Part shown: positions 1 through 64,000 of the stretch, in pieces | Position numbering within the stretch: position 1 is the first letter of the stretch | Layout of the letters: the number at the start of each line of letters is the position of its first letter | DNA from: an uncultured Desulfobacterales bacterium | GTDB taxonomy: Bacteria; Desulfobacterota; Desulfobacteria; Desulfobacterales; JAHEIW01 | Reading direction: 5' to 3' | Length of the DNA stretch: 64,000 nucleotides | Assembly: GCA_947259495.1 (NCBI GenBank) | Contig: CAMYLV010000004.1 | Coordinates: 62,001 to 126,000 of the forward strand | Made by a program: the position numbers and the translations under genes | Notes under the pieces: generated by a model | Told to the model about the DNA's origin: nothing | Databases searched by the model: none | What the model saw: the letters and a program-made list of their open reading frames with translations, nothing else

Positions 1-324
1 TACAGATAAGAAAGCATTTTTTGCTAAGGTAAGTGCACCTCGGTCTTTAATAATTTCTCTTAGCTCCCCTGGATCCAAATGAATCGCACCGCAGTTTTCA
101 TTTACGCATATGTCAATTTTGACATTCCCCTCGTCGATTTCAGCTAAACTCTGTGTACCACACCGAAAACAGTGATATTTATGTTCTTCGCTATATTTTT
201 TGGTTGCTTCTGCGGATGCTTTTTCCCTGAGCCCCCTGAGCTTATGCTGATCTCGTTCTAAAAAATATGCTTCTTCAGAACCTTTTTTCGGTTGAATCTT
301 AACAGAAACTCGTTTTGTGGTCAT
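1..324 (-). CDS. Zinc-finger (zf-TFIIB-like) protein, 3' end cut by window edge
   Basis: The ATG at 324 is preceded by a strong GGAGGAAGT ribosome binding site, and 108 codons run off the left edge without a stop. The N-terminus is lysine-rich (MTTKRVSVKIQPKKG). Around residues 52-55 there is a CFRCG motif, and further on CVNENCGAIHLDPGEL, which together form the CxxC/CxxxxC arrangement and the acidic 'LDPGEL' tail typical of small zf-TFIIB-type zinc fingers. In that family the domain binds one zinc; the cellular role is generally unknown. The gene is leftward, like the next two genes, but is separated from them by about 190 bases of AT-rich sequence. The C-terminus cannot be seen. Confidence 0.7.
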   Translation of the reverse strand, partial: MTTKRVSVKIQPKKGSEEAYFLERDQHKLRGLREKASAEATKKYSEEHKYHCFRCGTQSLAEIDEGNVKIDICVNENCGAIHLDPGELREIIKDRGALTLAKNAFLSV

Positions 325-513
325 TACTTCCTCCTATTAAATTAAATTCGTTTTACCTCACAAATCAAAATACATAATCCTATGCCGGAAGAAAAATTCG
401 TCGAAAAATTTTCACATTTTTAGCCTTACCTTTTGATCTCAATAATATCAACTCCAAAATGGAGACAATAAATATTTTATCCATTTTTTGGTTCATCTCA
501 CTTATTTAATTTA

Positions 514-870
514 TTATTTTGCCTTATCGGTATCATAAATACTGATCCAGCCGCGCTGGTTATCGTAAACAACCTCAAACCATTTCACTTTGAAGGTGCC
601 AATGGCAAAAATTTCCGTACCTTGAATGGTGAAAACGGTTCCTTCGGGTATGCGGGCAATGTGCTGGCCCGGCCCGCAACCGGGCCGCGGGCAGAGCCGG
701 GCTTCAGTTCCCGGGGTAACAATGGTCGCTGTATCACCCATTTTGACTTCGTTGGCCCAGATGGCCGAACCCATACCTGAATTTAGGGTTACAAGGGCGA
801 AAAGCCAAACGAGGCAGATGTAAACGTTGCGATTAAGTTGCCGCCCGCTTGCAGTTTTTCGAGCGTCCAT
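514..870 (-). CDS. Secreted bacterial SH3-domain protein
   Basis: A small protein of 118 residues. The start at 870 is chosen because GGGAAAGG lies five bases upstream; an in-frame GTG at 891 and an ATG at 885 lack such a site. Residues 1-39 form a signal peptide (basic start, a hydrophobic ICLVWLFALVTL stretch, and a small-residue AIWA cleavage region). The rest looks like a type 3 bacterial SH3 fold, with the usual 'LCPRPGCG', 'ARIPEGTVFTI' and C-terminal 'WFEVVYDNQRGWI' pattern. Such domains sit in the periplasm or on the envelope and bind peptidoglycan or protein partners. It probably shares a transcript with the membrane protein directly upstream at 910-1227. No partner is identifiable. 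Confidence 0.7.
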   Translation of the reverse strand: MDARKTASGRQLNRNVYICLVWLFALVTLNSGMGSAIWANEVKMGDTATIVTPGTEARLCPRPGCGPGQHIARIPEGTVFTIQGTEIFAIGTFKVKWFEVVYDNQRGWISIYDTDKAK

Positions 871-909
871 TTTAACCTTTCCCATTTGCACATGTTATCT
901 TTCATAATT

Positions 910-1227
910 TCAAGTAAGTACGAACAATTTAACCGCCAGAGCCGCGCCCAACCAGCATCCGGAGATAACCACAGCCGGTACGGAGATCCTGGCCCATGAG
1001 TGTGGCAACCACCATCGTTGCAAGACCAGGCCAACTGACATAACGTGCAGCGGCACCGGGAGGCTCAGGCCAAGTACAATGGCCGTGTTGGGTAATGATT
1101 CCGGCGATTCAGGCAATAGCTGAGACATTAAACTGCCGTCCGCAGCGCCATAGATGACCCTGGCAAGCAAAAAAAATCCCACAACAATTGCGGTGTTCGC
1201 GATTAATCTGAAGATTACCCTGGGCAT
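910..1227 (-). CDS. Small membrane protein of unknown function
   Basis: A 105-residue protein with three hydrophobic stretches: near the N-terminus (IANTAIVVGFFLLARVI), the centre (NTAIVLGLSLPVPLHVMSVGLVL) and the C-terminus (ISVPAVVISGCWLGAALAVKLFVL). This fits a three-helix inner-membrane protein. No recognisable family motif is visible. The ribosome binding site is weak (GAAAGACC about 14 bases upstream). The gene lies 39 bases upstream of the SH3 protein on the same strand and is divergent from the catabolic operon, so the intergenic 1228-1435 carries promoters for both directions. Confidence 0.5.
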   Translation of the reverse strand: MPRVIFRLIANTAIVVGFFLLARVIYGAADGSLMSQLLPESPESLPNTAIVLGLSLPVPLHVMSVGLVLQRWWLPHSWARISVPAVVISGCWLGAALAVKLFVLT

Positions 1228-1309
1228 ATACAGTTAAATTTAGGTCTTTCAGCGCATCAAATCAACCCTTTGAAACGCAGAAAAATCTGCGGACGGCGCA
1301 AAACACTTC

Positions 1310-1341
1310 TTGACATTTGTACTTTGTATACCGTATACAAA
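1310..1341 (+). promoter_or_regulatory. Sigma70 promoter overlapped by a GntR-type operator palindrome
   Basis: TTGACA at 1310-1315 and TATACA at 1334-1339 are separated by 18 bases, a near-consensus sigma70 promoter. The -10 box lies inside a perfect palindrome at 1323-1341, TTTGTATACCGTATACAAA, with 9-base arms and one central base. Such GTATAC-centred dyads are typical of FCD-type GntR repressor sites, and a GntR/FCD gene (2712-3419) is the second gene downstream. Repressor binding there would block RNA polymerase, so autoregulated, ligand-released repression of the catabolic operon is likely. The link between site and regulator is inferred. Confidence 0.65.
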
Positions 1342-1435
1342 AACTTGTTGAATCCACACCTCATGTCACCGGCGACGCCGGGACAACCGGCCTCACGACC
1401 ACTGACCCCCAACTAAGCTGTTACTGGAGAGGACC

Positions 1436-2626
1436 ATGGCTTTTTTCAATGACCTGACCATACTTTCCCTGGAGCAGGCAACGGTTTTGCCCTATCTAAC
1501 TTACCGCTTGGCACATGATGGAATGAATGTCATCCGCCTGGAACACCCGGTTTACGGAGATCCGAATCGTTTCATCGGCGAAAATGTTCTCAATGAAGAA
1601 CGCATGAATGCCTACTTTTTATGCATCAATGCCGGTAAGAAAGCGCTGACATTGAATCTCGCCGAGGATGAGGGCCAGAAGATTTTCCATTCCTTGATCG
1701 AAGAACTCGATGTGGACATTTTTGCAACCAATCAGTTGCCGAAAAATTACCAGAAACTGGGCATCGATTATGACAGTTTAAAATCTTTGAAGCCGAATAT
1801 CATCTGGCTGGGCGTTACCGGTTTTGGCCCCGACAGCGATGAAGCCGCCTACGATCCAATCTTACAGGCCCGGTCGGGTATGATGGAATTAACCGGTGAG
1901 GCTGAGGGCAATCCCCAGGTTGTGGGCATCCCCCTGCCGGATATGGGTACCAGCGAACACGCCTACGGGCTGCTTATGAAAGCGCTTTACCAACGGCAGG
2001 TTACCGGAGAGGGCAGTTGTATCAACATGGCTATGTTTGAATCTTCCGTATCGTGGCTGACAGTGCCGATTACCCTAACCGGCAGTTTCGGCAAAAATAT
2101 CACGCGCCGGGGAAACACCCACGAATTTTTTGCGCCGGTATCTGTTTATCAGACCCAAAACGGGTTTGTTTATGTTGCAGTGGGCAACGATCGGCAGTGG
2201 AAAAACATTGTTGCACAGGATATTTTTAAGGCTCTGGATAAGCCGGAGTATGAAAAGAACGCGGGCCGCATAAAGGATGTGAAACAATTAAATCAGGCCA
2301 TACACGAAATTACCCGCTATCACACGTCTGAAGAACTGATTGACTTGTTCACAACCCTTACGGTTCCGATCAGTAAAATAAAAACGGTCGCTGAAGTCAT
2401 TCAAGATCCCCTGGTCGAACAGCGCCTGTTGAATGCCGAGGACCCGGTCACCGGTACCCGCATAACACTGGCGCCGCCGCCGAATATGACATCGTTTCTC
2501 GAGCAATCCGATCGCAGGCTTTCGTTTCCGCCGCGATTCGGAGAGCAAAACAGCGACATATATGGCCGAAAACTGGGCTATTCGGATGACGATCTTGTCC
2601 GTTTTAAAGAAGATGGTATTATCTAA
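1436..2626 (+). CDS. Class III (CaiB/BaiF-type) CoA-transferase
   Basis: A 396-residue protein, the usual length for family III CoA-transferases (formyl-CoA:oxalate, CaiB, BaiF type), which move CoA between acyl-CoA and a free acid through a covalent aspartyl-CoA thioester. Family marks are the N-terminal 'LSLEQATVLPYLTYRLAHDGMNVIRLEHP', 'KKALTLNL', 'YDPILQARSGMMELTGE' and 'VGIPLPDMGTSEHA'; the Asp of 'PLPDM' aligns with the catalytic aspartate of the family. The ATG follows a GGAGAGG site. It is the first gene after the operator-promoter and probably activates the substrate or recycles CoA for the mutase pathway encoded downstream. The acyl substrate cannot be read from the sequence. Confidence 0.85.
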   Translation: MAFFNDLTILSLEQATVLPYLTYRLAHDGMNVIRLEHPVYGDPNRFIGENVLNEERMNAYFLCINAGKKALTLNLAEDEGQKIFHSLIEELDVDIFATNQLPKNYQKLGIDYDSLKSLKPNIIWLGVTGFGPDSDEAAYDPILQARSGMMELTGEAEGNPQVVGIPLPDMGTSEHAYGLLMKALYQRQVTGEGSCINMAMFESSVSWLTVPITLTGSFGKNITRRGNTHEFFAPVSVYQTQNGFVYVAVGNDRQWKNIVAQDIFKALDKPEYEKNAGRIKDVKQLNQAIHEITRYHTSEELIDLFTTLTVPISKIKTVAEVIQDPLVEQRLLNAEDPVTGTRITLAPPPNMTSFLEQSDRRLSFPPRFGEQNSDIYGRKLGYSDDDLVRFKEDGII

Positions 2627-2711
2627 GCCATGCTAATGCCTGAGTTTTGCCCGAGTCAGAGGCTTAATTATTCTCATTATTTTGCATGCCATAAATTTTA
2701 GGGTAACTACG

Positions 2712-3419
2712 ATGAAGAAAAGGGCGGAGTTAAACGATCTGGACCTCGGACCGCTGCAAGCGTTTCAGGAGCGCAAATCATTAGGCGAACATGTTTTTGA
2801 AAGTCTGAAACAGGCGATTGTCAGAGGCAAAATTTCCGCCGGCGAATGGCTGGTCGAAAGCCACATTGCCGAGACGCTGAGCATCAGTCGAACACCTGTG
2901 CGAGAGGCTTTTCACAAACTCGAACGCGAAGGGCTGATTGCGCGACAGCCAAGGGGGGGATTTACGGTTTTGGGTTTAAACCGGGAAGACATCGAAGAGA
3001 CATTCGGTATTCGCAGCGTTCTGGAAGGTTATGCTGCACGCCTGGCAACCATCAAGCATGAAGCGGAAGAACTGGAAATGCTGGAAACGAAAATCGAAGA
3101 ATTTCAAAAAGCGCTGGACCGTAAAAAAATGAACCTCTTGCCGGCTATCAACACCGAATTTCACGATCTGCTTTACGGGCTGAGCAAAAGCCCCAAGCTG
3201 ATCAACATGATTAATGGTCTGCGCGACCAGATTTACCGGTACCGGGAGATGATCCTTAAAGAAAGAAAATTTGCCTCGACCAGCAACCTGGACCACAAAA
3301 GAATGTTGACATACATTCGCAAGCGCGATTCCGAGGGCGCGGAACGCCTGGTCAGAGAGCATATTTTAAGAGGGCAGGAGATGGTGTTGCAGGAATATGA
3401 CCGGCAACGGCTGGATTAA
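2712..3419 (+). CDS. GntR-family regulator with FCD ligand domain
   Basis: A 235-residue transcription factor. Residues about 20-85 are a GntR winged helix ('LGEHVFESLKQAIVRGKISAGEWLVESHIAETLSISRTPVREAFHKLEREGLI'), and residues 95-230 are an all-helical FCD domain with the metal-type residues 'EFHDLLY' and the C-terminal 'LDHKRMLTYIRKRDSEGAERLVREHI'. The start at 2712 (MKKRAEL) is preferred to an in-frame ATG at 2682, though neither has a strong ribosome site. It follows the CoA-transferase by 85 bases and precedes the mutase, so it most likely controls this operon from the palindrome at 1323-1341. FCD regulators usually bind organic acids, which fits a carboxylate or acyl-CoA inducer. Confidence 0.85.
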   Translation: MKKRAELNDLDLGPLQAFQERKSLGEHVFESLKQAIVRGKISAGEWLVESHIAETLSISRTPVREAFHKLEREGLIARQPRGGFTVLGLNREDIEETFGIRSVLEGYAARLATIKHEAEELEMLETKIEEFQKALDRKKMNLLPAINTEFHDLLYGLSKSPKLINMINGLRDQIYRYREMILKERKFASTSNLDHKRMLTYIRKRDSEGAERLVREHILRGQEMVLQEYDRQRLD

Positions 3420-3513
3420 TTGGTGCCCATCTGAAATGATATTGTTTCAATGAATGGCACTAATTGGTTTCCGGATGGAAACCAGCGGGAAGAATCATTA
3501 AGGGGCGATTGTT

Positions 3514-3909
3514 ATGATCACTAAAAAAATAAAAATTCTGATCGGCAAACCCGGATTAGACGGACATGATCGCGGGGCCAAGGTGACCGCTCTGGCATTA
3601 AGGGATGCCGGCATGGAAGTCATCTATACCGGCCTTCACCAGACAGTTGAGCAGATCGTCAGAGCGGCCGTGCAAGAAGCGGTCGATGTGGTCGGATTGA
3701 GCATTATGTCTGGCGCCCACTTACCGATCTGCCAAAAACTTTTGGACTTGATGAAAGTGGAAGGCATTCAGGAAATTCCAGTGGTTGTAGGCGGTGTCAT
3801 CCCCAAACAGGACATACCCAAACTAAGCGAATTGGGCGTTGCCGGGGTTTTTCCGGGCGGGACGTCTTTTGATCAGATTGTGGACGGCATTAATGAAGTC
3901 GCCAAATAA
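3514..3909 (+). CDS. B12-binding subunit of a methylmalonyl-CoA-mutase-like enzyme
   Basis: A 131-residue protein consisting only of a cobalamin-binding Rossmann-like domain. The base-off/His-on motif DGHDRG is at residues about 16-21, followed by 'GMEVIYTGL', 'DVVGLSIMSGAHL', 'VVVGGVIPKQD' and 'VFPGGT', as in the C-terminal domain of methylmalonyl-CoA mutase. In archaea and many anaerobes this domain is a separate small subunit, as here. It pairs with the catalytic subunit encoded 35 bases downstream; together they would perform an adenosylcobalamin-dependent carbon-skeleton rearrangement. A small GGTTTCC/GGAAACC hairpin lies just upstream at 3465-3484. No dedicated chaperone GTPase (MeaB) is seen in the window. 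Confidence 0.9.
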   Translation: MITKKIKILIGKPGLDGHDRGAKVTALALRDAGMEVIYTGLHQTVEQIVRAAVQEAVDVVGLSIMSGAHLPICQKLLDLMKVEGIQEIPVVVGGVIPKQDIPKLSELGVAGVFPGGTSFDQIVDGINEVAK

Positions 3910-3944
3910 AAAGAGTGTCTAACAGGCTTATTTGAGGAGTCGTT

Positions 3945-5579
3945 ATGGGAGTCGCAAAATACATTAAAGACGAAAAGGATTCGATTAAAGAGGTCATCTA
4001 CCAGTCGGGCATCAAGGTTAAACCGGTTTACACCCCTAAAGATCTCGAAGACGTCGGATTTGAGTACGACAACGATCTGGGGGATCCCGGTGAATATCCG
4101 TTTACGCGCAATTTGCACCCTCAGGGTTACCGCTCCCGGGCGTGGACAACACGGCAGTATACCGGTTTTGGTACGCCGCAGGAGACCAATGAACGTTTTA
4201 AGCTGATGATTTCACACGGTCAGACCGGCTTAAACGTCGCTTTCGATTTGCCGACGCAGATGGGATACGACTCAGACGATCCAAAGGCCCTGGGTGAGGT
4301 CGGCCGTGTCGGGATGGCCATCGATTCGCTGCGCGACTTCGAAATTGCCTTTGATGGCATACCGCTGGATCGTATCGGATCAGGACTGACCATCAATGCA
4401 GTGGCCTCCATCATGCTGGCCATGTATCAGGCTGCAGCAGAAAAATTCGGCTATCCTAAAGAGAAAATCAGTGCCACCCCCCAAAACGATATTCTTAAAG
4501 AAATGATCGGCCGTGGCGCCTGGATATTTCCGGTGGAGCAGGCCGTGCGGCTGGTAGGAGACAGTATCGAGTATTCGGTCAAGGAGCTTCCGCGCTGCAA
4601 TCCGGTCAGTATCTGCGGCTATCATATCCGTGAATCAGGCGCGAATCCGGCCCAGGAGATTGCCTGTGCTTTCGAAATTGCCAAAGCTTACATTGAAAAT
4701 GTTCAGTCCCGCGGTCTGGCGGTTGAGGATTTCGTGGGGCGGTTTTCATTTAACCTGAACGTTTTTGGCAACCTGTGGGAACAGATTGCCAAATTCCGGG
4801 CTGCCCGCAAACTCTGGGCGAAGATGCTGAAAGAAGAGTACGGGGTACAGGAAAAGAAAAAGCTTTTTCTCAGGGGTCTTTTCGGCGGCGGTGGCAGTGG
4901 CCTGACCAAGGAACAACCGGAAAATAATATTATGCGCGGGGCCTTTTATGCCTTAGGCGCTGCGCTCAGCGGTGCCCAAACCACGGCCCTGTGTTCCTTT
5001 GATGAAGCGTATACGATACCAACACCCAGAGCGGCGTTATTATCATTGCGTACCCTTGAAATCCTTATGGATGAGGTTGGTTTGCGCGATACCGTTGACC
5101 CGCTGGCGGGCTCTTATTTTATTGAGACCCTGACCAAACAGATGGAAACAAAAATTCAGGATGAAATGAAGCAAATTCAGGATGTCGGCGGAATGGTCCA
5201 TGCCGTTGCCAGCGGCTTTATCCAGCGAAAAGTAGCCCAGCAGGCGTACGAATATGAAAGTGGCATTCAAAAGGGCGTGTATATCAAGGTCGGCGTCAAC
5301 AAGTATGCGCTTGGTAGTGAAGCGCAAACCGATGTGGAGCTTCACGAATACGATGAGCAAGGGGTCGACAAACAGATTGCCGGCCTCAACGAGCTTCGCA
5401 GGGCGCGGGATAACCGGGAAGTCAAACGTCTGCTCAAAGAATTGGATAAAGCGGCACGCGACGGAAGAAATGTGATGCCGTTGCTGGTCGACTGTTGCCG
5501 GGCCTATGCTACCGTGGGAGAGATGTCCGGCGTGTTTCGAGATGTTTTTGGGGAATGGCACGAACCCAGCATCTTCTGA
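3945..5579 (+). CDS. Catalytic subunit of a divergent methylmalonyl-CoA-mutase-like enzyme
   Basis: A 544-residue TIM-barrel mutase subunit with a GAGGAG ribosome site. Family blocks: 'YPFTRNLHPQGYRSRAWTTRQYTGFG' (51-76), 'GYDSDDP' (107-113), 'TPQNDILKEMIGRGAWIFP' (178-196), 'ICGYHIRESGA' (223-233), 'VDPLAGSYFIE' and 'ATVGEMS'. By spacing from the GYH histidine (H227), Y72 and R190 align with Tyr89 and Arg207 of methylmalonyl-CoA mutase, which hold the substrate carboxylate; isobutyryl- and 2-hydroxyisobutyryl-CoA mutases have Phe/Gln and Ile/Gln there. This favours a carboxylated acyl-CoA substrate. However, the usual 'TMY' is 'QGY' (60-62) and the loop with the usual 'HSQTSG' is glycine-rich here (311-319), so it is a divergent subfamily. 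The B12 domain is the separate upstream protein. Confidence 0.85.
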   Translation: MGVAKYIKDEKDSIKEVIYQSGIKVKPVYTPKDLEDVGFEYDNDLGDPGEYPFTRNLHPQGYRSRAWTTRQYTGFGTPQETNERFKLMISHGQTGLNVAFDLPTQMGYDSDDPKALGEVGRVGMAIDSLRDFEIAFDGIPLDRIGSGLTINAVASIMLAMYQAAAEKFGYPKEKISATPQNDILKEMIGRGAWIFPVEQAVRLVGDSIEYSVKELPRCNPVSICGYHIRESGANPAQEIACAFEIAKAYIENVQSRGLAVEDFVGRFSFNLNVFGNLWEQIAKFRAARKLWAKMLKEEYGVQEKKKLFLRGLFGGGGSGLTKEQPENNIMRGAFYALGAALSGAQTTALCSFDEAYTIPTPRAALLSLRTLEILMDEVGLRDTVDPLAGSYFIETLTKQMETKIQDEMKQIQDVGGMVHAVASGFIQRKVAQQAYEYESGIQKGVYIKVGVNKYALGSEAQTDVELHEYDEQGVDKQIAGLNELRRARDNREVKRLLKELDKAARDGRNVMPLLVDCCRAYATVGEMSGVFRDVFGEWHEPSIF

Positions 5580-5583
5580 AGTG

Positions 5584-5612
5584 GGAATTCGGAATGCGGA
5601 CTTCCGAATTCC
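5584..5612. other. Intercistronic hairpin (GGAATTCGGAA arms)
   Basis: Perfect 11-base arms GGAATTCGGAA and TTCCGAATTCC with a 7-base loop fill the gap between the mutase and hyuA genes, ending four bases before the ribosome site of hyuA. There is no T-run, so it is not a classic terminator. It could stabilise or process the polycistronic RNA. Confidence 0.6.
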
Positions 5613-5627
5613 TGAGAGGAGGAGTGA

Positions 5628-7721
5628 TTGAACAACGAATCCTATAGGTTGGGTTGTGACATCGGCGGCACCTTTACTGATTTTGTGCTGGTCAATGATG
5701 AAACCGGCGAGTTTCAGATCAATAAATGCCTGACAACACCTGCTGATCCCTCTGATGCGGTGGAAGAGGGGATCCGGGGTTTACTGGAGCGCGTTCCGGG
5801 ATTTATACCCAATATTGATGAGATTATCCACGGCACAACCCTGGTCATTAATGCCATCATTGAACGCAAGGGTTCGAAAACAGCGCTGATTACCACCCGG
5901 GGGTTTCGGGACGTCCTGGAGCTTGGTCGCGAGATCCGTTATGATGCCTATGACATTTTTGCCGAATATCCGGAGCCACTGGTGCCGCGATCGCTTCGCA
6001 GAGAGGTAAATGAGCGGATTTCAGCCGATGGTCGTGTTCTGGTGAAGTTAAATTCAGCTGAAGTCGCCAATGTGCTTTCCGAGCTTTGCGATGCGGGGAT
6101 CGAATCGCTGGCGGTCTGTCTGATTAACTCGTATGAGAATCCGGCCCACGAAATCGAAATCAAAGAAATTGTAAAACAAAATGCGCCTGAATTATCGTTG
6201 TCGACCTCTTACGAAGTATTGCCGCAGATCCGCGAATACGAGCGATCCTGTACCACCGCCACCAATGCCTATGTCAAACCCATCACAGCGAAATATCTGG
6301 CCAAACTGTCTGCACGATTAGAAGCCCTCGGCTTCAAAGGTAAGCTGTTCATCATGCTTTCCAGCGGGGGAATTACTTCCGTGGAAACCGCGCGCGAATA
6401 TCCGGTTAGAATAATTGAATCCGGACCGACAGCCGCGGTAATTGCCTCGCAGCATTACGGTAAAATGTTTCAGATTAAGGATATGTTTTGTTTTGACATG
6501 GGCGGCACAACCGCCAAATCATGTCTGATTCAAAAAGGCCAGGCCGGGCTGGTTTCTACATTTGAAGTCGGCCGTGTTCAACGGTTCAAAAAGGGCAGCG
6601 GTCTGCCCATCCAGGTGCCGGTGGTGGATTTGATGGAAATCGGTGCCGGTGGCGGCAGCATTGCCCACATGAGTAAAATGGGACTATTGCAGGTGGGACC
6701 GGAAAGTGCCGGTGCCGATCCCGGACCGGCCTGTTATGCCCGCGGCGGTCAGAACCCAACGGTGACAGATGCCGATCTGGTGCTGGGATATCTGGACCCG
6801 AATTATTTTCTGGGGGGTACCATGCCGCTGGACAAATCGTCTGCCGAAAAAGCAATTGAAGAAAAAGTTGCCAGGCCCCTTGAGACCGGGGTGACGGCGG
6901 CTGCTTTCGGTATTCACGACCTGATTAACGAGACCATGGCGGCAGCAGCTAAAACCCATATTGCCGAAAAGGGCGGCAATCCGAATATCGTCACGATTTC
7001 TGCATTCGGTGGTGCCGGACCGGTACACGCCTATGGTCTGGCCAAAAAAATCGGTGCGCCCCGCATACTGGTTCCGCCCCTTGCCGGCGTCGGATCAGCC
7101 CTCGGATTTTTCACGGCACCAGTAGCCTTCGACCTGATCCGCAGCCACCGTAAAACACTTGAGGACGCCGACTTTAATCAAATCGAACAATTGTTTAAAG
7201 CTTTAGAAACTGAAAGTGCCGCCATTCTTGAGCAAGCCGACAAGGATCAAAAAATTATATTTGAACGCACATTGATGATGCGATTTGTGGGGCAGGGTGC
7301 TGAAACAGACCTGCACATTGATGCCCGACCTTTTGATCAATGGAAAAAGGCCCGGATCAGAGAACGCTTCGATGACGTTTATCAAAAGCTATACGGTCGA
7401 ACCTACCCGGAAACCCCGGTGGAATTTGTGACCTTTAAAGTCCGTGCGAGTTTGCCGGAGCGACCCTTTCGCATACCGTCTTTGCAAAATACGGCCAAGT
7501 CGATTGAGGATTGTGTCAAAGGCGAGCGCCGTGCATTTTCTTTAACGCAAAAAGAATACATTCCGTTTACCGTTTTTGATCGCTTCAAACTTTTTCCAGG
7601 CGCATCGCTGAAAGGGCCGGCTATTATCGAAGAAAAGGAATCAACGATTATCATAGGGGAAGATGCCAAAGTCTCTGTAGACGAACACGGCTTTGTCTGG
7701 ATCGATTTGATTTCGGAATAG
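5628..7721 (+). CDS. hyuA: HyuA-type hydantoinase/oxoprolinase/acetone carboxylase subunit
   Basis: A 697-residue protein of the HyuA family, whose members use ATP to phosphorylate or cleave cyclic amides (N-methylhydantoinase, 5-oxoprolinase) or form the beta-type subunit of acetone carboxylase. Visible marks are the N-terminal phosphate loop 'GCDIGGTFTDFVLV' (9-22), 'HGTTLVINAIIERKG', 'IESGPTAAVIAS', a second actin-like loop 'FDMGGTTAKSCLI', 'EIGAGGGSIA', 'GADPGPACY' and 'TDADLVLGYLDPNYFLGG'. Translation starts at a TTG directed by GAGGAGGAG six bases upstream; no closer ATG exists. It works with the HyuB protein encoded after a 288-base spacer. The acetone carboxylase gamma subunit is absent, so a hydantoinase-like or a new ATP-dependent reaction is equally possible. 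Confidence 0.85.
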   Translation: MNNESYRLGCDIGGTFTDFVLVNDETGEFQINKCLTTPADPSDAVEEGIRGLLERVPGFIPNIDEIIHGTTLVINAIIERKGSKTALITTRGFRDVLELGREIRYDAYDIFAEYPEPLVPRSLRREVNERISADGRVLVKLNSAEVANVLSELCDAGIESLAVCLINSYENPAHEIEIKEIVKQNAPELSLSTSYEVLPQIREYERSCTTATNAYVKPITAKYLAKLSARLEALGFKGKLFIMLSSGGITSVETAREYPVRIIESGPTAAVIASQHYGKMFQIKDMFCFDMGGTTAKSCLIQKGQAGLVSTFEVGRVQRFKKGSGLPIQVPVVDLMEIGAGGGSIAHMSKMGLLQVGPESAGADPGPACYARGGQNPTVTDADLVLGYLDPNYFLGGTMPLDKSSAEKAIEEKVARPLETGVTAAAFGIHDLINETMAAAAKTHIAEKGGNPNIVTISAFGGAGPVHAYGLAKKIGAPRILVPPLAGVGSALGFFTAPVAFDLIRSHRKTLEDADFNQIEQLFKALETESAAILEQADKDQKIIFERTLMMRFVGQGAETDLHIDARPFDQWKKARIRERFDDVYQKLYGRTYPETPVEFVTFKVRASLPERPFRIPSLQNTAKSIEDCVKGERRAFSLTQKEYIPFTVFDRFKLFPGASLKGPAIIEEKESTIIIGEDAKVSVDEHGFVWIDLISE

Positions 7722-7728
7722 TGAATTC

Positions 7729-7936
7729 GACAGGATTAACAGGATTAACAGGATCTCATTATCGATTTCCAAATAAAATCGAAATATATAAAAGTTTTAA
7801 ATTAAGAAACGATAGTTTAAATATTAAATTTATAATAAAATAATTTTTTAATGTAGCCTTCAGCCTTAGGCAGATTGGATTTCCTGGCTTTTATCCGGAA
7901 AGCCAGGAAGAATAAAATTATCCAGTAAATCCTGTC
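7729..7936. repeat. MITE-like intergenic element with GACAGGATT inverted ends
   Basis: The element starts with three tandem ACAGGATTA-type units (7729-7754) and ends with AATCCTGTC (7928-7936), the inverse of the first nine bases. Inside, 7881-7909 forms a perfect hairpin with TTCCTGGCTTT arms. The rest is AT-rich and has no plausible gene. ACAGGATTAACAGGAT-type repeats are common dispersed intergenic elements. Here it fills almost the whole 288-base gap between hyuA and hyuB. Confidence 0.5.
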
Positions 7937-8009
7937 TAAAAAATTATAGGGAACAATGATACGCATATGATCATTACAGCACCAAAGAAATTTAACAGGA
8001 AGATAGGAC

Positions 8010-9737
8010 ATGCCATCCAAATTTGATCCGATTACCCTGGAAATTTTGTGGCGCCGGCTGATCTCCATCGTCGATGAAGCCGATGCTTCGGTCGCGCGCA
8101 CTGCTTTTTCAAGTCTTTTACGCGATGCCCACGATTATACCTGCATGTTTACCGACAGCCGGGGGCAGGAACTGGTTCAGGGAACCTTCTGCACACCGGG
8201 TCAGGCCGGGGCGATGGCGCTGGGGGTAAAAGCCATCATTAAGTCGACACCGCTGGAGCAATACAAACCGGGAGACGTCTTGATCGTCAACGATCCCTGG
8301 CTGCTGGCGGGCCATTTAAATGACGTCTGTGTGCTGAGCCCCATTTTCTATAAAGAACGCCCGGTGGCCTTTACGGCCTGTGTTTTTCATCACTCGGACA
8401 TCGGTGGCAGGGTGGCCTCCGATAACCGACAGGTTTTTGAAGAGGGGTTGTTTATCCCTCCCATAAAGCTCTATGATGGCGGTGTCCTGAATGAACCGGT
8501 GTTGAAAATGATCCGCTGGAATGTGAGAACCCCCGAAGAGGTCAACGGGGATATCCGCTCCCAGGTTGCCGCCAACCATGTGTGCGCCCAGAAAATTATC
8601 GAAATGCTGGAAGATGAGGGCCTGGATACACTTGATGATCTGGCAGATGAAATCATCGATCGAACCGAAGCCAGTATGCGGGCAGCCATCAGCAAAATAC
8701 CTGACGGCGTTTATTTCTATGAAGGCGTTATTGAGGGCGCCGGACAGAGAAAAGATATTGATGTCAAACTCAAAGCCGAAGTGAAGGGCAGCGATATTCA
8801 TATCGATTTTGCGGGGACATCACCGCAGGTCGATTGGGGTGGCAATGTGGTTTATAATTTTACCTATGCATATGTCTTTATGGCCGTTAAAAGTGCGTTT
8901 GATCCGGATGTCCCGATTAATGAGGGCGCGACCCGCCCGGTCAAAATGACTGCACCGCAGGGCAGTGTGGTCAATTGCAATTTTCCGGCGGCTGTTGCGG
9001 CCCGGATGCAAATCGGGCATTTTATGACCGAGATGGTGTTCAAGGCTCTGGCGCAAGCTACCCCGGACAATATTATTGCCGAAAGCGGCGGCACGCCGGC
9101 TCAAACCAATATCTTTTACGGCAAGCGTTTTAACGGCAAGCCCTGGTTGACCATGATCATTCGCGGCGGCGGAATGGGCGCCAGCAGTAAAATGGACGGA
9201 CACCATTGTGCTATCTTTCCGGCAAACGGTGCCAACACGCCCGTTGAAATTTTTGAAAGTGACACCCCCCTTATTGTGGAAGAGCGCAGTCTGATATGCA
9301 ATTCCGGTGGACCCGGTAAGATGCGAGGCGGTCTGGGAAGAAAATTTGTGATCCGGATTCCCGATGATGAATTTGCCCCTCAAGCCCCAACTTCGATTGC
9401 CATTCAGGCCGGCAGATACCGCTATCCGCCTGGCGGCCTGTTTAAAGGAGGTGCCGCCAACAAAGCGCAATTTATGGTTAACGATCAGGCTGGTGACTCC
9501 AGCGGGTTAACCTTATGTGAGTCAGGTGATGTCATCAAGTTTATCAGCGCCGGTGGCGGGGGTTATGGTGATTCACTGGCGAGAGATCCGCAGGCAGTTG
9601 AACAGGATGTTCGCAACGAATATGTCAGTCTAGAGCGGGCACAGGCAGATTACGGCGTGGTCATTGATCCGAAAACGCTCAAGGTTGATTTAGAGAAAAC
9701 GAAGAAATTGCGTGAGCAAAGAACAATCGGAGGTTAA
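8010..9737 (+). CDS. hyuB: HyuB-type hydantoinase/oxoprolinase/acetone carboxylase subunit
   Basis: A 575-residue HyuB family protein, near full length for this family. Key stretches are 'DPITLEILWRRLISIVDEA' at the N-terminus, 'DYTCMFTDSRGQELVQG', 'YKPGDVLIVNDPWLLAGHLNDVCVLSPIF' and 'VFHHSDIGGR' (metal-type His/Asp residues of the catalytic subunit), and a C-terminal glycine-rich 'CNSGGPGKMRGGLGR' and 'SAGGGGYGDSLARDP'. It starts at ATG after AGGAAG. With HyuA it would form the ATP-dependent amide-opening or carboxylating complex of this pathway. The two genes are the same strand but separated by a repeat element, an unusual gap for an obligate pair. Confidence 0.85.
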   Translation: MPSKFDPITLEILWRRLISIVDEADASVARTAFSSLLRDAHDYTCMFTDSRGQELVQGTFCTPGQAGAMALGVKAIIKSTPLEQYKPGDVLIVNDPWLLAGHLNDVCVLSPIFYKERPVAFTACVFHHSDIGGRVASDNRQVFEEGLFIPPIKLYDGGVLNEPVLKMIRWNVRTPEEVNGDIRSQVAANHVCAQKIIEMLEDEGLDTLDDLADEIIDRTEASMRAAISKIPDGVYFYEGVIEGAGQRKDIDVKLKAEVKGSDIHIDFAGTSPQVDWGGNVVYNFTYAYVFMAVKSAFDPDVPINEGATRPVKMTAPQGSVVNCNFPAAVAARMQIGHFMTEMVFKALAQATPDNIIAESGGTPAQTNIFYGKRFNGKPWLTMIIRGGGMGASSKMDGHHCAIFPANGANTPVEIFESDTPLIVEERSLICNSGGPGKMRGGLGRKFVIRIPDDEFAPQAPTSIAIQAGRYRYPPGGLFKGGAANKAQFMVNDQAGDSSGLTLCESGDVIKFISAGGGGYGDSLARDPQAVEQDVRNEYVSLERAQADYGVVIDPKTLKVDLEKTKKLREQRTIGG

Positions 9738-9745
9738 TCTACGAT

Positions 9746-9772
9746 TAGGGGCGGGGATAAACCCCGCCCCTA
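9746..9772. repeat. GC-rich REP-like hairpin
   Basis: TAGGGGCGGGG and CCCCGCCCCTA are perfect 11-base arms around ATAAA, directly after the hyuB stop codon. The sequence matches a very widespread class of bacterial dispersed hairpins (GGGGCGGG ... CCCGCCCC). No T-run follows, so it may act as an RNA stabiliser or partial terminator rather than a full stop. Confidence 0.6.
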
Positions 9773-9805
9773 CAAACAATATTTGGCTGATGGAGATCAA
9801 TAATC

Positions 9806-11095
9806 GTGAAAACCTTTATGCCGTCATTTAAAGATGTAGAAGCGCTCAAAAAACATCAGTTAGACGGCCTTCAGTGGACCGTTGCTCACGCTTACCGGGG
9901 TTCTGCGTTCTATCGCAAAAGGCTTGATGATGCCGGCGTTGCGCCGGAAGATATCCATTCCCTGGATGACATTCAAAAATTACCCTTTACAACCGCGGAT
10001 GATCTGCGCCAGGGATATCCTTTCCCGCTGCTTTCCGTACCCGAATCAAAGGTGGTCAGAATACACGCGTCATCCGGCACCACCGGCAAACGCAAAATTC
10101 TGTCCTATTCCCAGAAGGATATCGACGATTGGACTCATTTTTTTGCTCGTTGCTATGAAATGGCCGGTCTGAATGCGGAAGATCGGGTGCAGATTACCGT
10201 CGGATATGGTGTTTGGACGGCAGGTGCCAGTTTTCAACTGGGATGCGAAAGATTCGGAGCAATGGCGCTTCCGGTCGGCCCCGGTAACGTGGATATGCAG
10301 TGTCAGTTTCTGGTGGACCTGCAGTCTACTGTCATGTGCTGCACCGCATCCATGGGTTTGCTGATGGCTGAAGAAGTCAACCGCAGGGGCCTTAAGGATA
10401 AAATTGCGCTTAGAAAAATGATATTCGGCTCCGAGCGCAGCAGCGATGCCATGCGAAAGCGAATAAAAGAACTGCTGGGCCTGGCGGATATGTTTGATAT
10501 TACCGGCCTGACGGAGTTATATGGACCCGGTACCGGTCTGGATTGTCATTACCATGAAGGCATTCACTATTGGGCCGACTACTATATTCTGGAGATTCTG
10601 GATCAAAAAAAATTGGAACCGGTTGCTCCAGGCGAGATCGGAGAAATGGTTGTGACAACCTTATGCAAGGAAGCTGCGCCGCTCATCCGCTACCGGACGC
10701 GCGATCTGACACGCCTGATCGATCATCCGTGTTCGTGCGGCAGTGTCCTGCCGATGCACGACAGAATTTTGGGGCGATCGGACGATATGATTATTTTTCG
10801 AGCGGTCAATATATACCCCGGTCAGGTTGACCAGGTGTTATCGACCAATGCGGATGCCGGCTGTGAATACCAGGTGCATCTGGACCGTAAAGAAGACGGC
10901 AAAGACTATATGACCATTCGGCTCGAATGCAACGAGGGTTTTGAGCGATCCCGCATGCCGGAGCTGGCCCAAACAGTCAGCGCTGAAATAAAAAATAAAA
11001 TCATGGTCAGCGCAAATGTCGAAGTTGTACCTTACGGCTCGCTGCCCAGATCGGAAAGGAAGTCCAAGCGGTTTTTCGACAATCGTCCCGAATAG
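9806..11095 (+). CDS. PaaK-like AMP-forming acyl-CoA ligase
   Basis: A 429-residue adenylate-forming enzyme of the phenylacetate-CoA ligase type, which activates a carboxylic acid to acyl-AMP and then acyl-CoA. It has the phosphate loop 'HASSGTTGKRKILSYS' (about 88-103), 'DRVQITVGYGVWTAGASFQLG', 'FGSERSSDAMRKRI', 'DITGLTELYGPG' (adenine motif), 'LIRYRTRDLTRL' and the hinge 'RILGRSDDMIIFRAVNIYPGQVDQVL', with a PaaK C-terminal subdomain ending 'RKSKRFFD'. The start is GTG at 9806 with GGAG ten bases upstream. In this cluster it likely performs the entry activation of the imported acid, beside or instead of the CoA-transferase. The chemical substrate is not inferable. Confidence 0.85.
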   Translation: MKTFMPSFKDVEALKKHQLDGLQWTVAHAYRGSAFYRKRLDDAGVAPEDIHSLDDIQKLPFTTADDLRQGYPFPLLSVPESKVVRIHASSGTTGKRKILSYSQKDIDDWTHFFARCYEMAGLNAEDRVQITVGYGVWTAGASFQLGCERFGAMALPVGPGNVDMQCQFLVDLQSTVMCCTASMGLLMAEEVNRRGLKDKIALRKMIFGSERSSDAMRKRIKELLGLADMFDITGLTELYGPGTGLDCHYHEGIHYWADYYILEILDQKKLEPVAPGEIGEMVVTTLCKEAAPLIRYRTRDLTRLIDHPCSCGSVLPMHDRILGRSDDMIIFRAVNIYPGQVDQVLSTNADAGCEYQVHLDRKEDGKDYMTIRLECNEGFERSRMPELAQTVSAEIKNKIMVSANVEVVPYGSLPRSERKSKRFFDNRPE

Positions 11096-11236
11096 TGGCA
11101 CCCTAAAATGGCTATTTTTTGCAATCTTTGTGTCAGACTCAGATTTTTATCCTCGACATACTCTCAGGTATGCCTCCAATAAAAATCTGCGTCTTCCTTG
11201 ACCTTGCAAAAACTATCCTATTTTATGATGCCACTA
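11093..11236. repeat. 144-bp imperfect palindrome beginning at the PaaK-like stop codon
   Basis: The left half (TAGTGGCA ... ATTTTTTGCAA ... CAGATTTTTAT ... CATAC) is matched base for base with about three-quarters identity by the inverse of the right half (GTATG ... ATAAAAATCTG ... TTGCAAAAACTAT ... TGCCACTA). The whole element can fold into one long hairpin. Its first three bases are the TAG stop of the ligase gene. It is best explained as a non-autonomous palindromic mobile element; no gene lies inside. Confidence 0.65.
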
Positions 11237-11351
11237 TAGGTATAATTTTGGCCGACATGATTCAACGGTCAGATTTTTAGTTATTAACATATAACTTGTA
11301 ACTATTAACATTAATTCCGGCTATGCCGGAAGTAGCAAGGAGGATACTGCG

Positions 11352-12542
11352 ATGTTGCAAAAAGCGTTTATACCTTACGGGGGGTACTACAGTTCACCTT
11401 TTTCCCGCTGGCAGGGAACACTGGCAAATGATAATTCGATTACCCTGGGTGCAGCCACCGCCAAGCGCTGGATTGAAAATAAGAGTTGGGATCCCCGAAT
11501 ATTCGATTACACTTTTTTGGGGATTACCGTCCACCAGCCGCATGCATTTTATGGCGGGCCCTGGTCGGCCGCGCTTACGGGGGCCGAAGGCGTACCCGGT
11601 TTGCTCGTCAGCCAGGCCTGTTCGACATCCACGGTAGCGGTTTACCTTGCAAGCGTAGGCGTGGAAACGGGACTTTACCAGACCCCGTTTTGCCTGATGA
11701 CCGATCGCTGCTCGAATGGTCCGCATTCTGTCTGGCCGAATCCTCTGGGACCTGGAGGGCAGGTTACATCGGAAGACTGGGTAATGGATAACTTCAACAG
11801 AGACCCCTGGGCTGGAGAAGCAATGATTAAAACCGCCGAGAACGTGGTCGCCGAAGCCGGTATTACCCGGGAGCAGTGTGATGCGGTCGCCCTGCGACGC
11901 TATGAGCAGTACCTGGATTCGCTGGCCGACGATCGGGCTTTTCAAAATCGCTACATGTTTCCGGTGGAGGTAAACGTTTCCAGAAAGAAAACCGTTATGT
12001 TCGAAGCGGATGAAGGTGTCATGGAAACCACAGCCGAAGGGTTAGCCAAATTGAGACCGGTGCTGCCCGATGGCGTTCACACCTTTGGCGCTCAGACCCA
12101 TCCGGCTGACGGCAATTGCGGTATCACCGTAACCACTAAAGATAAGGCCAAAGAACTCAGTGCCGATCCAAATGTAGAGATCCAGGTGGTTTCTTATGGA
12201 TATGCGCGTGTGAAACCGGCTTTCATGGCTGCGGCTGTATTTCCGGCGGTCCGGATGGCATTGGAAAAGGCCGACATCGGCGCCAATGACCTCAGCGTTA
12301 TTAAGACACATAATCCATTTGCAGCCAATGATATCCACCTTGCCAATAATTTGGGTGTCGATGTCGACGGCATGAACAATTATGGCTGTTCTCTGATTTA
12401 CGGTCATCCCCAGGGGCCCACCGGTGGGCGCCTGATCATTGAAGGAATCGAAGAGGCGGCCATGAAAGGCGGCGGGTATATGCTTTTCGCTGGATGTGCA
12501 GCCGGTGATACGGCAGCCGCCGTCGTGCTCAAAGTTGGGTAA
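11352..12542 (+). CDS. Atypical thiolase-family enzyme
   Basis: A 396-residue thiolase-fold protein (AAGGAGG site, ATG). The nucleophile region is 'VSQACSTSTVAVYLA' (Cys about 90), the His region is 'YGHPQGPTGGR' and the second Cys is in 'FAGCAAGDTAAAVV', so the Cys-His-Cys set is present. The usual NEAFA motif is 'HNPFAAND', a substitution seen in degradative thiolases with unusual substrates. Thiolases cleave beta-ketoacyl-CoA with CoA or run the reverse condensation. It is probably the last C-C cleavage step of the catabolic route. No DUF35/OB-fold partner gene is adjacent, unlike many SCP2-type thiolase-like pairs. A 100-base AT-rich leader precedes it, suggesting a possible internal promoter. 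Confidence 0.8.
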   Translation: MLQKAFIPYGGYYSSPFSRWQGTLANDNSITLGAATAKRWIENKSWDPRIFDYTFLGITVHQPHAFYGGPWSAALTGAEGVPGLLVSQACSTSTVAVYLASVGVETGLYQTPFCLMTDRCSNGPHSVWPNPLGPGGQVTSEDWVMDNFNRDPWAGEAMIKTAENVVAEAGITREQCDAVALRRYEQYLDSLADDRAFQNRYMFPVEVNVSRKKTVMFEADEGVMETTAEGLAKLRPVLPDGVHTFGAQTHPADGNCGITVTTKDKAKELSADPNVEIQVVSYGYARVKPAFMAAAVFPAVRMALEKADIGANDLSVIKTHNPFAANDIHLANNLGVDVDGMNNYGCSLIYGHPQGPTGGRLIIEGIEEAAMKGGGYMLFAGCAAGDTAAAVVLKVG

Positions 12543-12756
12543 AGTGAGTTGAGGGTTACGGGTTGCGTGATCCGGGGTTTGCGTTGCAGAACCTGGGTTA
12601 CGCATGGCAGAGTGCAAGATAAAAGAAATTTGAATTAAATTTCGAATATTTGCCGTGTGCCGTGAACCCTGCGCCTTGACGTCTTTGTTAAAAAGAAGTG
12701 GTTACTTTAACTGATTTGGATCAGTATTCATAAATAGTTACGTTTGAGGTGTTTAT

Positions 12757-13641
12757 ATGAGACAGTTCACATATTTAACTCCCAAAACCCTGGATGAAGC
12801 AATATCGTTACATGTAGCTCATGGTGAAAGCGCTAGATATGTTGCCGGGGGTACCGATGTGCTGGTGAAAATCAAAGAAGGGAAGTTCGCACCAGATTAC
12901 CTGATCTCACTGAAACACATTATCGGTCAGGATCGCCCTTTTTTAAATCAGGAAACCGGCGAGCTATATATCGGTGCTTTTTGTACCCACGGATCCATCG
13001 AACAATCACCACTGGTTCAGCATCATTATCCCATTATCCATGATGCCGTCAAAAATATCGGATCCGTGCAAATTCGCAATGTAGCCACCATTGGCGGCAA
13101 TCTGGTTAACGCCGTACCTTCAGCCGATGGTGCCATCCCATTAATTGTTTTGGACAGTAAAGCCAACATCTATGGCACCAAAGGTCAGCGGTCGGTTGAT
13201 CTGCAGCGATTTTTTCTGGGGCCGGGGCAGTGCGATCTCGAAGCGGGTGAAATATTGACTGAGATCGTCATTCCGCCACCGCTGCCGCGCACAGGCAGTG
13301 CTTACATAAAGCACGGCCGGCGAGAAGCCATGGAACTGCCGATGCTGGGGGTGGGCGTTTTATTGTGCCTTGAAGAAGATATGACCACCTGTGCTAAAGC
13401 CAGAATTTGTCTGGGAGTGGCGGCTCCAACGCCGTTCAGAGCATTGGCGGCCGAGAAATACTTAAAGGGCAAAACCGTGGATGAAAATAACCTGACCGAG
13501 GCCGGCCGTCTTGCCGGCCAGGAATCAAAGGTTCGGGACAGTATTCGCGGAGTGGCCTGGTACCGGCGGGAAATGGTGGGCGTGCTGGTCAAGCGCATGG
13601 GGCTTAAAGCGCTTGAACGCGCCAAAGAGAGGCATAAGTAA
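12757..13641 (+). CDS. Molybdenum hydroxylase FAD-binding (CoxM-type) subunit
   Basis: A 294-residue FAD subunit of the xanthine dehydrogenase/CO dehydrogenase family. It has 'YVAGGTDVLVKIKEGK' (FAD pyrophosphate loop, about 28-43), 'IGSVQIRNVATIGGNLVNAVPSADGAIPL' (second FAD motif, about 108-136) and the C-terminal CO-dehydrogenase flavoprotein domain 'GVAAPTPFRALAAEKYLKGK'. It passes electrons from the 2Fe-2S subunit to an acceptor. The ATG follows GAGGTG. The order FAD, Fe-S, Mo subunit is the standard coxMSL/hcrBCA arrangement, and the genes continue on the same strand. A 214-base spacer upstream with low-complexity G/T-rich sequence may hold a promoter, but none is clear. Confidence 0.9.
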   Translation: MRQFTYLTPKTLDEAISLHVAHGESARYVAGGTDVLVKIKEGKFAPDYLISLKHIIGQDRPFLNQETGELYIGAFCTHGSIEQSPLVQHHYPIIHDAVKNIGSVQIRNVATIGGNLVNAVPSADGAIPLIVLDSKANIYGTKGQRSVDLQRFFLGPGQCDLEAGEILTEIVIPPPLPRTGSAYIKHGRREAMELPMLGVGVLLCLEEDMTTCAKARICLGVAAPTPFRALAAEKYLKGKTVDENNLTEAGRLAGQESKVRDSIRGVAWYRREMVGVLVKRMGLKALERAKERHK

Positions 13642-13796
13642 GTGCGGAGGACTGAGGGCTGAGGACTCAGCTAAGGGGAAGGATTTGTCGACTGGAAAAC
13701 CATTTTTGCGGGAGGCGACACCAACAACAATTTGCCCGGCGATTCCATATTCGGGATTCAAGAAACACTATTTTGAAATAAATTCCGGAGGATTTT

Positions 13797-14318
13797 ATGG
13801 CACATGAAATTTCATTTATATTTAATGGGAACGCAATGAAAATGAATATCGAAGACCATTGGACCCTGTTGCATCTGATACGCGAAGAACTGGGTTATAC
13901 CGGAACCAAAGAGGGTTGTGGCAGCGGAGAATGCGGGGCCTGTACCGTCATCGTAGATGATAAAGCCGTTAATTCCTGTCTTTACCTGGCCGCAGAAATC
14001 GATGGCAAGCAGTTAACCACCATTGAAGGATTGGCCGCTGCAGATGGGACCCTGCATCCGATTCAGAAATCTTTTGTTGAAAAGGGGGGTATCCAATGCG
14101 GATTTTGTTCGCCCGGAATGATACTGTCGGCCAAAGCCCTGTTGGATAAGACTCCCAATGCTTCTGAAATCGACATCAAGGAAGCGATTGCCGGCAATCT
14201 TTGCCGCTGTACCGGTTATGTGCAAATCATCGATTCGATAAAAGCCGTCAGCGGATACGGTGAGGACGAACCACACGTGGTGGCATTTAAGACGGACGAA
14301 GGGGAGCGCGGAGAATAA
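13797..14318 (+). CDS. Molybdenum hydroxylase 2Fe-2S (CoxS-type) subunit
   Basis: A 173-residue protein with two 2Fe-2S clusters: a plant-ferredoxin type set 'CGSGECGACTVIVDDKAVNSC' (about 42-62) and a helical set 'CGFCSPGM' with 'CRCTGY' (about 101-145). These are invariant in small subunits of Mo hydroxylases and relay electrons from the Mo centre to FAD. It has a perfect GGAGG site. The C-terminus extends about 20 residues past the usual end with charged residues (HVVAFKTDEGERGE). It lies between the FAD and Mo subunit genes. Confidence 0.93.
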   Translation: MAHEISFIFNGNAMKMNIEDHWTLLHLIREELGYTGTKEGCGSGECGACTVIVDDKAVNSCLYLAAEIDGKQLTTIEGLAAADGTLHPIQKSFVEKGGIQCGFCSPGMILSAKALLDKTPNASEIDIKEAIAGNLCRCTGYVQIIDSIKAVSGYGEDEPHVVAFKTDEGERGE

Positions 14319-14365
14319 AACGAGTTTACATCATTTCTATTCTCGATAAAGCAAGGAGATAACTG

Positions 14366-16693
14366 ATGCAAAATTTGTGTTCGGTTGGTAAAAGAGTGCC
14401 CAAGCTGGATGCGGTCGATAAAGCGACCGGGCGGGTAAAATATATTCAAGATCTGAAAGTGGCGGGAATGTTGTATGGCAAAATTCTTTACAGCAAGTAT
14501 GCCCATGCAAAAATCGTCAAAATTAATACAACCAGAGCCAGGGAACTACCCGGCGTTTTGGCTGTGCTGACCGGTGACGACATCCCCGATATCCGCATGG
14601 GCGTGTATAAGGATAATCGTCCGTTAAAGAAGGAAAAAGTGTGCTCTTTTCGCGATGAGGTGGCGGCGGTGGCGGCCACTTCACCGGAGATCGCCGAAGC
14701 AGCATTGAAGCGCATTGAGGTGACCTATGAAGCGTTACCGGCTATATTCGATCCGGAAGCGGCCATGAAAGAGGGAGCGCCGTTGATTCATGAGGCCCAC
14801 AAAACCAATGTTTTGAAAATGCCCTGGAAATTGCATTATGGCGATGTGGAAGCAGCCAAAAAAGAAGCGGCACATACAGTGGAAGACCGGTTCACGACGA
14901 CCTGGGTGACCCATTGCTGTATGGGAACCAGCGGGGCCATTGCCGATTTTGATCCGGCCAACAATCTAACTATCCATACCAACACCCAGATCCCGTCTCT
15001 GGCCCAGAAGGACTTTTTAGAGGCCCTCAAAACGATGGGGATCAGTGACCGCAGGGTTCGGGTGGTCAAGCCCTGCATTGGTGGCGGGTTTGGCAGTAAA
15101 TTGGACACATATGCCTATGAATATATTGCCATTCTACTGGCTTTCCACACGCGTAGACCGGTGAAGATCGAGTTTGATCGCACCGAGGAGTTTATTGCGA
15201 CCTCCACCCGACAACCCACCATCACGCACATATCCCAGGGCTGCGATCAAAACGGAAAACTGCTTTTCCGGGATATAGCGATGATCCTTGACAATGGTGC
15301 CTATACCTCCTGGGGTGCCACCACACCCTCGGTGATGATGATGCCGATTACAACTCTGTATCGGGTGCCGAACGTCCGTTATGAAGCCAAATGTGTCTAC
15401 ACCAACAATACCTATGCTCAGGCCATGCGGGGCTATGGCAACCCTCAGGCGACCTATGCCATCGAAAGCACGATGGACATGCTGGCTGAGGCCGCCGGCA
15501 TTGATCCTGTCGAATTTCGCCGCATCAATGCCAATCAACCCGGCGATGTTTCCACCCAGGGGCTTCGTATTACCACTTGCGGCCTGACGGAATGCATGCA
15601 TGCGGTCAAGGAAAAATTGGAATGGGACCGGCCCAGACAGGCTGGCGAAGGCATCGGCATGGCTTCTCTTATTCATGTGGGCGGTGGCGCACGGGTCTAT
15701 AAATCAGATGGTTGCGGTACGATAATCAAGATGGATGATTTCGGTAAAATCGATCTTTTCACCGGTGCCACCGATATGGGGCAGGGCTCTGATACCGTCA
15801 TTGCTCAAATCGTGGCCGAAGAGCTCGGTCTTGAAGTTGACGATATTCATGTGATTCACACCGATACCGATGTGTGCCCCTGGGATGTGGGGTCCCACGC
15901 CAGCCGAACGACCTTTATTGCCGGTAATGCGGCCCTGGGAGCTGCCCGTAAGCTCAAAGCGCGCATTCTGGAGATGGGGGCCAAGCTGCTTGAGTCACCG
16001 CTAGAGAAATTAAACCTCCAGGGCCGGCATATCGTTCACCAGGATGATGCTGAGAAAAAAATGGCGATCGGAAAGGTTCTGCGCAAAGCGCATTTTAGCC
16101 ACGGGGGGCAGATGTTGATGGCAGAACATTTCTACGATCCGGCCAATGAAAATATGGGTAAAGACTTCCGGGGCAATATGTCGATGACTTACACCTTCGG
16201 CACCCACGGGGTACGTGTCAAAGTGGATGAAGAAACCGGCAAGGTTGAGATTTTACAATACGTTGCCGCCCATGATGTTGGCAAGGCCATTAACCCGCTG
16301 CTGCTGGAAGGTCAGGTATACGGCGGGGTGATGATGGGCGTCGGTTATGCCCTCACCGAGCAGGTCATCTCCGAAAAAGGCCAGAATATGAATCCCAATT
16401 TCCGGGATTATAAAATCCTGACCGCCAAAGATGTCGTGCCGATCAAAGCACCGGTTCTTGAGACCTACGATGAAGACGGGCCTTTTGGTGCCAAAGGCAT
16501 CGGTGAACCGGGCTGCGTGCCGACCGCACCGGCGATTGCCAATGCCATTTACGATGCCGTTGGCGTGCGCATCAAAGAGCTGCCGATTACGCCCGAAAGG
16601 GTTCTGGCTGCCATCAGGGAAAAGAAAGGGCTGGATCTGTGCGGTCAGGCGGTGGACAAAGGAGATGCCGACGAATGCATAATTGAAGAATAG
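14366..16693 (+). CDS. Molybdenum hydroxylase large (CoxL/XdhA-type) subunit
   Basis: A 775-residue molybdopterin-binding catalytic subunit. It begins with the aldehyde oxidase a/b hammerhead domain ('VGKRVPKLDAVDKATGRVKYIQDL'), then 'GGGFGSK' (about 235-241), 'QAMRGYGNPQATYAIES', 'GATDMGQGSDTVIAQIVAEELG' and the active-site glutamate motif 'GAKGIGEPGCVPTAPAIANAI' near the C-terminus. The CO dehydrogenase-specific AYRCSFR loop is absent (here AMRGYGN), so it is not a CO dehydrogenase. The family hydroxylates C-H bonds next to N or C=O with water as oxygen source, or reduces aromatic CoA esters. The nearby mocA, yqeB and yqeC genes suggest a cytosine-dinucleotide, possibly selenium-dependent cofactor. 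Confidence 0.9.
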   Translation: MQNLCSVGKRVPKLDAVDKATGRVKYIQDLKVAGMLYGKILYSKYAHAKIVKINTTRARELPGVLAVLTGDDIPDIRMGVYKDNRPLKKEKVCSFRDEVAAVAATSPEIAEAALKRIEVTYEALPAIFDPEAAMKEGAPLIHEAHKTNVLKMPWKLHYGDVEAAKKEAAHTVEDRFTTTWVTHCCMGTSGAIADFDPANNLTIHTNTQIPSLAQKDFLEALKTMGISDRRVRVVKPCIGGGFGSKLDTYAYEYIAILLAFHTRRPVKIEFDRTEEFIATSTRQPTITHISQGCDQNGKLLFRDIAMILDNGAYTSWGATTPSVMMMPITTLYRVPNVRYEAKCVYTNNTYAQAMRGYGNPQATYAIESTMDMLAEAAGIDPVEFRRINANQPGDVSTQGLRITTCGLTECMHAVKEKLEWDRPRQAGEGIGMASLIHVGGGARVYKSDGCGTIIKMDDFGKIDLFTGATDMGQGSDTVIAQIVAEELGLEVDDIHVIHTDTDVCPWDVGSHASRTTFIAGNAALGAARKLKARILEMGAKLLESPLEKLNLQGRHIVHQDDAEKKMAIGKVLRKAHFSHGGQMLMAEHFYDPANENMGKDFRGNMSMTYTFGTHGVRVKVDEETGKVEILQYVAAHDVGKAINPLLLEGQVYGGVMMGVGYALTEQVISEKGQNMNPNFRDYKILTAKDVVPIKAPVLETYDEDGPFGAKGIGEPGCVPTAPAIANAIYDAVGVRIKELPITPERVLAAIREKKGLDLCGQAVDKGDADECIIEE

Positions 16694-16745
16694 GGGTTTT
16701 TTTAAAAACCACTATAAATCCGTAACCCCCAAAAAGGAGGCTCAA

Positions 16746-17765
16746 ATGAAAAGATTAGGATGGTTTATTATTGGAATTTTTACAGCAACCCTGTTGCTGG
16801 CGGTTATGGCGCCCGTCCCGTCGGTAGCCGAAACGGTGAAACTGAATTATGCCAATTTCCCACCGGCACCCACTTTCCCTTGCGTTCAAATGGAACGGTG
16901 GAAGACCGAAGTTGAAAAACGCACCAACGGTAAGGTGCTTGTCAATACCTTCCCCGGCGGGACGTTGCTTGGCGCTAAAAATATGATGGATGGCGTCATC
17001 GCGGGCCAGGCCGACATCGGCTGCCTGAGCATGGCCTATCAGCCGGGACGCTTTGTTGTTACCAATGCGACCAGTTTGCCCCTGGGTATACCCAATGCCA
17101 CCGTCGGCAGCCTGGTTTTGTATGATTTGTACGTAAAATATCAACCAAAAGAGTTTGCCAAGGTTAAAGTTTTGACCATGTTTACGACAGCTCCTACCAA
17201 CATCATGTCCAAAGTTCCGGTTCGATCATTGGACGACTTAAAGGGATTGGATTTGAGAGCCTCAGGTGGGGCCGCTAAGATTCTGGCTACATGGGGAGCA
17301 AATCCTGTGGGAATGCCGATGCCGGCCACTGTTGAAGCGCTGCAAAAAGGCGTGGTCAAAGGACTGTATTCTTCTCTTGAGGTCATGAAAGACTTTAAAT
17401 TTGCCGAGACCTGTAAATATGTAACGGTTACCGACACGGTTATTTATCCGTTTGCCGTTGTGATGAATATGGATAAATGGAATTCATTGCCGAAAGATGT
17501 TCAAAAAGTCATGGACGACCTCCGAGTTGAGCAGGCCCAATGGACCGGCAATTATATGGATAATCACGTGAAAACGGCCATCGAGTGGTCTAAAAACACA
17601 CAGGGCGTTGAATTCATTCAATTAACAAAAGAAGAGAAGGCCAACTGGGACGCCAAGCTTGAATTTCTGACCACCAAGTGGGTCGCAGATACCAGCGCGA
17701 AAGGCATACCAGCTCAGGCGATCGTCGATGATCTCAAGAGCATGATCGAAAAAAAATCGAAATAG
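16746..17765 (+). CDS. dctP: TRAP transporter substrate-binding protein DctP
   Basis: A 339-residue periplasmic binding protein. The ATG at 16746 has AAGGAGG six bases upstream; an upstream in-frame start has no such site. Residues 1-28 are a signal peptide (KRLGWFIIGIFTATLLLAVMAPVPSVAE). The mature protein has the DctP pattern 'FPPAPTFPCVQMERWKTEVEKRTNGKVLVNTFPGG', 'VIAGQADIGCLSMAYQPGRF', and 'LKGLDLRASGGAAKILATWGANPV', in which the Arg usually binds the ligand carboxylate. It delivers a carboxylic acid to DctQM encoded downstream. It directly follows the Mo hydroxylase, so the imported compound is probably the pathway substrate. Confidence 0.92.
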   Translation: MKRLGWFIIGIFTATLLLAVMAPVPSVAETVKLNYANFPPAPTFPCVQMERWKTEVEKRTNGKVLVNTFPGGTLLGAKNMMDGVIAGQADIGCLSMAYQPGRFVVTNATSLPLGIPNATVGSLVLYDLYVKYQPKEFAKVKVLTMFTTAPTNIMSKVPVRSLDDLKGLDLRASGGAAKILATWGANPVGMPMPATVEALQKGVVKGLYSSLEVMKDFKFAETCKYVTVTDTVIYPFAVVMNMDKWNSLPKDVQKVMDDLRVEQAQWTGNYMDNHVKTAIEWSKNTQGVEFIQLTKEEKANWDAKLEFLTTKWVADTSAKGIPAQAIVDDLKSMIEKKSK

Positions 17766-17781
17766 CATTAAGTTGTATTTA

Positions 17782-17981
17782 TACCGCTTTCCATAATAAT
17801 GTTCCAAAAACCGGAAGTGCGGCATAAGGGGTTGAAGAAAAAAAGTTTGTATCGTTTTCCATAATTATGTTCCGAAATACAGAAGTGCGGCATAAGGGGT
17901 TGTAGAAAAAAACGTTTGAATACCGGAACGTTTTTTGAAAACCCCTATAAATACCGGAACGTTTTTTGGGCAATCCCTGTA
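17782..17981 (+). repeat. Composite A-A-B-B repeat, copy R1
   Basis: Two A units (17782-17849 and 17850-17918; TACCGTTTTCC, ATAATTATGTTCC, GTGCGGCATAAGGGGTTG, AAAAAACGTTTG) are followed by two B units (17919-17949, 17950-17981; AATACCGGAACGTTTTTT ... CCCCTATA). The A tail and B unit are complementary and fold into an approximately 20-bp stem. Five other copies lie at 26288, 34536, 45846, 48238 and 59888. This copy separates dctP from dctQ. Confidence 0.85.
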
Positions 17982-17984
17982 AAG

Positions 17985-18023
17985 GGAACGGATTGCGGTT
18001 TTCAACAGGCCGCAATCCGTTCC
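17985..18023. other. Strong hairpin between dctP and dctQ
   Basis: Perfect 14-base arms GGAACGGATTGCGG and CCGCAATCCGTTCC enclose an 11-base loop, directly after repeat R1. No T-run follows. Stable hairpins after binding-protein genes commonly protect the upstream message and lower membrane-subunit expression; that role is inferred. Confidence 0.7.
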
Positions 18024-18074
18024 TGTCTCAATTGAAGCCGTGTGCGGTTTTACCTGTATTTATCGGGATCTGAA

Positions 18075-18563
18075 ATGTCTGTCTTAGAGAAGATTAGCCA
18101 AATATTGAATCGAATCATGATTATTTTTGCCGGTATTTGTCTGGCGGCCATGATCCTGATGACCTGTATGAATATTTTTTCACGGCTTTTTTGGAGCCCA
18201 CTCAAAGGGACCTATGAATTGATGGGCTATTTTGGAGCCCTGGTGACAGCTTTTGCGCTGAGTTACACCCAATTAAAAAAGGCCCATATCGCCGTTGACG
18301 TTTTGGTGAATCAATTCTCGCAAAAGACGCAGCTTATTTTACAGGGGTTTAACTGCTTGATATGCACCGTTTTTTTTTCCATTGCCGGCTGGCAAATCAG
18401 CACACTGGCAAAAACACTGTGGCAGACCGGTGAGGTTACCGAGACCCTCCGGATCATTTATTACCCTTTTACCTACGGTGTTGCTCTTGGCTGTTGTTTG
18501 CTGGCTTTGGTGTTGATGGTTGAGTTTTTAAAAATGGTCTTTCATTCCAAGGGTGCACACTGA
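18075..18563 (+). CDS. dctQ: TRAP transporter small membrane subunit DctQ
   Basis: A 162-residue protein with four hydrophobic helices: 'IMIIFAGICLAAMILMTCMNIF', 'LMGYFGALVTAFALSY', 'LILQGFNCLICTVFFSIAG' and 'FTYGVALGCCLLALVLMVEFL'. The motif around the second helix ('GTYELMGYFGALVTAFALSYTQLKKAHIAVDVL') is characteristic of DctQ. Start at ATG 18075 (MSVLEK) rather than the upstream in-frame GTG at 18042. Its stop codon abuts the DctM start, indicating translational coupling. It forms the inner-membrane complex with DctM. Confidence 0.88.
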   Translation: MSVLEKISQILNRIMIIFAGICLAAMILMTCMNIFSRLFWSPLKGTYELMGYFGALVTAFALSYTQLKKAHIAVDVLVNQFSQKTQLILQGFNCLICTVFFSIAGWQISTLAKTLWQTGEVTETLRIIYYPFTYGVALGCCLLALVLMVEFLKMVFHSKGAH

Positions 18564-19868
18564 ATGGAACTATCAATTGTCGGCATCATCGGAATTCTGG
18601 TCCTGTTAATCGTTCTTTTTGTCTTTGGCATGCCGGTGGGTTTTGCCATGGCTGTGGTGGGATTCTGTGGCTTTGCATATGTGGTGTCCTTTAGTGCCGC
18701 ATTAAACATGATCGCTGCGGATCTATGGACCACCTTCTCTAAATATGGCCTGACCGTCATCCCGCTATTTATATTAATGGGATATCTGGCCTTTAATGCC
18801 GGCATTGCGGAAAGATTATACGATGCAGCCTATAAATGGATGGGACATTGGCGCGGGGGACTGGCGATTGCCACCATCGGTGCCGATGAATTATTTGCAG
18901 CCATCTGCGGTTCCAATACAGCGACAGCTGCAACCATGGGAGCGGTTGCATTGCCGCAAATGGAAAAATATAACTACGATACGCGTTTGAGCAGCGGTAC
19001 GGTGGTCACAGGTGGCACGTTGGGTACCGTGATGCCACCCAGTGTCGTTCTTATCATTATCGGCCTTCAGACCGAACAATCCATCGTCGAACTTTTCCTA
19101 GCCGGTATTCTACCGGCCATCGTATTGGGATTGATGTTTGTGGTCACCATTTTTTTGCTGTGCCGGATTTATCCGAATTTTGGCCCGGCCGGTCCGAAAA
19201 CCCCTATTAAAGAAAAATTGAAGTCGCTGCTCGGTGTGATTGAAGCCATAACCATATTTGTGCTGGTGATCGGCGGTTTGTACATCGGTTTTTTTACCCC
19301 CACCGAAGCCGGTGCCGTCGGTGTCTTTTTTACGTTTATCGTATCGGTTCTGGCGCGAAGGCTGACCTGGAAAGGCCTCTTGCATTCCTTTGAAAATACC
19401 CTTCGCATATCCTGCATGGTGTTCATGTTGGTGACGGGTGCCATCATTTTTGGCCGGTTTTTAGCCGTGACCCGATTGCCATTTGTCATTGCGGATTTTG
19501 CGGCCGGGCTGCCCGTTTCACCGTATGCGATCTTGATGATTGTTTTGTTGATTTATCTGATTGGTGGCTGTTTCATGGATTCCCTGGGGTTTTTAGTCTT
19601 AACCATTCCGATCTTTTTCCCGCTGGGGATAGCTTTGAATTTCAATCCAATCTGGTATTCAATCTTGCTTACCATGGTCACGACCATGGGCGCCATTACA
19701 CCGCCGGTGGGGGTCAATATTTACGTGGTCAAGGCATTGGCGCCGGATATCAAGTTGGCGACTATTTTCAAAAGCGTTAGTTTTTTCCTGTTGGCGTGTG
19801 TGATCAGTATTATTATTTTGATCCTTTTTCCGCAACTTGCCCTTGTAATACCTAATTTAGTGCATTAA
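18564..19868 (+). CDS. dctM: TRAP transporter large membrane subunit DctM
   Basis: A 434-residue, strongly hydrophobic protein with about 12 helices, typical of DctM. Recognisable stretches are 'PVGFAMAVVGFCGF', 'PLFILMGYLAFNAGIAERLYDAAYKWMGHWRGGLA', 'AAICGSNTATAATMGAVALPQM', 'LGTVMPPSVVLIIIG', 'FFTPTEAGAVGVFF' and 'TPPVGVNIYVVK'. It is the sodium-driven permease of the tripartite carboxylate transporter. The ATG immediately follows the dctQ stop codon. It ends the main rightward catabolic run; the next two genes are leftward. Confidence 0.93.
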   Translation: MELSIVGIIGILVLLIVLFVFGMPVGFAMAVVGFCGFAYVVSFSAALNMIAADLWTTFSKYGLTVIPLFILMGYLAFNAGIAERLYDAAYKWMGHWRGGLAIATIGADELFAAICGSNTATAATMGAVALPQMEKYNYDTRLSSGTVVTGGTLGTVMPPSVVLIIIGLQTEQSIVELFLAGILPAIVLGLMFVVTIFLLCRIYPNFGPAGPKTPIKEKLKSLLGVIEAITIFVLVIGGLYIGFFTPTEAGAVGVFFTFIVSVLARRLTWKGLLHSFENTLRISCMVFMLVTGAIIFGRFLAVTRLPFVIADFAAGLPVSPYAILMIVLLIYLIGGCFMDSLGFLVLTIPIFFPLGIALNFNPIWYSILLTMVTTMGAITPPVGVNIYVVKALAPDIKLATIFKSVSFFLLACVISIIILILFPQLALVIPNLVH

Positions 19869-19942
19869 GTATTTAATTTAAAATATTGATATTAATCATT
19901 TGTTAACCTTTTATTTTACCTCCGGGGAAAAGGATAGGCGTG

Positions 19943-20557
19943 TTAACGGGTGAGCTTTTTGATTCTTTCCAGATCTTCCGGCGTATCGACATCTATAAAG
20001 AAGTAAGGGTTTTTAATGTCGATTTCAAGTACACGTTCCGGGTTCGACCGAATAATATGGCGGGCGCCACTGTCACCTGTGATATGCATGATTTGCGGAA
20101 AAATATTTTTTCTGAAAATACAAGGGTTTCCTTTTTGACCCTCAAACGTGGGAACACAAATGTCTTTATCCGCGGACCAACAGTGTTCCAACAGGAAATT
20201 AAGGGTGGCGGTGTCAACCAGAGGTTGGTCGGCGAGCAAAAACATCACGGCCGGAAAGGCATCGATGACCCTTGACAGGCCAAGCTGAAGGGAACAGCTC
20301 TGTCCTTTTTTAAATTCCGGGTTGATTTCGACAGACAATTTTGAATCCTGCAATTTTGAATCGAGGGCCTGCAGAACTTGTTGATGGGCATATCCTAAGA
20401 CCAGAATAATCCGCTTGAGTTTGGATTTTAGGGCTGCATCCAATACCCACTCGATCAGGCATCTGTCGTTTAGCCGCACGAGCTGTTTCGGCCGGCCAAA
20501 TCGTGTCGACGCACCGGCCGCCAGAATAATGCCGGCTGTTGAATTTTCTGCATTCAT
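19943..20557 (-). CDS. mocA: MocA-like molybdenum cofactor cytidylyltransferase
   Basis: A 204-residue nucleotidyltransferase with the signature 'IILAAGASTRFGRPKQLVRL' (about 10-29), 'VLGYAHQQVLQAL', 'GQSCSLQLGL', 'LLADQPLVD' (metal-binding Asp) and the C-terminal 'NPYFFIDVDTPEDLERI'. MocA attaches CMP to molybdopterin-Mo to make the MCD cofactor used by Mo hydroxylases. The start at 20557 (MNAENS) is chosen because the motif begins nine residues later; a longer version would be translated from repeat sequence. It is convergent with dctM and likely serves the Mo hydroxylase at 12.7-16.7 kb. MobA is an alternative, but the LAAGxSxRxGxxKxL pattern is MocA-like. Confidence 0.8.
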   Translation of the reverse strand: MNAENSTAGIILAAGASTRFGRPKQLVRLNDRCLIEWVLDAALKSKLKRIILVLGYAHQQVLQALDSKLQDSKLSVEINPEFKKGQSCSLQLGLSRVIDAFPAVMFLLADQPLVDTATLNFLLEHCWSADKDICVPTFEGQKGNPCIFRKNIFPQIMHITGDSGARHIIRSNPERVLEIDIKNPYFFIDVDTPEDLERIKKLTR

Positions 20558-20563
20558 GCTGTG

Positions 20564-20639
20564 ACCTGAATGTTGCGCGAACCGGAGGCTTTCAGGTATT
20601 AAAATACCTGAATTTTGCACAAGTCGGAGGTTTTCAGGT
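20564..20639. repeat. Tandem ACCTGAA...TTCAGGT palindromes
   Basis: Two 34-base inverted repeats, 20564-20597 and 20606-20639, each begin ACCTGAA and end TTCAGGT and are separated by eight bases. The spacer region itself forms AGGTATT AA AATACCT. They fill the gap between the mocA start and the dsrE-like stop. Longer relatives with ACCTGAATTTTGCA ends are at 26428-26502 and 46091-46161. Confidence 0.7.
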
Positions 20640-20640
20640 A

Positions 20641-20973
20641 TTAAAATACCATGGGCACATATCCCGCTTTGATTGAATCGGAAATTAAGGCCCCCACGAA
20701 CTCGACATTAAAGCCCAGTTCTTCAAGCTTGTTACTGGCGCCGGATTTGTCCGCTAAAAATTTGCAGGCAATCGGCGTTTTGTAATCCAGCAATTCCGAT
20801 GCGGCCTGGATGACGTCGTCATCTTCACAGACCAGATTTTCAAAAGGGCCGAAAAAGATCACCCGGACATCATCGACCCAATTATTCTTTTGAGCGTTTT
20901 TGGCATACAGAATGCCGGTCAGTGCTTTGTCCTTTTCAGCCGTTGAAATAATAACCATAACCTTAGATGACAT
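20641..20973 (-). CDS. DsrE-family small protein
   Basis: A 110-residue protein. The ATG at 20973 has AAAGGAGG at optimal distance; a longer frame to 21039 lacks one. The sequence 'KVMVIISTAEKDKALTGILYAKNAQKNNWVDDVRVIFFGPFENLVCEDDDVIQAASELL' and the ending 'LGFNVEFVGALISDSIKAGYVPMVF' match DsrE/DsrF-like alpha/beta folds, with one Cys near residue 49 and one near 67. DsrE-like proteins carry sulfur or act in unknown redox roles. It is transcribed toward mocA, so a role in sulfuration of the Mo cofactor is possible but only suggested by location. Confidence 0.7.
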   Translation of the reverse strand: MSSKVMVIISTAEKDKALTGILYAKNAQKNNWVDDVRVIFFGPFENLVCEDDDVIQAASELLDYKTPIACKFLADKSGASNKLEELGFNVEFVGALISDSIKAGYVPMVF

Positions 20974-21097
20974 GACAACCTCCTTTGAAAACAAAAGATT
21001 GAGAAATCCTAACACCGGCCAACGCCATTTTCTGTACAACTTTTTGATGCTTGTTTATATTGTCTGATATACTTTTCTGACTTTTATTGGAACGGAT

Positions 21098-21799
21098 ATG
21101 CGAAGTGACCATAATAAATATATAGATGCAACGCCGATCATTGATGCTGATTCAAAGATAATTATTGATTATGCGATGTCAGCCATCGCAGGTGCCGATC
21201 AAAATCCGATCGCCAAGGCCATTAAACTCTACTATGCCGTCAGAGATGCGATCTGGTACGATCCTTATATTCCGTTTTATCGCCCGGAACATTATCGGTC
21301 CAGCCATGTCCTGAAAACCGGACGGGCCTTTTGTATTGGTAAAGCCGGCCTGTTGTGTGCCCTGGGTCGGGCTTGCGGCATCCCGGCACGCGTGGGATTC
21401 GCCGATGTTCGCAATCACCTGGCCACCCGGCAATTGCTCGATTATCTGGGGTCCGACATTTTTGCTTTTCACGGATATACCGAATTTTATCTGAAGGGCA
21501 AATGGGTTAAAGCGACCCCGGCTTTCAACAAAGAGCTCTGTCGCAAAGCCAATGTGACCCCGCTGGAATTCAATGGCAGAGATGATTCCATATTCCAGCC
21601 GTACAATAAAGAAAAAAAATTATTTATGGAGTACGTAAACGACCACGGAAGCTTTGCCGACATTCCGCTCGATCGAATTCTCGCTTCCTGGAAAGCCCTC
21701 TATGGTCGGGAACGCGTCCGGCAATGGATCGATTTACTTGAGAAGTCCGGTGGTAAGCGCAATCGAAAATTTGAAAATGAAGATTGGGTCAGGGATTAA
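21098..21799 (+). CDS. Transglutaminase-like cysteine-peptidase-fold protein
   Basis: A 233-residue cytoplasmic protein with a transglutaminase core: 'KAIKLYYAVRDAIWYDPY', the nucleophile 'GRAFCIGKAGLLCALGRACGIPARVGFADVRNHL' (Cys about 74) and the His strand 'AFHGYTEFYLKGKWVKATPAFN' (His about 126). The third catalytic acid, usually Asp in 'vDpT', is in a 'KATPAFN' context here, so the triad may be incomplete or use another residue. There is no signal peptide. It is followed by the yqeB-yqeC pair with an 83-base gap. Activity could be peptidase, deamidase or non-catalytic binding. Confidence 0.75.
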   Translation: MRSDHNKYIDATPIIDADSKIIIDYAMSAIAGADQNPIAKAIKLYYAVRDAIWYDPYIPFYRPEHYRSSHVLKTGRAFCIGKAGLLCALGRACGIPARVGFADVRNHLATRQLLDYLGSDIFAFHGYTEFYLKGKWVKATPAFNKELCRKANVTPLEFNGRDDSIFQPYNKEKKLFMEYVNDHGSFADIPLDRILASWKALYGRERVRQWIDLLEKSGGKRNRKFENEDWVRD

Positions 21800-21882
21800 G
21801 GCGTGCCAGGCCGCATTGAAAAGGACTGAGCGGCAGCACTAAATTTTTTATAATTTATGAATTTTCTATGGAGGATTGAAAA

Positions 21883-22683
21883 ATTAATTTAGGTAAACTC
21901 GTTATTGCAATCAAAGGGGCAGGGGAGATTGCCAGTGCGGTTGCCTGGCGGATATATATGTCCAATATTCGTCAGATTCTGATGCTGGAGACAGCTTCTC
22001 CGCAGGCCGTCAGGCGTGCGGTTTCATTTTGTGAGGCCGTATATGACGGGCACCAGACCGTGGAAGGTGTGGTGGCGAATTGGGCGGAAAACGATGATGC
22101 GGTGCGATCGGGTTGGGAGAAAGGTAAAATTGCCGTAAGCGTTGATCCTGAGTGGAAGATGCTGGATGGTTTTCAACCCGATGTGGTCATAGATGCCATA
22201 CTGGCCAAAAATAATCAGGGTACCCGGATGGATGAGGCACCGCTGGTCATCGGGCTGGGCCCCGGTTATGTTGCCGGCCAGGATGTTCATATGGTCGTTG
22301 AGACCCATCGCGGTCATAATCTGAGCAGAATAATAACGGTCGGTGGTGCCGAACCGAATACGGGAATACCGGGCCCCATCGGCGGCTATACTGAAGAAAG
22401 GATTCTGCGGGCCCCTTGCGACGGAAAATTTAAAGCCGCGCGTTCGATCGGTGATCGGGTAAAAAAAGGGGAGAGGATCGGAACGGTCGCAACGGATGTC
22501 ATCCAGGCACAAATCGATGGTGTGCTGCGTGGGCTGATTCGATCCTCATCGCGCGTGTGCCGGGGATTAAAAATTGGTGATATTGATCCCAGGGGGGATG
22601 TGAATTACTGTCATACAATTTCAGATAAAGCGCGGGCCATTTCCGGGTCGGTGCTCGAAGCAATTCTGCGTGTATTCAATTAA
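21883..22683 (+). CDS. yqeB: YqeB/EF2563-like selenium-dependent Mo hydroxylase system protein
   Basis: A 266-residue protein of the EF2563/YqeB family, found with selenium-dependent molybdenum hydroxylases. The N-terminal nucleotide-binding region 'VIAIKGAGEIASAVAWRIY' is encoded upstream of the first ATG (21958), so that ATG cannot be the true start. Reading back, the only initiation site with a ribosome binding site is an ATT at 21883, eight bases after GGAGG (21870-21874); the frame is closed by TGA at 21877. Other marks are 'ETASPQAVRRAVSFCEAVYDG', 'GLGPGYVAGQDVHMVVETHRGHNLSRII', 'APCDGKFKAARSIGDRVKKGERIG' (a biotinyl-lipoyl-like C-terminal fold). It pairs with the YqeC-like gene downstream. 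Confidence 0.85.
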   Translation: MNLGKLVIAIKGAGEIASAVAWRIYMSNIRQILMLETASPQAVRRAVSFCEAVYDGHQTVEGVVANWAENDDAVRSGWEKGKIAVSVDPEWKMLDGFQPDVVIDAILAKNNQGTRMDEAPLVIGLGPGYVAGQDVHMVVETHRGHNLSRIITVGGAEPNTGIPGPIGGYTEERILRAPCDGKFKAARSIGDRVKKGERIGTVATDVIQAQIDGVLRGLIRSSSRVCRGLKIGDIDPRGDVNYCHTISDKARAISGSVLEAILRVFN

Positions 22684-22850
22684 CGGGCGCATTTCGATGT
22701 GATTGCCTGTTATGACTAATTGACCACAGCGTCCGCAGGGCACTCGGAGAAAAACAAAAATCTTTTGGTCATCATTGACTTCCTGTTTTGACTCTCTGTG
22801 CACGCTGTGTTCTCTCTGATCGACAGACAAAAACATTGCGGAACGCAACA

Positions 22851-23630
22851 ATGACCTCATTACGGCATTCTTTGCAACTGCAAAAAGGCGGCGTCATCAG
22901 CATCGTGGGAGCCGGTGGTAAGACCGCCTTGATGTTTCGTCTGGCGCAGGAGCTGGCCGCTCGGGGCGACCGCGTGCTGACGACGACCACAACGAAAATT
23001 CGCCTGCCCATGCGCCGGCAGTCACCGATTGTCATGGTTTCCGATTCCGCAGAACGCCTTCTAAGGCAGGCCGGCGTCATTTTAAAACACTCCCCGCATA
23101 TGACGGCCGGCCGGCGGATCCTGCATCTTCATCATAAACTAAAAGGATTTCACCCCCGCACAATTGATCGTATCTGGCAATCCGGCGTCTTTCGCTGGAT
23201 TATCGTCGAAGCGGACGGGGCAGCCGGCAAACCGCTCAAGGCGCCGGCTGAGCATGAACCGGTGATTCCCGACAGCACGCGCTGGATGATCGGAATTGTG
23301 GGGTTGACGGTTGTCGGTAAACCGTTGAACGCGAAATGGGCTTTTCGACCACAGCTGGTTTCAGCCCTGACGGGTTTGGCTCCGAATGCCGCCATAAGCG
23401 TGTCTGCCATTGCCAAAATGTGCCTGGACAAAAACGGGTTGATGAAAAACGCGCCCGAGCGGGCCATGCGGTTTATATTTCTCAATCAGGCAGAATCTCA
23501 AAGGTGCCTGGCAGCCGGTAAGCAGATTGCCCGGATGTTGATATCGCCTGCCAGGGCGGGGTTAAGCGGTGTGCTCATCGGACAGACTATTTATGAACCA
23601 ACGGTTGAGGAATATCACATAATAATCTGA
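22851..23630 (+). CDS. yqeC: YqeC-like selenium cofactor/Mo hydroxylase maturation protein
   Basis: A 259-residue P-loop protein with 'ISIVGAGGKTALMFRLAQELAARGDRVLTTTTTKI' at residues about 16-50 (GAGGKT nucleotide loop), 'WIIVEADGAAGKPLKAPAEHEPVIP' (Walker B-like) and a Ras-like C-terminal part. These are hallmarks of the YqeC family, thought to act in selenium incorporation into Mo hydroxylases. The ATG at 22851 (MTSLRH) is preferred to a TTG/ATG further upstream, though no strong ribosome site is present. It follows yqeB by 167 bases, which hold no clear gene. Confidence 0.85.
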   Translation: MTSLRHSLQLQKGGVISIVGAGGKTALMFRLAQELAARGDRVLTTTTTKIRLPMRRQSPIVMVSDSAERLLRQAGVILKHSPHMTAGRRILHLHHKLKGFHPRTIDRIWQSGVFRWIIVEADGAAGKPLKAPAEHEPVIPDSTRWMIGIVGLTVVGKPLNAKWAFRPQLVSALTGLAPNAAISVSAIAKMCLDKNGLMKNAPERAMRFIFLNQAESQRCLAAGKQIARMLISPARAGLSGVLIGQTIYEPTVEEYHIII

Positions 23631-23686
23631 AATATATAAATTAAATATATCAATTATGCAGATACAATTACATTTAGATATTTGAA

Positions 23687-24901
23687 ATGGGTAGATTCTT
23701 AAAATCTTCAGACAACAGCAACACCGACAAAGGCACCACCGATTCCCTGCGGGATAATATCAGCCCGATTCTGATTCTCACTTCGATTTTTTTTATTAAT
23801 TTTACCTCTCGTATTTCACCGGCGCCGCTGGCGCCCCGGATTGAGGCCGATCTAAATTTGAGTCATGCCGATGCCGGGGCCCTGTTTTTTTTTATTTCCC
23901 TTGGCTATTTTATAACGCTGATCGGCTCGGGTTTCATATCGGCTCGCATAAACCATATGCGCACCATCGCTGTCTCCAATACGACTCTGGGTTTTGCCTT
24001 GATCGGGACCGCTTTTTTTGATGGACCGGGGGCGATGCGCCTGGGGTTATTTATGGTCGGAATGGCGGCGGGTCTATATCTGCCTTCCGCCATCGCCACA
24101 TTGACCGCTTTAATCCCTTCCCACCACTGGGGTAAAGCCATTGCCATTCATGAACTGGCACCGAATTTGAGTTTTATTGCAGCACCGCTGATATGCGAAG
24201 CTGTCCTGGTGTGGTTTTCCTGGCGGGTGGTCTTTTTGCTGATGGGTATATTGTCTTTAATCATGAGTCCGATTTTTGTGCGTTACAGCCGCGGCGGTGA
24301 TTTTAGGGGCGAGGCGCCCGGCCTGGGATCGATCGGGCAACTCGTCGGCAATTTATCTTTTTGGGTGATGGTGCTGTTGTTCAGCCTCGGTGTTATCAGC
24401 ACCCTGGGAATCTATACCATGCTGCCGCTTTACCTGGTATCAGAGCACGGTATCGATCGCAATTTGGCCAATACCCTGATTGCGCTATCCAGAATACCCA
24501 GCGTAATAATGGCATTTGTCGGCGGATGGGCAACCGATCGAATCGGGCCGCAACGGACGCTAAAAATTGTTTTTATCATTGCCGGCTTGATGACTTGTCT
24601 TTTGGGAATTGCACCAAGTTGGGCGATACCCTATCTCGTATTTTTACAACCGCTGATAGCCGTGTGTTTTTTCCCGGCCGGCTTCGCCGCCATGTCTCTA
24701 ATTGTATCGCCCAAATTAAGAAATGTAGCGGTTTCACTCATTGTTCCGCTGGCCTTTGTGGCCGGCGGTGGGCTGGCACCGGTATTTATCGGATTTATCG
24801 GTGATGAACGCAGTTTTGCTTTGGGCATCATGATTTGCGGCGGGCTGATTGCGATCGGGTCCTTTTTTACCGGTTTGCTTAAATTTCACGAGCAATCATA
24901 G
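23687..24901 (+). CDS. Major facilitator superfamily transporter
   Basis: A 404-residue protein with about 12 transmembrane segments. The first begins 'PILILTSIFFINFTSRISPAPLAPRIEADLNLSHADAGALFFFISLGYFITLIGSGFI'. MFS motif A is seen as 'GFISARINHMRTIAVSN' and, in the second half, 'GGWATDRIGPQRTLKIVF'. It lies 56 bases after yqeC on the same strand. Possible substrates are organic acids or molybdate/selenium-related compounds; nothing in the sequence specifies one. Adjacent to the maturation genes, it may import the substrate of the Mo hydroxylase as an alternative to the TRAP system. Confidence 0.85.
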   Translation: MGRFLKSSDNSNTDKGTTDSLRDNISPILILTSIFFINFTSRISPAPLAPRIEADLNLSHADAGALFFFISLGYFITLIGSGFISARINHMRTIAVSNTTLGFALIGTAFFDGPGAMRLGLFMVGMAAGLYLPSAIATLTALIPSHHWGKAIAIHELAPNLSFIAAPLICEAVLVWFSWRVVFLLMGILSLIMSPIFVRYSRGGDFRGEAPGLGSIGQLVGNLSFWVMVLLFSLGVISTLGIYTMLPLYLVSEHGIDRNLANTLIALSRIPSVIMAFVGGWATDRIGPQRTLKIVFIIAGLMTCLLGIAPSWAIPYLVFLQPLIAVCFFPAGFAAMSLIVSPKLRNVAVSLIVPLAFVAGGGLAPVFIGFIGDERSFALGIMICGGLIAIGSFFTGLLKFHEQS

Positions 24902-24916
24902 CGAAAGGATGTACCC

Positions 24917-25432
24917 ATGGATCTTGCGATTTTTAATAAAATGGAAAAAGAAGATTTGCGGAATTATATTGAATTTCTGCTGTGGCATTATCGGGTAATT
25001 GATGCATTCTGGTACATAAACATAAGCGAGCAATTTGACGAACCCACAGCAGATCGCTTAAACGAAAAGGTATGGGGACGGGCGGCGCCAATGGCGGCCA
25101 GAGATTTGCATAAGCGCTTCAATATCGGTGAGCAAGGTCTCGGTGGGTTCGTTAGGGCCCTTAAATATTTTCCCTGGTGCATTTTGGTCGGCTATAAAAT
25201 AAGGCAAACATTCGATGAAGTGATTATCCATGTTCCATCCTGCCCGACCCAGACGGCCAGAACAAAGCGGGGATTGGATGAATATGCCTGCAAGGCCATG
25301 CACCGGGAAGAATTCTCAGGTTTTGCCCGCGAAATAGACGAGCGCATAAGGGTTGAATGTCTGTTTGCGCCGCCCGACCCGCATCCGGATGATATGTTTT
25401 GCAAATGGCGGTTCTTCTTAAGTGATGCATAG
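24917..25432 (+). CDS. Conserved cysteine-containing protein (DUF6125-like), function unknown
   Basis: A 171-residue cytoplasmic protein with AAAGGATG upstream of the ATG, only 15 bases after the MFS stop, so probably cotranscribed. Conserved-looking features are an N-terminal helical part '[28 protein letters not shown]', and a C-terminal half rich in Cys and His: '[29 protein letters not shown]', '[23 protein letters not shown]'. The pattern resembles the DUF6125 family, but the identification is from memory. The four cysteines could bind a metal or ligand. No function can be assigned. Confidence 0.6.
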
Positions 25433-25540
25433 GACATGGCGCATGGTGCAGAGGGTATAAATACCTGACTTGCTGCTTCCCGTGGCCGTGTGCTTTGCTT
25501 TGTAGGCCTAATTTTAAAACTTTGAAAATTTGAGAACCTA

Positions 25541-26125
25541 ATGCCGTTAGCTTTTGATACGCTTAACCGCGGAACGATTGTATTTGGCTTTTTTAACATT
25601 GACTCGGATATGCTGCTTTTAGAGCAGTACTTTCTGTTTGGATCTGAGTTTTGCGAGCATATCGGTGAAATGGTAAAAAAAATTGATGAAAATGAATTTA
25701 AGACCAGATGGCCGGTTTATGTCATCGAAGACCGGGCTAAAATCGGAGACTTAATGGGAGCTATTCACGGGACACGCCATACCGGATTCATTGGTGAACT
25801 TTACCGAAGCTATCCATTCCCGCAAAATCCTGAAGCCTTCAAACAAAAAACAAAGGGTTATTTGAACCAGTCCGTTGTGCGAGATATGATTTGCCGCTAT
25901 GCCCGGCAGATGCGGTTATCCGTTGTGCCCTATCAGCGTGCACTTGAAGTTGACATTGGAGAATATAAATTCAGCCGTAAGGCTTTCCAGGAACTTATCA
26001 AATATGTATGGCGCGGCGGATATCCCGGTTGGCAAGACGACATCCGCCCGTCCTATGTCGAGGCCATGAAGTCCAAAATAGAAGCTCATCGGCGAGGACT
26101 ATTCGAAAAGATCCAGTTTGGTTGA
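25541..26125 (+). CDS. Hypothetical protein
   Basis: A 194-residue soluble protein that I do not recognise. It is mixed alpha/beta: a hydrophobic strand-rich start 'RGTIVFGFFNIDSDMLLLEQYFLFGSEFCEHI', then a charged helical part, a 'TRWPVYVIEDRAKIGDLMGAIHGTRHTGFIGELYRSYPFP' block and a C-terminal 'WRGGYPGWQDDIRPSYVEAMKS'. The gene lies 108 bases after the DUF6125-like gene on the same strand, without a strong ribosome site. The complete, well-composed frame supports it as a real gene. Confidence 0.55.
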   Translation: MPLAFDTLNRGTIVFGFFNIDSDMLLLEQYFLFGSEFCEHIGEMVKKIDENEFKTRWPVYVIEDRAKIGDLMGAIHGTRHTGFIGELYRSYPFPQNPEAFKQKTKGYLNQSVVRDMICRYARQMRLSVVPYQRALEVDIGEYKFSRKAFQELIKYVWRGGYPGWQDDIRPSYVEAMKSKIEAHRRGLFEKIQFG

Positions 26126-26287
26126 TTTGCCGGACAAATTTTTAATAGCCTCTGGCTACCGGCCTCTGGTTACGCGCTCTTTCTGAATGTCGTACGGATC
26201 GGTTTAACCGGCCGCAGGTTGCCAGGAGCAAGCAACCCGCGTGGGCCTCTGACCGGCAGTCAGGTAAAAGTTTCGCCTGCAAGTAAA

Positions 26288-26383
26288 GTGGTTGTCAAGA
26301 AAACGTTCCGATATCAAACGTTTTTTTCTACAACCACTTATGCCGCAATTCCATTAATCAGAACACTTTTATGGAAAACGGTA
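26288..26383 (-). repeat. Composite repeat, copy R2 (B-A, inverted)
   Basis: In reverse orientation, a B unit (26288-26314) adjoins one A unit (26315-26383). Arms GTGGTTGT and ACAACCAC differ from the GGGGTTGT/ACAACCCC of other copies by matching changes on both sides, a compensatory change that supports selection for or copying of the folded stem. Confidence 0.8.
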
Positions 26384-26427
26384 TAAAATTTCAAATCGTT
26401 TTGACAATTAAGCCGACAGGTTGTATG

Positions 26428-26502
26428 ACCTGAATTTTGCATGATCGCTTCGCCCTGAACTGTCTTGCATATGAAAGCCTCCGGCTCATGCAAAATACAG
26501 GT
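26428..26502. repeat. Palindromic element with ACCTGAATTTTGCA ends
   Basis: The left end ACCTGAATTTTGCA and right end TGCAAAATACAGGT are near-perfect inverted repeats separated by 47 bases that include GAAAGCCTCCGGCTC. The same family occurs at 46091-46161 and, shortened and doubled, at 20564-20639. Confidence 0.7.
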
Positions 26503-26553
26503 ATGAACTGCGCCATGACCGCAATCTTAAAAATATGAAAATAAAGAACAAGC

Positions 26554-28794
26554 ATGGATAGCTACCATTATCTTAAAGATGAAATCTTAAAGCTCAATCA
26601 AGACATTCTGGCGCTGATTTTAAAAGCTAAATCTTTGCCCGGGATGGCGGAATCGCGCTTTGAAGGTTGGGCCAAAACCTGTCAGGGACTTCCGCGACAG
26701 ATGTCAGAAGATATCATGCGTGTGGCCGTTGCCGGACCGATTAAATCCGGGAAAAGCACTTTTCTAAACTCAATCCTGCAAGGCGATTATCTAAAAAGAG
26801 GCGCCGGCGTGGTCACATCTATCGTCACCCGGGTGCGAAACGGTGATCGACTGAGTGCCCAGCTTTTTTTCAAGTCCTGGGATGAAGTGAATGCCGAAAT
26901 GGAACAGGCGCTGGTTCTTTTTCCGACACTGGAATGGCACCGGACTGATTCCGGGTTGGACATCAGAAACGCTGAAGAACGCCATCAAATTCAAAAAGCC
27001 CTGAAATTATTGAGCGCCGATCAACTGATCTCACACGATACCCGCAACATAAATAATGTCCTTCTATCCTCATACACCAAAGGGTATGACAGGGTTTATG
27101 ATATTATCTCCGCCAGGGATACGACCCGACAGTACGAAGGAAAGACATTTCCGGAACACAAAGATTTTGTGGGTGATGAAAATCTGGCTGTTTATCTAAG
27201 AGACATTCAGCTGGAAATTCCGTCAGAAGCACTTGCAGCCAATATTGAAATTGCGGATTGTCAGGGCAGTGACAGTTCAAATCCGATGCACCTGGCAATG
27301 ATACAGGATTATTTGCTGCTCACGCACATGATTGTGTATGTGATCAGCAGTCGCACAGGCTTGCGCCAGGCGGACATCCAGTTTTTATCCATCATTAAGA
27401 AAATGGGTATTCTGGATAACATTATATTTGTCATAAATTGTGATTTTAGCGAACACGAATCCATACAAGAACTTCAAACCCTGGTTAACAAGGTAAAGGA
27501 AGAGCTGGCTCTGATCAAACCCGAACCGGAAGTATATACTTTTTCAGCCTTGTTCAACTTGTTTTCCTCACCGGATTTAGCGCTTTCGGAAAAAGATCAA
27601 CTCCGAATGCAGCAATGGCGGGCGGAGGCCGAATTAACGGAATTTTCAAACAGGGAAACGATGCAGTTCAAGACGGCCCTTGATTCGAAGCTCGGCAACA
27701 CACGAGGCGCTGTATTGTTAAAAAATCATCTTGAACGACTCAGTGTTATTTTATCCGGAATGGAGAATTGGATCGGAATCAATCAGGATATCCTCGCGCG
27801 GGATTCGGAAAGTGCCCAGGAATTGATGAATCGGCTAAAGGAACATCAGGCACGGGTGATTCAGATGAAAACGGTTTTGAAAACCACTGTTTCCGGAGCG
27901 GTTTCCAGGATCAAAAAGAAGCTCAATGTCGAAGTGAACCGCTTTTTCGATGTCCGTTCCGGTGAAATCTTTCGCAAGATCACGCAGTTTATAAAGGAAT
28001 ATAAAGAATTGACCCAACCCGTCGAAGGAAAAGCGGACTTGTCCGCTGTCTCCAAAACCATATACCGGGGTTATCAGGATTTTAAACAATCTCTGAATAA
28101 ATTTATGGCTGAAGATATCAACCCGGAGATCATTCGTTTTGTCAAAACGCAGGAAAATGAAATCGGCAACTATTTTGAAACAATTCTTCAGCCCTATCAT
28201 GGAACCCTTTCAGATGCCTACGATGAATATATGCGCATGATGAAAAAACTCGGTGTGAGCTTGAGGAACGAAACACAGCTGCAAAATGAGTTGCCGAACC
28301 TCAAAGCTCAGATAGAACAGTCCGGGCCGACACCGCCAAAACTGGTTGCCGCGATGCAGTATTCAGTAAAAATTAAAACCGCCGCGCTATTACGCCTGGG
28401 GGTTTACAGCCTCCAGCAGAATTTAAAAAAGTTGTTAAAACGACCCGCTCGCAATCGGGCAGATGTGATCCAGCAGGCCCTGAGCGGCGGCACCCAGCAG
28501 ATGAAAAGAGACACATTGAGATTGATCGTCGAGCAACTAAAGGATTACCGTGAAAACCTTAAGTTTGCTTTTTTGTTTAAACTCGTCGAAAATTTTGCTG
28601 ATAATTTAGTCGACCTGATGCAGGATCGCTTTCAACTGTTTGTTACCGACCTTGGCGCCGTCGCCGGCCGGTTGGACAGTACCAAGATTGACAAGCAGCG
28701 CACGCTGGAAATGTTAAAGGAAATGGATCAGTGGTCTGCGGGCTTAAAAGGCAGTATCGGCCATTTGCGCCGACGCATTGAACAGGTCAACTGA
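26554..28794 (+). CDS. Dynamin-like large GTPase
   Basis: A 746-residue dynamin-family protein. G1 is '[19 protein letters not shown]' (about 57-75), G2 lies in '[10 protein letters not shown]', G3 is '[12 protein letters not shown]' (DxxG) and the G4 region is '[14 protein letters not shown]'. After the GTPase domain (to about 310) the rest is long alpha-helical stalk sequence with basic patches and no transmembrane pair. Bacterial dynamins bind and remodel membranes or help membrane repair under stress. The start has only a weak ribosome site. It is a single gene here, whereas many bacterial dynamins are paired. It is flanked by repeat-rich DNA upstream and a convergent YcaO gene downstream. 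Confidence 0.85.
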
Positions 28795-28892
28795 AATATA
28801 AAAAGATTCTTCGATGTTATGTAAAGCAAAATAACGAGGACGAGAACGGCGACGAGTACGAGTGCGAAGCTAAACGCTTCTAATCAAATCCA

Positions 28893-30638
28893 TCAGCTGT
28901 CCTGTGATTTAAGTTTGGCCAAATTTTCTCTGGCAAATTCAATGGATGCATCCAGTGTCAGCGCCATCTCATAATATCGAATTGCTTTGGCGGTTTGTCC
29001 CATATCACGATAGTTTGAGGCGATATTGGCATAATCAATGGCTGACGATGGATCCAGCTGGATGATTTTTTTGAAATTTTCAATGGCTGCTGCATGCTCT
29101 TTTAGCTTGAAGTGGCAAAATCCCATTAAATTGTAAATGTCGGTTCTCTCCGGATCCAGCTCCATACCTTTTTTAAGTTCATCGAGCGCCCTGCGGTATT
29201 CCCCCATGTCTTTTAAGGCCACGCCTAAATACGAGTAAATGCTGGGAACATCCTGCTGATTGGGCTCCAGGTTTAAAGCCTCCTCAAAGCATTTTTGGGC
29301 CGCCCCGGGGTCAGCCAGCGCCAGGTGGCAGGACCCAAGATAAAATTTGACGTAATATTTTCCGGGCAGGTCTTTATCGATTTGATTCAATTCGGTGATG
29401 GCCACGCGGGGACTCTGGTTATCGGCGATATGTTTGGTCGAAAACATACCGACACTGGTGGCCAAGGCCCGTTCTCTGAAATGCGCCCCCGGAATGATGG
29501 TGTAAAATGCGGGGATTTCCAGATCCGAATGCATCGTGTCAACGAGGAATACTTCCATTCCAGTTCGGTTCAGTGCCTCCAGGCAGTTTTCCACTTCGAC
29601 TTTGATGTTATCATTCGATAAATCCGGCAGGTCACCGATATCAATTTCTTTCCCCGGGTTCATGACGTAAGCGGCCTCTGCCAGATCGGTAAATTTGGGC
29701 AGTCCACTGGCCACATAATTGGCAGCTGTATCAAAATCACCCGCCAGCTGCGCCACTTCAGTGAGCGCCCGACTGAACGCTTTCTGGGGATCCGGTGTTG
29801 TTCCGGCGGTCCAGACGATTTCACTGAGTTCCGGAAATGTGGCCGGGTCGTAGGCTAAAATGCCGACACTCGGGATGCCGGTATCGAGCGTAAAATCGGA
29901 CACAAAAAGCTTTACGCCTGCCTTGCGGTACTTGCCGATCATTTCAACGACCAGCGCATCGGTAGCCGAATCCGTGCGGATTGCCGGAACCTTCAAACGG
30001 TTGCGACTGATAACCGACGAGGTGTGTCTTTCGATAATTTCGCAAATTCCCTGACTAATCGCTTCTTCAACGCAATTGCCGGCAGAGGGGCCATTGAATT
30101 CATTGATGGCAAAAAACCAATCAAAAGGGACCAGTGTTTCCTCGTTGCGGCTTAAATTATAGGCCCAAGTCCACTTAAGAGGTAAATTTTCAAAGATTTT
30201 TCGCGTCACCTGCAGATCATCCGATTCATCTTGAACCGATTTCGCGATCATTTCGAAGGGTATGGCCCGATCTTGAATATTGCAAAATTTTTCGACAAAA
30301 AAGTTTTTGGAATTTTTCACAAAACTAAAAAAACTGAACCGTTCGGCTAATTCCATGACTGCACTGGCTTCGGATTGGCTGGGTGTTCCGCCTTTGCCCA
30401 TCTGTTTTTTCGTCCCGATGATCTCGTGGGCATCTTTGCCGCAAAGGCTAAAGTAAATCGGTATGTCCAATCGACCGTTGTCGATACGGATGGTTCGTTT
30501 GAGGATATCCAGGTTAACTTTTTTGAGTTTGGCTTTAAATTGCCGGACCGTATCTTCCGGGGCCATTATTTTATCCTGGTCAAAGGTAAAGCCTTTGTAA
30601 GCATCCTTTAGCTCAACTGTAAACTTCTTTTTTTTCAT
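28893..30638 (-). CDS. YcaO-domain protein with C-terminal TPR repeats
   Basis: A 581-residue fusion. Residues about 60-400 form a YcaO ATP-dependent cyclodehydratase/amide-activating domain: 'QMGKGGTPSQSEASAVMELAERFSFF' (ATP/Mg helix), 'NGPSAGNCVEEAISQGICEIIERHTSS' (second acidic helix) and 'DPQKAFSRALTEVAQLAGDF'. Residues about 425-575 are three to four TPR units ('YLGVALKDMGEYRRALDELKKGMELDPERTDIYNLMGFCHFKLKEHAAAIENFKKIIQLDP'). YcaO enzymes make azolines or thioamides in peptides or proteins; the TPR part likely recruits the target. No TfuA, E1-like or obvious precursor gene adjoins. The ATG at 30638 is used; a TTG 15 bases upstream is the alternative. Confidence 0.85.
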   Translation of the reverse strand: MKKKKFTVELKDAYKGFTFDQDKIMAPEDTVRQFKAKLKKVNLDILKRTIRIDNGRLDIPIYFSLCGKDAHEIIGTKKQMGKGGTPSQSEASAVMELAERFSFFSFVKNSKNFFVEKFCNIQDRAIPFEMIAKSVQDESDDLQVTRKIFENLPLKWTWAYNLSRNEETLVPFDWFFAINEFNGPSAGNCVEEAISQGICEIIERHTSSVISRNRLKVPAIRTDSATDALVVEMIGKYRKAGVKLFVSDFTLDTGIPSVGILAYDPATFPELSEIVWTAGTTPDPQKAFSRALTEVAQLAGDFDTAANYVASGLPKFTDLAEAAYVMNPGKEIDIGDLPDLSNDNIKVEVENCLEALNRTGMEVFLVDTMHSDLEIPAFYTIIPGAHFRERALATSVGMFSTKHIADNQSPRVAITELNQIDKDLPGKYYVKFYLGSCHLALADPGAAQKCFEEALNLEPNQQDVPSIYSYLGVALKDMGEYRRALDELKKGMELDPERTDIYNLMGFCHFKLKEHAAAIENFKKIIQLDPSSAIDYANIASNYRDMGQTAKAIRYYEMALTLDASIEFARENLAKLKSQDS

Positions 30639-30666
30639 TTTATTTACGATCAATTAAGGTTTTAGA

Positions 30667-30695
30667 TTGACCGTTTTGAATCAATTTGATATGAA
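30667..30695 (+). promoter_or_regulatory. Sigma70 promoter of tRNA-Ala
   Basis: TTGACC (30667-30672) and TATGAA (30690-30695) are spaced by 17 bases and end 13 bases before the tRNA gene. Good position and spacing for its promoter. Confidence 0.6.
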
Positions 30696-30708
30696 AACGG
30701 TCTGTTGT

Positions 30709-30784
30709 GGGGATGTAGCTCAGATGGGAGAGCGCGGCGTTCGCAATGCCGAGGTCAGGGGTTCGATCCCCCTCATCTCCACCA
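30709..30784 (+). tRNA. tRNA-Ala (anticodon CGC)
   Basis: A complete cloverleaf: acceptor GGGGATG/CATCTCC, D arm GCTCAGATGGGAGAGC, anticodon stem CGGCG/TGCCG with loop TTCGCAA (anticodon CGC, reading GCG), T arm CAGGGGTTCGATCCCCCT-like, discriminator A, and an encoded CCA at 30782-30784. Confidence 0.95.
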
Positions 30785-31113
30785 TACGAAAAAACTGCCA
30801 CAAAGTGACAAGTAAGAAGGCAACCTTGTAGCCGATTTTTTCGGGCGTGTCAACCGGGGTGTGCCGGCTTCAAGATTCTATAATAAATTTAGATTTTTGG
30901 TTGTTTTAGCGTTTGTTGCGGTCTATGTATAAAAGGCCGTAAAAAGCCAAGTCGCATTGTTTTTTTTTATAGACCCCCTGAGCATCAGAACTCCCTATCG
31001 AGAGCATATAACGTAAATACCTTGTATCAGTACCACAGATTTTTTGGTAATCCTTGCCGTATCCTGGCTTTTCACCTGACGCCTAAGCTATTATTTATGG
31101 GGGGAGAATTTAA
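30785..31113. other. 329-base intergenic region, no gene seen
   Basis: AT-rich sequence between tRNA-Ala and the PAS regulator. I see no RNA gene, strong terminator or repeat of the named families. A nine-base T-run near 30960 is not preceded by a clear hairpin. The last 20 bases carry the GGGGGGAG ribosome site of the next gene. Confidence 0.5.
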
Positions 31114-33390
31114 TTGAAAACAAAAAAAAGCACACTCAAATTTGAAAATGGCCTCAAAGAATCCTTGAAACGAGTTGTTGAATTTAAGGAATTAAAATTT
31201 AACCATAGGCTTGCCGAACAATTATTACGACTCCAGCGTGATCTCGCAATAACGCTCAGCTCAACAAGTGATCTTAGCAAGGCTTTAGATTTAATACTTG
31301 ATGCCACCTGCCAAATCGAAGGATTCGATTGCGGTGGCGTATACATTGTAGAGGCTAAGAGTGGTGATTTTAATCTAGCCTGCCATGTAGGTTTATCTTC
31401 TCGTTTTGTCGAATTAGCCGCTCAATATATCGCAGATTCACCGCAGGCTCGTATGGTGAAGAGAGGCAAGCCAATTTACGGCAAGTATCAAGAAATATCA
31501 TGCAGCAAGCATGACGCACACCAGACTGAAGGTTTAAGAGCTATTGCTGTAATCCCGATAAATCACGAGGACCAGATTGTGGCGGTATTAAATGTTGCGT
31601 CGCATTCGCATGATGAAATTCCCGCTCATGCGCGTCATGCGCTGGAATCTATTGCAGCTCAGCTTGGAGGAGTTTTGAGCCGTCTAAGAGCTGAAGCCGC
31701 CATGCAGGATAGCAAAAAAGATCTAACGGCTTTATTCAACAGCATAAATGATTTTTTGTTTGTTCTCGATTATGACGGTAACATACTCCACGTAAATCGA
31801 GCGGTGGAAGAACGTCTAGGATATTCTGCTAATGAAATTCTTTCAATGAACGTAATCAACGTGCATCCTCCCAATCGACGTGAAGAGGCCATGGCTATCA
31901 TTGCTGCGATAATGGTCGGTAAGCTTTCTGAATGTCCTATTCCTATAATGACGAAAAGCGGTGAACTAATCCCGGTTGAATCGAAAGTCACACACGGCAG
32001 ATGGAGAGGACAAAATGCTGTGTTTGGCCTATGCCGGGATATTACTGCACGCAAGCTGGCCGAAGATGAGCTGCAAAAAGCCCATGATGAACTTGAACAA
32101 AAAGTCGATATTCGTACGGAAGAGCTTGCAAAAGCAGTCAACGATTTGCAGCGGGAGGTCGTCGTGCGTAAGCGGACCGAGGAATCACTGCGGAGAAGTG
32201 AGGATCGCTTCTTGAAAATTGCAGACAATATTCGGGAAGTATTCTGGTTATTTGACTGGAAAAATCAAAAATTTGAATATGTGAGCCCGGCATATGAGCA
32301 AGTTTGGGGCCGTTCCGTTGAAGATTTATATGCCAACTATGAAGCATGGGCTGCAAGCATTTATCCGGATGACTTAGCCTATGCCGAGGAATCTTTTGAG
32401 AGGATTGCCCGAACCGGTGGCGGTGAAACCCGGCAATATCGAATCGTTCGGACCGATGGAAAAATGCGCTGGGTTTCTGATCGAGGCTTTGCCATCGCTG
32501 ATAAAAATGGAGATGTCGTGCGCATCGCGGGGATTACTGAGGATATTACTGATCAGCAACAGGCGCTGGATGCGCTTCGTGAATCCGAAGAGAAGTTCAG
32601 ACTTCTTACAGACCAGTCCCCTAATATGATTTTTATCAACCATCAAGGCAGGGTCGTCTATGTCAACAGAAGATGCGAAGAAATCATGGGTTACAGCAAA
32701 GATGAGTTTTATGCTCCTGATTTTGATTTTATGACTATAGTAGAGCCGGAGTCTAAAGATTTAATTCAGTCAAACTTTAGAAGCCATATGGATGGTAAGG
32801 AAATTCCGCCCCATGAGTATGCTCTTAAAGGCAAAGACGGCAAGAAAATTGATGTAATTATCACTGCAAAACTAATTGTTATTGATGGTAAGCAATCCAT
32901 TCTTGGCATCATAACAGATATTACCGAACGCAAAGAGAAGGATAAAAAATTAGAACGACAAGCAAAAAATCTTGAGGAGGTTATCACGGCGCTTAAAGTT
33001 CTTCTTGAGCAACGTGAAAAAGAAAAAACCGAGATAAAAGAAACGCTTTTAGTCAATATAAAGAAATTGGTTTACCCCTATATCGAAAAATTGGAAAATA
33101 CAGGTCTAAATCAAGAGACGCAAACATTTGTAAATATAATTAAGACAAATATTAATGATCTTGTTTCCCCTCTTGCAAACAACCTATCTTCAAAATATTT
33201 TTCACTGACGCCATCTGAAATTCAAATAGCTGATTTAATCAAATATGGTAAAACAAGTAAGGAAATCGCATCAATGCTGTATATTTCTCCCAAAGCGGTT
33301 GCATTTCACAGGGGCAATATTCGCAAGAAACTGGGATTATTAAATAAAAAGATAAATCTTAGATCTTATCTCCAAGCCTTCCCGCATTAA
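31114..33390 (+). CDS. GAF-PAS-PAS-PAS regulator with LuxR-type DNA-binding domain
   Basis: A 758-residue cytoplasmic sensor. TTG start with GGGGGGAG upstream. Residues about 30-190 are a GAF domain ('LDLILDATCQIEGFDCGGVYIV ... IAVIPINHEDQIVAVLNVASH'), followed by three PAS/PAC modules at about 205-315, 365-490 and 495-610 (each ending in 'GLCRDITARKL', 'GITEDITDQQQ', 'GIITDITERKE'). After a coiled coil, residues about 690-755 are a LuxR/GerE helix-turn-helix ('LTPSEIQIADLIKYGKTSKEIASMLYISPKAVAFHRGNIRKKLGL'). There is no histidine kinase domain or membrane helix, so signal sensing appears directly linked to DNA binding. The tandem-receiver gene downstream may cooperate. Confidence 0.85.
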   Translation: MKTKKSTLKFENGLKESLKRVVEFKELKFNHRLAEQLLRLQRDLAITLSSTSDLSKALDLILDATCQIEGFDCGGVYIVEAKSGDFNLACHVGLSSRFVELAAQYIADSPQARMVKRGKPIYGKYQEISCSKHDAHQTEGLRAIAVIPINHEDQIVAVLNVASHSHDEIPAHARHALESIAAQLGGVLSRLRAEAAMQDSKKDLTALFNSINDFLFVLDYDGNILHVNRAVEERLGYSANEILSMNVINVHPPNRREEAMAIIAAIMVGKLSECPIPIMTKSGELIPVESKVTHGRWRGQNAVFGLCRDITARKLAEDELQKAHDELEQKVDIRTEELAKAVNDLQREVVVRKRTEESLRRSEDRFLKIADNIREVFWLFDWKNQKFEYVSPAYEQVWGRSVEDLYANYEAWAASIYPDDLAYAEESFERIARTGGGETRQYRIVRTDGKMRWVSDRGFAIADKNGDVVRIAGITEDITDQQQALDALRESEEKFRLLTDQSPNMIFINHQGRVVYVNRRCEEIMGYSKDEFYAPDFDFMTIVEPESKDLIQSNFRSHMDGKEIPPHEYALKGKDGKKIDVIITAKLIVIDGKQSILGIITDITERKEKDKKLERQAKNLEEVITALKVLLEQREKEKTEIKETLLVNIKKLVYPYIEKLENTGLNQETQTFVNIIKTNINDLVSPLANNLSSKYFSLTPSEIQIADLIKYGKTSKEIASMLYISPKAVAFHRGNIRKKLGLLNKKINLRSYLQAFPH

Positions 33391-33562
33391 TATACCAGTT
33401 TAGAGCTTGTATATACCTGGCAATAATTTGTTATTTTTTTCTATTGAATCTCCAGTTAAATCCCTATAAATATTCTAAGGATATTCATCATATCCTATTA
33501 TTATCATATATAAAAAATTTGGTGGCTGAAGTGTGCGTAACTAAAAGATTCAGGGTATTTTC

Positions 33563-34345
33563 ATGAGCGCAAAAAAAATTTTAGTGGCGGATGCCGAAAC
33601 CCCTATCCTGCATTTGCTCTCAAAATATTTTGACAGCGCGGGTTATGAGGCCCGTTTGGCGGCCAACAGTGACGATGCCTTGAAGATATTGGCTCAGGAA
33701 TCTATTTCGGTCATGTTCTTTGATCTTGGATTAGAGCCGATAAACGGATTTGATCTTTGCAAACAGATTCGAAAAGACCGGACCGATGCCATCATTTATG
33801 CCTTAACCCGATTTAGCAGGCTTTTTGGACCGCAAGAAATCCATGAAGCCGGCTTTAACGGATATTTTGCTAAACCTTTGTTCATTGAAAAGATTATTCT
33901 GTTCATTGAAAAGATTATTCAAGCGGCGAGCGAGGCCTTTGAACACATCGATCAATTAGCTGAAAAATCGCGACGTCGCCCTATCGAGAAAATTTTAATC
34001 GTCGATGATGACAAACAGATGCGAAAGATGCTGCGGCAAATGCTGGAACATGAAGGGTATACGGTCGCTGAAGCGTCTGATGGGCAGAAGGGGTTTGAAT
34101 GCCAGACCGCCCAACCCGCCGACTTGATCATAATGGACATTGTCATGCCCGGCAAAAGCGGCGTCGAGACGATGCTGGAAATAAAGAAAACGGGTCCTGG
34201 AGTAAATTTTATCGTCATGACAGGGGGGGGATGGTACAGCGCTGAGGTTGATTTAGATGTGGCGCGGACATTAGGCGCCAAAGCGATTAAAAAACCGTTT
34301 ACGCGAGAACAAATCCTAAGCTTGATTAAACGCATGCATAACTAA
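33563..34345 (+). CDS. Tandem two-receiver (REC-REC) response regulator without output domain
   Basis: A 260-residue protein with two CheY-like receivers. The first (1-125) has 'ILVADAETPIL' and phospho-acceptor region 'VMFFDLGLEPINGFDL' with Lys in 'YFAKPL'. The second (140-258) is canonical: 'ILIVDDDKQMRKMLRQMLEHEGYTVAEASDG', 'DLIIMDIVMPGKSGVETM', 'FIVMTGGG' and 'AIKKPFTREQIL'. There is no DNA-binding or enzymatic output. A 21-base tandem duplication inside the gene (33880-33921) repeats FIEKIIL/FIEKIIQ at the end of the first receiver. Located 172 bases after the PAS-LuxR regulator, it may modulate partner kinases encoded elsewhere. Confidence 0.88.
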   Translation: MSAKKILVADAETPILHLLSKYFDSAGYEARLAANSDDALKILAQESISVMFFDLGLEPINGFDLCKQIRKDRTDAIIYALTRFSRLFGPQEIHEAGFNGYFAKPLFIEKIILFIEKIIQAASEAFEHIDQLAEKSRRRPIEKILIVDDDKQMRKMLRQMLEHEGYTVAEASDGQKGFECQTAQPADLIIMDIVMPGKSGVETMLEIKKTGPGVNFIVMTGGGWYSAEVDLDVARTLGAKAIKKPFTREQILSLIKRMHN

Positions 34346-34687
34346 AGTTCAAGGCGTCAGGCATCAGGCTTCTTCGCTTAAAAGCGGGATTTCACATCTT
34401 GGTTTATTTAATTAATGTATTCAACAGGGCACAAGGCAAATCCTTGGGAGCAATTGAAACCTTGCCGGCTCCTTGGTTGGGCACAACTTCTGCGGGTTTG
34501 CTCCGCAACCCCGAATCCTGGGTACTATCGAAGCGTTTTACGGAATTGGGGTATAAGTGGTTGTAGAAAAAAACGTTGACATAACGGAACTTTTTTTTGA
34601 CAATCACTATAGGCCTCAAATGAGCTTTTCAAATTAAAAAAGGGGGGCCGGTTAATATAAGTTGTAACTTTTATTAAATAATCGGGT
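34346..34687. other. Intergenic region with composite repeat R3
   Basis: No protein gene is visible. The region holds CGGGTTTGCTCCGCAACCCCG (a hairpin near 34493-34513) and composite repeat R3 (34536-34611); a six-G run lies near 34644. Confidence 0.5.
34536..34611 (+). repeat. Composite repeat, copy R3 (partial A, one B)
   Basis: The 3' half of an A unit (TACGGAATTGGGGTATAAGTGGTTG, AGAAAAAAACGTT) is followed by one B unit (ACGGAACTTTTTTTTGAC, AATCACTATA). The outer stem is GTGGTTGT/ACAATCAC. It is more diverged than R1 and R4 and lacks the CATAATTATG part. Confidence 0.65.
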
Positions 34688-34750
34688 CTACATCACGGTG
34701 GCCCGGATTCGTCCAGGCCACTTCAGAGTAAGTACGTCATAGTGCTTCAT
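34688..34750 (-). CDS. Possible 20-codon small ORF with perfect Shine-Dalgarno
   Basis: On the minus strand AAAGGAGG lies five bases before ATG at 34750, and 20 codons follow to a TAG. The peptide begins MKHYDVLTLKW and ends RIRATVM; it is basic and has one Trp and no Cys. The coding stretch also forms a hairpin (GTGGCC ... TTCG ... GGCCAC). No larger gene follows on this strand, so it is not an obvious leader peptide. It could be a free small protein, a remnant or a chance ORF. The strong ribosome site is the main support. Confidence 0.35.
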   Translation of the reverse strand: MKHYDVLTLKWPGRIRATVM

Positions 34751-34766
34751 TCTGACCTCCTTTCAC

Positions 34767-34804
34767 GGGTGGTTCATTTCGATGAGCCACCCTTTTTATT
34801 TTTA
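34767..34804 (+). terminator. Rho-independent terminator
   Basis: GGGTGGTTCAT and ATGAGCCACCC form an 11-base stem with a TTCG tetraloop, followed by TTTTTATTTTT. It would end rightward transcripts, such as that of the tandem-receiver gene. On the minus strand it lies just upstream of the small ORF. Confidence 0.75.
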
Positions 34805-35053
34805 CAGGGCCCCAGGCGCTGGTCGGTTTGGAAAATTTAACAGAGGTAACCCCATAAGGGCAGTTGCCCTTGAGGTGATATAAATGATTGCATTTCTTCA
34901 AAAATTTGATTATGATCGCAATTGCGAATGACCCACGGGCAGAAGCGCATGCCAAGGGTTGCTACCGGGCTCAGCAGTTAATTGGGAAATTGTGCATAGT
35001 ACCAAGATGGAGGTTTCTGACGTTAACAAATCAATATTAAGGGATTAAGACTG
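34805..35053. other. Leader region of hisB, function unclear
   Basis: The 249 bases before hisB contain a short near-palindrome AAGGGCAGTTGCCCTT at about 34855-34872, then TTGAGGTGAT before an ATG that opens only 15 codons (start 34884). No His-rich leader peptide and no recognised riboswitch are visible. The sequence may be a 5' untranslated region. Confidence 0.35.
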
Positions 35054-35641
35054 ATGGAAGCGAAAACCGAGGTTGAACGGAAAACCAAAGAGACCGCCAT
35101 TCGAATTGGCCTAAAATTGGACGGCAGCGGTCAATCAGAAATATCAACCGGAATTCCCTTTTTTGATCATATGCTTGTCTTATTGGCAGTCCATGGTTTT
35201 TTTGATTTGGCGGTGAAGGCCAAGGGCGATCTGGAGGTTGATTTTCATCATACGGTTGAGGATGTCGGCCTGGTTTTGGGTGAGGCATTCGATCAGGCGC
35301 TTGGAAACCGCAAAGGCATTAAACGGTTCGGTCATGCCGTAACGCCCATGGATGATGCGCTGACCTCTGTTACTGTTGATTTGTCCAAACGCCCTTTCCT
35401 GGCTTACCATGTGCCCTCATTTCACCCTTCCGGAGCTGCTTTTAGTCTTTCGCTGGCAAAAGAGTTTTTCAGAGCGTTTGCCACCCGCGGAGGATTAAAC
35501 CTTCACATTAATGTTTCCTATGGAGAAAATGAGCATCATATCATTGAGTCTCTGTTCAAAGCGCTGGGCAGGGCTTTGGATCAAGCCACTTTGATGGATG
35601 CGCGCATCAAAGATATTCGTTCCTCAAAAGGCACGCTTTAG
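35054..35641 (+). CDS. hisB: Imidazoleglycerol-phosphate dehydratase
   Basis: A 195-residue HisB, the normal monofunctional length. It dehydrates imidazole glycerol phosphate in histidine synthesis. Metal-binding and catalytic motifs are complete: 'TGIPFFDHMLVLLAVHG', 'DFHHTVEDVGLVLGEAF', 'MDDALTSVTVDLSKRPF' and 'NVSYGENEHHIIESLFKALGRAL', and the C-terminus 'DIRSSKGTL' is typical. The ribosome site is weak. It precedes hisA, with the hisH gene that often lies between them missing, so the histidine operon is split. Confidence 0.95.
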   Translation: MEAKTEVERKTKETAIRIGLKLDGSGQSEISTGIPFFDHMLVLLAVHGFFDLAVKAKGDLEVDFHHTVEDVGLVLGEAFDQALGNRKGIKRFGHAVTPMDDALTSVTVDLSKRPFLAYHVPSFHPSGAAFSLSLAKEFFRAFATRGGLNLHINVSYGENEHHIIESLFKALGRALDQATLMDARIKDIRSSKGTL

Positions 35642-35661
35642 TGTATAGAAGTTGGTGTCTA

Positions 35662-35734
35662 GTGTGTTGTGTCTGGTATTTGGGGTTTTGCTGTTTGGTT
35701 TGGTGATCCAGCAAACACCAAATACAAAGCACAC
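35662..35734. repeat. Imperfect inverted repeat between hisB and hisA
   Basis: GTGTGTTGTGTCTGGTATTT and downstream AAATACAAAGCACAC, with TTTTGCTG/CAGCAAA inside, form an imperfect stem of about 25 bases. TGTTTGGTGTTTGG-rich intergenic repeats of this kind are common. There is no T-run. Confidence 0.45.
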
Positions 35735-35788
35735 AAAAACAAGCCACTTGATAAACACGATAAACCAAACACCAGATGAATTCATACG

Positions 35789-36532
35789 ATGATTGTCATC
35801 CCGGCTGTTGATATCAAAAATGGCAAGTGTGTTCGGTTGCTCCAGGGTCGTATCGACGACGACACCGTGTATTCGGATGATCCGGGAGACATGGCTGCCA
35901 AATGGGAGCGGCTCGGCGCTCAGCTTCTTCATGTAATCGACCTGGACGGCGCGTTTTCCCAAAGCCCTCAAAATGTGAATAGCATCCGGAAAATAGTGCA
36001 ATCGGTGAAGGTGCCTATTCAACTGGGTGGTGGTATTCGCAATCAAAAAACCGTGGACATGTACCTGGAGATGGGGATAAAAAGCGTTATTATCGGCACT
36101 GAGGCGATAAAAAATCCCGCCTTTGTAAAAAAGATTTGCAAAGCATATACGGGGCAGATCATCGTAGGGATCGATGCGCGCAACGGAAAAGTCGCGATAG
36201 ATGGATGGACCCAAACAACCCGCATTGAGGCCATTGATTTGGCCAGGGCGTTTGAAGACTGCGGTGTTGCCGCCATTAATTTTACCGATATCCAACGGGA
36301 TGGGATGCAGACGGGTCCGAATCTGGAGGCAACTCAGCTTTTAGCCGAGGCCATATCGATCCCGGTGGTGGCTTCCGGCGGGGTATCATCAATTCAGGAT
36401 ATTAAGGATTTGTTACCGCTTGAAAAGCTCGGTGTCAGCGGCGTCATTGTCGGTAAGGCATTGTACTGTGGCGCTTTGGACTTGAAGGCCGCATTGGAAT
36501 TGACGCATTCTGCGTTTGTTGCTGACGAATGA
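35789..36532 (+). CDS. hisA: ProFAR isomerase HisA
   Basis: A 247-residue (beta-alpha)8 barrel that isomerises ProFAR to PRFAR in histidine synthesis. The N-terminal catalytic Asp is in 'VIPAVDIKNGKCVRLLQG' and the second in 'IIVGIDARNGKVAIDGW'. Phosphate-binding loops 'QLGGGIR' and 'VVASGGVSS' are present, as is 'GVIVGKALY'. HisF is similar, but 'GWTQTT' and the 'DLDGAF' segment are HisA features. It starts at an ATG with a weak ribosome site, 147 bases after hisB across an inverted repeat. Confidence 0.95.
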   Translation: MIVIPAVDIKNGKCVRLLQGRIDDDTVYSDDPGDMAAKWERLGAQLLHVIDLDGAFSQSPQNVNSIRKIVQSVKVPIQLGGGIRNQKTVDMYLEMGIKSVIIGTEAIKNPAFVKKICKAYTGQIIVGIDARNGKVAIDGWTQTTRIEAIDLARAFEDCGVAAINFTDIQRDGMQTGPNLEATQLLAEAISIPVVASGGVSSIQDIKDLLPLEKLGVSGVIVGKALYCGALDLKAALELTHSAFVADE

Positions 36533-36556
36533 ACCTGAACAAATTATAAAATTTAC

Positions 36557-36585
36557 TTGACAAATAATAGATATCATATTATTTT
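36557..36585 (+). promoter_or_regulatory. Possible promoter of dnaG-rpoD
   Basis: TTGACA at 36557-36562 is followed after 17 bases by TATTTT in an AT-rich stretch. Located about 180 bases before the dnaG start, it is the best -35 match in the gap. The -10 element is weak. Confidence 0.4.
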
Positions 36586-36763
36586 TTGCGTTTAACAATT
36601 TCTCATACAGGGGAGCCATAAGTATTTAATCTTATGGCAAAATTTTAGAGCAATTCAAATTAGCAAACCGGATAAATGCGAAATTTGAAACGCTTCATTC
36701 CATCTATGATCCTTCCGTTTGTTTATATCTTCCCTGTTCCATGAAATATGGAGGTTGCTGTTT

Positions 36764-38575
36764 TTGGCAATTTTTATCCCTGAAGATAAGATTTTAGACA
36801 TAAAAAATGCGGCTGATATTGTCGATGTTATATCAGAGGTAGTCCATCTGAAAAAAACAGGGAGAAATTTTGTCGGCTTATGTCCGTTTCACTCTGAAAA
36901 AACACCTTCATTTACCGTCAGTCCGGAAAAACAAATATTTTATTGCTTTGGTTGCGGAGCAGGCGGAAATGTATTCAGCTTTCTGATGAAAAATGATGGA
37001 TTGGCTTTTCCTGAGGCAGCCCGCTCGCTGGCCCGGCGTTATAGCATCGATATTCCCCGAAAACACCTGACCCCCGAACAAAAAAAGCGTATTGGTGAAC
37101 GCGAAAGCCTGCTGAAGATCAATCGGCAGGCGATGGATTATTTTCGCCAAATGCTACACCGCAGTCCGACCGGGCAACCGGCAATGGCTTATCTTACGAA
37201 AAGGGGTCTGTCTGCGGAAATCATTGACCGATTTAACCTCGGCTATGCTCCCAAGGGGTGGAATAATATTATAAATTTTTTTTCCAAAAACGGCGTCCCG
37301 CTTGCAAGAGTTGAACGATCCGGGCTGATTTTACCCAAAAAGGACAGCCACGGTTATTATGACCGTTTTCGGGACCGCATCGCATTTCCGATCATTGATG
37401 TGAATCAGGCCGTTATCGGTTTCGGTGGCCGGGTAATGGACGACTCGTTACCGAAATATCTCAATTCTCCCGAAACACCGGTTTACAGCAAAAGCCGATC
37501 TTTGTACGGGTTGCACCTGGCAAAGGATAAAAGCCACGCGACCGATACCGTTTACATCGTCGAAGGTTATCTCGATTTGTTGACCCTTCATCAGCACGGC
37601 ATTGAAAATGCGGTTGCAACGCTCGGGACCGCGCTGACAGCCGATCATGTTCGGATGTTAAGCCGATATGTTCCCCGGTTGATTCTGGTTTATGACTCTG
37701 ATGAAGCCGGAATTCGATCCGCCAGGCGATGTATCGATATCTTTTGGAAGGAGCATGTGGATTTCCGCCGGGGAGATGTATTTCGCGAAGAAAAGGCGGA
37801 CACCCAGATCCTCGTATTGCCCGACGGACATGATCCGGATTCGTTTCTAAGGGATAAAGGAGCGGAATGTTTTCAGAAAGCAGCGACACATGCGCCCGGT
37901 ATTGTATCGTTTTTGATTGAGCAGTCCATCGCCAAACACGGGCTTTCAACCGAAGGGAAAATTCGTGTTGTAGCCGACTTAAAAAATCCTTTAGCAGCCA
38001 TTAATGATAATGTTGCCAGGTCGTTATACGTAAAAAAGCTCGCGGAGCGAATTGGCATCGAAGAAAATATCATCCTGCAAGAGATTCGAACCGGTGCTGC
38101 CCGAAAGGAAAAAAAAGACACGGGCAAACACAAGGTTTTAGAAGAGATCAAGGGCAGTCGTCTGGAACGCCAGATTATTGCCATGATGCTTCAATTTCCC
38201 GTCATATTGCCTGAAATTAGAAAATATGACGTTATCGCGTACATTGAAAACCCCAATTTAAAATCCATCGGTACCGCGATTTTAGACCACCAGGGGACTT
38301 CGGTTACGCAAATAGCCGAGTTGTTAAGCGGCATTGGCAATCCTGAACAAGAGCAGCTGATATCCGCCCTGGCAATGATTGAGGAATCCTGGGAAAAAGA
38401 TGGGTGCATGAAGCTGATCGCTCAGTTTGTCAAGAACGGACAAAGACGTCGCGATCGCCAGATTCTTGACCAGATAAAAGTCGCCGAGCAAAAGAACGAT
38501 CAAGAAACCCTGGCAAAACTATTAAAACATAAGCAAAAGCTGGCCATGCGCAGTCAAAAGCAACATCTGGCATAA
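36764..38575 (+). CDS. dnaG: DNA primase DnaG
   Basis: A 603-residue primase that makes RNA primers at the replication fork. The start is TTG at 36764, giving the typical N-terminus 'AIFIPEDKILDIKNAADIVDVISEVV', nine bases after GGAGG; the longer frame to 36719 has no ribosome site. The CHC2 zinc finger is 'CPFHSEKTPSFTVSPEKQIFYCFGCGAGG' (about 40-68), then the RNAP basic domain, TOPRIM motifs 'YIVEGYLDLLTLHQHG', 'ATLGTALTADH' and 'LVYDSDEAG', and a helical C-terminal DnaB-interaction domain. It is followed by rpoD, the conserved macromolecular synthesis arrangement; rpsU is not upstream here. Confidence 0.95.
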   Translation: MAIFIPEDKILDIKNAADIVDVISEVVHLKKTGRNFVGLCPFHSEKTPSFTVSPEKQIFYCFGCGAGGNVFSFLMKNDGLAFPEAARSLARRYSIDIPRKHLTPEQKKRIGERESLLKINRQAMDYFRQMLHRSPTGQPAMAYLTKRGLSAEIIDRFNLGYAPKGWNNIINFFSKNGVPLARVERSGLILPKKDSHGYYDRFRDRIAFPIIDVNQAVIGFGGRVMDDSLPKYLNSPETPVYSKSRSLYGLHLAKDKSHATDTVYIVEGYLDLLTLHQHGIENAVATLGTALTADHVRMLSRYVPRLILVYDSDEAGIRSARRCIDIFWKEHVDFRRGDVFREEKADTQILVLPDGHDPDSFLRDKGAECFQKAATHAPGIVSFLIEQSIAKHGLSTEGKIRVVADLKNPLAAINDNVARSLYVKKLAERIGIEENIILQEIRTGAARKEKKDTGKHKVLEEIKGSRLERQIIAMMLQFPVILPEIRKYDVIAYIENPNLKSIGTAILDHQGTSVTQIAELLSGIGNPEQEQLISALAMIEESWEKDGCMKLIAQFVKNGQRRRDRQILDQIKVAEQKNDQETLAKLLKHKQKLAMRSQKQHLA

Positions 38576-38787
38576 TAGCCAGGCAAATAACTGCCTGTTG
38601 GGACTTGACTATGCCCATTTAACATATAGATTTTATATGACATCAAATATTTACCTGAATTTTACACGAAACGGGGGATTTCATATTCGCATTAATTTTC
38701 ATTCAAGGTTCAGGTATTGTGACAACAGCTAAAAACCGCTGATCCAGCGGGAGCGAATGGTAGAATTTTTCCGGAGGGCAAGATTTT

Positions 38788-41166
38788 ATGGTAAGAAAAT
38801 CTGCTACAAAAAAGGAAACCGCAAAAAAGACCGTCAAACGGACAACCACCAAAAAGGTTGATCCCAAAACCAGCCGCAGCAAGCGCGCCGCAAAAAAAAC
38901 GACTGAAAAGAAGAGCGCTATAAAGACTGTCAAAGTTAAAAAAACGGCAACTCGGATCAAAGCAGCGGTATCCAAAGCCGCGCCACGCCAATCCAAAGCC
39001 GCGGCACGTAAGGCCAAATCAGCAGCAACCAAAGGTAAACCCGCAGCACGCAAAACCAAGGTCACGGCGCCCAGGGCCAAAGCTGCGTCAACCAGAGCCA
39101 AACCAACTGCAGGTAAAGCCAGAGCAACGGCACGCAAGACCAAAGCCCCGGCACCTAAAACCAGAGCAACGGCACGCAAGGCCAAAGCCCCGGCACCCAA
39201 AGCCAGAGCAACGGTACGCAAGGCCAAAGCCCCGGCACCCAAAGCCAGAGCAACGGCACGCAAGACCAAAGCCCCGGCACCCAAAGCCAGAGCAACGGCA
39301 CGCAAGACCAAAGCCCCGGCACCTAAAGCCAGAGCAACGGCACGCAAGACCAAAACAGCAGCTGGCAAAGCCAAAGCAGCTCCACGTAGAGCCAAAACCG
39401 CGGCACCTAAGTCCAAAGCAGCGGCAACCAAAGCAAAAGCTGCGACAAAGAAGGCCATCAAACAATTACTGGCGAAAGGCAAAAAACAGGGCTTTTTAAG
39501 TTACGACGAAATCAATGAATTACTGCCGGCGGAATTGCTATCTCCCGAACAAATTGATGAAACCCTTATAATGTTCGATGAAAACGAGATCGAGGTGGTT
39601 GATGAGAAGACGAAAAAGAAGCTAATCACCCAGAAAAAGAAAAAAGCAAAAAAACCGATCAGCCAAACAATTCGCGACACGGATTTTGGAACGGTTACCG
39701 ATCCGGTCAAGATGTATCTTCGCGAAATGGGACTGGTGACACTTCTGAGCCGAGAAGGAGAAGTCGAGATTGCGAAAAAGATAGAAGCCGGTGAGCAAGA
39801 AGTATTGCATGCCCTTCTTGAAACGAGAACCGGAGTGGAAAGCATCATCAGTCTTGGAGAAGACATTGCGGAAGGGAATATGCGGCCTAAACATGTGCTC
39901 AGAGACGTTGATGAAGGTGATACCTATGTTGATGAAATGGCGCAAACGGAAAAATTTTTAACAACGATCAGTGGTATTCGAAAGCTTAATGAAGAAAACA
40001 AAACAGGTCGGGAAAAATTATTTTCCAGTAAACTAAATCAAGAAGAAAAGAAAAAACTGAAGCAAAGCACCGGACAGCGAATCGATAAAATATTTGATCT
40101 TTTAAAAGATTGGCGCCTTGAGGCTAACGTTATCGATGAGATAGAGGAACACATACGCGCTCAAATTATGTGGTTTGATGAAATGAACAAATTGCTTAGC
40201 AGGGGAGCGGGCATTGTCGATACGTCTGTCTCCGAGCTCATAGGGCATTTAAACACAAAGACGAAGTTCGTAAAATGGGCCGCCCCGCGATGTAACTTGC
40301 CCAAGGAACATCTGGGCACTTTGCACAAAGAACTAAAGAAAATAACAGAAAGCATCGCGGTTCGGGAAAATGAATTAAAATCGCAGAACCGAACACTAAA
40401 GCGCGTGATGTCGGCTGTTGAAGAAGGTCGTTTTAGAGCAAAATTGGCCAAAAGTGAACTGACCAAGGCCAATTTGAGACTGGTTGTCAGCATCGCCAAA
40501 AAATATACCAACCGTGGCTTGCAGTTTTTGGATCTCATTCAGGAAGGAAACATCGGCCTAATGAAAGCCGTGGACAAGTTTGAGTACCGCCGGGGTTATA
40601 AATTTAGTACCTATGCCACCTGGTGGATCCGGCAAGCCATTACACGTGCTATTGCAGATCAGGCAAGAACGATACGGATTCCGGTCCATATGATCGAAAC
40701 GATCAACAAACTCATTCGAACATCTCGCTATCTGGTACAGGAGCAGGGACGGGAACCCACGCCGGAGGAAATTGCCGAAAAAATGGAGATTCCGCTTGAA
40801 AAAGTGCGCAAGGTGTTAAAGATTGCCCGCGAGCCAATTTCCCTCGAAACCCCGATCGGCGAAGAAGAAGACAGCCATCTGGGCGATTTTATAGAAGATA
40901 AAAAATTCATGCTGCCATCGGATGCAGCGGTGAACTTGAACCTGGCAGAACAAACCCGGAAAGTACTTGCCACCCTGACACCGCGTGAGGAAAAGGTTTT
41001 GCGCATGCGTTTCGGAATCGGGGAAAGGGCTGACCATACACTCGAAGAGGTCGGTCAAGATTTTGCGGTGACCCGTGAAAGAATACGACAAATAGAAGCC
41101 AAAGCATTGAGAAAATTGCGCCATCCGACCCGCAGCCGGAAGTTGAAAAATTTTATCGAAGGCTGA
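38788..41166 (+). CDS. rpoD: Primary sigma factor RpoD with a long Lys/Ala/Pro-rich repeat extension
   Basis: A 792-residue sigma70. Residues 1-223 are a highly basic Lys/Ala/Pro/Arg/Thr segment with six tandem 14-residue units of the type [14 protein letters not shown] at about 112-195 (DNA 39121-39372, 42-base units). Residues 224-295 are region 1.1 ('[25 protein letters not shown]'), then 1.2 ('[29 protein letters not shown]'), regions 2 ('[57 protein letters not shown]'), 3 and 4 ('[18 protein letters not shown]'-like). The ATG follows GGAGGG. The core is a normal housekeeping sigma factor; the extension resembles histone H1-like tails and is unusual. A terminator follows at 41173. Confidence 0.95.
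39121..39372 (+). repeat. Six 42-bp tandem repeats inside rpoD
   Basis: Each unit encodes [14 protein letters not shown] or a one- to two-residue variant; the last unit is more diverged (KTKTAAGKA). Nucleotide units such as AGAGCAACGGCACGCAAG are nearly identical, so the array can expand or contract by slippage in frame. Confidence 0.9.
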
Positions 41167-41172
41167 CGTCAT

Positions 41173-41204
41173 GGGCCGCGCACATAATCGATTGCGCGCC
41201 TTTT
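41173..41204 (+). terminator. Terminator of rpoD
   Basis: GGGCCGCGCA pairs with TGCGCGCC (one bulge) around a ten-base loop, followed by TTTT. It lies seven bases after the rpoD stop codon. Confidence 0.65.
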
Positions 41205-41265
41205 AGCACAGAAGACGGCAACAACCGGGAGGCGAAGAGCGCAAATTTCAGAAGATCGACAAGAC

Positions 41266-41294
41266 TTGACAAAACATGTTGCGATCGTTAGATA
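41266..41294 (+). promoter_or_regulatory. Sigma70 promoter of tRNA-Met
   Basis: TTGACA (41266-41271), a 17-base spacer and TAGATA (41289-41294) end 14 bases before the tRNA gene, ideal for its promoter. Confidence 0.7.
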
Positions 41295-41308
41295 ACGCTA
41301 TTCCTTCA

Positions 41309-41381
41309 GGGCCCATAGCTCAGTTGGCAGAGCCACCGGCTCATAACCGGTAGGTCCCTGGTTCGATTCCAGGTGGGCCCA
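41309..41381 (+). tRNA. tRNA-Met (anticodon CAT; Ile2 possible)
   Basis: Cloverleaf with acceptor GGGCCCA/TGGGCCC, D arm GCTCAGTTGGCAGAGC, anticodon stem ACCGG/CCGGT and loop CTCATAA (CAT), T arm CCTGGTTCGATTCCAGG. The acceptor's first pair is G-C, so it is an elongator type, not initiator. CAT could also be a lysidine-modified Ile2. No CCA is encoded. Confidence 0.92.
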
Positions 41382-41534
41382 TGCCTAACTTGCCAAAAAT
41401 GTTTCATACAGAAAAAAACGATGATTTATCGACGAACCGGACAAATCGTTTAACGCATGACAAGCGTAAACGACTTGCGGTTCTAACAAAACCGCAAAGA
41501 TGGAAACCGGTTGCGGTTAATGTTTTTTTCGGAT

Positions 41535-41564
41535 GGCGTGGGATTTACGGACCACGCCTTTTTT
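41535..41564 (+). terminator. Rho-independent terminator after tRNA-Met
   Basis: GGCGTGG and CCACGCC arms with a ten-base loop, followed by TTTTTT. It ends the tRNA transcript just before the Nif3-like gene. Confidence 0.8.
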
Positions 41565-41592
41565 GTTTCAAAACTTGTGATGAAGAGATGCA

Positions 41593-42438
41593 ATGGACGC
41601 AACCGTAGCGCAAATCATAGAGATTATGGACCGACTGGTGCCACCGTGGCTGGCTGAGGAATGGGATAATGTCGGGCTTCAGATCGGCAATCCGCGGCTA
41701 CCGGCCCGGCGAATATGGATTGCGCTGGATCCCGGCCCGGAGGTGATCGAAGCGGCCTGCCAGCATAAAGTTGATTTGTTAATTACGCATCATCCTTTGA
41801 TTTTCAGACCCCTGAAATCCATTGATTTTGATACGCCTGGGGGATCCATTATCCAGAAGGCGGCCCAGCATCAACTGGCGATATTCTCAGCGCATACCAA
41901 TTTTGATATCGTCCAGGATGGCGTCAACGACATCCTGGCACAACGGTTGGGGCTCAAACATCTGGAATTACTACATCCGGTCAAGGTTGAGGCATCTGTT
42001 CAAAATGAAATGAGTCCTCCGGTTGGTGGTGAAGCAGCGTATGGGATTGGACGAATTGGCTTACTCGACAAAGCCTGTAGCTTAAAGTCACTGGTTTCGA
42101 CGGTTAAAAAAAATCTCAAGCTTGATTTTGTAAAAGTTGCCGGAGATCCTAAAATGAAAATTGCGCGGGTTGCGATCTGCAGCGGCAGCGGATCGAGTCT
42201 GATGCAAGCATTTTTAGCTTCAAAAGCTGAAGTTTACATTAGTGGAGATATCCGCTATCACGATGCCCGTGATGCTGAATCCGTTCAGCGGGCGATCATC
42301 GATATCGGGCATTTTGCGTCGGAGCACCTCATGGTCGAGGCGCTTGCGCACCGGCTGGATCAACTCATCACCGAAGCGGGAATTAGCGCCAAGATTACAG
42401 CTTGCAAAATCGAAGAAGATCCATTTACCATTACTTAA
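41593..42438 (+). CDS. Nif3-like dinuclear metal-centre protein (DUF34)
   Basis: A 281-residue Nif3/YbgI family protein. Metal ligands are visible in 'LLITHHPLIFRPLKS' (HH pair about 61-62), 'AIFSAHTNFD' (Asp/His about 96-100) and the C-terminal 'DIGHFASEHLMVEALAHRL' (H..E). The N-terminal 'PPWLAEEWDNVGLQIG' is the family hallmark. It is hexameric with a two-metal site; proposed roles include GTP cyclohydrolase-like or metal-insertion activity, none certain. It is followed 25 bases later by the zinc-ribbon coiled-coil gene, a pairing common in this lineage. The ATG lies shortly after the tRNA terminator. Confidence 0.88.
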   Translation: MDATVAQIIEIMDRLVPPWLAEEWDNVGLQIGNPRLPARRIWIALDPGPEVIEAACQHKVDLLITHHPLIFRPLKSIDFDTPGGSIIQKAAQHQLAIFSAHTNFDIVQDGVNDILAQRLGLKHLELLHPVKVEASVQNEMSPPVGGEAAYGIGRIGLLDKACSLKSLVSTVKKNLKLDFVKVAGDPKMKIARVAICSGSGSSLMQAFLASKAEVYISGDIRYHDARDAESVQRAIIDIGHFASEHLMVEALAHRLDQLITEAGISAKITACKIEEDPFTIT

Positions 42439-42463
42439 GAGCGCTACAAGCAGGAAAAAAAAG

Positions 42464-43190
42464 ATGTCGGATATCACAAAAGAACGAATTGCGGCTCTGG
42501 TTAACCTGCAACAGATCGAAATCGATACCCACAACCTTAAAACCAAATTGAGCAATGTCGATCAACGCTTAGATAAGCTCGATAACAGACTGCTTGATTT
42601 CAAACAGGTGATCGAGGAACAGCAATCGGTAATTAACGAGTTAAATCAAAAATACCGCGAGTATGAAGCAGATGTGCGCTTGAATCTTGACAGCATCAAA
42701 AAAAGTGAGGCCAAACTCAGTTCGGTTAAAACCAATAAGGAATATCAATCATCGTTGAAGGAAATCGATAATCTAAAAGCGAAAAATTCAAATTTAGAAG
42801 ATGACATGATCGAATTTCTGGACCGTATTGAAGAGGCTGAAAATGCGCTTAAGACAAAAATGACGGAATATTCTGAGCTTCAAACCCAGATGGATCGTGA
42901 AAAAGAAATCATTCAAAAAGAAACCGAAGAGGGAAAGCGTCAACTCGACAACCTCGATGCAGAATGGAAAACGGTTTCCGCCGCTATCGACGCTGAGTTG
43001 CTTGAGACTTATAGCAAGGTAAAATCGACCCAGAGCAATGCCGTTGGCATCACCGCTGTTATAGATGCCGTTTGCCAGGGCTGTTATATGAATATTCCGC
43101 CGCAGACGTATAATGAATTGCAACGCGGTGACCATTTGGCAAAATGTCCGATCTGTCAGCGACTTATTTACTGGAAAGATACCCATAAAC

Positions 43191-43201
<11 letters not shown>
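42464..43201 (+). CDS. Coiled-coil protein with C-terminal C4 zinc ribbon
   Basis: A 245-residue protein. The ATG at 42464 (AGGAAA upstream) is used rather than a longer overlapping frame. Residues 10-190 are long charged coiled coils ('LNQKYREYEADVRLNLDSIKKSEAKLSSVKTNKEYQSSLKEIDNLKAKN'), and residues about 205-235 hold CQGCYMNIPP ... CPICQRLIYW, a four-Cys zinc ribbon. It belongs to the C4-type zinc ribbon family found next to Nif3 genes. The function is unknown, with nucleic-acid binding proposed for relatives. Its last 11 bases overlap the 5' end of rnpB. Confidence 0.85.
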
Positions 43202-43581
<380 letters not shown>

Positions 43582-43621
43582 GTTACCGTTTATCAGCAAT
43601 TTGCGGTTGCAATTAGTCGAG

Positions 43622-43646
43622 GCCAACATTTTCGTTGTTGGCATTT
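43622..43646 (+). terminator. Probable rnpB terminator
   Basis: GCCAACA and TGTTGGC arms with a seven-base loop are followed by ATTTTA. The T-run is short, so it is a weak terminator candidate 40 bases after rnpB. Confidence 0.45.
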
Positions 43647-43689
43647 TACCTTGTGGACCTTTTCATGAAAAATGGAATAGCGATTATCG

Positions 43690-45000
43690 ATGAATAAGAC
43701 CAAAACAGCAGTTGAGGAATCGTTTACCGAAAAAGTACGCATATTTTCAAATGATTATTTAAAATGCTGTTTCTATGTTTCAGGTGTTGACCGGCCCACC
43801 TCCGCATTTACGCAAAAGCTTTATTCCACCCTTATCTCCACCTCCGTGCTTCTGGAAGATTTTCTCGATTTTCATGGTGCTAAAAACAACAAGAATTGGT
43901 ACTTTTACCGGGAGCTGACCGCTGCCGTCCGCCACCTGAGTCTGGCGGCAAACTTCCAGAAGCATATATCCAATCGCCTTGTGTTTTATGACCTGGCCGA
44001 TGTCGGTGATTTTTCCGTGCAGGGTGAAACAACGCTTGATTTTTTAAACAGGGCTTTGATGAAAATGGCTCCGGTCATACTGAAAGAAGCCCAGAGACTT
44101 AAAATCCAAATGCCAAGGAACACTTTCACGCTAGCTGATTTTCCGAGTGTTGTCACCCGTCAAATGCTTGACTATGATATTGATGATAAAGATAAAGACC
44201 AGCAGAAAAAAAATATCATCAAGATCTCGAGCGAGTTTTTAAATATTGCCAAGAGCTTTGATCAGCTCAAATTTTATGATCCCTATCCGTATAAAGAAAT
44301 TTTGACCCTTGTTCCCGATAGAGTGAATGAGGTTGAAATCAGACGCTATGAAATGCTGGTGCACAATCTGCAATCCTCATTTGATACCTACGTTATTCAC
44401 GGAGGATTCAGATTTGGTAATCGTGAGCTCAAACAGTTACGCGGTTATTTTTCGGTCGTTTTACATCTTCTTCAAATGGTGGGTCGTCTGCTTCATTTAT
44501 ATGAGCGTCACCTGCATGAGGCCGGCTACAAAAAGATTTATAAAAAAGTTCAGGTGCGGTTATCCAAATTGGTTAATCCTAAAACCCTCCTGGATCGCAC
44601 TATAAATTACGGTCTATTTTACGCCTGCCATTTTTTAACCAGTGGAATTGATTTGGCCCAAAAAATTCTCAATGTCAATATTGAGCGTTCAGCGATTAAA
44701 GTTGGCGTTCCGGTAAAATTAGGATTTCACAGCCGACCCTGTCTGCTGGTTGCTAAAATTGTTCAACATTATGGTGGACAGGTTGAGCTGTGTGTGGGAT
44801 CGGATCGGTTTGATGCCAGCAGTGTTCTGGATCTTCAGTGGGCCGGTGGCAAAATTCAAAAGGAAAATCGTGATCGGGTGATATTTGAAGGAGATGTGCG
44901 CACCTTGAAAGACATTGAAATCCTTGCCGGTGTAAATTACGGTGAAGACACCATGGGCAAGGGGGTGCCGTTACCGGAAGAATTAAGCTACTTAAAATAG
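43690..45000 (+). CDS. Large protein with C-terminal HPr-like domain
   Basis: A 436-residue protein. Residues 1-335 are mostly helical without membrane segments or a recognised family. Residues about 338-415 look like a PTS HPr domain: 'VPVKLGFHSRPCLLVAKIVQHYGGQVEL' has the phosphorylatable His (H347) in the GFHSRP form of the usual GLHARP motif, and 'FDASSVLDLQWAGG' lies where HPr has its regulatory Ser. HPr takes phosphate from enzyme I. Fused to a large domain, it probably has a regulatory role, as no PTS permease or enzyme I is nearby. It lies between rnpB and ispD on the same strand. Confidence 0.75.
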   Translation: MNKTKTAVEESFTEKVRIFSNDYLKCCFYVSGVDRPTSAFTQKLYSTLISTSVLLEDFLDFHGAKNNKNWYFYRELTAAVRHLSLAANFQKHISNRLVFYDLADVGDFSVQGETTLDFLNRALMKMAPVILKEAQRLKIQMPRNTFTLADFPSVVTRQMLDYDIDDKDKDQQKKNIIKISSEFLNIAKSFDQLKFYDPYPYKEILTLVPDRVNEVEIRRYEMLVHNLQSSFDTYVIHGGFRFGNRELKQLRGYFSVVLHLLQMVGRLLHLYERHLHEAGYKKIYKKVQVRLSKLVNPKTLLDRTINYGLFYACHFLTSGIDLAQKILNVNIERSAIKVGVPVKLGFHSRPCLLVAKIVQHYGGQVELCVGSDRFDASSVLDLQWAGGKIQKENRDRVIFEGDVRTLKDIEILAGVNYGEDTMGKGVPLPEELSYLK

Positions 45001-45065
45001 GTATCGGGTATCGGGGATTCGTTATTCGTAAAGAATGCGTAACGATCAGATATTGGTAAAAAATA

Positions 45066-45761
45066 ATGATATACGCAATTATCGTGGCGGCGGGAAAAGG
45101 CATGCGCATGCGGGATTCCATGCGCAAACAGTATCTGGTGCTGGACGGGAAGCCGATTTTAGCCCACACCCTGCTGGCATTTAAGCGTTGCGAACAAATC
45201 GATCGAATTATTGTGGCGCTGCCGGCAGAAGATATCGAATTTTGCCGCACTGAAATTATACCCGCTGCCCGTTTGGATAAAGAGACGCGCCTTATCGTCG
45301 GCGGGGCCCGACGGCAGGATTCGGTTTACAACAGCCTTAAGACAATCGAAACCGACGATGGCATTGTGCTGATTCATGACGGGGTGCGCCCGTTTGTGCG
45401 ACAAGAACATCTGCTCGCCTGCATCAAAGGTGCGCACAGGCATGGCGCCTGTATCTTAGGCACACCGGCACTCGATACGGTAAAGCAGGTCAATGCCCAA
45501 AACGAGATCGTTCAAACCCGGCGGCGGGATAGGCTGTGGTTGGCGCAAACGCCCCAGGCGTTTCAGTTGAAATTGATCAAAAAAGCCCACGGGGCTGCTA
45601 AGCAGGACGGTTTTATCGGAACCGACGATGCCGCCCTTGTGGAGCGCCTGGGAGCGGCGGTCAAAATTATACCCGGCAGTCGCAGCAATATAAAGATCAC
45701 CGATCAAGAAGATTTTCAGCTGGCGCGGGCCCTGTTGCAACTCAGTGCATCAGATAGTTAA
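45066..45761 (+). CDS. ispD: 2-C-methyl-D-erythritol 4-phosphate cytidylyltransferase
   Basis: A 231-residue IspD, which transfers CMP to MEP in the non-mevalonate isoprenoid pathway. It has 'IIVAAGKGMRMRDSMRKQYLVLDGKPILAHTL' (CTP loop), 'VGGARRQDSVYNSL', 'VLIHDGVRPFV', 'RDRLWLAQTPQAFQ' and 'GTDDAALVE ... SNIKITDQEDF'. Its length and motifs are complete. The ispF gene usually next to it is not present. It starts at ATG without a strong ribosome site. Gene order rnpB, HPr-fusion, ispD has no evident functional logic. Confidence 0.93.
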   Translation: MIYAIIVAAGKGMRMRDSMRKQYLVLDGKPILAHTLLAFKRCEQIDRIIVALPAEDIEFCRTEIIPAARLDKETRLIVGGARRQDSVYNSLKTIETDDGIVLIHDGVRPFVRQEHLLACIKGAHRHGACILGTPALDTVKQVNAQNEIVQTRRRDRLWLAQTPQAFQLKLIKKAHGAAKQDGFIGTDDAALVERLGAAVKIIPGSRSNIKITDQEDFQLARALLQLSASDS

Positions 45762-45845
45762 CCCATCCCTCAATTCTTTATCGGCCCATTGCACCGACAA
45801 TCAATTAATTTTGCATCATCCAGCCGCCTGGCCATGCGCAGGTTA

Positions 45846-46046
45846 TACCGTTTCCATAATAATGTTCCGGAATATGGAAGTGCGGCATAAGGGGTTGTAG
45901 AAAAAAACGTTTGTACCGCTTTCCATAATTATGTTCCGAAATACAGAAGTGCGGCACAAGGGGTTGTAGAAAAAAACGTTTGAATACCGCAACGTTTTTT
46001 TGATAACCCCTATAAATACCGCAACGTTTTTCTAACAACCCCTATA
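45846..46046 (+). repeat. Composite A-A-B-B repeat, copy R4
   Basis: A units 45846-45913 and 45914-45982, then B units 45983-46014 and 46015-46046. It is the closest match in structure and sequence to R1 at 17782-17981, including the same A-A-B-B order. Confidence 0.85.
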
Positions 46047-46053
46047 AACCCGG

Positions 46054-46082
46054 TTGACACATACCTTTGGTATACTTAAACT
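46054..46082 (+). promoter_or_regulatory. Promoter-like sequence after repeat R4
   Basis: TTGACA (46054-46059), 17 bases, TAAACT (46077-46082). TATACT is also present at 46071 but with short spacing. It could drive the AhpF-like gene 360 bases downstream. Confidence 0.35.
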
Positions 46083-46090
46083 ATTGTTTT

Positions 46091-46161
46091 ACCTGAATCT
46101 TGCATAAAAATTAATGAGAAATTGGACAGATGAAAACCTCCGGCCCGTGCAAAATTCAGGT
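46091..46161. repeat. Palindromic element with ACCTGAATCTTGCA ends
   Basis: ACCTGAATCTTGCA and TGCAAAATTCAGGT are inverted ends; the interior ends with GAAAACCTCCGGCCCG, as in the 26428-26502 copy (GAAAGCCTCCGGCTC). Confidence 0.7.
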
Positions 46162-46254
46162 TCTAACAAATAGGATAACCCTAAATTGAGCGTTATAAAT
46201 TAAAAAAATGATTACTATATTTTAATTTTAAAAACTGCTTTCGACTTAAATTTT

Positions 46255-46413
46255 CGTGGTTATCTGGAAAGTTCCAGTAGTTTACGTCCGATAGTGATCT
46301 CACCACGAAGATCACGAAGATCACAAATGTAGGATGAATAAATTGACACTCCCTCTTCGGGTACTTCGTGCCCTTCGTGGTTGAAAGAGTCTAACCTGGG
46401 CTTTCTGCATAAC
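46255..46413 (+). repeat. CACGAAG-type element, copy 1
   Basis: From GTGGTTATCTGGAAAGTTCC through CACCACGAAGATCACGAAG and GTGCCCTTCGTGGTTG to GGGCTTTCTGCATAA, this 159-base stretch recurs inverted at 60156-60320 with roughly 85-90% identity by eye. It ends 31 bases before the AhpF-like gene. Confidence 0.8.
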
Positions 46414-46444
46414 CGTATAAATTTTTAAAATGGAAGGATTTACG

Positions 46445-48085
46445 ATGCAAGATACATCTCAAATGGATCCCAGAGAAAGCGAGATGGCCAGTCAGGCTTA
46501 TCTGCAACAGCTGAAAGCGACGTTCGATCAATTACCCAATGACATTCCGCTTTATCTGTTTACCGCCAAAGGGCATGAGGATGTTTTTACGCATGCCAAC
46601 CGGGAGGTCATTCGCGCGTTTCGCCAGCTGAGCTCCAAGATTACACTGCGAGAGTATGACCTGGAGCACGAGCAGGCCAAACGGTGGAATGTGACCCATT
46701 CGCCCACGCTGGTGATTGCACCGGAAAAATATTCCATCCATTGGCTCGGGGCGCCTATGGGAGAAGAGGCCCGCACCTTTCTGGAAATATTGATCCTCAT
46801 CGGTACGGGCAAAAGTCAGCTGAGTGAGCAATCCTTAAAGGTCATTCAAAAGATTGATTCAGCCAGACAGATCAAGATATTTGTCAGCCCAACCTGCCCG
46901 TATTGTCCTCAGCAGGCCATCAATGGCGTCAAGGCCGCCATTGACATGCCGGATAAGATTTCGCTGGAAATTGTCGATATCCAGAGCGAGCCGGAACTGG
47001 CTGATCAGTATTCGGCCCAGAGTGTGCCCCAGGCATTTGCCAACGATGTCCTTATCGGTCAGGGCGCTCAGCCGGAGGAGGTTTTTGTTCTGTCACTGCA
47101 AAAATTAGAGGCCCAGACCATATTTATACCGGATAGTGATGCCGAGCTGGTTGAAACCGATCTGCTGATTGTCGGCGGGGGACCGGCCGGTTTAACCGCC
47201 GGTATTTATGCGGTCCGCAGCGGATTGCGCACGGCCATTGTCGAACGGGATGCCCTTGGCGGTCAGGTGGCCACCACCCCGATCGTTGAAAATTATCCCG
47301 GATTTACGTCGGTGGGCGGCAAATCACTGGTTGACATCATGGTCAGCCATGCCCTGCAATATGTCCAGATTTTTCAGGGTGAAGCGGTGGTGGATATCCA
47401 GCCCGGCCCGCCCTTTACCGTTAAAACCAACCGTCGACAATTCCAAACCAAAACCATCCTGCTGGCCACCGGTGCCAGCCACCGGCACCTGAATATCCCC
47501 GGTGAAAAACGTTTGGCCGGCAGGGGGGTCAGCTACTGCAGCACATGCGATGGGCCGCTTTTCAAAGGTAAAAAAGTGGTCATGGTCGGCGGCGGCAACA
47601 GTGCGGTCACCGAAGCCCTGCACCTTTTCCATATGGGCATTGATGTCACGCTGATCCATCGGCGTGATAAATTGCGCGCCCAGGAATTTTTAGCCCAGCA
47701 GCTGTTTAACAATAACATTCCCATTCTCTGGGACACCGAAGTCAGGGAAATCAAGGGAGAAGAGCGGGTCTCAGAAATCCTGCTCGTCAACAACAAGACG
47801 AACGCTGAAACCGAATTCAAAACCGACGGTGTCTTTATTGCCATCGGCTATACACCTGCCGTTGAACTGGCCCAGACGGTGGGTCTGGGCATCAATACAG
47901 ACGGCTATATCCAGCAGGACGGCAAGCACCGCACCACGTTACCCGGCGTTTATTCCGCCGGGGATGTGGAAGGGGGCTACAAGCAGATCGTGACCGCTTC
48001 GGGCCAGGGCGCAGAAGCGGCCATGACCATTTTCGAGGATCTGATCAACCCCTATTGGCTGGACGGAAAAACAAAGCGTTCGTAA
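46445..48085 (+). CDS. AhpF/thioredoxin-reductase-like flavoprotein with N-terminal double thioredoxin fold
   Basis: A 546-residue flavoprotein. The ATG at 46445 has GGAAGGA six bases upstream; an ATG at 46430 has none. Residues 1-125 are a thioredoxin fold without cysteines, 130-215 a second fold with 'SPTCPYCPQ' (CPYC), and 235-540 a thioredoxin reductase: 'DLLIVGGGPAGLTAGIYAVRSG' (FAD), 'CSTCDGPLFKGKKVVMVGGGNSAVTEAL' (redox CxxC then NAD(P)H site) and 'GVYSAGDVEGGYKQIVTASGQGAEAA'. This matches AhpF, which reduces AhpC to remove peroxides. No ahpC is next to it. It is bounded by repeats on both sides that occur fused elsewhere (60.0-60.3 kb). Confidence 0.88.
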   Translation: MQDTSQMDPRESEMASQAYLQQLKATFDQLPNDIPLYLFTAKGHEDVFTHANREVIRAFRQLSSKITLREYDLEHEQAKRWNVTHSPTLVIAPEKYSIHWLGAPMGEEARTFLEILILIGTGKSQLSEQSLKVIQKIDSARQIKIFVSPTCPYCPQQAINGVKAAIDMPDKISLEIVDIQSEPELADQYSAQSVPQAFANDVLIGQGAQPEEVFVLSLQKLEAQTIFIPDSDAELVETDLLIVGGGPAGLTAGIYAVRSGLRTAIVERDALGGQVATTPIVENYPGFTSVGGKSLVDIMVSHALQYVQIFQGEAVVDIQPGPPFTVKTNRRQFQTKTILLATGASHRHLNIPGEKRLAGRGVSYCSTCDGPLFKGKKVVMVGGGNSAVTEALHLFHMGIDVTLIHRRDKLRAQEFLAQQLFNNNIPILWDTEVREIKGEERVSEILLVNNKTNAETEFKTDGVFIAIGYTPAVELAQTVGLGINTDGYIQQDGKHRTTLPGVYSAGDVEGGYKQIVTASGQGAEAAMTIFEDLINPYWLDGKTKRS

Positions 48086-48138
48086 TGGACGCAATGAGAT
48101 GTTGATGTAATCTGTGAAAATATGACATCATAAATGTA

Positions 48139-48262
48139 TTAATGTATTAATTTAAATATATATAGCAATATATTGATATAAAATAATAAAAGCAGTGCCA
48201 GTAAAGGCGCTGCTTTTTTGCTTCTGTTTTACAGATCTATAGGAGTTGCCAAAAAAACGTTG
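48139..48262 (+). repeat. AT-rich/terminator element, copy 1
   Basis: From AATGTATTAATTTAAATATA through the AGCAGTGCC hairpin to AGATCTATAGGAGTTG, this segment recurs inverted at about 60033-60152 with only a few differences. It overlaps the first B unit of R5. Confidence 0.85.
48191..48219 (+). terminator. Terminator of the AhpF-like gene
   Basis: AGCAGTGCC and GGCGCTGCT arms (one G-T pair), loop AGTAAA, followed by TTTTTT. Located about 105 bases after the stop codon. Confidence 0.8.
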
Positions 48263-48423
48263 CGGTATTTATATGGGTTGTAAAAAACGTTCCGGTAATT
48301 ATAGGGGTTATCAAAAAAACGTTGCGGTATTTATAGGGGTTGTCAAAAAAACGTTCCGGTATTCAAACGTTTTTTTCTACAACCCCTTATGCCGCACTTC
48401 TGTATTTCGGAACATAATTATGG
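48238..48423 (-). repeat. Composite repeat, copy R5 (four B, one A, inverted)
   Basis: On the minus strand this reads A (48364-48423) then four B units (48332-48363, 48300-48331, 48270-48299, 48238-48269). The A unit is cut after CATAATTATGG. It is the only copy with more than two B units. Confidence 0.85.
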
Positions 48424-48557
48424 CTTCGGTTTCGGCAATTTCGGCGGTTTGGTTTGACAACGCAGTTCATTGTTAATATTCTCCTTGGCATTCAAGTCTT
48501 ACCCATCAACACCCGACCCCTGTCAGGCGTCATCCCAACACTATCCGGAGGCGAGAT

Positions 48558-51500
48558 ATGCTGCGCAGCATGAAAATAATTGTCGGTTTTCTTACCATCA
48601 GTTCGATATGGCTGCTACCGGTGATTTTACCGGAGGTTGCGGCCCAGCAGACTGCAACGCCACCTTCAACGGGAGCTCAATCAGCAGCTATAACCATTGA
48701 AGAACTGAAATCCAGGCGCATTGCAATCGAAAATATAGCGGGTATCGATGCCACGCTTAAAGATGCCAGTCTGAAATATATTGACGGGGCGATACAGTAT
48801 TTAGGGCTGGCCGACAGTACCACTAAAGAGACAAACGAGCTCTCAAAGCTCATCCAGACAGCGCCCGAGCGGTTGAAAAAATTGCAGGCCGAGCTAAAAA
48901 AGCCGTTCATTGCACCGGAAAAAGTCAAAGCGCGTGCGCAGCAAATGAGCATATCAAAACTCGAACAGCGCGTGCGCCAGAAGAAAGCCGAACACGCGAC
49001 GGCACAAAACAGGCTGAGGGAATGGAGCGATCGTTTAACGGCGCAGAACAACATCATCAGCCAAATGCCCGCAAAGCTTGCGACCGCAGCCAGCCGGCTC
49101 AATGAGATTCAAACGGAGCTGGCAACCCTGACAGGTGTTACCGAAGCCGATATCGGCAACTATGCCAGGATGTTCAGCCTCAAGTCGGAACGGGAAAAAT
49201 TAACAGCCGAAATCAAATTAAACGAGCTGCGCCATGGCAGCCATAATCTGCTCGTAGAATTGTTCAGCAAGGAGCGAGATGTCGCCCAGAAAGCAGTTGA
49301 AGGCAGAGAAATAATGTTAAAAAGCTGGCAGGCTGAAGCTCAGAAACGTCGCCAGCAGGAGGCCGTTCAGGCCCGGGAAGAAGCCCAGGATGCCATCGTC
49401 GAGGTTCCCCTGCAGCCAAAGATTGTCCAGGATCAGTTTGACATCAACATTCAACTGAGTACCGAGCTGGAATCAGTCATCCGGGAAGAAACAATTTTGG
49501 CCGGAAAATATGCAGATTATCAAGCGCGTCTAAAAGCGCTGGAAGTGGAATTTGACACAGCCAAAAAGAGAATTGAATCAGCCGTGTTAACCGAGGCGAT
49601 CGGATTGGCGCTGCGCGCTCAGCGCCTGAACCTGCCCCGTGTTGATCGGTATCTGGCGGATTCCGATGCCCGCCAGATCAGAATGAGCGAAATCAGCGAA
49701 AAGCAAATCGAGTTGGATCGCATGCTGCGTGAACTATCCGACCCTAAGGCTCAGGCAGACGCTGTGATCGGTTCCGTCAGCTTTCTTTCGGAGATCGACC
49801 GGGATTCACTCGATTTGAAAATTCAGGAATTGTTCGCCAATCGCCTCGATGTCATTCAAAAATTGGAAACCGCCTACGACCGAATCTTCAAATTGATAAA
49901 CGATATTGAATTCACCGAACAAAAACTGGTCAACACTGCCAAAGACTTTGGTGAACTACTCGATCGCCATCTGTTCTGGATTCGCAGCTCCAAGCGCATC
50001 GGTATTAGCGACATCCAGAAGCTGCAAGTCTCCCTGGGATGGTTTTTCAAACCGGATTCCTGGGGCCAATTGTTCAAGGATCTGGGCCAATCCTTCCGTC
50101 GGCAGACAGCCGTCTGGATTATCGGTTTGCTGATCGGTTTGTTTCTGATCGTCAGTCGCAGGTGGGCTAAAAGAAAACTGAAGGATATCGCTGACTGCGT
50201 CGAGCAGCAGGTGGAGGATTCCTTTCTGCTGACGATTAAAGCCCTGGGGCTGACGGTATTGCTGGCCGCTGTCTGGCCTTTTCTGCTGGCATTTCCGGCC
50301 ATTCAACTGACAAGTCTGCGCCAGGCAGACCCTTTCAGTACGGGCATTGCCGGTGGCCTGATCTATGTTATACGTCCCCTGATATTTATGGTCCTGTTCT
50401 ACCATATCTGCCGACAATACGGTCTGGCCCCGACACACTTTCAATGGCCGGAGTCAGCCCGCCGTACCTTGAAGCGCAACCTGGGCTGGCTGATCCCGAT
50501 CGTAGCGTTGACCTCCTTTTTCCTGGGAGCGATGACAACCGTGCCTCAATTCGAATACAGCGATGCGCTCGCCAAATTAGCCTTCATCATCCAGGCCTTG
50601 GCCAATTCCATGTTCTTCGCGCGCATCCTGAGATTCAGGGGCGGCATCACATCCGTGTTGATCGAAAAACACCCCAATAGCTTGCTGTGCCGCCTGCGAT
50701 ACGTCTGGTATCCTCTGACGATCCTGCTGCCGCTTTTTATGCTCTATCTGGCGGTGATCGGTTACTATTATTCCGCATTCGAAATACGCAACCTGTTCCG
50801 CGATACCACAATGCTGTTACTGGTTTTGCTTGTCTTCAACGATCTAGTGCTGCGTTTGCTGATGCTGGTGCGCCGCAGGATTGCGATAAAAAAAGCCATC
50901 GTAAATCAGGAGCTGCATCTTGAAACGGCCTCAGACACCGAAGCGGTTGCCGGTGACGGCGAGCGGTCCTTGCAAATGGAAACCATTGTCGAAATGAGCA
51001 AAATTGACGAGCAAACCCGGAAGTTTTTGAAACTGGTTTTGTTCATCCTGGCGCTGGTAGGAATCTGGGCAATCTGGGAGCCCGTTTTTCCGGCGTTCGG
51101 CATTCTGCAGGATATCGAGTTTTGGAGTTACAGCACGGAGGTAGACGGTGTTGTCAAATCGGTCCCCATCACCCTGGCCAACATTATCATGGCAATTATT
51201 GTAACCGTGACAACGATTATTGCCGGCCGCAACCTGCCGGGATTGCTGGAAGTTATTTTGTTGAATCGTTTGCCGATGGACCCCGGCGCGCGATATGCCT
51301 ACTCAAGCGTCAGCCGATACGCGATAACGGCAATCGGTATCATTATTGCTTTCAATACGATCGGTTTCAAATGGGGCAATTTGCAGTGGCTGGTAGCGGC
51401 CCTGAGTGTCGGCATCGGTTTCGGGTTGCAGGAAATTGTGGCAAACTTTATCTGCGGCTTGATCGTCCTGTTCGAGCGACCCTTCAGAGTCGGTGATACG

Positions 51501-52031
51501 GTCACCATCGGCGACGTCAGCGGAACCGTGGCACGCATCCGCATCCGGGCAACGACGATCATTGACTGGGACCGCAAGGAATTGATCGTCCCCAACAAAG
51601 AGTTTGTTGTCGGCCGCCTAATCAACTGGTCGCTTTCGGACAAATATATCCGCATTCGGATACCGGTGGGAATCGCTTATGGATCCGATACCCAATTGGC
51701 CACCGAACTGCTTGTGCAGGCGGCCCGTAAAAATTCGCGGGTTCTCCCCAAACCTGCTCCAGATGCCATCTTCAAAGGCTTTGGCGACAACAGTTTGAAC
51801 TTTGAACTGCGGGTATATATCGACGGCATTGATGACTGGTGGCCGATGCAGCATGATTTGAACATTACGATTGATAACACATTCAAAGAAGCGGGGGTGA
51901 CGATTGCCTTTCCGCAGCGCGATGTGCATCTGGATGCAACCGGCCCGCTGGAGGTCCGGGTGGTTTCAGAGCCATCCGGCTTTAAGACCACTAAACCCTC
52001 GTTTGGGACACCAAAAGATCAGGACGCATAA
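48558..52031 (+). CDS. MscK-like large mechanosensitive channel
   Basis: A 1157-residue MscS-superfamily protein. Residues 1-29 are a signal peptide, about 40-440 a periplasmic coiled-coil domain, and about 520-900 many transmembrane helices. The pore and beta domain are at about 935-1040: 'NLQWLVAALSVGIGFGLQEIVANFICGLIVLFERPFRVGDTVTIGDVSGTVARIRIRATTIIDWDRKELIVPNKEFV', the classic MscS signature. The C-terminal alpha/beta part follows. It opens on membrane tension to release solutes in hypo-osmotic shock. The start has GGAGGCGAG upstream. Length and architecture match MscK/YjeP-type rather than small MscS. Confidence 0.92.
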   Translation: MLRSMKIIVGFLTISSIWLLPVILPEVAAQQTATPPSTGAQSAAITIEELKSRRIAIENIAGIDATLKDASLKYIDGAIQYLGLADSTTKETNELSKLIQTAPERLKKLQAELKKPFIAPEKVKARAQQMSISKLEQRVRQKKAEHATAQNRLREWSDRLTAQNNIISQMPAKLATAASRLNEIQTELATLTGVTEADIGNYARMFSLKSEREKLTAEIKLNELRHGSHNLLVELFSKERDVAQKAVEGREIMLKSWQAEAQKRRQQEAVQAREEAQDAIVEVPLQPKIVQDQFDINIQLSTELESVIREETILAGKYADYQARLKALEVEFDTAKKRIESAVLTEAIGLALRAQRLNLPRVDRYLADSDARQIRMSEISEKQIELDRMLRELSDPKAQADAVIGSVSFLSEIDRDSLDLKIQELFANRLDVIQKLETAYDRIFKLINDIEFTEQKLVNTAKDFGELLDRHLFWIRSSKRIGISDIQKLQVSLGWFFKPDSWGQLFKDLGQSFRRQTAVWIIGLLIGLFLIVSRRWAKRKLKDIADCVEQQVEDSFLLTIKALGLTVLLAAVWPFLLAFPAIQLTSLRQADPFSTGIAGGLIYVIRPLIFMVLFYHICRQYGLAPTHFQWPESARRTLKRNLGWLIPIVALTSFFLGAMTTVPQFEYSDALAKLAFIIQALANSMFFARILRFRGGITSVLIEKHPNSLLCRLRYVWYPLTILLPLFMLYLAVIGYYYSAFEIRNLFRDTTMLLLVLLVFNDLVLRLLMLVRRRIAIKKAIVNQELHLETASDTEAVAGDGERSLQMETIVEMSKIDEQTRKFLKLVLFILALVGIWAIWEPVFPAFGILQDIEFWSYSTEVDGVVKSVPITLANIIMAIIVTVTTIIAGRNLPGLLEVILLNRLPMDPGARYAYSSVSRYAITAIGIIIAFNTIGFKWGNLQWLVAALSVGIGFGLQEIVANFICGLIVLFERPFRVGDTVTIGDVSGTVARIRIRATTIIDWDRKELIVPNKEFVVGRLINWSLSDKYIRIRIPVGIAYGSDTQLATELLVQAARKNSRVLPKPAPDAIFKGFGDNSLNFELRVYIDGIDDWWPMQHDLNITIDNTFKEAGVTIAFPQRDVHLDATGPLEVRVVSEPSGFKTTKPSFGTPKDQDA

Positions 52032-52086
52032 ATCTCAAGGATTTTTATCTTTGCTGTGATGTAAGGCAGTGCTTTACCCTGGCCCC

Positions 52087-52124
52087 AAAAAAACCGGACT
52101 ACCCTATCTTTCAAGGTAGTCCGG
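52087..52124 (-). terminator. Terminator of the pilus operon (bidirectional hairpin)
   Basis: CCGGACTACC (52094-52103) and GGTAGTCCGG (52115-52124) form a ten-base stem. On the minus strand seven Ts follow, so it ends the leftward pilY1 transcript; on the plus strand CTTTTC follows, giving weaker termination for the channel gene. Confidence 0.8.
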
Positions 52125-52210
52125 CTTTTCAAAACTTCCCGGGCAACCCGGCTGTCTGTTTGAGACCCGTGGCTTGCCGTCCCCGCCTCACGCAGGGTTT
52201 GGCTTTATGA

Positions 52211-55200
52211 TTACTGCTGCATCCAGGTTCGGACTCTTACCTTTTTGTCAGGCAAATTTACTTTTTTAGCGAAAAAATCCTCTTCATCGTTGCCGCTGCC
52301 ACCACCGTCATCACCGTCACCGGTAACCGTGATAAACAGGGTGTCCTTGTGCAGCACCGGATGCGAGCCCTGGCCGCGACCCACCTTGATACCGATGGGT
52401 ACAACATCCTTGACTCCATCCCCATCGATATCCACTTTATCGTCATCGTTGAACTTGCCGTCGTTGTTAATATCAAATACCGGATCCATTGCTGCCAGGC
52501 CCGTGCGATAATCGACAGCAAACACCCAGGTATCGCCACTGCCGGCACATACGTCTTCGTCCGGTATAAAGGTGGTGAAAAATACGATACCGGCCACTGC
52601 CAGCGGTTGGGTGATCACACGTTCGCTTCCGGAAGGAGCCGCCTCGTTCCAGCCCCAGCCCGCCTGATTGGCAAAAAGCTGCATTTTCCAGGGATCATTG
52701 AACGCGTTGGTCCCGTCAATATAGCGAAAAGTGACATCCTTACCGCCGATGGTCTCGGTGCTAAATTTAGCCTGCAGCAAAACCGGATCGTTCAGATGAT
52801 AGGTAGCTGCCGGGGTGGTGCCGTCTTTCAGGCCGAAGAAATACTGCTGGTTATTATCGGTTTTATCGGCCTGGGTTTCGTATATCCCCGAACCAAAGTA
52901 AACCCAGATCTCCCCGGGCGCATAAGTATAGGCAAAATCGGCTTTGGCCCGAATGGGATTCACATTCGGTGACGCGTTGCCATAGGTAAACAAGGTGGAT
53001 ACTGTCGGTGTCATGTGTTTGCCAATATCATCAATGCGATACATGTTGCCGTAAAGATCACCGGCATAAATCCGGTCGGAGATATAATCGCCTTCCAAAT
53101 CCGCGGCCAGCGGCGATGCCAGGGCATTATTGAGCAGGCTGCCGCCGTTGGTCGGCACACCATCCAGGTCAGCCGGATAAGGTGGAGACGCAACAGCACT
53201 TTCGAGCCTCTCGTCGGCCTGGAAGGTACCGACCGCATTGGTAAGGGTCAACGTGGCTGTATTACCAACGATATTGTTAATGGCAACAACTTTAGCCGTG
53301 GCACCGGAGTCAAAACCGGTAATGGTTTCACCCACACTAAATGGATTTCCTCCGTGGTCGTAGTTTACGATATTAGCGGTCAGATCATTGCCGCTGCTCA
53401 TCTTGATGCGATTGGTGGTATTGCCGCCGGAATCCTTCCAGTAGTCAGCCGCATCATGGGCCACGATACCGAAAAGGTAGGCCTCTTTAGTGGCCTGCTG
53501 GGCCGGCAGGTAACCGGAGCCAAAAAAGGTTCCCCAGTCCTTATCCGAACTGTCTTTTACAGCAGTGCGACTGATACTGGGGTCCGCCCAGGTTTGACCC
53601 AGCTCGCTGTCGGTAAACTCCCATAAATATAGTGTCGGATCGCCGGCATCAAAATTTTTGCCAGAGGTGATATCAAGTGCAAAATAGGCCTCACCGCCTT
53701 CGCGTTCCCCGACTACCAGCATGGTGCGCCATTCTTTGGTACTGTTGCCGTCAAAGTCCGCATAGACATCACCCACCACCGGCGTACCATCCACGTAATA
53801 CTGATGGCAGTATTCCGGGGCACAACGGTCATACAGCGGATCGGAATCGGCCAGATTCAATTTGGCATGCATGCTTTTGGGAATAAAGGCCCACTGCTCC
53901 ACACCGTCGACCAGCCGGATGGCATGCAGGGAACCGTCATTGGCCCCGATATAGATCATGGTGTCCCGGGGGGTGGTGTGGGCCATATCGTATGCAAAAC
54001 GGATGTAGTTATCAAACGGATACCAGAAGGGCGGGGATCCCACCACCACCGGAGTGGAGTTGACAACGTCACCGATGGGTTTGGTGCTTACATTACAGGC
54101 AAAATTGTCCGTTGCCAGGGTCCCTTCCGTATAGGCGGCAAAATTGTCACTGGCATCAACGGTCCAGAGGCTGCGGGTGACCGGCAGATTATCGCTGGCG
54201 GCCCAAACCGAACTGACCCACAAGCCGTTGCTGTCTTTGGTTATCGCCTCCACATCACCTATCCAGCGGGCGGCATCGAATTTTGCCAGAATGACGGTAT
54301 CTCCCAGATCAACCGAGGTGGTCGGTGCCGGGGCCGAACCATGAAACACCTTCCCTTTGATGCTTTCCGTAATGGCGGTCATAGCGTCAATCAGCTCCTG
54401 TTTGCTGTAGGCGAAAAAGGGCTGACCCACGCCGGCTAATTCTTCGTGCAGGGCAAAAACATCATCGGTCTGAGAAACATTACCTTTTTCGTTAGCAACC
54501 TTGGCCATTTCATAGATCTGCTCGGCCTGATCGGGCGGCAATCCGAAACCCACCGCAATCGGTGTTATCTCCTCATCGGCCAGAGCGGCGGTATTGGTGT
54601 TTACACCGGCGGTGGTGGAATTGAGGTTGCCGATACCGTCGGTGATATTGATCAAAAACTTCGGCTGACACTCGGAATTGACATAGGTGTCACCGGTTGT
54701 GCCTTGATCTTCGTCTTCGGGTTTGGCGCCTGTAAAATATTTACGGGCCGCTTCGATCGAAGGTGCAAACGGGGTGTTGCCCGTAGCTGTCAGGGCATTG
54801 ACGGCATCTTCGATGGCCGTCTGGTGAGCCGCAGTATGGGGTTTGGTGCCTTCATGTACGATGGTGTAATCTGGCACGCCGTCATACGGGTCACGATCGC
54901 CGACCCAGCTGCCGAAACCCCAGGATATGGCGCGGTCTCTGATCAGATCGATGATGGTGGATTTGGCAATGTCAATTTTGGGTTCCATGGTACCGCCGCC
55001 CCATTCGGGAATGGCGGTCCAATGAACCTCAGCGCTGGTTCGCGTGCGGCCGGAAATATTATCATCCAAATTCGCAAACGTCGGGGGGTTGTCCATGTCC
55101 TGCCCCGATATTTTTAGATTCGTGGTTACGCTGTCAGTCTCGTCGACAACGAATTCCACGTAGGCTGCGGTGATGGTGGCCCCCTGCGGGATGGACAGAT

Positions 55201-57139
55201 TCTGAAAACGGATGCCGATGACCTGCTCGCCATTGCCCTCGTCATCGACCATCTCCAGGTCGGCACTGGTCAGATGCACCGAGGTTTGGCCGATTTTTTC
55301 TTCACCGTCATCAGTACTCTGGGATACGCGCACATCGATTTCATGGTCGCTGCCGTCGTTGTAAGCCACATGCAACAGGGGTGCAAAGCCGGAGTTTTGA
55401 TCATAGGAAACCGCCGTCCGTCGGCCGAGAACACCGTTGCTTTCGATAATAAAGGCCATGGCGTTACCCGGCGCCCAACCCGCTCGATCGACAATCTCCT
55501 GCACGATGGGACTCAGATCCGGGGTGCGGGGCTTGTCTATATTGGGGCTGACATTGATCTGATTGTTCATACTGCCGGAGACATCCAATAGAATCATAAC
55601 CGCCGGGCTGATGATATTTTCGGCATACACCGGTACGTGCCCGCAACTGTATGTTTGATCCTGCTCGAGAACCGTCACGCTGACGGTGATTTCCACCGGA
55701 CTGTTGGGCGCGCCCGGTGCGGTGATCGTAATCTTATCGGTATAGGTGCCGATGGCAAGTCCCGATGTGTTGTAGTTGATCGTAATGGTTTCATCGTCAC
55801 CGGGTAGCAGGTTGCCGCCGGTTGAGGAAATCGAAAACCAGCTTGAATTTTCTGATAAAGTATAGTTCATGCTGCCCGAACCGGAATTGGTAATCGTAAG
55901 GCTGTCGGCCGGGGCATTTTGGGTTTCAAAACAGGAGGTACCGATGGTGTTGGTGTCGGTGGTGATGTGGGGATTGTTGGCCGTATCCCATTCGATGTGT
56001 AAAATAGCGGCCTTGCTGGAATCGGTATCAAAACTGTAGGCACAGCGCCAGCCTTGTCCTTGATTAAAAATAAAGGCCATGGCATTACCGCTGAACCAGC
56101 CCGGCCGGCCGATAATCTCCTGCACAATGGCACTTAGGTCCGGTGTGCGATAGGCGACATCTTTGTCCCAGTCGGGCACGGGGTCCCAGGTGACACTCTG
56201 ACCGGACAGGGAGCGGGTGCTCAGGTCATTTGGCGTAGAGCTAAATGCTGGTGCATGATTGTTGGCTTCGGTCTTTATGACCATGGTGGAAGCGCCGCTG
56301 CTGGTGGCCGCACCTTCGTTGTGGGCCACAACTTCAATAAAGGCCTTGGTAATCTGAACACCCTGGGGTACGGTCACATTCTGGAAACGAATACCGGTTC
56401 CCCGGTCGGTGGCGTTGAAAAAATCCAGGTCCGGACTGGTGATGTACATATTGCCGTCGGCTCTTTCCTCGGCGTCGTCACTGGAATCAGAGACCTGAAG
56501 GGTGATGGCATCGGCGACATATTCGATATGCAGCAAAGGCGCCACATCCTCACCGTTTTCGCTGGCCCATCTGAAAGCGCGGGCTATACGCTCGCCACTG
56601 CCATCGATGATGAAGGTCAGCGGATCTCCTTCTTCCCAGCTGATTCTATCCACAAGCTCCTGAACAATTGCGCTCAGGTCCGGCGTCTGCTGCGCCACAC
56701 CGGTCTCGCCGACCTGGCCCCACGGGGGCACGTTATTCCAGGTAACGGCATTAAAGGTCTTGGCCCGGGACGCAATGTCCTGAACTATAAAATCCGGTGT
56801 ATCCGGATACCAGTAATTACTGTGGCCCCAGATGGTGAGGTTGGTTGTGAGGGTTGTTGCTTGATCAACCGTGAATTGAATATAGGCATTGGTAATGGTC
56901 GAATATTGGGGAATGGTCACATTCTGAAAGCGAATGCCGCATAATTTGTCGCCCAGCTCCAGGTCATTGATATAAGTTGACACGCCCCCGGTTTGTTCGG
57001 CATCATCTGCGAGCTGAATGACCCGGGTTTCAAAGGTTCCGGAAGTGGCGCCGGAAACCTGTAGGGGTATGGCGAGCATGACACATATAAATGCTGCCAG
57101 TATGATATATCCATTTTTATTGTGTTTGTGTTCCATCAT
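52211..57139 (-). CDS. pilY1: PilY1-like type IV pilus tip/assembly protein with nested domain
   Basis: A 1642-residue secreted protein, longer than usual PilY1 (about 1000-1200). Residues 1-30 are a signal peptide. Two beta-sandwich units follow (about 34-207 and 212-385; each has 'GIRFQNVTVPQ' and 'TPDLSAIVQEI'), then a BACON-like immunoglobulin domain (about 388-495). A von Willebrand A domain starts at 'VMILLDVSGSMNN' (MIDAS Asp about 519) but is interrupted at about 535-711 by a third beta-sandwich unit in permuted order. The vWA resumes at 'MEPKIDIAKSTII'. The C-terminal PilY1 beta-propeller has 'IYIGANDGSLHAIRLVDGVEQWAFIP' and the calcium-type loop 'DINNDGKFNDDDKVDIDGDG'. It is the last gene of the minor-pilin operon. 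Confidence 0.9.
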   Translation of the reverse strand: MMEHKHNKNGYIILAAFICVMLAIPLQVSGATSGTFETRVIQLADDAEQTGGVSTYINDLELGDKLCGIRFQNVTIPQYSTITNAYIQFTVDQATTLTTNLTIWGHSNYWYPDTPDFIVQDIASRAKTFNAVTWNNVPPWGQVGETGVAQQTPDLSAIVQELVDRISWEEGDPLTFIIDGSGERIARAFRWASENGEDVAPLLHIEYVADAITLQVSDSSDDAEERADGNMYITSPDLDFFNATDRGTGIRFQNVTVPQGVQITKAFIEVVAHNEGAATSSGASTMVIKTEANNHAPAFSSTPNDLSTRSLSGQSVTWDPVPDWDKDVAYRTPDLSAIVQEIIGRPGWFSGNAMAFIFNQGQGWRCAYSFDTDSSKAAILHIEWDTANNPHITTDTNTIGTSCFETQNAPADSLTITNSGSGSMNYTLSENSSWFSISSTGGNLLPGDDETITINYNTSGLAIGTYTDKITITAPGAPNSPVEITVSVTVLEQDQTYSCGHVPVYAENIISPAVMILLDVSGSMNNQINVSPNIDKPRTPDLSPIVQEIVDRAGWAPGNAMAFIIESNGVLGRRTAVSYDQNSGFAPLLHVAYNDGSDHEIDVRVSQSTDDGEEKIGQTSVHLTSADLEMVDDEGNGEQVIGIRFQNLSIPQGATITAAYVEFVVDETDSVTTNLKISGQDMDNPPTFANLDDNISGRTRTSAEVHWTAIPEWGGGTMEPKIDIAKSTIIDLIRDRAISWGFGSWVGDRDPYDGVPDYTIVHEGTKPHTAAHQTAIEDAVNALTATGNTPFAPSIEAARKYFTGAKPEDEDQGTTGDTYVNSECQPKFLINITDGIGNLNSTTAGVNTNTAALADEEITPIAVGFGLPPDQAEQIYEMAKVANEKGNVSQTDDVFALHEELAGVGQPFFAYSKQELIDAMTAITESIKGKVFHGSAPAPTTSVDLGDTVILAKFDAARWIGDVEAITKDSNGLWVSSVWAASDNLPVTRSLWTVDASDNFAAYTEGTLATDNFACNVSTKPIGDVVNSTPVVVGSPPFWYPFDNYIRFAYDMAHTTPRDTMIYIGANDGSLHAIRLVDGVEQWAFIPKSMHAKLNLADSDPLYDRCAPEYCHQYYVDGTPVVGDVYADFDGNSTKEWRTMLVVGEREGGEAYFALDITSGKNFDAGDPTLYLWEFTDSELGQTWADPSISRTAVKDSSDKDWGTFFGSGYLPAQQATKEAYLFGIVAHDAADYWKDSGGNTTNRIKMSSGNDLTANIVNYDHGGNPFSVGETITGFDSGATAKVVAINNIVGNTATLTLTNAVGTFQADERLESAVASPPYPADLDGVPTNGGSLLNNALASPLAADLEGDYISDRIYAGDLYGNMYRIDDIGKHMTPTVSTLFTYGNASPNVNPIRAKADFAYTYAPGEIWVYFGSGIYETQADKTDNNQQYFFGLKDGTTPAATYHLNDPVLLQAKFSTETIGGKDVTFRYIDGTNAFNDPWKMQLFANQAGWGWNEAAPSGSERVITQPLAVAGIVFFTTFIPDEDVCAGSGDTWVFAVDYRTGLAAMDPVFDINNDGKFNDDDKVDIDGDGVKDVVPIGIKVGRGQGSHPVLHKDTLFITVTGDGDDGGGSGNDEEDFFAKKVNLPDKKVRVRTWMQQ

Positions 57140-57267
57140 TATCCTTCCTCTCCTTAAGAGCCCTTTGTCTGGAACCTGTAGCGGGCTTGATTTGTATTAT
57201 GGTATTTTTCCCCCTTGATTTCGTAAATCCGTCGAATCCTTTCATTAAAAGATTCGGGTTTCAGCAT

Positions 57268-57774
57268 TTAATACCCGACCTTAAAAATCTTTGACACTCT
57301 GACATCAATTTGCTGGGCCTGGTTGGCATTGGATCTGGTATCATAAAAAAACTCCCGGAATTCCGGCCCGCTGCCGGCAACAACGCCGTCAGAGACGTAT
57401 TGAACCTGATACCAGTATGGAACGCCATATTGGCTCAGGGTGGTGTTGTCCGGAATCAGGACGCTGAGATCCGCGGGTGCCGGGTCGGCCGGAGATGTAC
57501 CGAATCCGTAATTCTTGACAATGTTATCCGCATTGGGATTGACGGCTGCGGGTGCACCGGCCGCATTGTCCAACCACATCGCACCTTCTTTCCAGCCGCT
57601 GTCGGCAATATAAAAATCGATCTGGTAGCGATGCTCGTTTCCGATTATCTGTGATTCGAAAATACTCGTTTGGGTGGCCGCTACCCCGATAATCGTTAAG
57701 GTTACCAGCAGCAATAAAGCGACGATGATTACCGAGCCCCTGTCATTTTTTAAAATTAATTTGGCTGATACCAT
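57268..57774 (-). CDS. pilX: PilX-like minor pilin assembly protein
   Basis: A 168-residue protein starting at ATG 57774 (AAAAGGATTG upstream). The N-terminus 'DRGSVIIVALLLLVTLTIIGVAATQTSIFESQIIGNEHRYQIDFYIADSG' is the PilX pattern: a type IV pilin-like helix with a Gly before the hydrophobic stretch and the EAxxN-like 'NEHRYQIDFYIADSGWKEG' region. It primes pilus assembly together with PilVW and PilY1 in the inner membrane. It lies 128 bases upstream of pilY1 and 58 bases downstream of pilV. Confidence 0.85.
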   Translation of the reverse strand: MVSAKLILKNDRGSVIIVALLLLVTLTIIGVAATQTSIFESQIIGNEHRYQIDFYIADSGWKEGAMWLDNAAGAPAAVNPNADNIVKNYGFGTSPADPAPADLSVLIPDNTTLSQYGVPYWYQVQYVSDGVVAGSGPEFREFFYDTRSNANQAQQIDVRVSKIFKVGY

Positions 57775-57832
57775 AGTACTCAATCCTTTTCGTTTTTCTC
57801 TGAGTGTGGCTTTAGCCCGCCGAATTCTTAAC

Positions 57833-58300
57833 CTACATATTTGCTTTGACAAAATCGAAAGAGGCCCGTCTCTGTCCTCCGGCGGTTCGAATCGCGACAA
57901 CCCGCACCGATTTGGTCCCCGGCAGCGGAGTGTCATCGACGACGGTCCAGCTTATCGTAATATGCCCTGTTTCTCCGGCTTCATCGATTTGACCGTCTTC
58001 GTCGTTATCAATCCGATCGGCGTTTGTTGCGGGTGCATAATTTGTTCCCGGAGCAGCAGAGCCCACCAAATTGACATCATCATAGGGCAATGCCATCAGT
58101 TCTTCTGCACGATCCTTGGCAATCGTAATTACGGTTGTTGAATTTCTGGAATTGGCATTGTTGGTGATCGCCGAAATTTGCATGGAACTGACCGCCAGGA
58201 AACCAATGGCAAATATCGCAATGGCAATCATGACTTCAATGATGGTAAAACCCCGGTCATCAGATCTGTTTTCATTTTGAAATACCTTCTTAGCAAGCAT
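57833..58300 (-). CDS. pilV: PilV-type minor prepilin
   Basis: A 155-residue prepilin. The ATG at 58300 has GAAGGAG upstream. The type III signal 'DDRGFTIIEVMIAIAIFAIGFLAVSSMQ' has the prepilin peptidase site after RG and Glu5. The C-terminal 'GHITISWTVVDDTPLPGTKSVRVVAIRTAGGQRRASFDFVKANM' fits PilV. It also has a DNDEDGQIDE stretch that could bind calcium. It is processed by PilD and joins the minor-pilin tip complex. Confidence 0.88.
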   Translation of the reverse strand: MLAKKVFQNENRSDDRGFTIIEVMIAIAIFAIGFLAVSSMQISAITNNANSRNSTTVITIAKDRAEELMALPYDDVNLVGSAAPGTNYAPATNADRIDNDEDGQIDEAGETGHITISWTVVDDTPLPGTKSVRVVAIRTAGGQRRASFDFVKANM

Positions 58301-58320
58301 CTTTATGCTCCTTCTCAAGA

Positions 58321-59100
58321 TTACAAATTGCGACAAAGAATTTCCGATGATAAAACAATGCGCCGAAAGCGGTCATTTTGTGCCGGAAGGATGACAGCCC
58401 CCTGTTGATTCGTGTAATTTTTGTCGTCTGTTTCATTGTTTGGCAGCGCATACCGGGCAGTTTCACCGGCCCGGGCCACGGTCGTAATTTGAACCGATCG
58501 AATGTTTGCTAGCTGTCCAGCCGGCACGCTCGGCGGGGTCAAGCCGTAATCGATCAAATCAACGCCGTTTTGATTAAGATAGACAAAGTTGAGTGCATCG
58601 ATATTTTGCGAAATATCGGCCGACTGCATGGCTGCCCCATCCCAGTATCGTCGTTGCAGATTACAATTTAGGCCGTCGGCAATGCCGTCATTGTCTGCAT
58701 CGTTTGACAGGCGATAGGTGATCTGTTCGAGGTTATCGTTGACGTCGCCGTCCACGTTGGGCCGGCCGCGTTCGTCAAACTCATCTACTGCTGAATCGGA
58801 ATCGTCATCCAATCCATTGTGGATGTCCATGGTAAAGGTAATCGAACCGATCTGCGCAGATGTAATCTGGGGTACGCCGCTTTCCGTGGGATCATAGGCC
58901 GCCAGCCGGATTTCTCTTTCCATGGCGTAAATCGCCGCACGCGCATTTTGCTGCATCTCCACAACCTGTTGCTGGGTCACCTGAGATTTGAGCTGGGCCT
59001 GGTAAGTGGCATAGATGATGCCTAATACTATGGAGGATATCGCCATCGCCACCAAAAGCTCGACTAAGGTAAACCCGCCGTTTTTTCTACCAAAAATCAT
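58321..59100 (-). CDS. pilW: PilW-type minor prepilin
   Basis: A 259-residue prepilin with 'KNGGFTLVELLVAMAISSIVLGIIYATYQAQL' at the N-terminus, a PilD cleavage site after GG and Glu5. The following 'QQNARAAIYAMEREIRLAAYDPTESG' is characteristic of PilW. An acidic stretch 'DIHNGLDDDSDSAVDEFDERGRPNVDGDVND' looks like calcium-binding loops. It has 20 bases to pilV downstream and 21 from the FimT-like gene upstream, consistent with one operon. Confidence 0.9.
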   Translation of the reverse strand: MIFGRKNGGFTLVELLVAMAISSIVLGIIYATYQAQLKSQVTQQQVVEMQQNARAAIYAMEREIRLAAYDPTESGVPQITSAQIGSITFTMDIHNGLDDDSDSAVDEFDERGRPNVDGDVNDNLEQITYRLSNDADNDGIADGLNCNLQRRYWDGAAMQSADISQNIDALNFVYLNQNGVDLIDYGLTPPSVPAGQLANIRSVQITTVARAGETARYALPNNETDDKNYTNQQGAVILPAQNDRFRRIVLSSEILCRNL

Positions 59101-59121
59101 TTTGTGTGTTCCTTTTCATCA

Positions 59122-59634
59122 TTAACCGAGCTGATTGATATTAACGCTGCCAGCCGGCGAAATATTAATTCGGGTCTGTCGGTTATTGTTTCTTAGAAAA
59201 ACGGTTCCCGCTGCCAGTGAGCCGGTATTATTCAGACAAAAGCCATTGGGCGCAAAGGCAATCGCATTGTTGGGATTGGAAAATATCAATCCGTTTACGC
59301 CTTGAGCCGTATTAAGGGATACCCCCGGATATTCCGACCAGTTCACCGTGCGCACAACCTGTTCGCCGGCATCGAGCGTTAAATCCTGGTCATCGTCAAT
59401 AAAGACCGAATAATTACCGGCAACTGTGTCAAACGTAATTGCGCAAAGCGCATTGTTTCGGGCTGCTTGAAGCTTTGCGCTTTGAAAATTGGAATACAGG
59501 TCTTGCGTGGCACGGCTTAACTGAGAGTTGTTGCGCCAGCGTATATAGTTGGGCACTGCAATGCTTGCCAGGACGGCGATAATACCGATCACCGTCAGCA
59601 GTTCCATCATTGAAAATCCATTTTTGTTTCGCAT
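59122..59634 (-). CDS. GspH/FimT-type minor prepilin
   Basis: A 170-residue prepilin, first gene of the minor-pilin operon, with GGAGAT upstream. 'MRNKNGFSMMELLTVIGIIAVLASIAVPNYIRWR' gives a short leader, a PilD site after NG and Glu5. The GspH-like body ('SNFQSAKLQAARNNALCAITFD ... FAPNGFCLNNTGSLAAGTVFLRNN') matches the FimT/FimU/GspH family. It likely sits at the pilus tip. Upstream DNA is AT-rich and carries composite repeat R6. Confidence 0.88.
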   Translation of the reverse strand: MRNKNGFSMMELLTVIGIIAVLASIAVPNYIRWRNNSQLSRATQDLYSNFQSAKLQAARNNALCAITFDTVAGNYSVFIDDDQDLTLDAGEQVVRTVNWSEYPGVSLNTAQGVNGLIFSNPNNAIAFAPNGFCLNNTGSLAAGTVFLRNNNRQTRINISPAGSVNINQLG

Positions 59635-59887
59635 GGTTTAAATCTCCTGGGAGCTTCGAGTTTGGTGCTGTTAATATTCAAAAATGATGCCAATTCGCCA
59701 TTTTGAACAACGGGCTCGATAAAGCTCAGATCGTCCGGCCAGACAGCAATATAAGATACTGAAAATTATTAGAATATTTATTTTATCCGGCCGGGCCGGC
59801 AATATGTTAAATTCTTGTTGAAAAATTTTATGAACCCAAATTCACCAAGACTATTAAATCCTTTTATAGAGACATTTAATAATTTTT

Positions 59888-60055
59888 ATACCGTTTTCCA
59901 TAATTATGTTCCGGAATGAGGAAGTGTGGCATAAGGGGTTGTAGAAAAAAACGTTTGTACCGTTTTCCATAATTATGTTCCGAAATACAGAAGTGCGGCA
60001 TAAGGGGTTGTAGAAAAAAACGTTTGACCGGACCGTTTTTTTGACAACTCCTATA
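59888..60055 (+). repeat. Composite A-A-B repeat, copy R6
   Basis: A units 59888-59957 and 59958-60026 and one B unit 60027-60055 (ACCGGACCGTTTTTTTGACA). On the minus strand it continues the same order found at the 48.2-48.4 kb copy. Confidence 0.85.
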
Positions 60056-60320
60056 GATCTGTAAAACAGAAGCAAAAAAGCAGCGCCTTTACTGGCACCG
60101 CTTTTATTATTTTATATCAATGTATTGCTATATATATTTAAATTAATACATTATAATTATGCAGAAAGCCCAAGTTAATCTCTTTCAACCACGAAGGGCA
60201 CGAAGGACTCGAAGAGGGGGGTGTCAATTTATTCAGCCTGCCTTTGTGATCTTCGTGATCTTCGTGGTGAGGTCATTATCGGACGTAAACGACTGGAACT
60301 TTCCGGATAACCACGTTGGA
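60033..60320 (-). repeat. Fused, gene-less copy of the flanks of the AhpF-like gene
   Basis: On the minus strand, the 60320-60156 part equals 46255-46413 and the 60152-60033 part equals 48139-48262. The two parts, separated by 1.7 kb with the AhpF-like gene at the other locus, are here joined by only a few bases (ATAATTATA). Identity by eye is about 85-95%. Confidence 0.85.
60074..60102 (-). terminator. Minus-strand terminator
   Basis: AGCGGTGCC and GGCGCTGCT arms with loop AGTAAA, then TTTTTT, reading leftward. It would end the transcript from the SprT/aminotransferase genes before the pilus operon. Confidence 0.75.
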
Positions 60321-60368
60321 GAATTTAAAAATATTTGATCTACAGAAATGATTTTCAGGCGATTGACT

Positions 60369-61514
60369 TTAAGTGCCGGTGATGAAGCGGGGTTTGCCGG
60401 TTTTGCGTTCACACACGCCTTTGGCAATGATTAATTTTTGTCCCACTTTTTTGCCGTCCTTTAAGATCCGGGCGTCCTGTCGGGAAGCTGCTTTTTGGAT
60501 TGAAGCCGTGTGCGGATATCTGAAACGATAATATTTTTTTAATTGGGGGTCTTTTTTTTGAATGAGCGCCAGAGTGTTTTGGGGTGCCTTTTTGTGTTTT
60601 ATATTGGATTCCAGTTTGTCGCGAAATCCCTCGATAATGCCCACTGCAAAATCGGTTTTGCGAAAACGATTCAAGCCTTTGGTGCGGTTGTACGTCCGCC
60701 ACTGCGCACCAATAAAAGTTCGGATAAAATCATGGACATAATCGGCCATTTGTAAATTTTGAGCCGTACCGCTGATTTCCAGAACTCTTCCCATTTTATG
60801 CTTTTCCATCACGTAGGCCGGTACCCAGATACCGCAGACAAAATAAAAATCCTGCAGCAAGTTGGCCAGGTGGTAATCTTCGCGGGGATGGCGCAGGGCA
60901 GGGGAGCCCAAGAAGATACTCAAAAATTGGCGCTTGTCTTCAGCGTGGTAGAGTTCGATGTTATGCCGGGCAATTAATTCGTGGGCTTTGGTCATGGCCG
61001 CTTCGGCCTCGAAACGGTTTTGGCTTTCAGCCAGTGCCAGCAGCTTTTTGATGCGCAGCAGGCGCTTGTCATAGACGCTGGAATGAGCATAAAAAAGGCG
61101 CTCATGAAGCGGCTGGTAATCGGCGGAAGCAGCCGGATGAATCCGTAGCAGTTCACAGGCCTGATGGAAGGCCGCTCCATGCGGTGTTTGCGCGGATGCA
61201 CCAAACAGCTCTTGAGCGATTTGATGGGCCATTTCATGCAGCAAAACATCGCGGACCGAATCCCAGGGATAATTGAGCACCAGCTGGCGGCTCAAAGCAA
61301 TTTCCCGCTTTTGCGGAGACCAGTTTCCCCATTGGTTTTTCAAGTCCTTGATGGCAAAGGTGGGTCTTCGAATCAGTGGCTGTTTGGCGGAGTCCAAACC
61401 GCGCCATGCGGTTTCCCATTCACAGGCGATGCCGTGCAGGATGCCGTGTTCCAGATCCTGCTGAGCCTCTATTTTTATTGATTTTGCGCACTTTGGTTTT
61501 TTTAAATCCGGCAT
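60369..61514 (-). CDS. SprT-like metalloprotease-fold protein with DUF2786
   Basis: A 381-residue protein. Residues about 35-135 are SprT-like with the zinc motif 'LLHEMAHQIAQELFG' (HExxH) and a downstream 'PHGAAFHQACELL' histidine. Residues about 150-200 match DUF2786 ('RLLRIKKLLALAESQNRFEAEAAMTKAHELIARHNIEL'), followed by a domain of unknown function and a short basic C-terminus. SprT-like proteins are proposed DNA-protein crosslink proteases, but this architecture is not characterised. Its first 13 bases overlap the 3' end of the aminotransferase gene, indicating cotranscription and translational coupling. Confidence 0.82.
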   Translation of the reverse strand: MPDLKKPKCAKSIKIEAQQDLEHGILHGIACEWETAWRGLDSAKQPLIRRPTFAIKDLKNQWGNWSPQKREIALSRQLVLNYPWDSVRDVLLHEMAHQIAQELFGASAQTPHGAAFHQACELLRIHPAASADYQPLHERLFYAHSSVYDKRLLRIKKLLALAESQNRFEAEAAMTKAHELIARHNIELYHAEDKRQFLSIFLGSPALRHPREDYHLANLLQDFYFVCGIWVPAYVMEKHKMGRVLEISGTAQNLQMADYVHDFIRTFIGAQWRTYNRTKGLNRFRKTDFAVGIIEGFRDKLESNIKHKKAPQNTLALIQKKDPQLKKYYRFRYPHTASIQKAASRQDARILKDGKKVGQKLIIAKGVCERKTGKPRFITGT

Positions 61515-62644
61515 AATTTTTCAGCGGCGCTTTCAAGGGTTTCGCTTTTTTTGGCAAAACAAAACCGCAGCACTTTATGATCATCTTTTTGATGATAAAG
61601 CGCCGACGGCGGAATAGCGGCTACGCCCTTTTCGACGGTCAAGCGCTTTGCAAAGACCACATCCGGTTCGTCTGAAATTTGCGAATAATCCAGCATTTGA
61701 TAGTAGGTCCCTTTGCAGGGCAGGGGCCTAAAGCGGGATTTGCCGAGCAGATCTAAAAACAGGTCCCGTTTTTGCTGATAAAATTTGGGCAGGCCCAAAT
61801 ACAGATCTTTGTTTTGCATAAATTCGGCATAGGCCAACTGAATCGGAGTATTGGATGCAAAGGTCAGGTATTGATGAATCTTTTGTAATTCGATTGAAAG
61901 GGGCTCGGGTGCCAGGCAGTAGCCGATCTTCCAGCCGGTGGTGTGATAGGTTTTGCCAAAGGAGCAGATCACAAAGCAGCGTTGGGCCAGTTGCGGATGT
62001 CGGGCTATACTTTCATGCTGCCGGCCATCGAAGATAATGTGCTCATAGGCTTCATCGCTGACAATAAGCGTTCGGGTGTTTTCAACGATCCGGGAAAGAT
62101 GGTCAATATCTTCCTTTGTCAGAACGGCACCGGTGGGGTTGTGCGGATAATTTAAAATGATGAGTTTGGTTTTGCTGTTGAAGACATTTTTGAATTCATT
62201 CCAATCAATATTGTAATCCGGAAATTTTAACTGAAGGTAAACCGGAATACCGCCGTTTAGTTGCACAGCAGGTGCATAGGCATCATAGGCCGGCTCGAGA
62301 ATAATCACTTCATCATCTTTTAGAACGACGGCAGAAATTGCTGCAAAAACCGACTCAGTGGCGCCTGTGGTTACGGTGATTTCGGTTGCCGGGTCGTATT
62401 GGGTGCCGTACAGATCATATACTTTTTCGGCAATTCGCTCACGCAACGGCATAACCCCCTGCATGGGCGCATATTGGTTATGCCCCGCGCGCATGTACCT
62501 TTCCACCAATGCAATCAGTTCAGGGTAGGTATCGAAATCCGGAAATCCCTGGGAAAGATTAATGGCTCCGTGCTTTATAGCCAGTTGCGTCATAACCGCA
62601 AAAATCGTGAGTTCGAGATCGGGCAGTTTAGATTGGAAATGCAT
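61502..62644 (-). CDS. YbdL-like methionine/kynurenine-type aminotransferase
   Basis: A 380-residue fold-type I PLP aminotransferase. The start at 62644 (MHFQSKLPDLELTIFAVMTQLA) matches the YbdL N-terminus; a frame extends 24 residues further without homology. Marks: 'AINLSQGFPDFD', 'NQYAPMQGVMPLRE', 'TTGATESVFAAI', 'LNYPHNPTGAV', 'VSDEAYEHI', 'SFGKTYHTTGWKIGYC' (PLP Lys) and 'VLRFCFAKK' (carboxylate Arg). YbdL relatives transaminate methionine and aromatic amino acids with keto acids, for example in methionine salvage. It lies upstream of the SprT-like gene in a two-gene operon. The substrate is assigned from overall similarity only. Confidence 0.88.
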   Translation of the reverse strand: MHFQSKLPDLELTIFAVMTQLAIKHGAINLSQGFPDFDTYPELIALVERYMRAGHNQYAPMQGVMPLRERIAEKVYDLYGTQYDPATEITVTTGATESVFAAISAVVLKDDEVIILEPAYDAYAPAVQLNGGIPVYLQLKFPDYNIDWNEFKNVFNSKTKLIILNYPHNPTGAVLTKEDIDHLSRIVENTRTLIVSDEAYEHIIFDGRQHESIARHPQLAQRCFVICSFGKTYHTTGWKIGYCLAPEPLSIELQKIHQYLTFASNTPIQLAYAEFMQNKDLYLGLPKFYQQKRDLFLDLLGKSRFRPLPCKGTYYQMLDYSQISDEPDVVFAKRLTVEKGVAAIPPSALYHQKDDHKVLRFCFAKKSETLESAAEKLCRI

Positions 62645-62744
62645 AATGGCGGCCTTTAAACACCAATGGTTCGAATTGAAGGTCAATGTCTTGTTCATCG
62701 AGAATGCAAATACCATAACCGGTGTGTATCCGGCACAATCTTAA

Positions 62745-62772
62745 AACCCATCTCAAAAATATGGGATGGGTT
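62745..62772. other. Short hairpin in divergent intergenic region
   Basis: AACCCATC and GATGGGTT arms around 12 bases, between the leftward aminotransferase and rightward sugar dehydrogenase genes. No T-run follows, so its role is unclear; it could be an operator or structural repeat. Nothing else stands out in 62645-62925. Confidence 0.4.
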
Positions 62773-62925
62773 CTAGCCCTGGGACAATAGGCCAATGACC
62801 GGCGGCTGTCAAGAATCCAAAACAGCCAGTTATTCTTTTTCTGGATTTAAGGGTGATTGAACCGAACGATTTTATGCCTAATTTAGGGCTTGATTATTCA
62901 CAAGCGCCTGATAGGGTAATTTAAT

Positions 62926-64000
62926 ATGATCGAAATTTTAAGAAAGAAAATAATGGCCTTGCTGGAAATTAAACCATGGCCTGTCTTTGCGATCAGAAGC
63001 CTGATGGCGATGATGGCCCTCCTGTTAAGCACCAGCGCCGGATTGGCAGCCGGCGGCAGGGCGCAAATCCCTCTTGAGCAGGTTAAGCTGCCGGCGGGAT
63101 TTAATATCGATCTATATGCGAGCAATATCCCCAATGCGCGCTCTATGGCGCTGAGCCCTGATGGGACCCTTTTCATTGGTACCCGCAAAGCCGGGAAGGT
63201 TTACGCTGTGTTGGACCGCAATGGAGATTTCCGGGCCGATGCGGTTGTCACCCTTGCAAAAGGATTGAATATGCCCAACGGGGTGGCTTTTAAAAACGGG
63301 GCGCTTTATGTCGCTGAAGTCAGTCGTGTGTTGCGCTATGATAACATCGAACAACAGCTTGATTCACCGCCCGAGCCGGTTATTGTCAACAATCGCTTTC
63401 CGGCCGACAAACATCATGGCTGGAAATACATTGCCATCGGACCCGATGGAATGCTCTACGTACCGGTCGGGGCACCATGCAACATTTGCAAAAAGGAGGA
63501 CCCGCGCTACGCCACCATCATGCGGTTGCAGCTTGACGGCAGCGGCCTTGAAATTTTTACCCGCGGGGTGCGCAACACGGTGGGGTTTGACTGGCACCCG
63601 CTAACCAAAGAGTTCTGGTTTACCAACAACGGCAGAGACTGGATGGGCGATGAGCTCCCGCCGGACACATTGAATCACGCGTCCCAAAAAAATTTGCATT
63701 TCGGTTTTCCATACTGTCATGCCGGAGATATACCGGATCCCCGATATGGCAACCAGCGCGACTGTGATGAATTTTCGCGACCGGCATTAAAGCTGGGCCC
63801 TCACGTTGCGCCCCTGGGCATGAAATTTTATACGGGTAGCATGTTCCCGTCAGCCTACCGCCATCAGATTTTTATAGCCGAACACGGATCGTGGAATCGC
63901 AGCGTTCCGATTGGCTACCGTATCACCCTGGCTGTTTTTGGCAAAAACCAGCCGCCTCGCTATGAAACATTTGCCGAAGGCTGGTTGCAGAAAGGCAAGG
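62926..64000 (+). CDS. PQQ-type (sorbosone/glucose dehydrogenase-like) beta-propeller enzyme, 3' end cut by window edge
   Basis: An open frame of 358 codons to the window end, beginning at ATG 62926. The N-terminus has basic residues then a hydrophobic segment 'IRSLMAMMALLLSTSAGLAAG', a signal peptide, so it is periplasmic. The mature part is a six-bladed soluble glucose/sorbosone dehydrogenase fold: 'LPAGFNIDLYASNIPNARSMALSPDGTLFIGTRKAGKVYAV', 'KHHGWKYIAIGPDGMLYVPVGAPCNICKKEDPRYATIMRLQLDGSG', 'GVRNTVGFDWHP', 'ELWFTNNGRDWMGDELPPDTLN'-like and 'FGFPYCHAGDIPDP'. It would oxidise a sugar or related alcohol with PQQ or act as a PQQ-independent binder. It is divergent from the aminotransferase. 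Confidence 0.85.
   Translation, partial: MIEILRKKIMALLEIKPWPVFAIRSLMAMMALLLSTSAGLAAGGRAQIPLEQVKLPAGFNIDLYASNIPNARSMALSPDGTLFIGTRKAGKVYAVLDRNGDFRADAVVTLAKGLNMPNGVAFKNGALYVAEVSRVLRYDNIEQQLDSPPEPVIVNNRFPADKHHGWKYIAIGPDGMLYVPVGAPCNICKKEDPRYATIMRLQLDGSGLEIFTRGVRNTVGFDWHPLTKEFWFTNNGRDWMGDELPPDTLNHASQKNLHFGFPYCHAGDIPDPRYGNQRDCDEFSRPALKLGPHVAPLGMKFYTGSMFPSAYRHQIFIAEHGSWNRSVPIGYRITLAVFGKNQPPRYETFAEGWLQKGK

Follow-up and report, generated by a model that had tools for sequence, protein, structure and literature searches.

A YcaO-TPR protein of sulfate-reducing Desulfobacterota as a candidate thioamidase of the sulfur carrier DsrC

The YcaO-TPR gene and its surroundings in the window

We analysed a stretch of 64,000 nucleotides from an uncultured Desulfobacterales bacterium, here called the window. 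It contains a gene for a YcaO domain followed by TPR repeats (Table 1), an architecture that an earlier sequence-only reading had recognised and that was confirmed by Pfam and by an AlphaFold2 model. The gene is the single ORF in its coordinates, i.e., it starts with ATG at 30638 and its stop codon ends at 28893. An alternative upstream TTG start would yield 586 aa, and the plus strand of the same interval is packed with stops.

Table 1 Positions of the YcaO-TPR gene, its domains and adjacent features in the window
Feature	Position	Strand	Remarks
YcaO-TPR gene	28893..30638	minus	581 aa, stop codon within coordinates
YcaO ATP-dependent domain, PF02624	29484..30401	minus	residues 80-385
TPR superhelix	28896..29366	minus	residues 425-581; Pfam and AlphaFold2 model
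ATP-binding motif SAGNCVEEAISQGICEIIER	30027..30086	minus	residues 185-204, intact
Dynamin-like GTPase gene	26554-28794	opposite to YcaO-TPR	
tRNA-Ala (CGC)	30709-30784		between YcaO-TPR and the PAS/GAF/LuxR gene

The protein matched PF02624 with E 3e-70 and 237.5 bits (cut-off 25.7) and hence belongs to the YcaO superfamily. Several Pfam TPR families scored above their own cut-offs at residues about 430-565, with about five repeats. The AlphaFold2 model, built from an alignment of 25 orthologues, had high confidence along most of the chain (pLDDT 91.6, pTM 0.87). In structure comparison, residues 14-397 matched solved YcaO chains and residues 425-581 formed a canonical TPR superhelix (designed CTPR 9gzg, Z 21.2). 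The fold ranking of the YcaO part gave MJ1094 (Z 38.2 over 343 residues), Methanopyrus kandleri YcaO (34.0) and LynD (34.0).

We followed the definition of the ATP-binding motif in PMC7774982, after Dunbar 2014. The full pattern Sx6-7Ex3Qx3ExxER was found in 104 of 129 relatives, and among the non-matching relatives listed the usual deviation was A or C in place of the first S. E192, Q196, E200, E203 and R204 were at least 97% conserved in the 129 relatives. Loss of ATP-binding residues in orthologues, which the sequence-only reading had named as an outcome that would refute its proposal, was hence not what we found.

Both immediate neighbours in the window, the dynamin-like gene and a PAS/GAF/LuxR gene, lie on the opposite strand. 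A dynamin-like GTPase gene adjoins YcaO-TPR in many Desulfobacterales loci. A scan of the window genes found no E1-like, TfuA or precursor gene beside YcaO-TPR, in agreement with the lack of partner genes noted from the sequence. Moreover, TfuA (PF07812) had no match in the whole window genome, with a positive control in Methanosarcina acetivorans; the protein therefore does not fall among TfuA-dependent thioamidases. Small ORFs on both sides of the gene were listed as candidate RiPP precursors and none was convincing; those at 30640-30831 are translations of or around the tRNA-Ala. YcaO occurs once in the window genome. Its DsrC gene lies on a separate contig from YcaO-TPR, as does its single LarE gene, which by eye has mnmA and metX/metY-type neighbours.

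Two further regions of the window may be recorded. Positions 19943-23630 hold maturation genes for selenium/molybdenum hydroxylases (YqeB, YqeC and a MocA-like cytidylyltransferase, the last below its NCBIfam cut-off) near a transglutaminase-like gene. Positions 38788-39450 hold an rpoD-like gene in which, by eye, a long Lys/Ala/Pro-rich repeat tail precedes the sigma-70 part.

Known relatives and the type of reaction

It is established that YcaO enzymes activate an amide with ATP before sulfur attacks. PMC13063428 describes ATP activation of the backbone amide and attack of sulfur on the activated carbon. In that paper, E. coli YcaO thioamidates Met82 of folded uL16 with ATP and sulfide and without a partner; its 150-residue TPR domain mediates dimerisation and might help uL16 binding. 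The window protein shares the C-terminal TPR domain with this enzyme, which likewise stands alone (PMC13063428) and acts on a folded protein. YcaO-TPR might hence be imagined as the Desulfobacterota counterpart that thioamidates ribosomal uL16, a reading that we regard as quite improbable. The model NF040716, which describes the E. coli type, gave 49.9 bits against a cut-off of 700, and the E. coli enzyme belongs to another sequence group and is more acidic (pI about 4.4 versus 5.2 for the window protein; median of 129 relatives 5.3). E. coli YcaO aligned with our model over residues 15-405 only (Z 30.6), so that the TPR parts seem to be placed differently. YcaO-TPR is also almost restricted to dsr genomes, whereas uL16 is, to our knowledge, universal.

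The closest published relative is most likely DVU2210 of Desulfovibrio vulgaris Hildenborough, described in PMC7774982 as a YcaO-TPR protein. Like the window protein it combines YcaO with C-terminal TPR repeats in a sulfate reducer with dsr genes, and it carries the motif SAGN..EE..I.QG.CE..ER, which we also found in the window protein as SAGNxxEExxxQGxCExxER. On these grounds the window protein counts as a YcaO-TPR of the DVU2210 type, and DVU2210, compared by its printed motif, is most likely its orthologue. Since DVU2210 and E. coli YcaO are both in print, the partnerless combination of YcaO and TPR has been described before, contrary to what the sequence-only reading had supposed.

According to PMC7774982, a DVU2210 deletion strain grows normally on sulfate, and in a sat deletion background either a point mutation in the DVU2210 ATP motif or its deletion confers molybdate resistance. 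Mutations in sat and DVU2210 arose in the same evolved cocultures, apparently in different cells, and each single mutant reached higher density in fermentation (PMC7774982). DVU2210 is also among the high G-score mutated genes in PMC8319347. In print, DVU2210 is linked only to molybdate sensitivity, unlike the role proposed here. The explanation printed in PMC7774982, i.e., a futile cycle in which the enzyme adenylates or phosphorylates molybdate, agrees with the resistance phenotype. As a conserved role it appears highly improbable to us: DVU2210 did not render E. coli sensitive to molybdate in rich medium (PMC7774982), and an indirect effect via the DsrC pathway would fit equally well.

The methanogen enzymes that form the thioglycine of McrA, i.e., MJ1094 and the M. 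kandleri YcaO, have the fold nearest to the YcaO domain of the window protein. They place a thioamide on glycine and, unlike the window protein, have no TPR domain. TfuA is not always needed by methanogen YcaO. The best NCBIfam match was TIGR03266 (McrA-glycine thioamidation), whose score of 142.4 bits stays below the cut-off of 365, and McrA is not known from these bacteria. From these nearest folds and the nearest, albeit below-cut-off, NCBIfam model, thioamidation is likely the reaction rather than azoline formation. Formation of azolines or of a cyclic peptide natural product would agree with the YcaO domain as such and with the close fold of LynD. We nevertheless give it very little credence, because no precursor-like small ORF stood out, no E1-like neighbour was seen among the window genes scanned, the SagD model for azoline TOMM cyclodehydratases (TIGR03604) gave 112 bits versus a cut-off of 219, and YcaO-TPR is conserved in full length across the phylum. 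For the cyclisation that the sequence-only reading had also offered we found nothing, as far as tested.

Distribution and gene neighbourhoods across the phylum

We searched 247 genomes of the phylum, all with a completeness of 90% or more, for the YcaO domain, dsrA, LarE and dsrC; in the following, G, L and f numbers label genomes, loci and families of this analysis. Matches were taken as the full-length YcaO-TPR type if they scored 277 bits or more in an open frame of 570 aa or longer. Some YcaO match occurred in 99 genomes, 92 with the full-length TPR type, two with a shorter paralogue and five with weak matches only. In G092 and G175, the two genomes with this paralogue (about 485 aa), the other matches are weaker and the full-length type is absent. 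DsrA was over the cut-off in 91 of the 92 YcaO-TPR genomes (in G256, the exception, contig ends split the gene) and dsrC was present in 91 (exception G131). Conversely, YcaO-TPR was absent from 33 of 124 dsrA genomes, G092 and G175 among them. The association with dsrA had a Fisher p of 6e-38, uncorrected for descent. A YcaO match was found in 52 of 58 close relatives; in the window's order, seven genomes lack a strong match (six have none and G025 a weak one), five of which have dsrA over the cut-off. These counts show YcaO-TPR almost confined to dsr genomes, where it can yet be lost.

Shorter YcaO paralogues of about 485-520 aa occur in several sulfate reducers (the second YcaO of L148, L094, L095, G092, G125, G150, G160 and G175). 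Such a paralogue adjoins a DsrC or DsrC-like gene in G144 and G160.

The sequence-only reading had described the enzyme as lacking partner genes. This holds for the window and fails for the family, where YcaO-TPR repeatedly has genes for DsrC, LarE, NIL-ferredoxin, HcyBio, Thi4, MnmA and a lysine methyltransferase as neighbours. In 19 of the 92 genomes the coordinates place DsrC next to YcaO-TPR and in the same orientation, in two arrangements. It lies upstream in six genomes, all of family f68 (G069, G106, G135, G158, G202, G222), and downstream in 13 genomes of nine other families (G083, G094, G119, G145, G168, G191, G211, G231, G237, G250, G288, G295 and, with one gene in between, G287). 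Genomic linkage to dsrC is hence seen for the family; in the window genome the two genes are not adjacent. In 13 of 117 loci scanned by tblastn, which include the window and some places taken twice, DsrC lies no more than 2.6 kb from YcaO-TPR and in each case on its strand. L148, the fourteenth such row, concerns a shorter YcaO paralogue.

LarE lies directly upstream on the same strand, sometimes overlapping, in 14 rows that represent 12 distinct places, one of them partial; by coordinates it is adjacent in five of the 92 genomes (G090, G147, G171, G214, G293). As an obligatory partner LarE was rejected, because it is present in 215 of 247 genomes whatever their YcaO state and missing from at least nine YcaO-TPR genomes, several of them single-contig. 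NIL-ferredoxin adjoins YcaO-TPR in six loci, twice upstream and four times downstream. In L144 and L151 the order is HcyBio, NIL-ferredoxin, YcaO-TPR, Thi4, possibly a sulfide-incorporation operon, HcyBio standing for sulfur incorporation into homocysteine. MnmA is located downstream in L157 and L164, and L137 and L148 have it in divergent orientation. In a YcaO tree with 74 rows, adjacency changed four times for DsrC, four times for LarE and twice for NIL-ferredoxin. These linkages are therefore recurrent, and that with DsrC is not one inherited accident; since the neighbours are all sulfur-transfer or sulfide-incorporation genes, they point to thioamidation.

The window's own order showed no conserved same-strand neighbours of YcaO-TPR. 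On the opposite strand the gene is often flanked by housekeeping genes, with most names assigned by eye, namely hisA/hisB/dnaG/rpoD on one side and dynamin, parA and yqgE on the other, which look like a conserved chromosomal place and not like partners.

Thioamidation of a protein substrate, as suggested from the sequence, is thus likely, given DsrC and the sulfur-transfer genes as neighbours and the thioamidase-like fold. Which protein is modified can be read in more than one way. The main rival to DsrC as the substrate is that a DsrC persulfide donates sulfur to YcaO-TPR, which then thioamidates another protein. TusE, a homologue of DsrC, hands sulfur to MnmA. The neighbours of YcaO-TPR include different sulfur carriers (LarE, NIL-ferredoxin, MnmA, DsrC), a variation that donors might show, and for E. 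coli YcaO the physiological sulfur route is suspected to consist of co-opted proteins of primary metabolism (PMC13063428). We rate a donor role of DsrC as unlikely, for reasons that follow from the DsrC data below. Another protein of sulfate or sulfite reduction, e.g., an Apr, Dsr or Qmo subunit, could also be the target, with dsrC nearby as a pathway member only. The tight association with dsrA and dsrC and the behaviour of the sat and DVU2210 mutants in PMC7774982 are in line with this. DsrC is, however, the sole sulfite-reduction gene among those that were sought by position, i.e., DsrC, LarE, NIL-ferredoxin, MnmA, HcyBio, Thi4 and methyltransferase, and we consider a target of this kind improbable.

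The DsrC arm and a proposed role for YcaO-TPR

In an alignment of 53 DsrC sequences, the C-terminal arm reads GPGKGACKM in 33 of 33 sequences from YcaO-TPR genomes and GPAKG.CK[L/V/I] in 17 of 20 from dsrA genomes without YcaO-TPR (exceptions G025, G087, G241). A scan of the 247 genomes for GP[G/A]KG, which admits only Gly or Ala at residue 3 and so would miss other residues, found Gly in all 91 YcaO-TPR genomes having the motif. Among genomes without YcaO-TPR, 28 of 36 with the motif had Ala and eight had Gly, three of these eight with dsrA; two dsrA genomes without YcaO-TPR lacked the arm motif. The difference recurs within family f90, where the YcaO-TPR genomes G125 and G150 have Gly and the paralogue-only genomes G092 and G175 have Ala. 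Independent pairs on a DsrA tree of 40 genomes, in whose DsrA translations internal stops were replaced by X, gave three concordant, no discordant and three pairs without difference (p 0.25). Because the pattern partly follows phylogeny, we rejected the Gly/Ala difference as proof of a modification site. All seven genomes of the window's order without a strong YcaO match keep Gly; as five of them have dsrA over the cut-off, neither the gene nor a change at this site is tied to sulfate reduction there. The arm in 1JI8, which we take to be Pyrobaculum DsrC, reads GPAHGACKV.

Two genomes of the same order without dsrA over the cut-off (G017, G020) keep the DsrC motif GPGKGAC. G014 and G059 each have three copies of the arm motif.

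Published proteomics of D. vulgaris bears on the same region of DsrC. Table 1 of a 2011 interactome study (PMC3125180) lists the DsrC peptide LK*EVYELFPSGPGK with 'Trimethylation+Oxidation' in the pull-downs of three baits. Native DsrC is thus reported with '+oxidation', given without explanation, plus trimethyl-lysine on the Met-free peptide LKEVYELFPSGPGK (PMC3125180). We located LK*EVYELFPSGPGK at residues 77-90 of the DsrC chain in 2V4J, with numbering counted back from Val105. It contains no Met, Cys or Trp, and its C-terminal end is at Gly89-Lys90. By our computation, oxidation and an O-to-S exchange on this peptide lie 11 ppm apart, and trimethylation and acetylation 23 ppm apart, a pair that the accuracy in PMC3125180 could not split. 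Tyr, Phe, Pro or Lys may have gained the +16 by hydroxylation or by oxidation during handling; as a sign of a DsrC thioamide, i.e., of an O-to-S exchange that YcaO-TPR would make, the +16 is suggestive only. Sulfur donation by DsrC to another substrate would leave both this +16 and the Gly in 91 of 91 genomes unexplained.

The second modification on the peptide also has a candidate enzyme. Nine of ten f92 genomes (exception G094) have a gene for a predicted PF10294 lysine methyltransferase immediately upstream of YcaO-TPR, and G237 and G295 show the succession methyltransferase, YcaO-TPR, DsrC. The DsrC of the f92 genome G127 is almost the same as the D. vulgaris protein. For the two modifications on one peptide there would thus be two neighbouring enzymes, a specific if tentative explanation.

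We therefore propose, with modest confidence, that YcaO-TPR is a partner-independent, ATP-dependent DsrC thioamidase of sulfate- and sulfite-reducing bacteria, a reading in which DsrC, of the DsrC/TusE sulfur-carrier family, is the presumed substrate and not the donor. The enzyme would phosphorylate a backbone amide of DsrC, the sulfur carrier of dissimilatory sulfite reductase, and sulfide would then displace the oxygen. This sulfide might be free or be supplied by carriers of the LarE, NIL-ferredoxin or Tus type, with LarE or NIL-ferredoxin as a possible supply in some lineages. Sulfide is ample in sulfate reducers, which could explain the absence of TfuA. The thioamide would most likely fall on Gly89 of GPGKGAC in the C-terminal arm or on a residue beside it, a few residues before the redox-active Cys93, as the arm motif and the peptide suggest. 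The TPR domain would bind DsrC in its folded form, which would be the substrate recruitment imagined in the sequence-only reading, or else make the enzyme a dimer.

Cys93 and Cys104 lie in the C-terminal arm of DsrC, which also bears the trisulfide. With a thioamide at or near Gly89, this arm would become stiffer or change its position. Normal growth of the DVU2210 deletion strain on sulfate suggests that the modification would tune the trisulfide-forming arm and not serve an essential step, and the growth, fermentation and coculture data on DVU2210 might be what is expected for a tuning modification in the sulfate-reduction branch.

In its fullest form, which we put forward tentatively and hold to be somewhat short of probable, DsrC of most sulfate-reducing Desulfobacterota would be doubly modified, i.e., by a YcaO-TPR thioamide at or next to Gly89 and, in Desulfovibrio-like genomes, by trimethylation of Lys78 through the upstream methyltransferase. 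The thioamide would tune the trisulfide arm between DsrAB and DsrMKJOP, YcaO-TPR would be a third class of protein thioamidase after those for McrA and uL16, and the modification would have passed unrecognised in proteomics as 'oxidation'. As far as the open-access literature shows, the link of YcaO-TPR to sulfate reduction and DsrC is new. We found no open-access paper that treats DsrC together with YcaO or thioglycine, a weak negative with most subscription papers and all supplements outside the literature covered.

If the proposal holds, a modification would have been overlooked on a central protein of the sulfur cycle. DsrC stands at the centre of biological sulfide production, and a thioamide in its arm would alter how freely the arm moves and how it forms hydrogen bonds, and possibly the trisulfide redox chemistry as well. 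The proposal would also give a function to a conserved enzyme for which the only known effect of deletion is an altered sensitivity to molybdate. Three published loose ends, i.e., the '+oxidation' on a Met-free peptide, the molybdate phenotype of DVU2210 and the repeated mutation of DVU2210 in cells that do not use sulfate reduction, would find one testable explanation, and the role of uncharacterised stand-alone YcaO enzymes would become directly testable in a genetically tractable strain.

Follow-up and report, generated by a model that had tools for sequence, protein, structure and literature searches.

The third copy of a beta-sandwich domain in the PilY1 protein encoded in the window (the 64,000 nucleotides analysed here, from an uncultured Desulfobacterales bacterium) is circularly permuted, far beyond what chance would produce, and it splits the host vWA domain in the loop that leads from the DxSxS motif to helix 1. 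We consider the following reading as a whole probable: the protein is a predicted PilY1 tip adhesin, in which a permuted CBM-like module of early origin is nested in the vWA domain beside the MIDAS and has a role in glycan binding.

The pilY1 product is identified by a T4P_PilY1 match (PF05567) in the Pfam search, with 77.2 bits against the curated cutoff of 28.1, covering the beta-propeller, and by four minor-pilin genes (pilX, pilV, pilW and fimU/gspH types) situated directly upstream on the same strand; its location at the pilus tip is predicted. The sequence-only reading of this DNA had named the same gene. A large gene for an MscK/KefA-type mechanosensitive channel, 48558–52031 (+), is convergent with pilY1, with 180 bp between the ends. 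The window lies within a 193-kb contig; the genome has 4.4 Mb in 69 contigs.

Table 1. The pilY1 gene of the window, the parts of its predicted product and the adjoining minor-pilin genes (positions in the window)
Feature	Position	Strand	Remarks
pilY1, type IV pilus tip adhesin gene (predicted)	52211..57139	(-)	ORF of 1642 aa, open throughout; PF05567 match
Beta-sandwich copy 1	56519..57040	(-)	about aa 34–207; ordinary N–C order, profile matches N then C
Beta-sandwich copy 2	55988..56509	(-)	aa 211–384; ordinary N–C order, CBM-like fold model
BACON/Ig-like domain	55721..55912	(-)	aa 410–473; PF19190, 26.9 bits (cutoff 25)
vWA part 1, strand 1 and MIDAS motif DVSGSM	55565..55657	(-)	aa 495–525; conserved front block
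Nested permuted copy, C-half (first)	55361..55525	(-)	aa 539–593; model 118–173, 70 bits
Nested permuted copy, N-half (second)	55001..55342	(-)	aa 600–713; model 3–115, 129 bits
vWA part 2 from helix 1 (KIDIAKS), with MIDAS Thr and Asp	54242..54985	(-)	aa 719–966; PF00092 partial
PilY1 beta-propeller and C-terminus	52214..54076	(-)	aa 1022–1642; PF05567 in two stretches
pilX-type minor pilin	57268..57936	(-)	PF14341, 46.9 bits
pilV-type minor pilin	57833..58336	(-)	N_methyl, 35.8 bits; start codon uncertain
pilW-type minor pilin	58321..59100	(-)	N_methyl, 39 bits; PF16074 PilW, E 2.7e-5, slightly under cutoff
fimU/gspH-type minor pilin	59122..59634	(-)	PF12019 GspH, 45.2 bits

The permuted third copy and its fold

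In copies 1 and 2 the N-half (DDAEE..GIRFQN..VTWxxxPxW) precedes the C-half (TPDLS..LLHIEY). In copy 3 the C-half comes first, and the whole copy is placed between DVSGSM, ending at residue 525, and KIDIAKS at residue 721, so that the gap of about 194 residues between the motif and helix 1 is the third sandwich. The profile used to examine this order rests on 41 unpermuted domains from elsewhere, all in other genomes, the window sequence and all permuted copies being excluded. It matches the insert in two pieces in swapped order (Table 1), and the doubled insert yields a single contiguous match, model 3–173, of 199 bits, that is, the sum of the two half matches; the best of 2000 shuffled inserts scores 8.3 bits. 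The swapped order and the contiguous doubled match are seen in all 17 nested proteins that were compared (the one of the window and 16 others), with a common cut point at model 109–121. The linker joining the old domain ends in the permuted copies is 4–11 residues long, the same as between tandem copies. Over 81 nt the DNA of the permuted C-half shares 78% identity with copy 2 and 62% with copy 1. Thus the circular permutation and its nesting within the vWA domain, both noticed in the sequence-only reading, are confirmed, with its boundaries correct to within a few residues.

The model of copy 2 by itself reaches pLDDT 91.8 and pTM 0.89. Its best fold match is the chondroitin-sulfate-binding module 8WAB (Z 15.3, 160 aa, 3.1 A), which we take to be of the CBM100 type, and the second one is the alginate-binding module 7VBO (Z 12.6, 153 aa), presumably of the CBM96 type; TGF-beta-type prodomains follow with Z 9–11. 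Foldseek supports the match (E 2.6e-7). Hence the beta-sandwich, as modelled for the unpermuted copy, shares a CBM100/CBM96-like fold, although the identity to 8WAB and 7VBO is 14–15%, and 8WAB belongs to a chondroitinase rather than to a pilus protein. None of nine unpermuted domains reaches the Pfam cutoff of CBM96 (PF24517), the best E-value being 0.02 in one of them, and for this reason the domain is not filed as CBM96 despite the likeness of the fold. The only PDB sequence matches of the domain profile, designed beta-propellers aligned through a short stretch, were rejected as chance likeness.

Structure prediction, which had been suggested as a check, was informative for one part of the nested region. 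The insert folds as one sandwich with local pLDDT mostly 65–89, and the secondary-structure elements of the permuted model correspond to those of the copy 2 model after a circular shift, whereas the vWA part has pLDDT mostly below 50. When the whole 470-residue nested model was searched by fold, the matches were mixed and of middling strength, with Z 5.9 at best. This can be put down to the low quality of the vWA part and to aligners that keep to the order of the chain, and the result was not used as evidence for the fold.

The same domain is found also in RHS-like and purple-acid-phosphatase-like proteins. In the latter (L101 1378–5007 (-), L102 and L116) copies of the CBM-like domain are situated upstream of the phosphatase domain, and the C-terminus of L101 carries a true CBM96 and a dockerin.

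The host vWA domain and its inserts

The MIDAS residues D, S, S, T, D (D25, S27, S29, T295 and D340 of alignment A3) are invariant in all 17 nested sequences. When the vWA flanks of the window protein are joined in silico, the VWA_2 match lengthens from profile positions 1–14 to 1–93, and the Pfam VWA/VWA_2 scores rise from 14.4–17 bits in the split form to 20–21 bits, the cutoffs being 23.8 and 27. A natural empty-site homolog is slightly under the Pfam vWA cutoff too, with 23.2 bits. In the empty-site relatives SGSM is followed by a short loop and then by RIxIAED; one example is LDTSGSMDNKMDTDDGYMTRISIAED. As the vWA part of the model is unreliable, the placement of the module beside the MIDAS is known from its position in the chain only.

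A separate PilY1 subfamily (L103–L113, L119–L122, L145–L149), common across the phylum, shares with the window protein the domain family and the site after the MIDAS motif, but the nested domain retains the N–C order. It comes directly after DNSGSM, as in L103–L113, and is followed by a YYGYFDP block and, later in the chain, by the Thr and Asp that presumably complete the MIDAS. This subfamily is a clade of its own in the host tree (support 100). Other PilY1 proteins contain Golvesin_C (PF25275) in the vWA region (L028, nt 1–310, and L033, nt 200–590, both approximate), and two more (L127, L129) have different segments inserted in the same part of the domain. The region that follows the MIDAS motif in the PilY1 vWA therefore resembles a hot spot for insertions, which fits the published vWA inserts of ComC/PilY1 (PMC10374093) and CpaL (PMC12607857).

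Occurrence and history of the permuted layout

Comparison with orthologs, another check that had been suggested, found the permuted nesting in 18 genomes, that is, in 17 besides the window, at 40–60% protein identity. A single match spans the whole junction region in 14 of the 389 genomes of the order (window included), and one further genome of the phylum (G590) has the layout as well; it is also present in contigs named Desulfuromusa and Desulfocapsa, and in Desulfatibacillum, Candidatus Desulfatibia vada and other Desulfobacterales. A scan of the genome contigs with full-length PilY1 gave no matches, whereas the junction-region profile did find relatives. A contig from a 'Bacteroidales' bin with a related vWA (L082) was not counted, being 3.2 kb long, partial and possibly mis-binned. 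The insert is under purifying selection: in close pairs its dN/dS is 0.10–0.33, similar to that of the adjoining vWA, one of the two Desulfuromusa sequences (L077) being left out of the rate comparison for the vWA region owing to a frame break there.

The same order and junctions are found in two single-contig genomes of the order, G005 and G058. The pilY1 gene of G005 is complete across the junctions and has an N-gap further downstream. On contig 1 of this genome (L039, about 127 kb, and L040, about 1916 kb) pilY1 breaks off at a stretch of N, and 1.8 Mb away, beside another N run, its 3' part is present a second time in nearly identical form; this suggests either a scaffolding error or a gene copy that was split.

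The sequence-only reading had allowed for a misassembly at repeated domains, so that the order in the contig would differ from that in the cell. Three repeats within 2 kb, up to 78% identical in DNA, might indeed invite one, but they are too diverged to mislead an assembler, base composition is smooth across the region, and the 17 other assemblies agree in order and junctions. Since independently assembled orthologs, single-contig ones included, keep the order, misassembly is excluded for practical purposes. Insertion-free orthologs accompanied by breaks in coverage were to speak against the layout, and this is not the situation here: the empty-site relatives that do exist form one clade of the same subfamily. 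The same reading had proposed an adhesin innovation by unequal exchange, and of this the arrangement has proved real. A recent exchange or gene conversion among the copies of this gene, creating the permuted copy in this lineage, is a different matter: the tandem copies do sit in the same protein, and a C–N segment is the expected product, but the permuted N-half is 39.6% identical to copies of the same protein and 38.2% between species, and the respective values for the C-half are 56.1/51.1% and 55.2/48.2%. Moreover, the permuted copies are closer to one another (45.6% and 62.6%) than to any unpermuted class, and the layout is common to different families and classes. We regard a recent event as extremely improbable and exclude it, because copies within the protein are hardly more alike than copies of different species. 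It is also imaginable, with three copies in one chain, that the halves of the permuted copy are not one domain and instead pair, by strand or domain swapping, with halves from copies 1 and 2 or from a neighbouring molecule. This is very unlikely, as copies 1 and 2 are each complete alone, the linkers between the halves are short and fairly constant, and the model shows one sandwich. In the Desulfuromusa PilY1 proteins (L076, L077) the permuted copy is the sole one, and since they hold no other copy, the halves of the permuted copy most likely complete each other.

Sequence comparison thus places the permuted arrangement as an old one, common to a PilY1 subfamily. In the tree of the host protein, constructed with the insert removed, the nested and empty forms share a subfamily, and the empty clade branches within the nested grade (96/99). 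This points to a single gain and a single loss of the nested copy, an order that is favoured and not proven, because the AU test does not reject the nested form as one clade (p 0.158). In the empty-site relatives L093–L100 the two tandem sandwiches are replaced by an unrelated N-terminal domain ('YIEAEHF'), therefore the tandem copies are lost together with the nested one. The permuted domains as one clade are not rejected (p 0.492), nor are the permuted and unpermuted nested copies together (p 0.339), so that one of the two forms may derive from the other. A donor copy was sought through trees and identities of the separate halves, and neither singled out one copy.

A single origin of the permuted nesting by phase-shifted copying is likely. 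In one early event within the subfamily, a piece consisting of the C-half of one tandem copy, the linker and the N-half of the next copy would have been copied out of the tandem array into the loop between the MIDAS and helix 1. The old domain ends would thereby have become an internal linker, and a surface loop (W..|..TPDL) would have provided the new ends. Because the new ends are neighbours in one loop, the permuted module could sit in the vWA domain without breaking it.

Comparison with known systems and proposed role

With the PilY1/PilC/ComC tip adhesins (PF05567) the window protein shares the C-terminal propeller, the N-terminal vWA domain with the MIDAS and the adjoining minor-pilin genes; it differs in that the vWA domain is split by a permuted CBM-like module, with two unpermuted copies upstream. 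ComC variants of Acinetobacter have a finger-like, Tyr-rich insert in the vWA domain (PMC10374093). It is likewise a lineage-specific insert within the vWA of a tip adhesin, but the window protein has a complete permuted beta-sandwich there, and unpermuted paralogs of it elsewhere in the chain. The vWA domain of CpaL from Caulobacter is formed by two sequence sections flanking a beta-rich region, with the MIDAS kept (PMC12607857), as in the window PilY1. However, CpaL is a minor pilin of a Tad pilus, and its beta-rich region consists of two six-stranded barrels that have no known relatives. Hence inserts in pilus vWA domains are already known, whereas a circularly permuted one is apparently new: we found no description of it in a literature search that mostly lay outside subscription papers, which is weak evidence.

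The nested module most likely serves glycan recognition at the pilus tip near the metal site, by analogy with its closest folds. It probably projects beside this site and offers an extra binding surface; it would recognise a polysaccharide, and the vWA domain with its MIDAS would provide metal-dependent or force-sensitive adhesion. Type 4 pili of Streptococcus sanguinis are reported to have a complex of minor pilins that binds glycans (PMC9934059), and PilY1 has been proposed as a likely adhesin of sulfate reducers in syntrophic consortia (PMC10553843). Alternatively, the insert could be a spacer or mechanical element without a ligand, widening or stiffening the tip, with the permutation selectively neutral. 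Consistent with that, the insert may be missing, as in the empty clade, the other subfamily has the unpermuted form at the same site, so the topology is not essential, and the other vWA inserts with Golvesin_C are wholly different. However, the closest folds of the module are glycan-binding, and the purifying selection on it is comparable to that on the vWA domain, so that we find a mere spacer rather unlikely.

A bolder version of the glycan-binding reading treats the loop after the MIDAS as a docking site for one and the same CBM-like module, taken up by two PilY1 subfamilies in different topologies, ordinary and circularly permuted. In that case the permutation would be adaptive, turning another glycan-binding face toward or away from the metal site and coupling sugar binding to the MIDAS or to force sensing. 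This is possible, if doubtful.

Because Pfam does not contain the module, routine annotation misses the layout; the split vWA domain, scoring below the Pfam cutoff, adds to this blind spot. Here a natural permutation can be compared with its unpermuted paralogs within one protein, with empty-site homologs and with an unpermuted insert that occupies the same place in the host domain. Such sets are rare, and this one allows one to test whether selection acts on the topology of a domain inserted near the MIDAS. The module may also provide sulfate reducers and their relatives with a surface for glycan recognition at the pilus tip, and if the docking site with two topologies is true, permutation would be a means of coupling sugar binding to the MIDAS or to force sensing.
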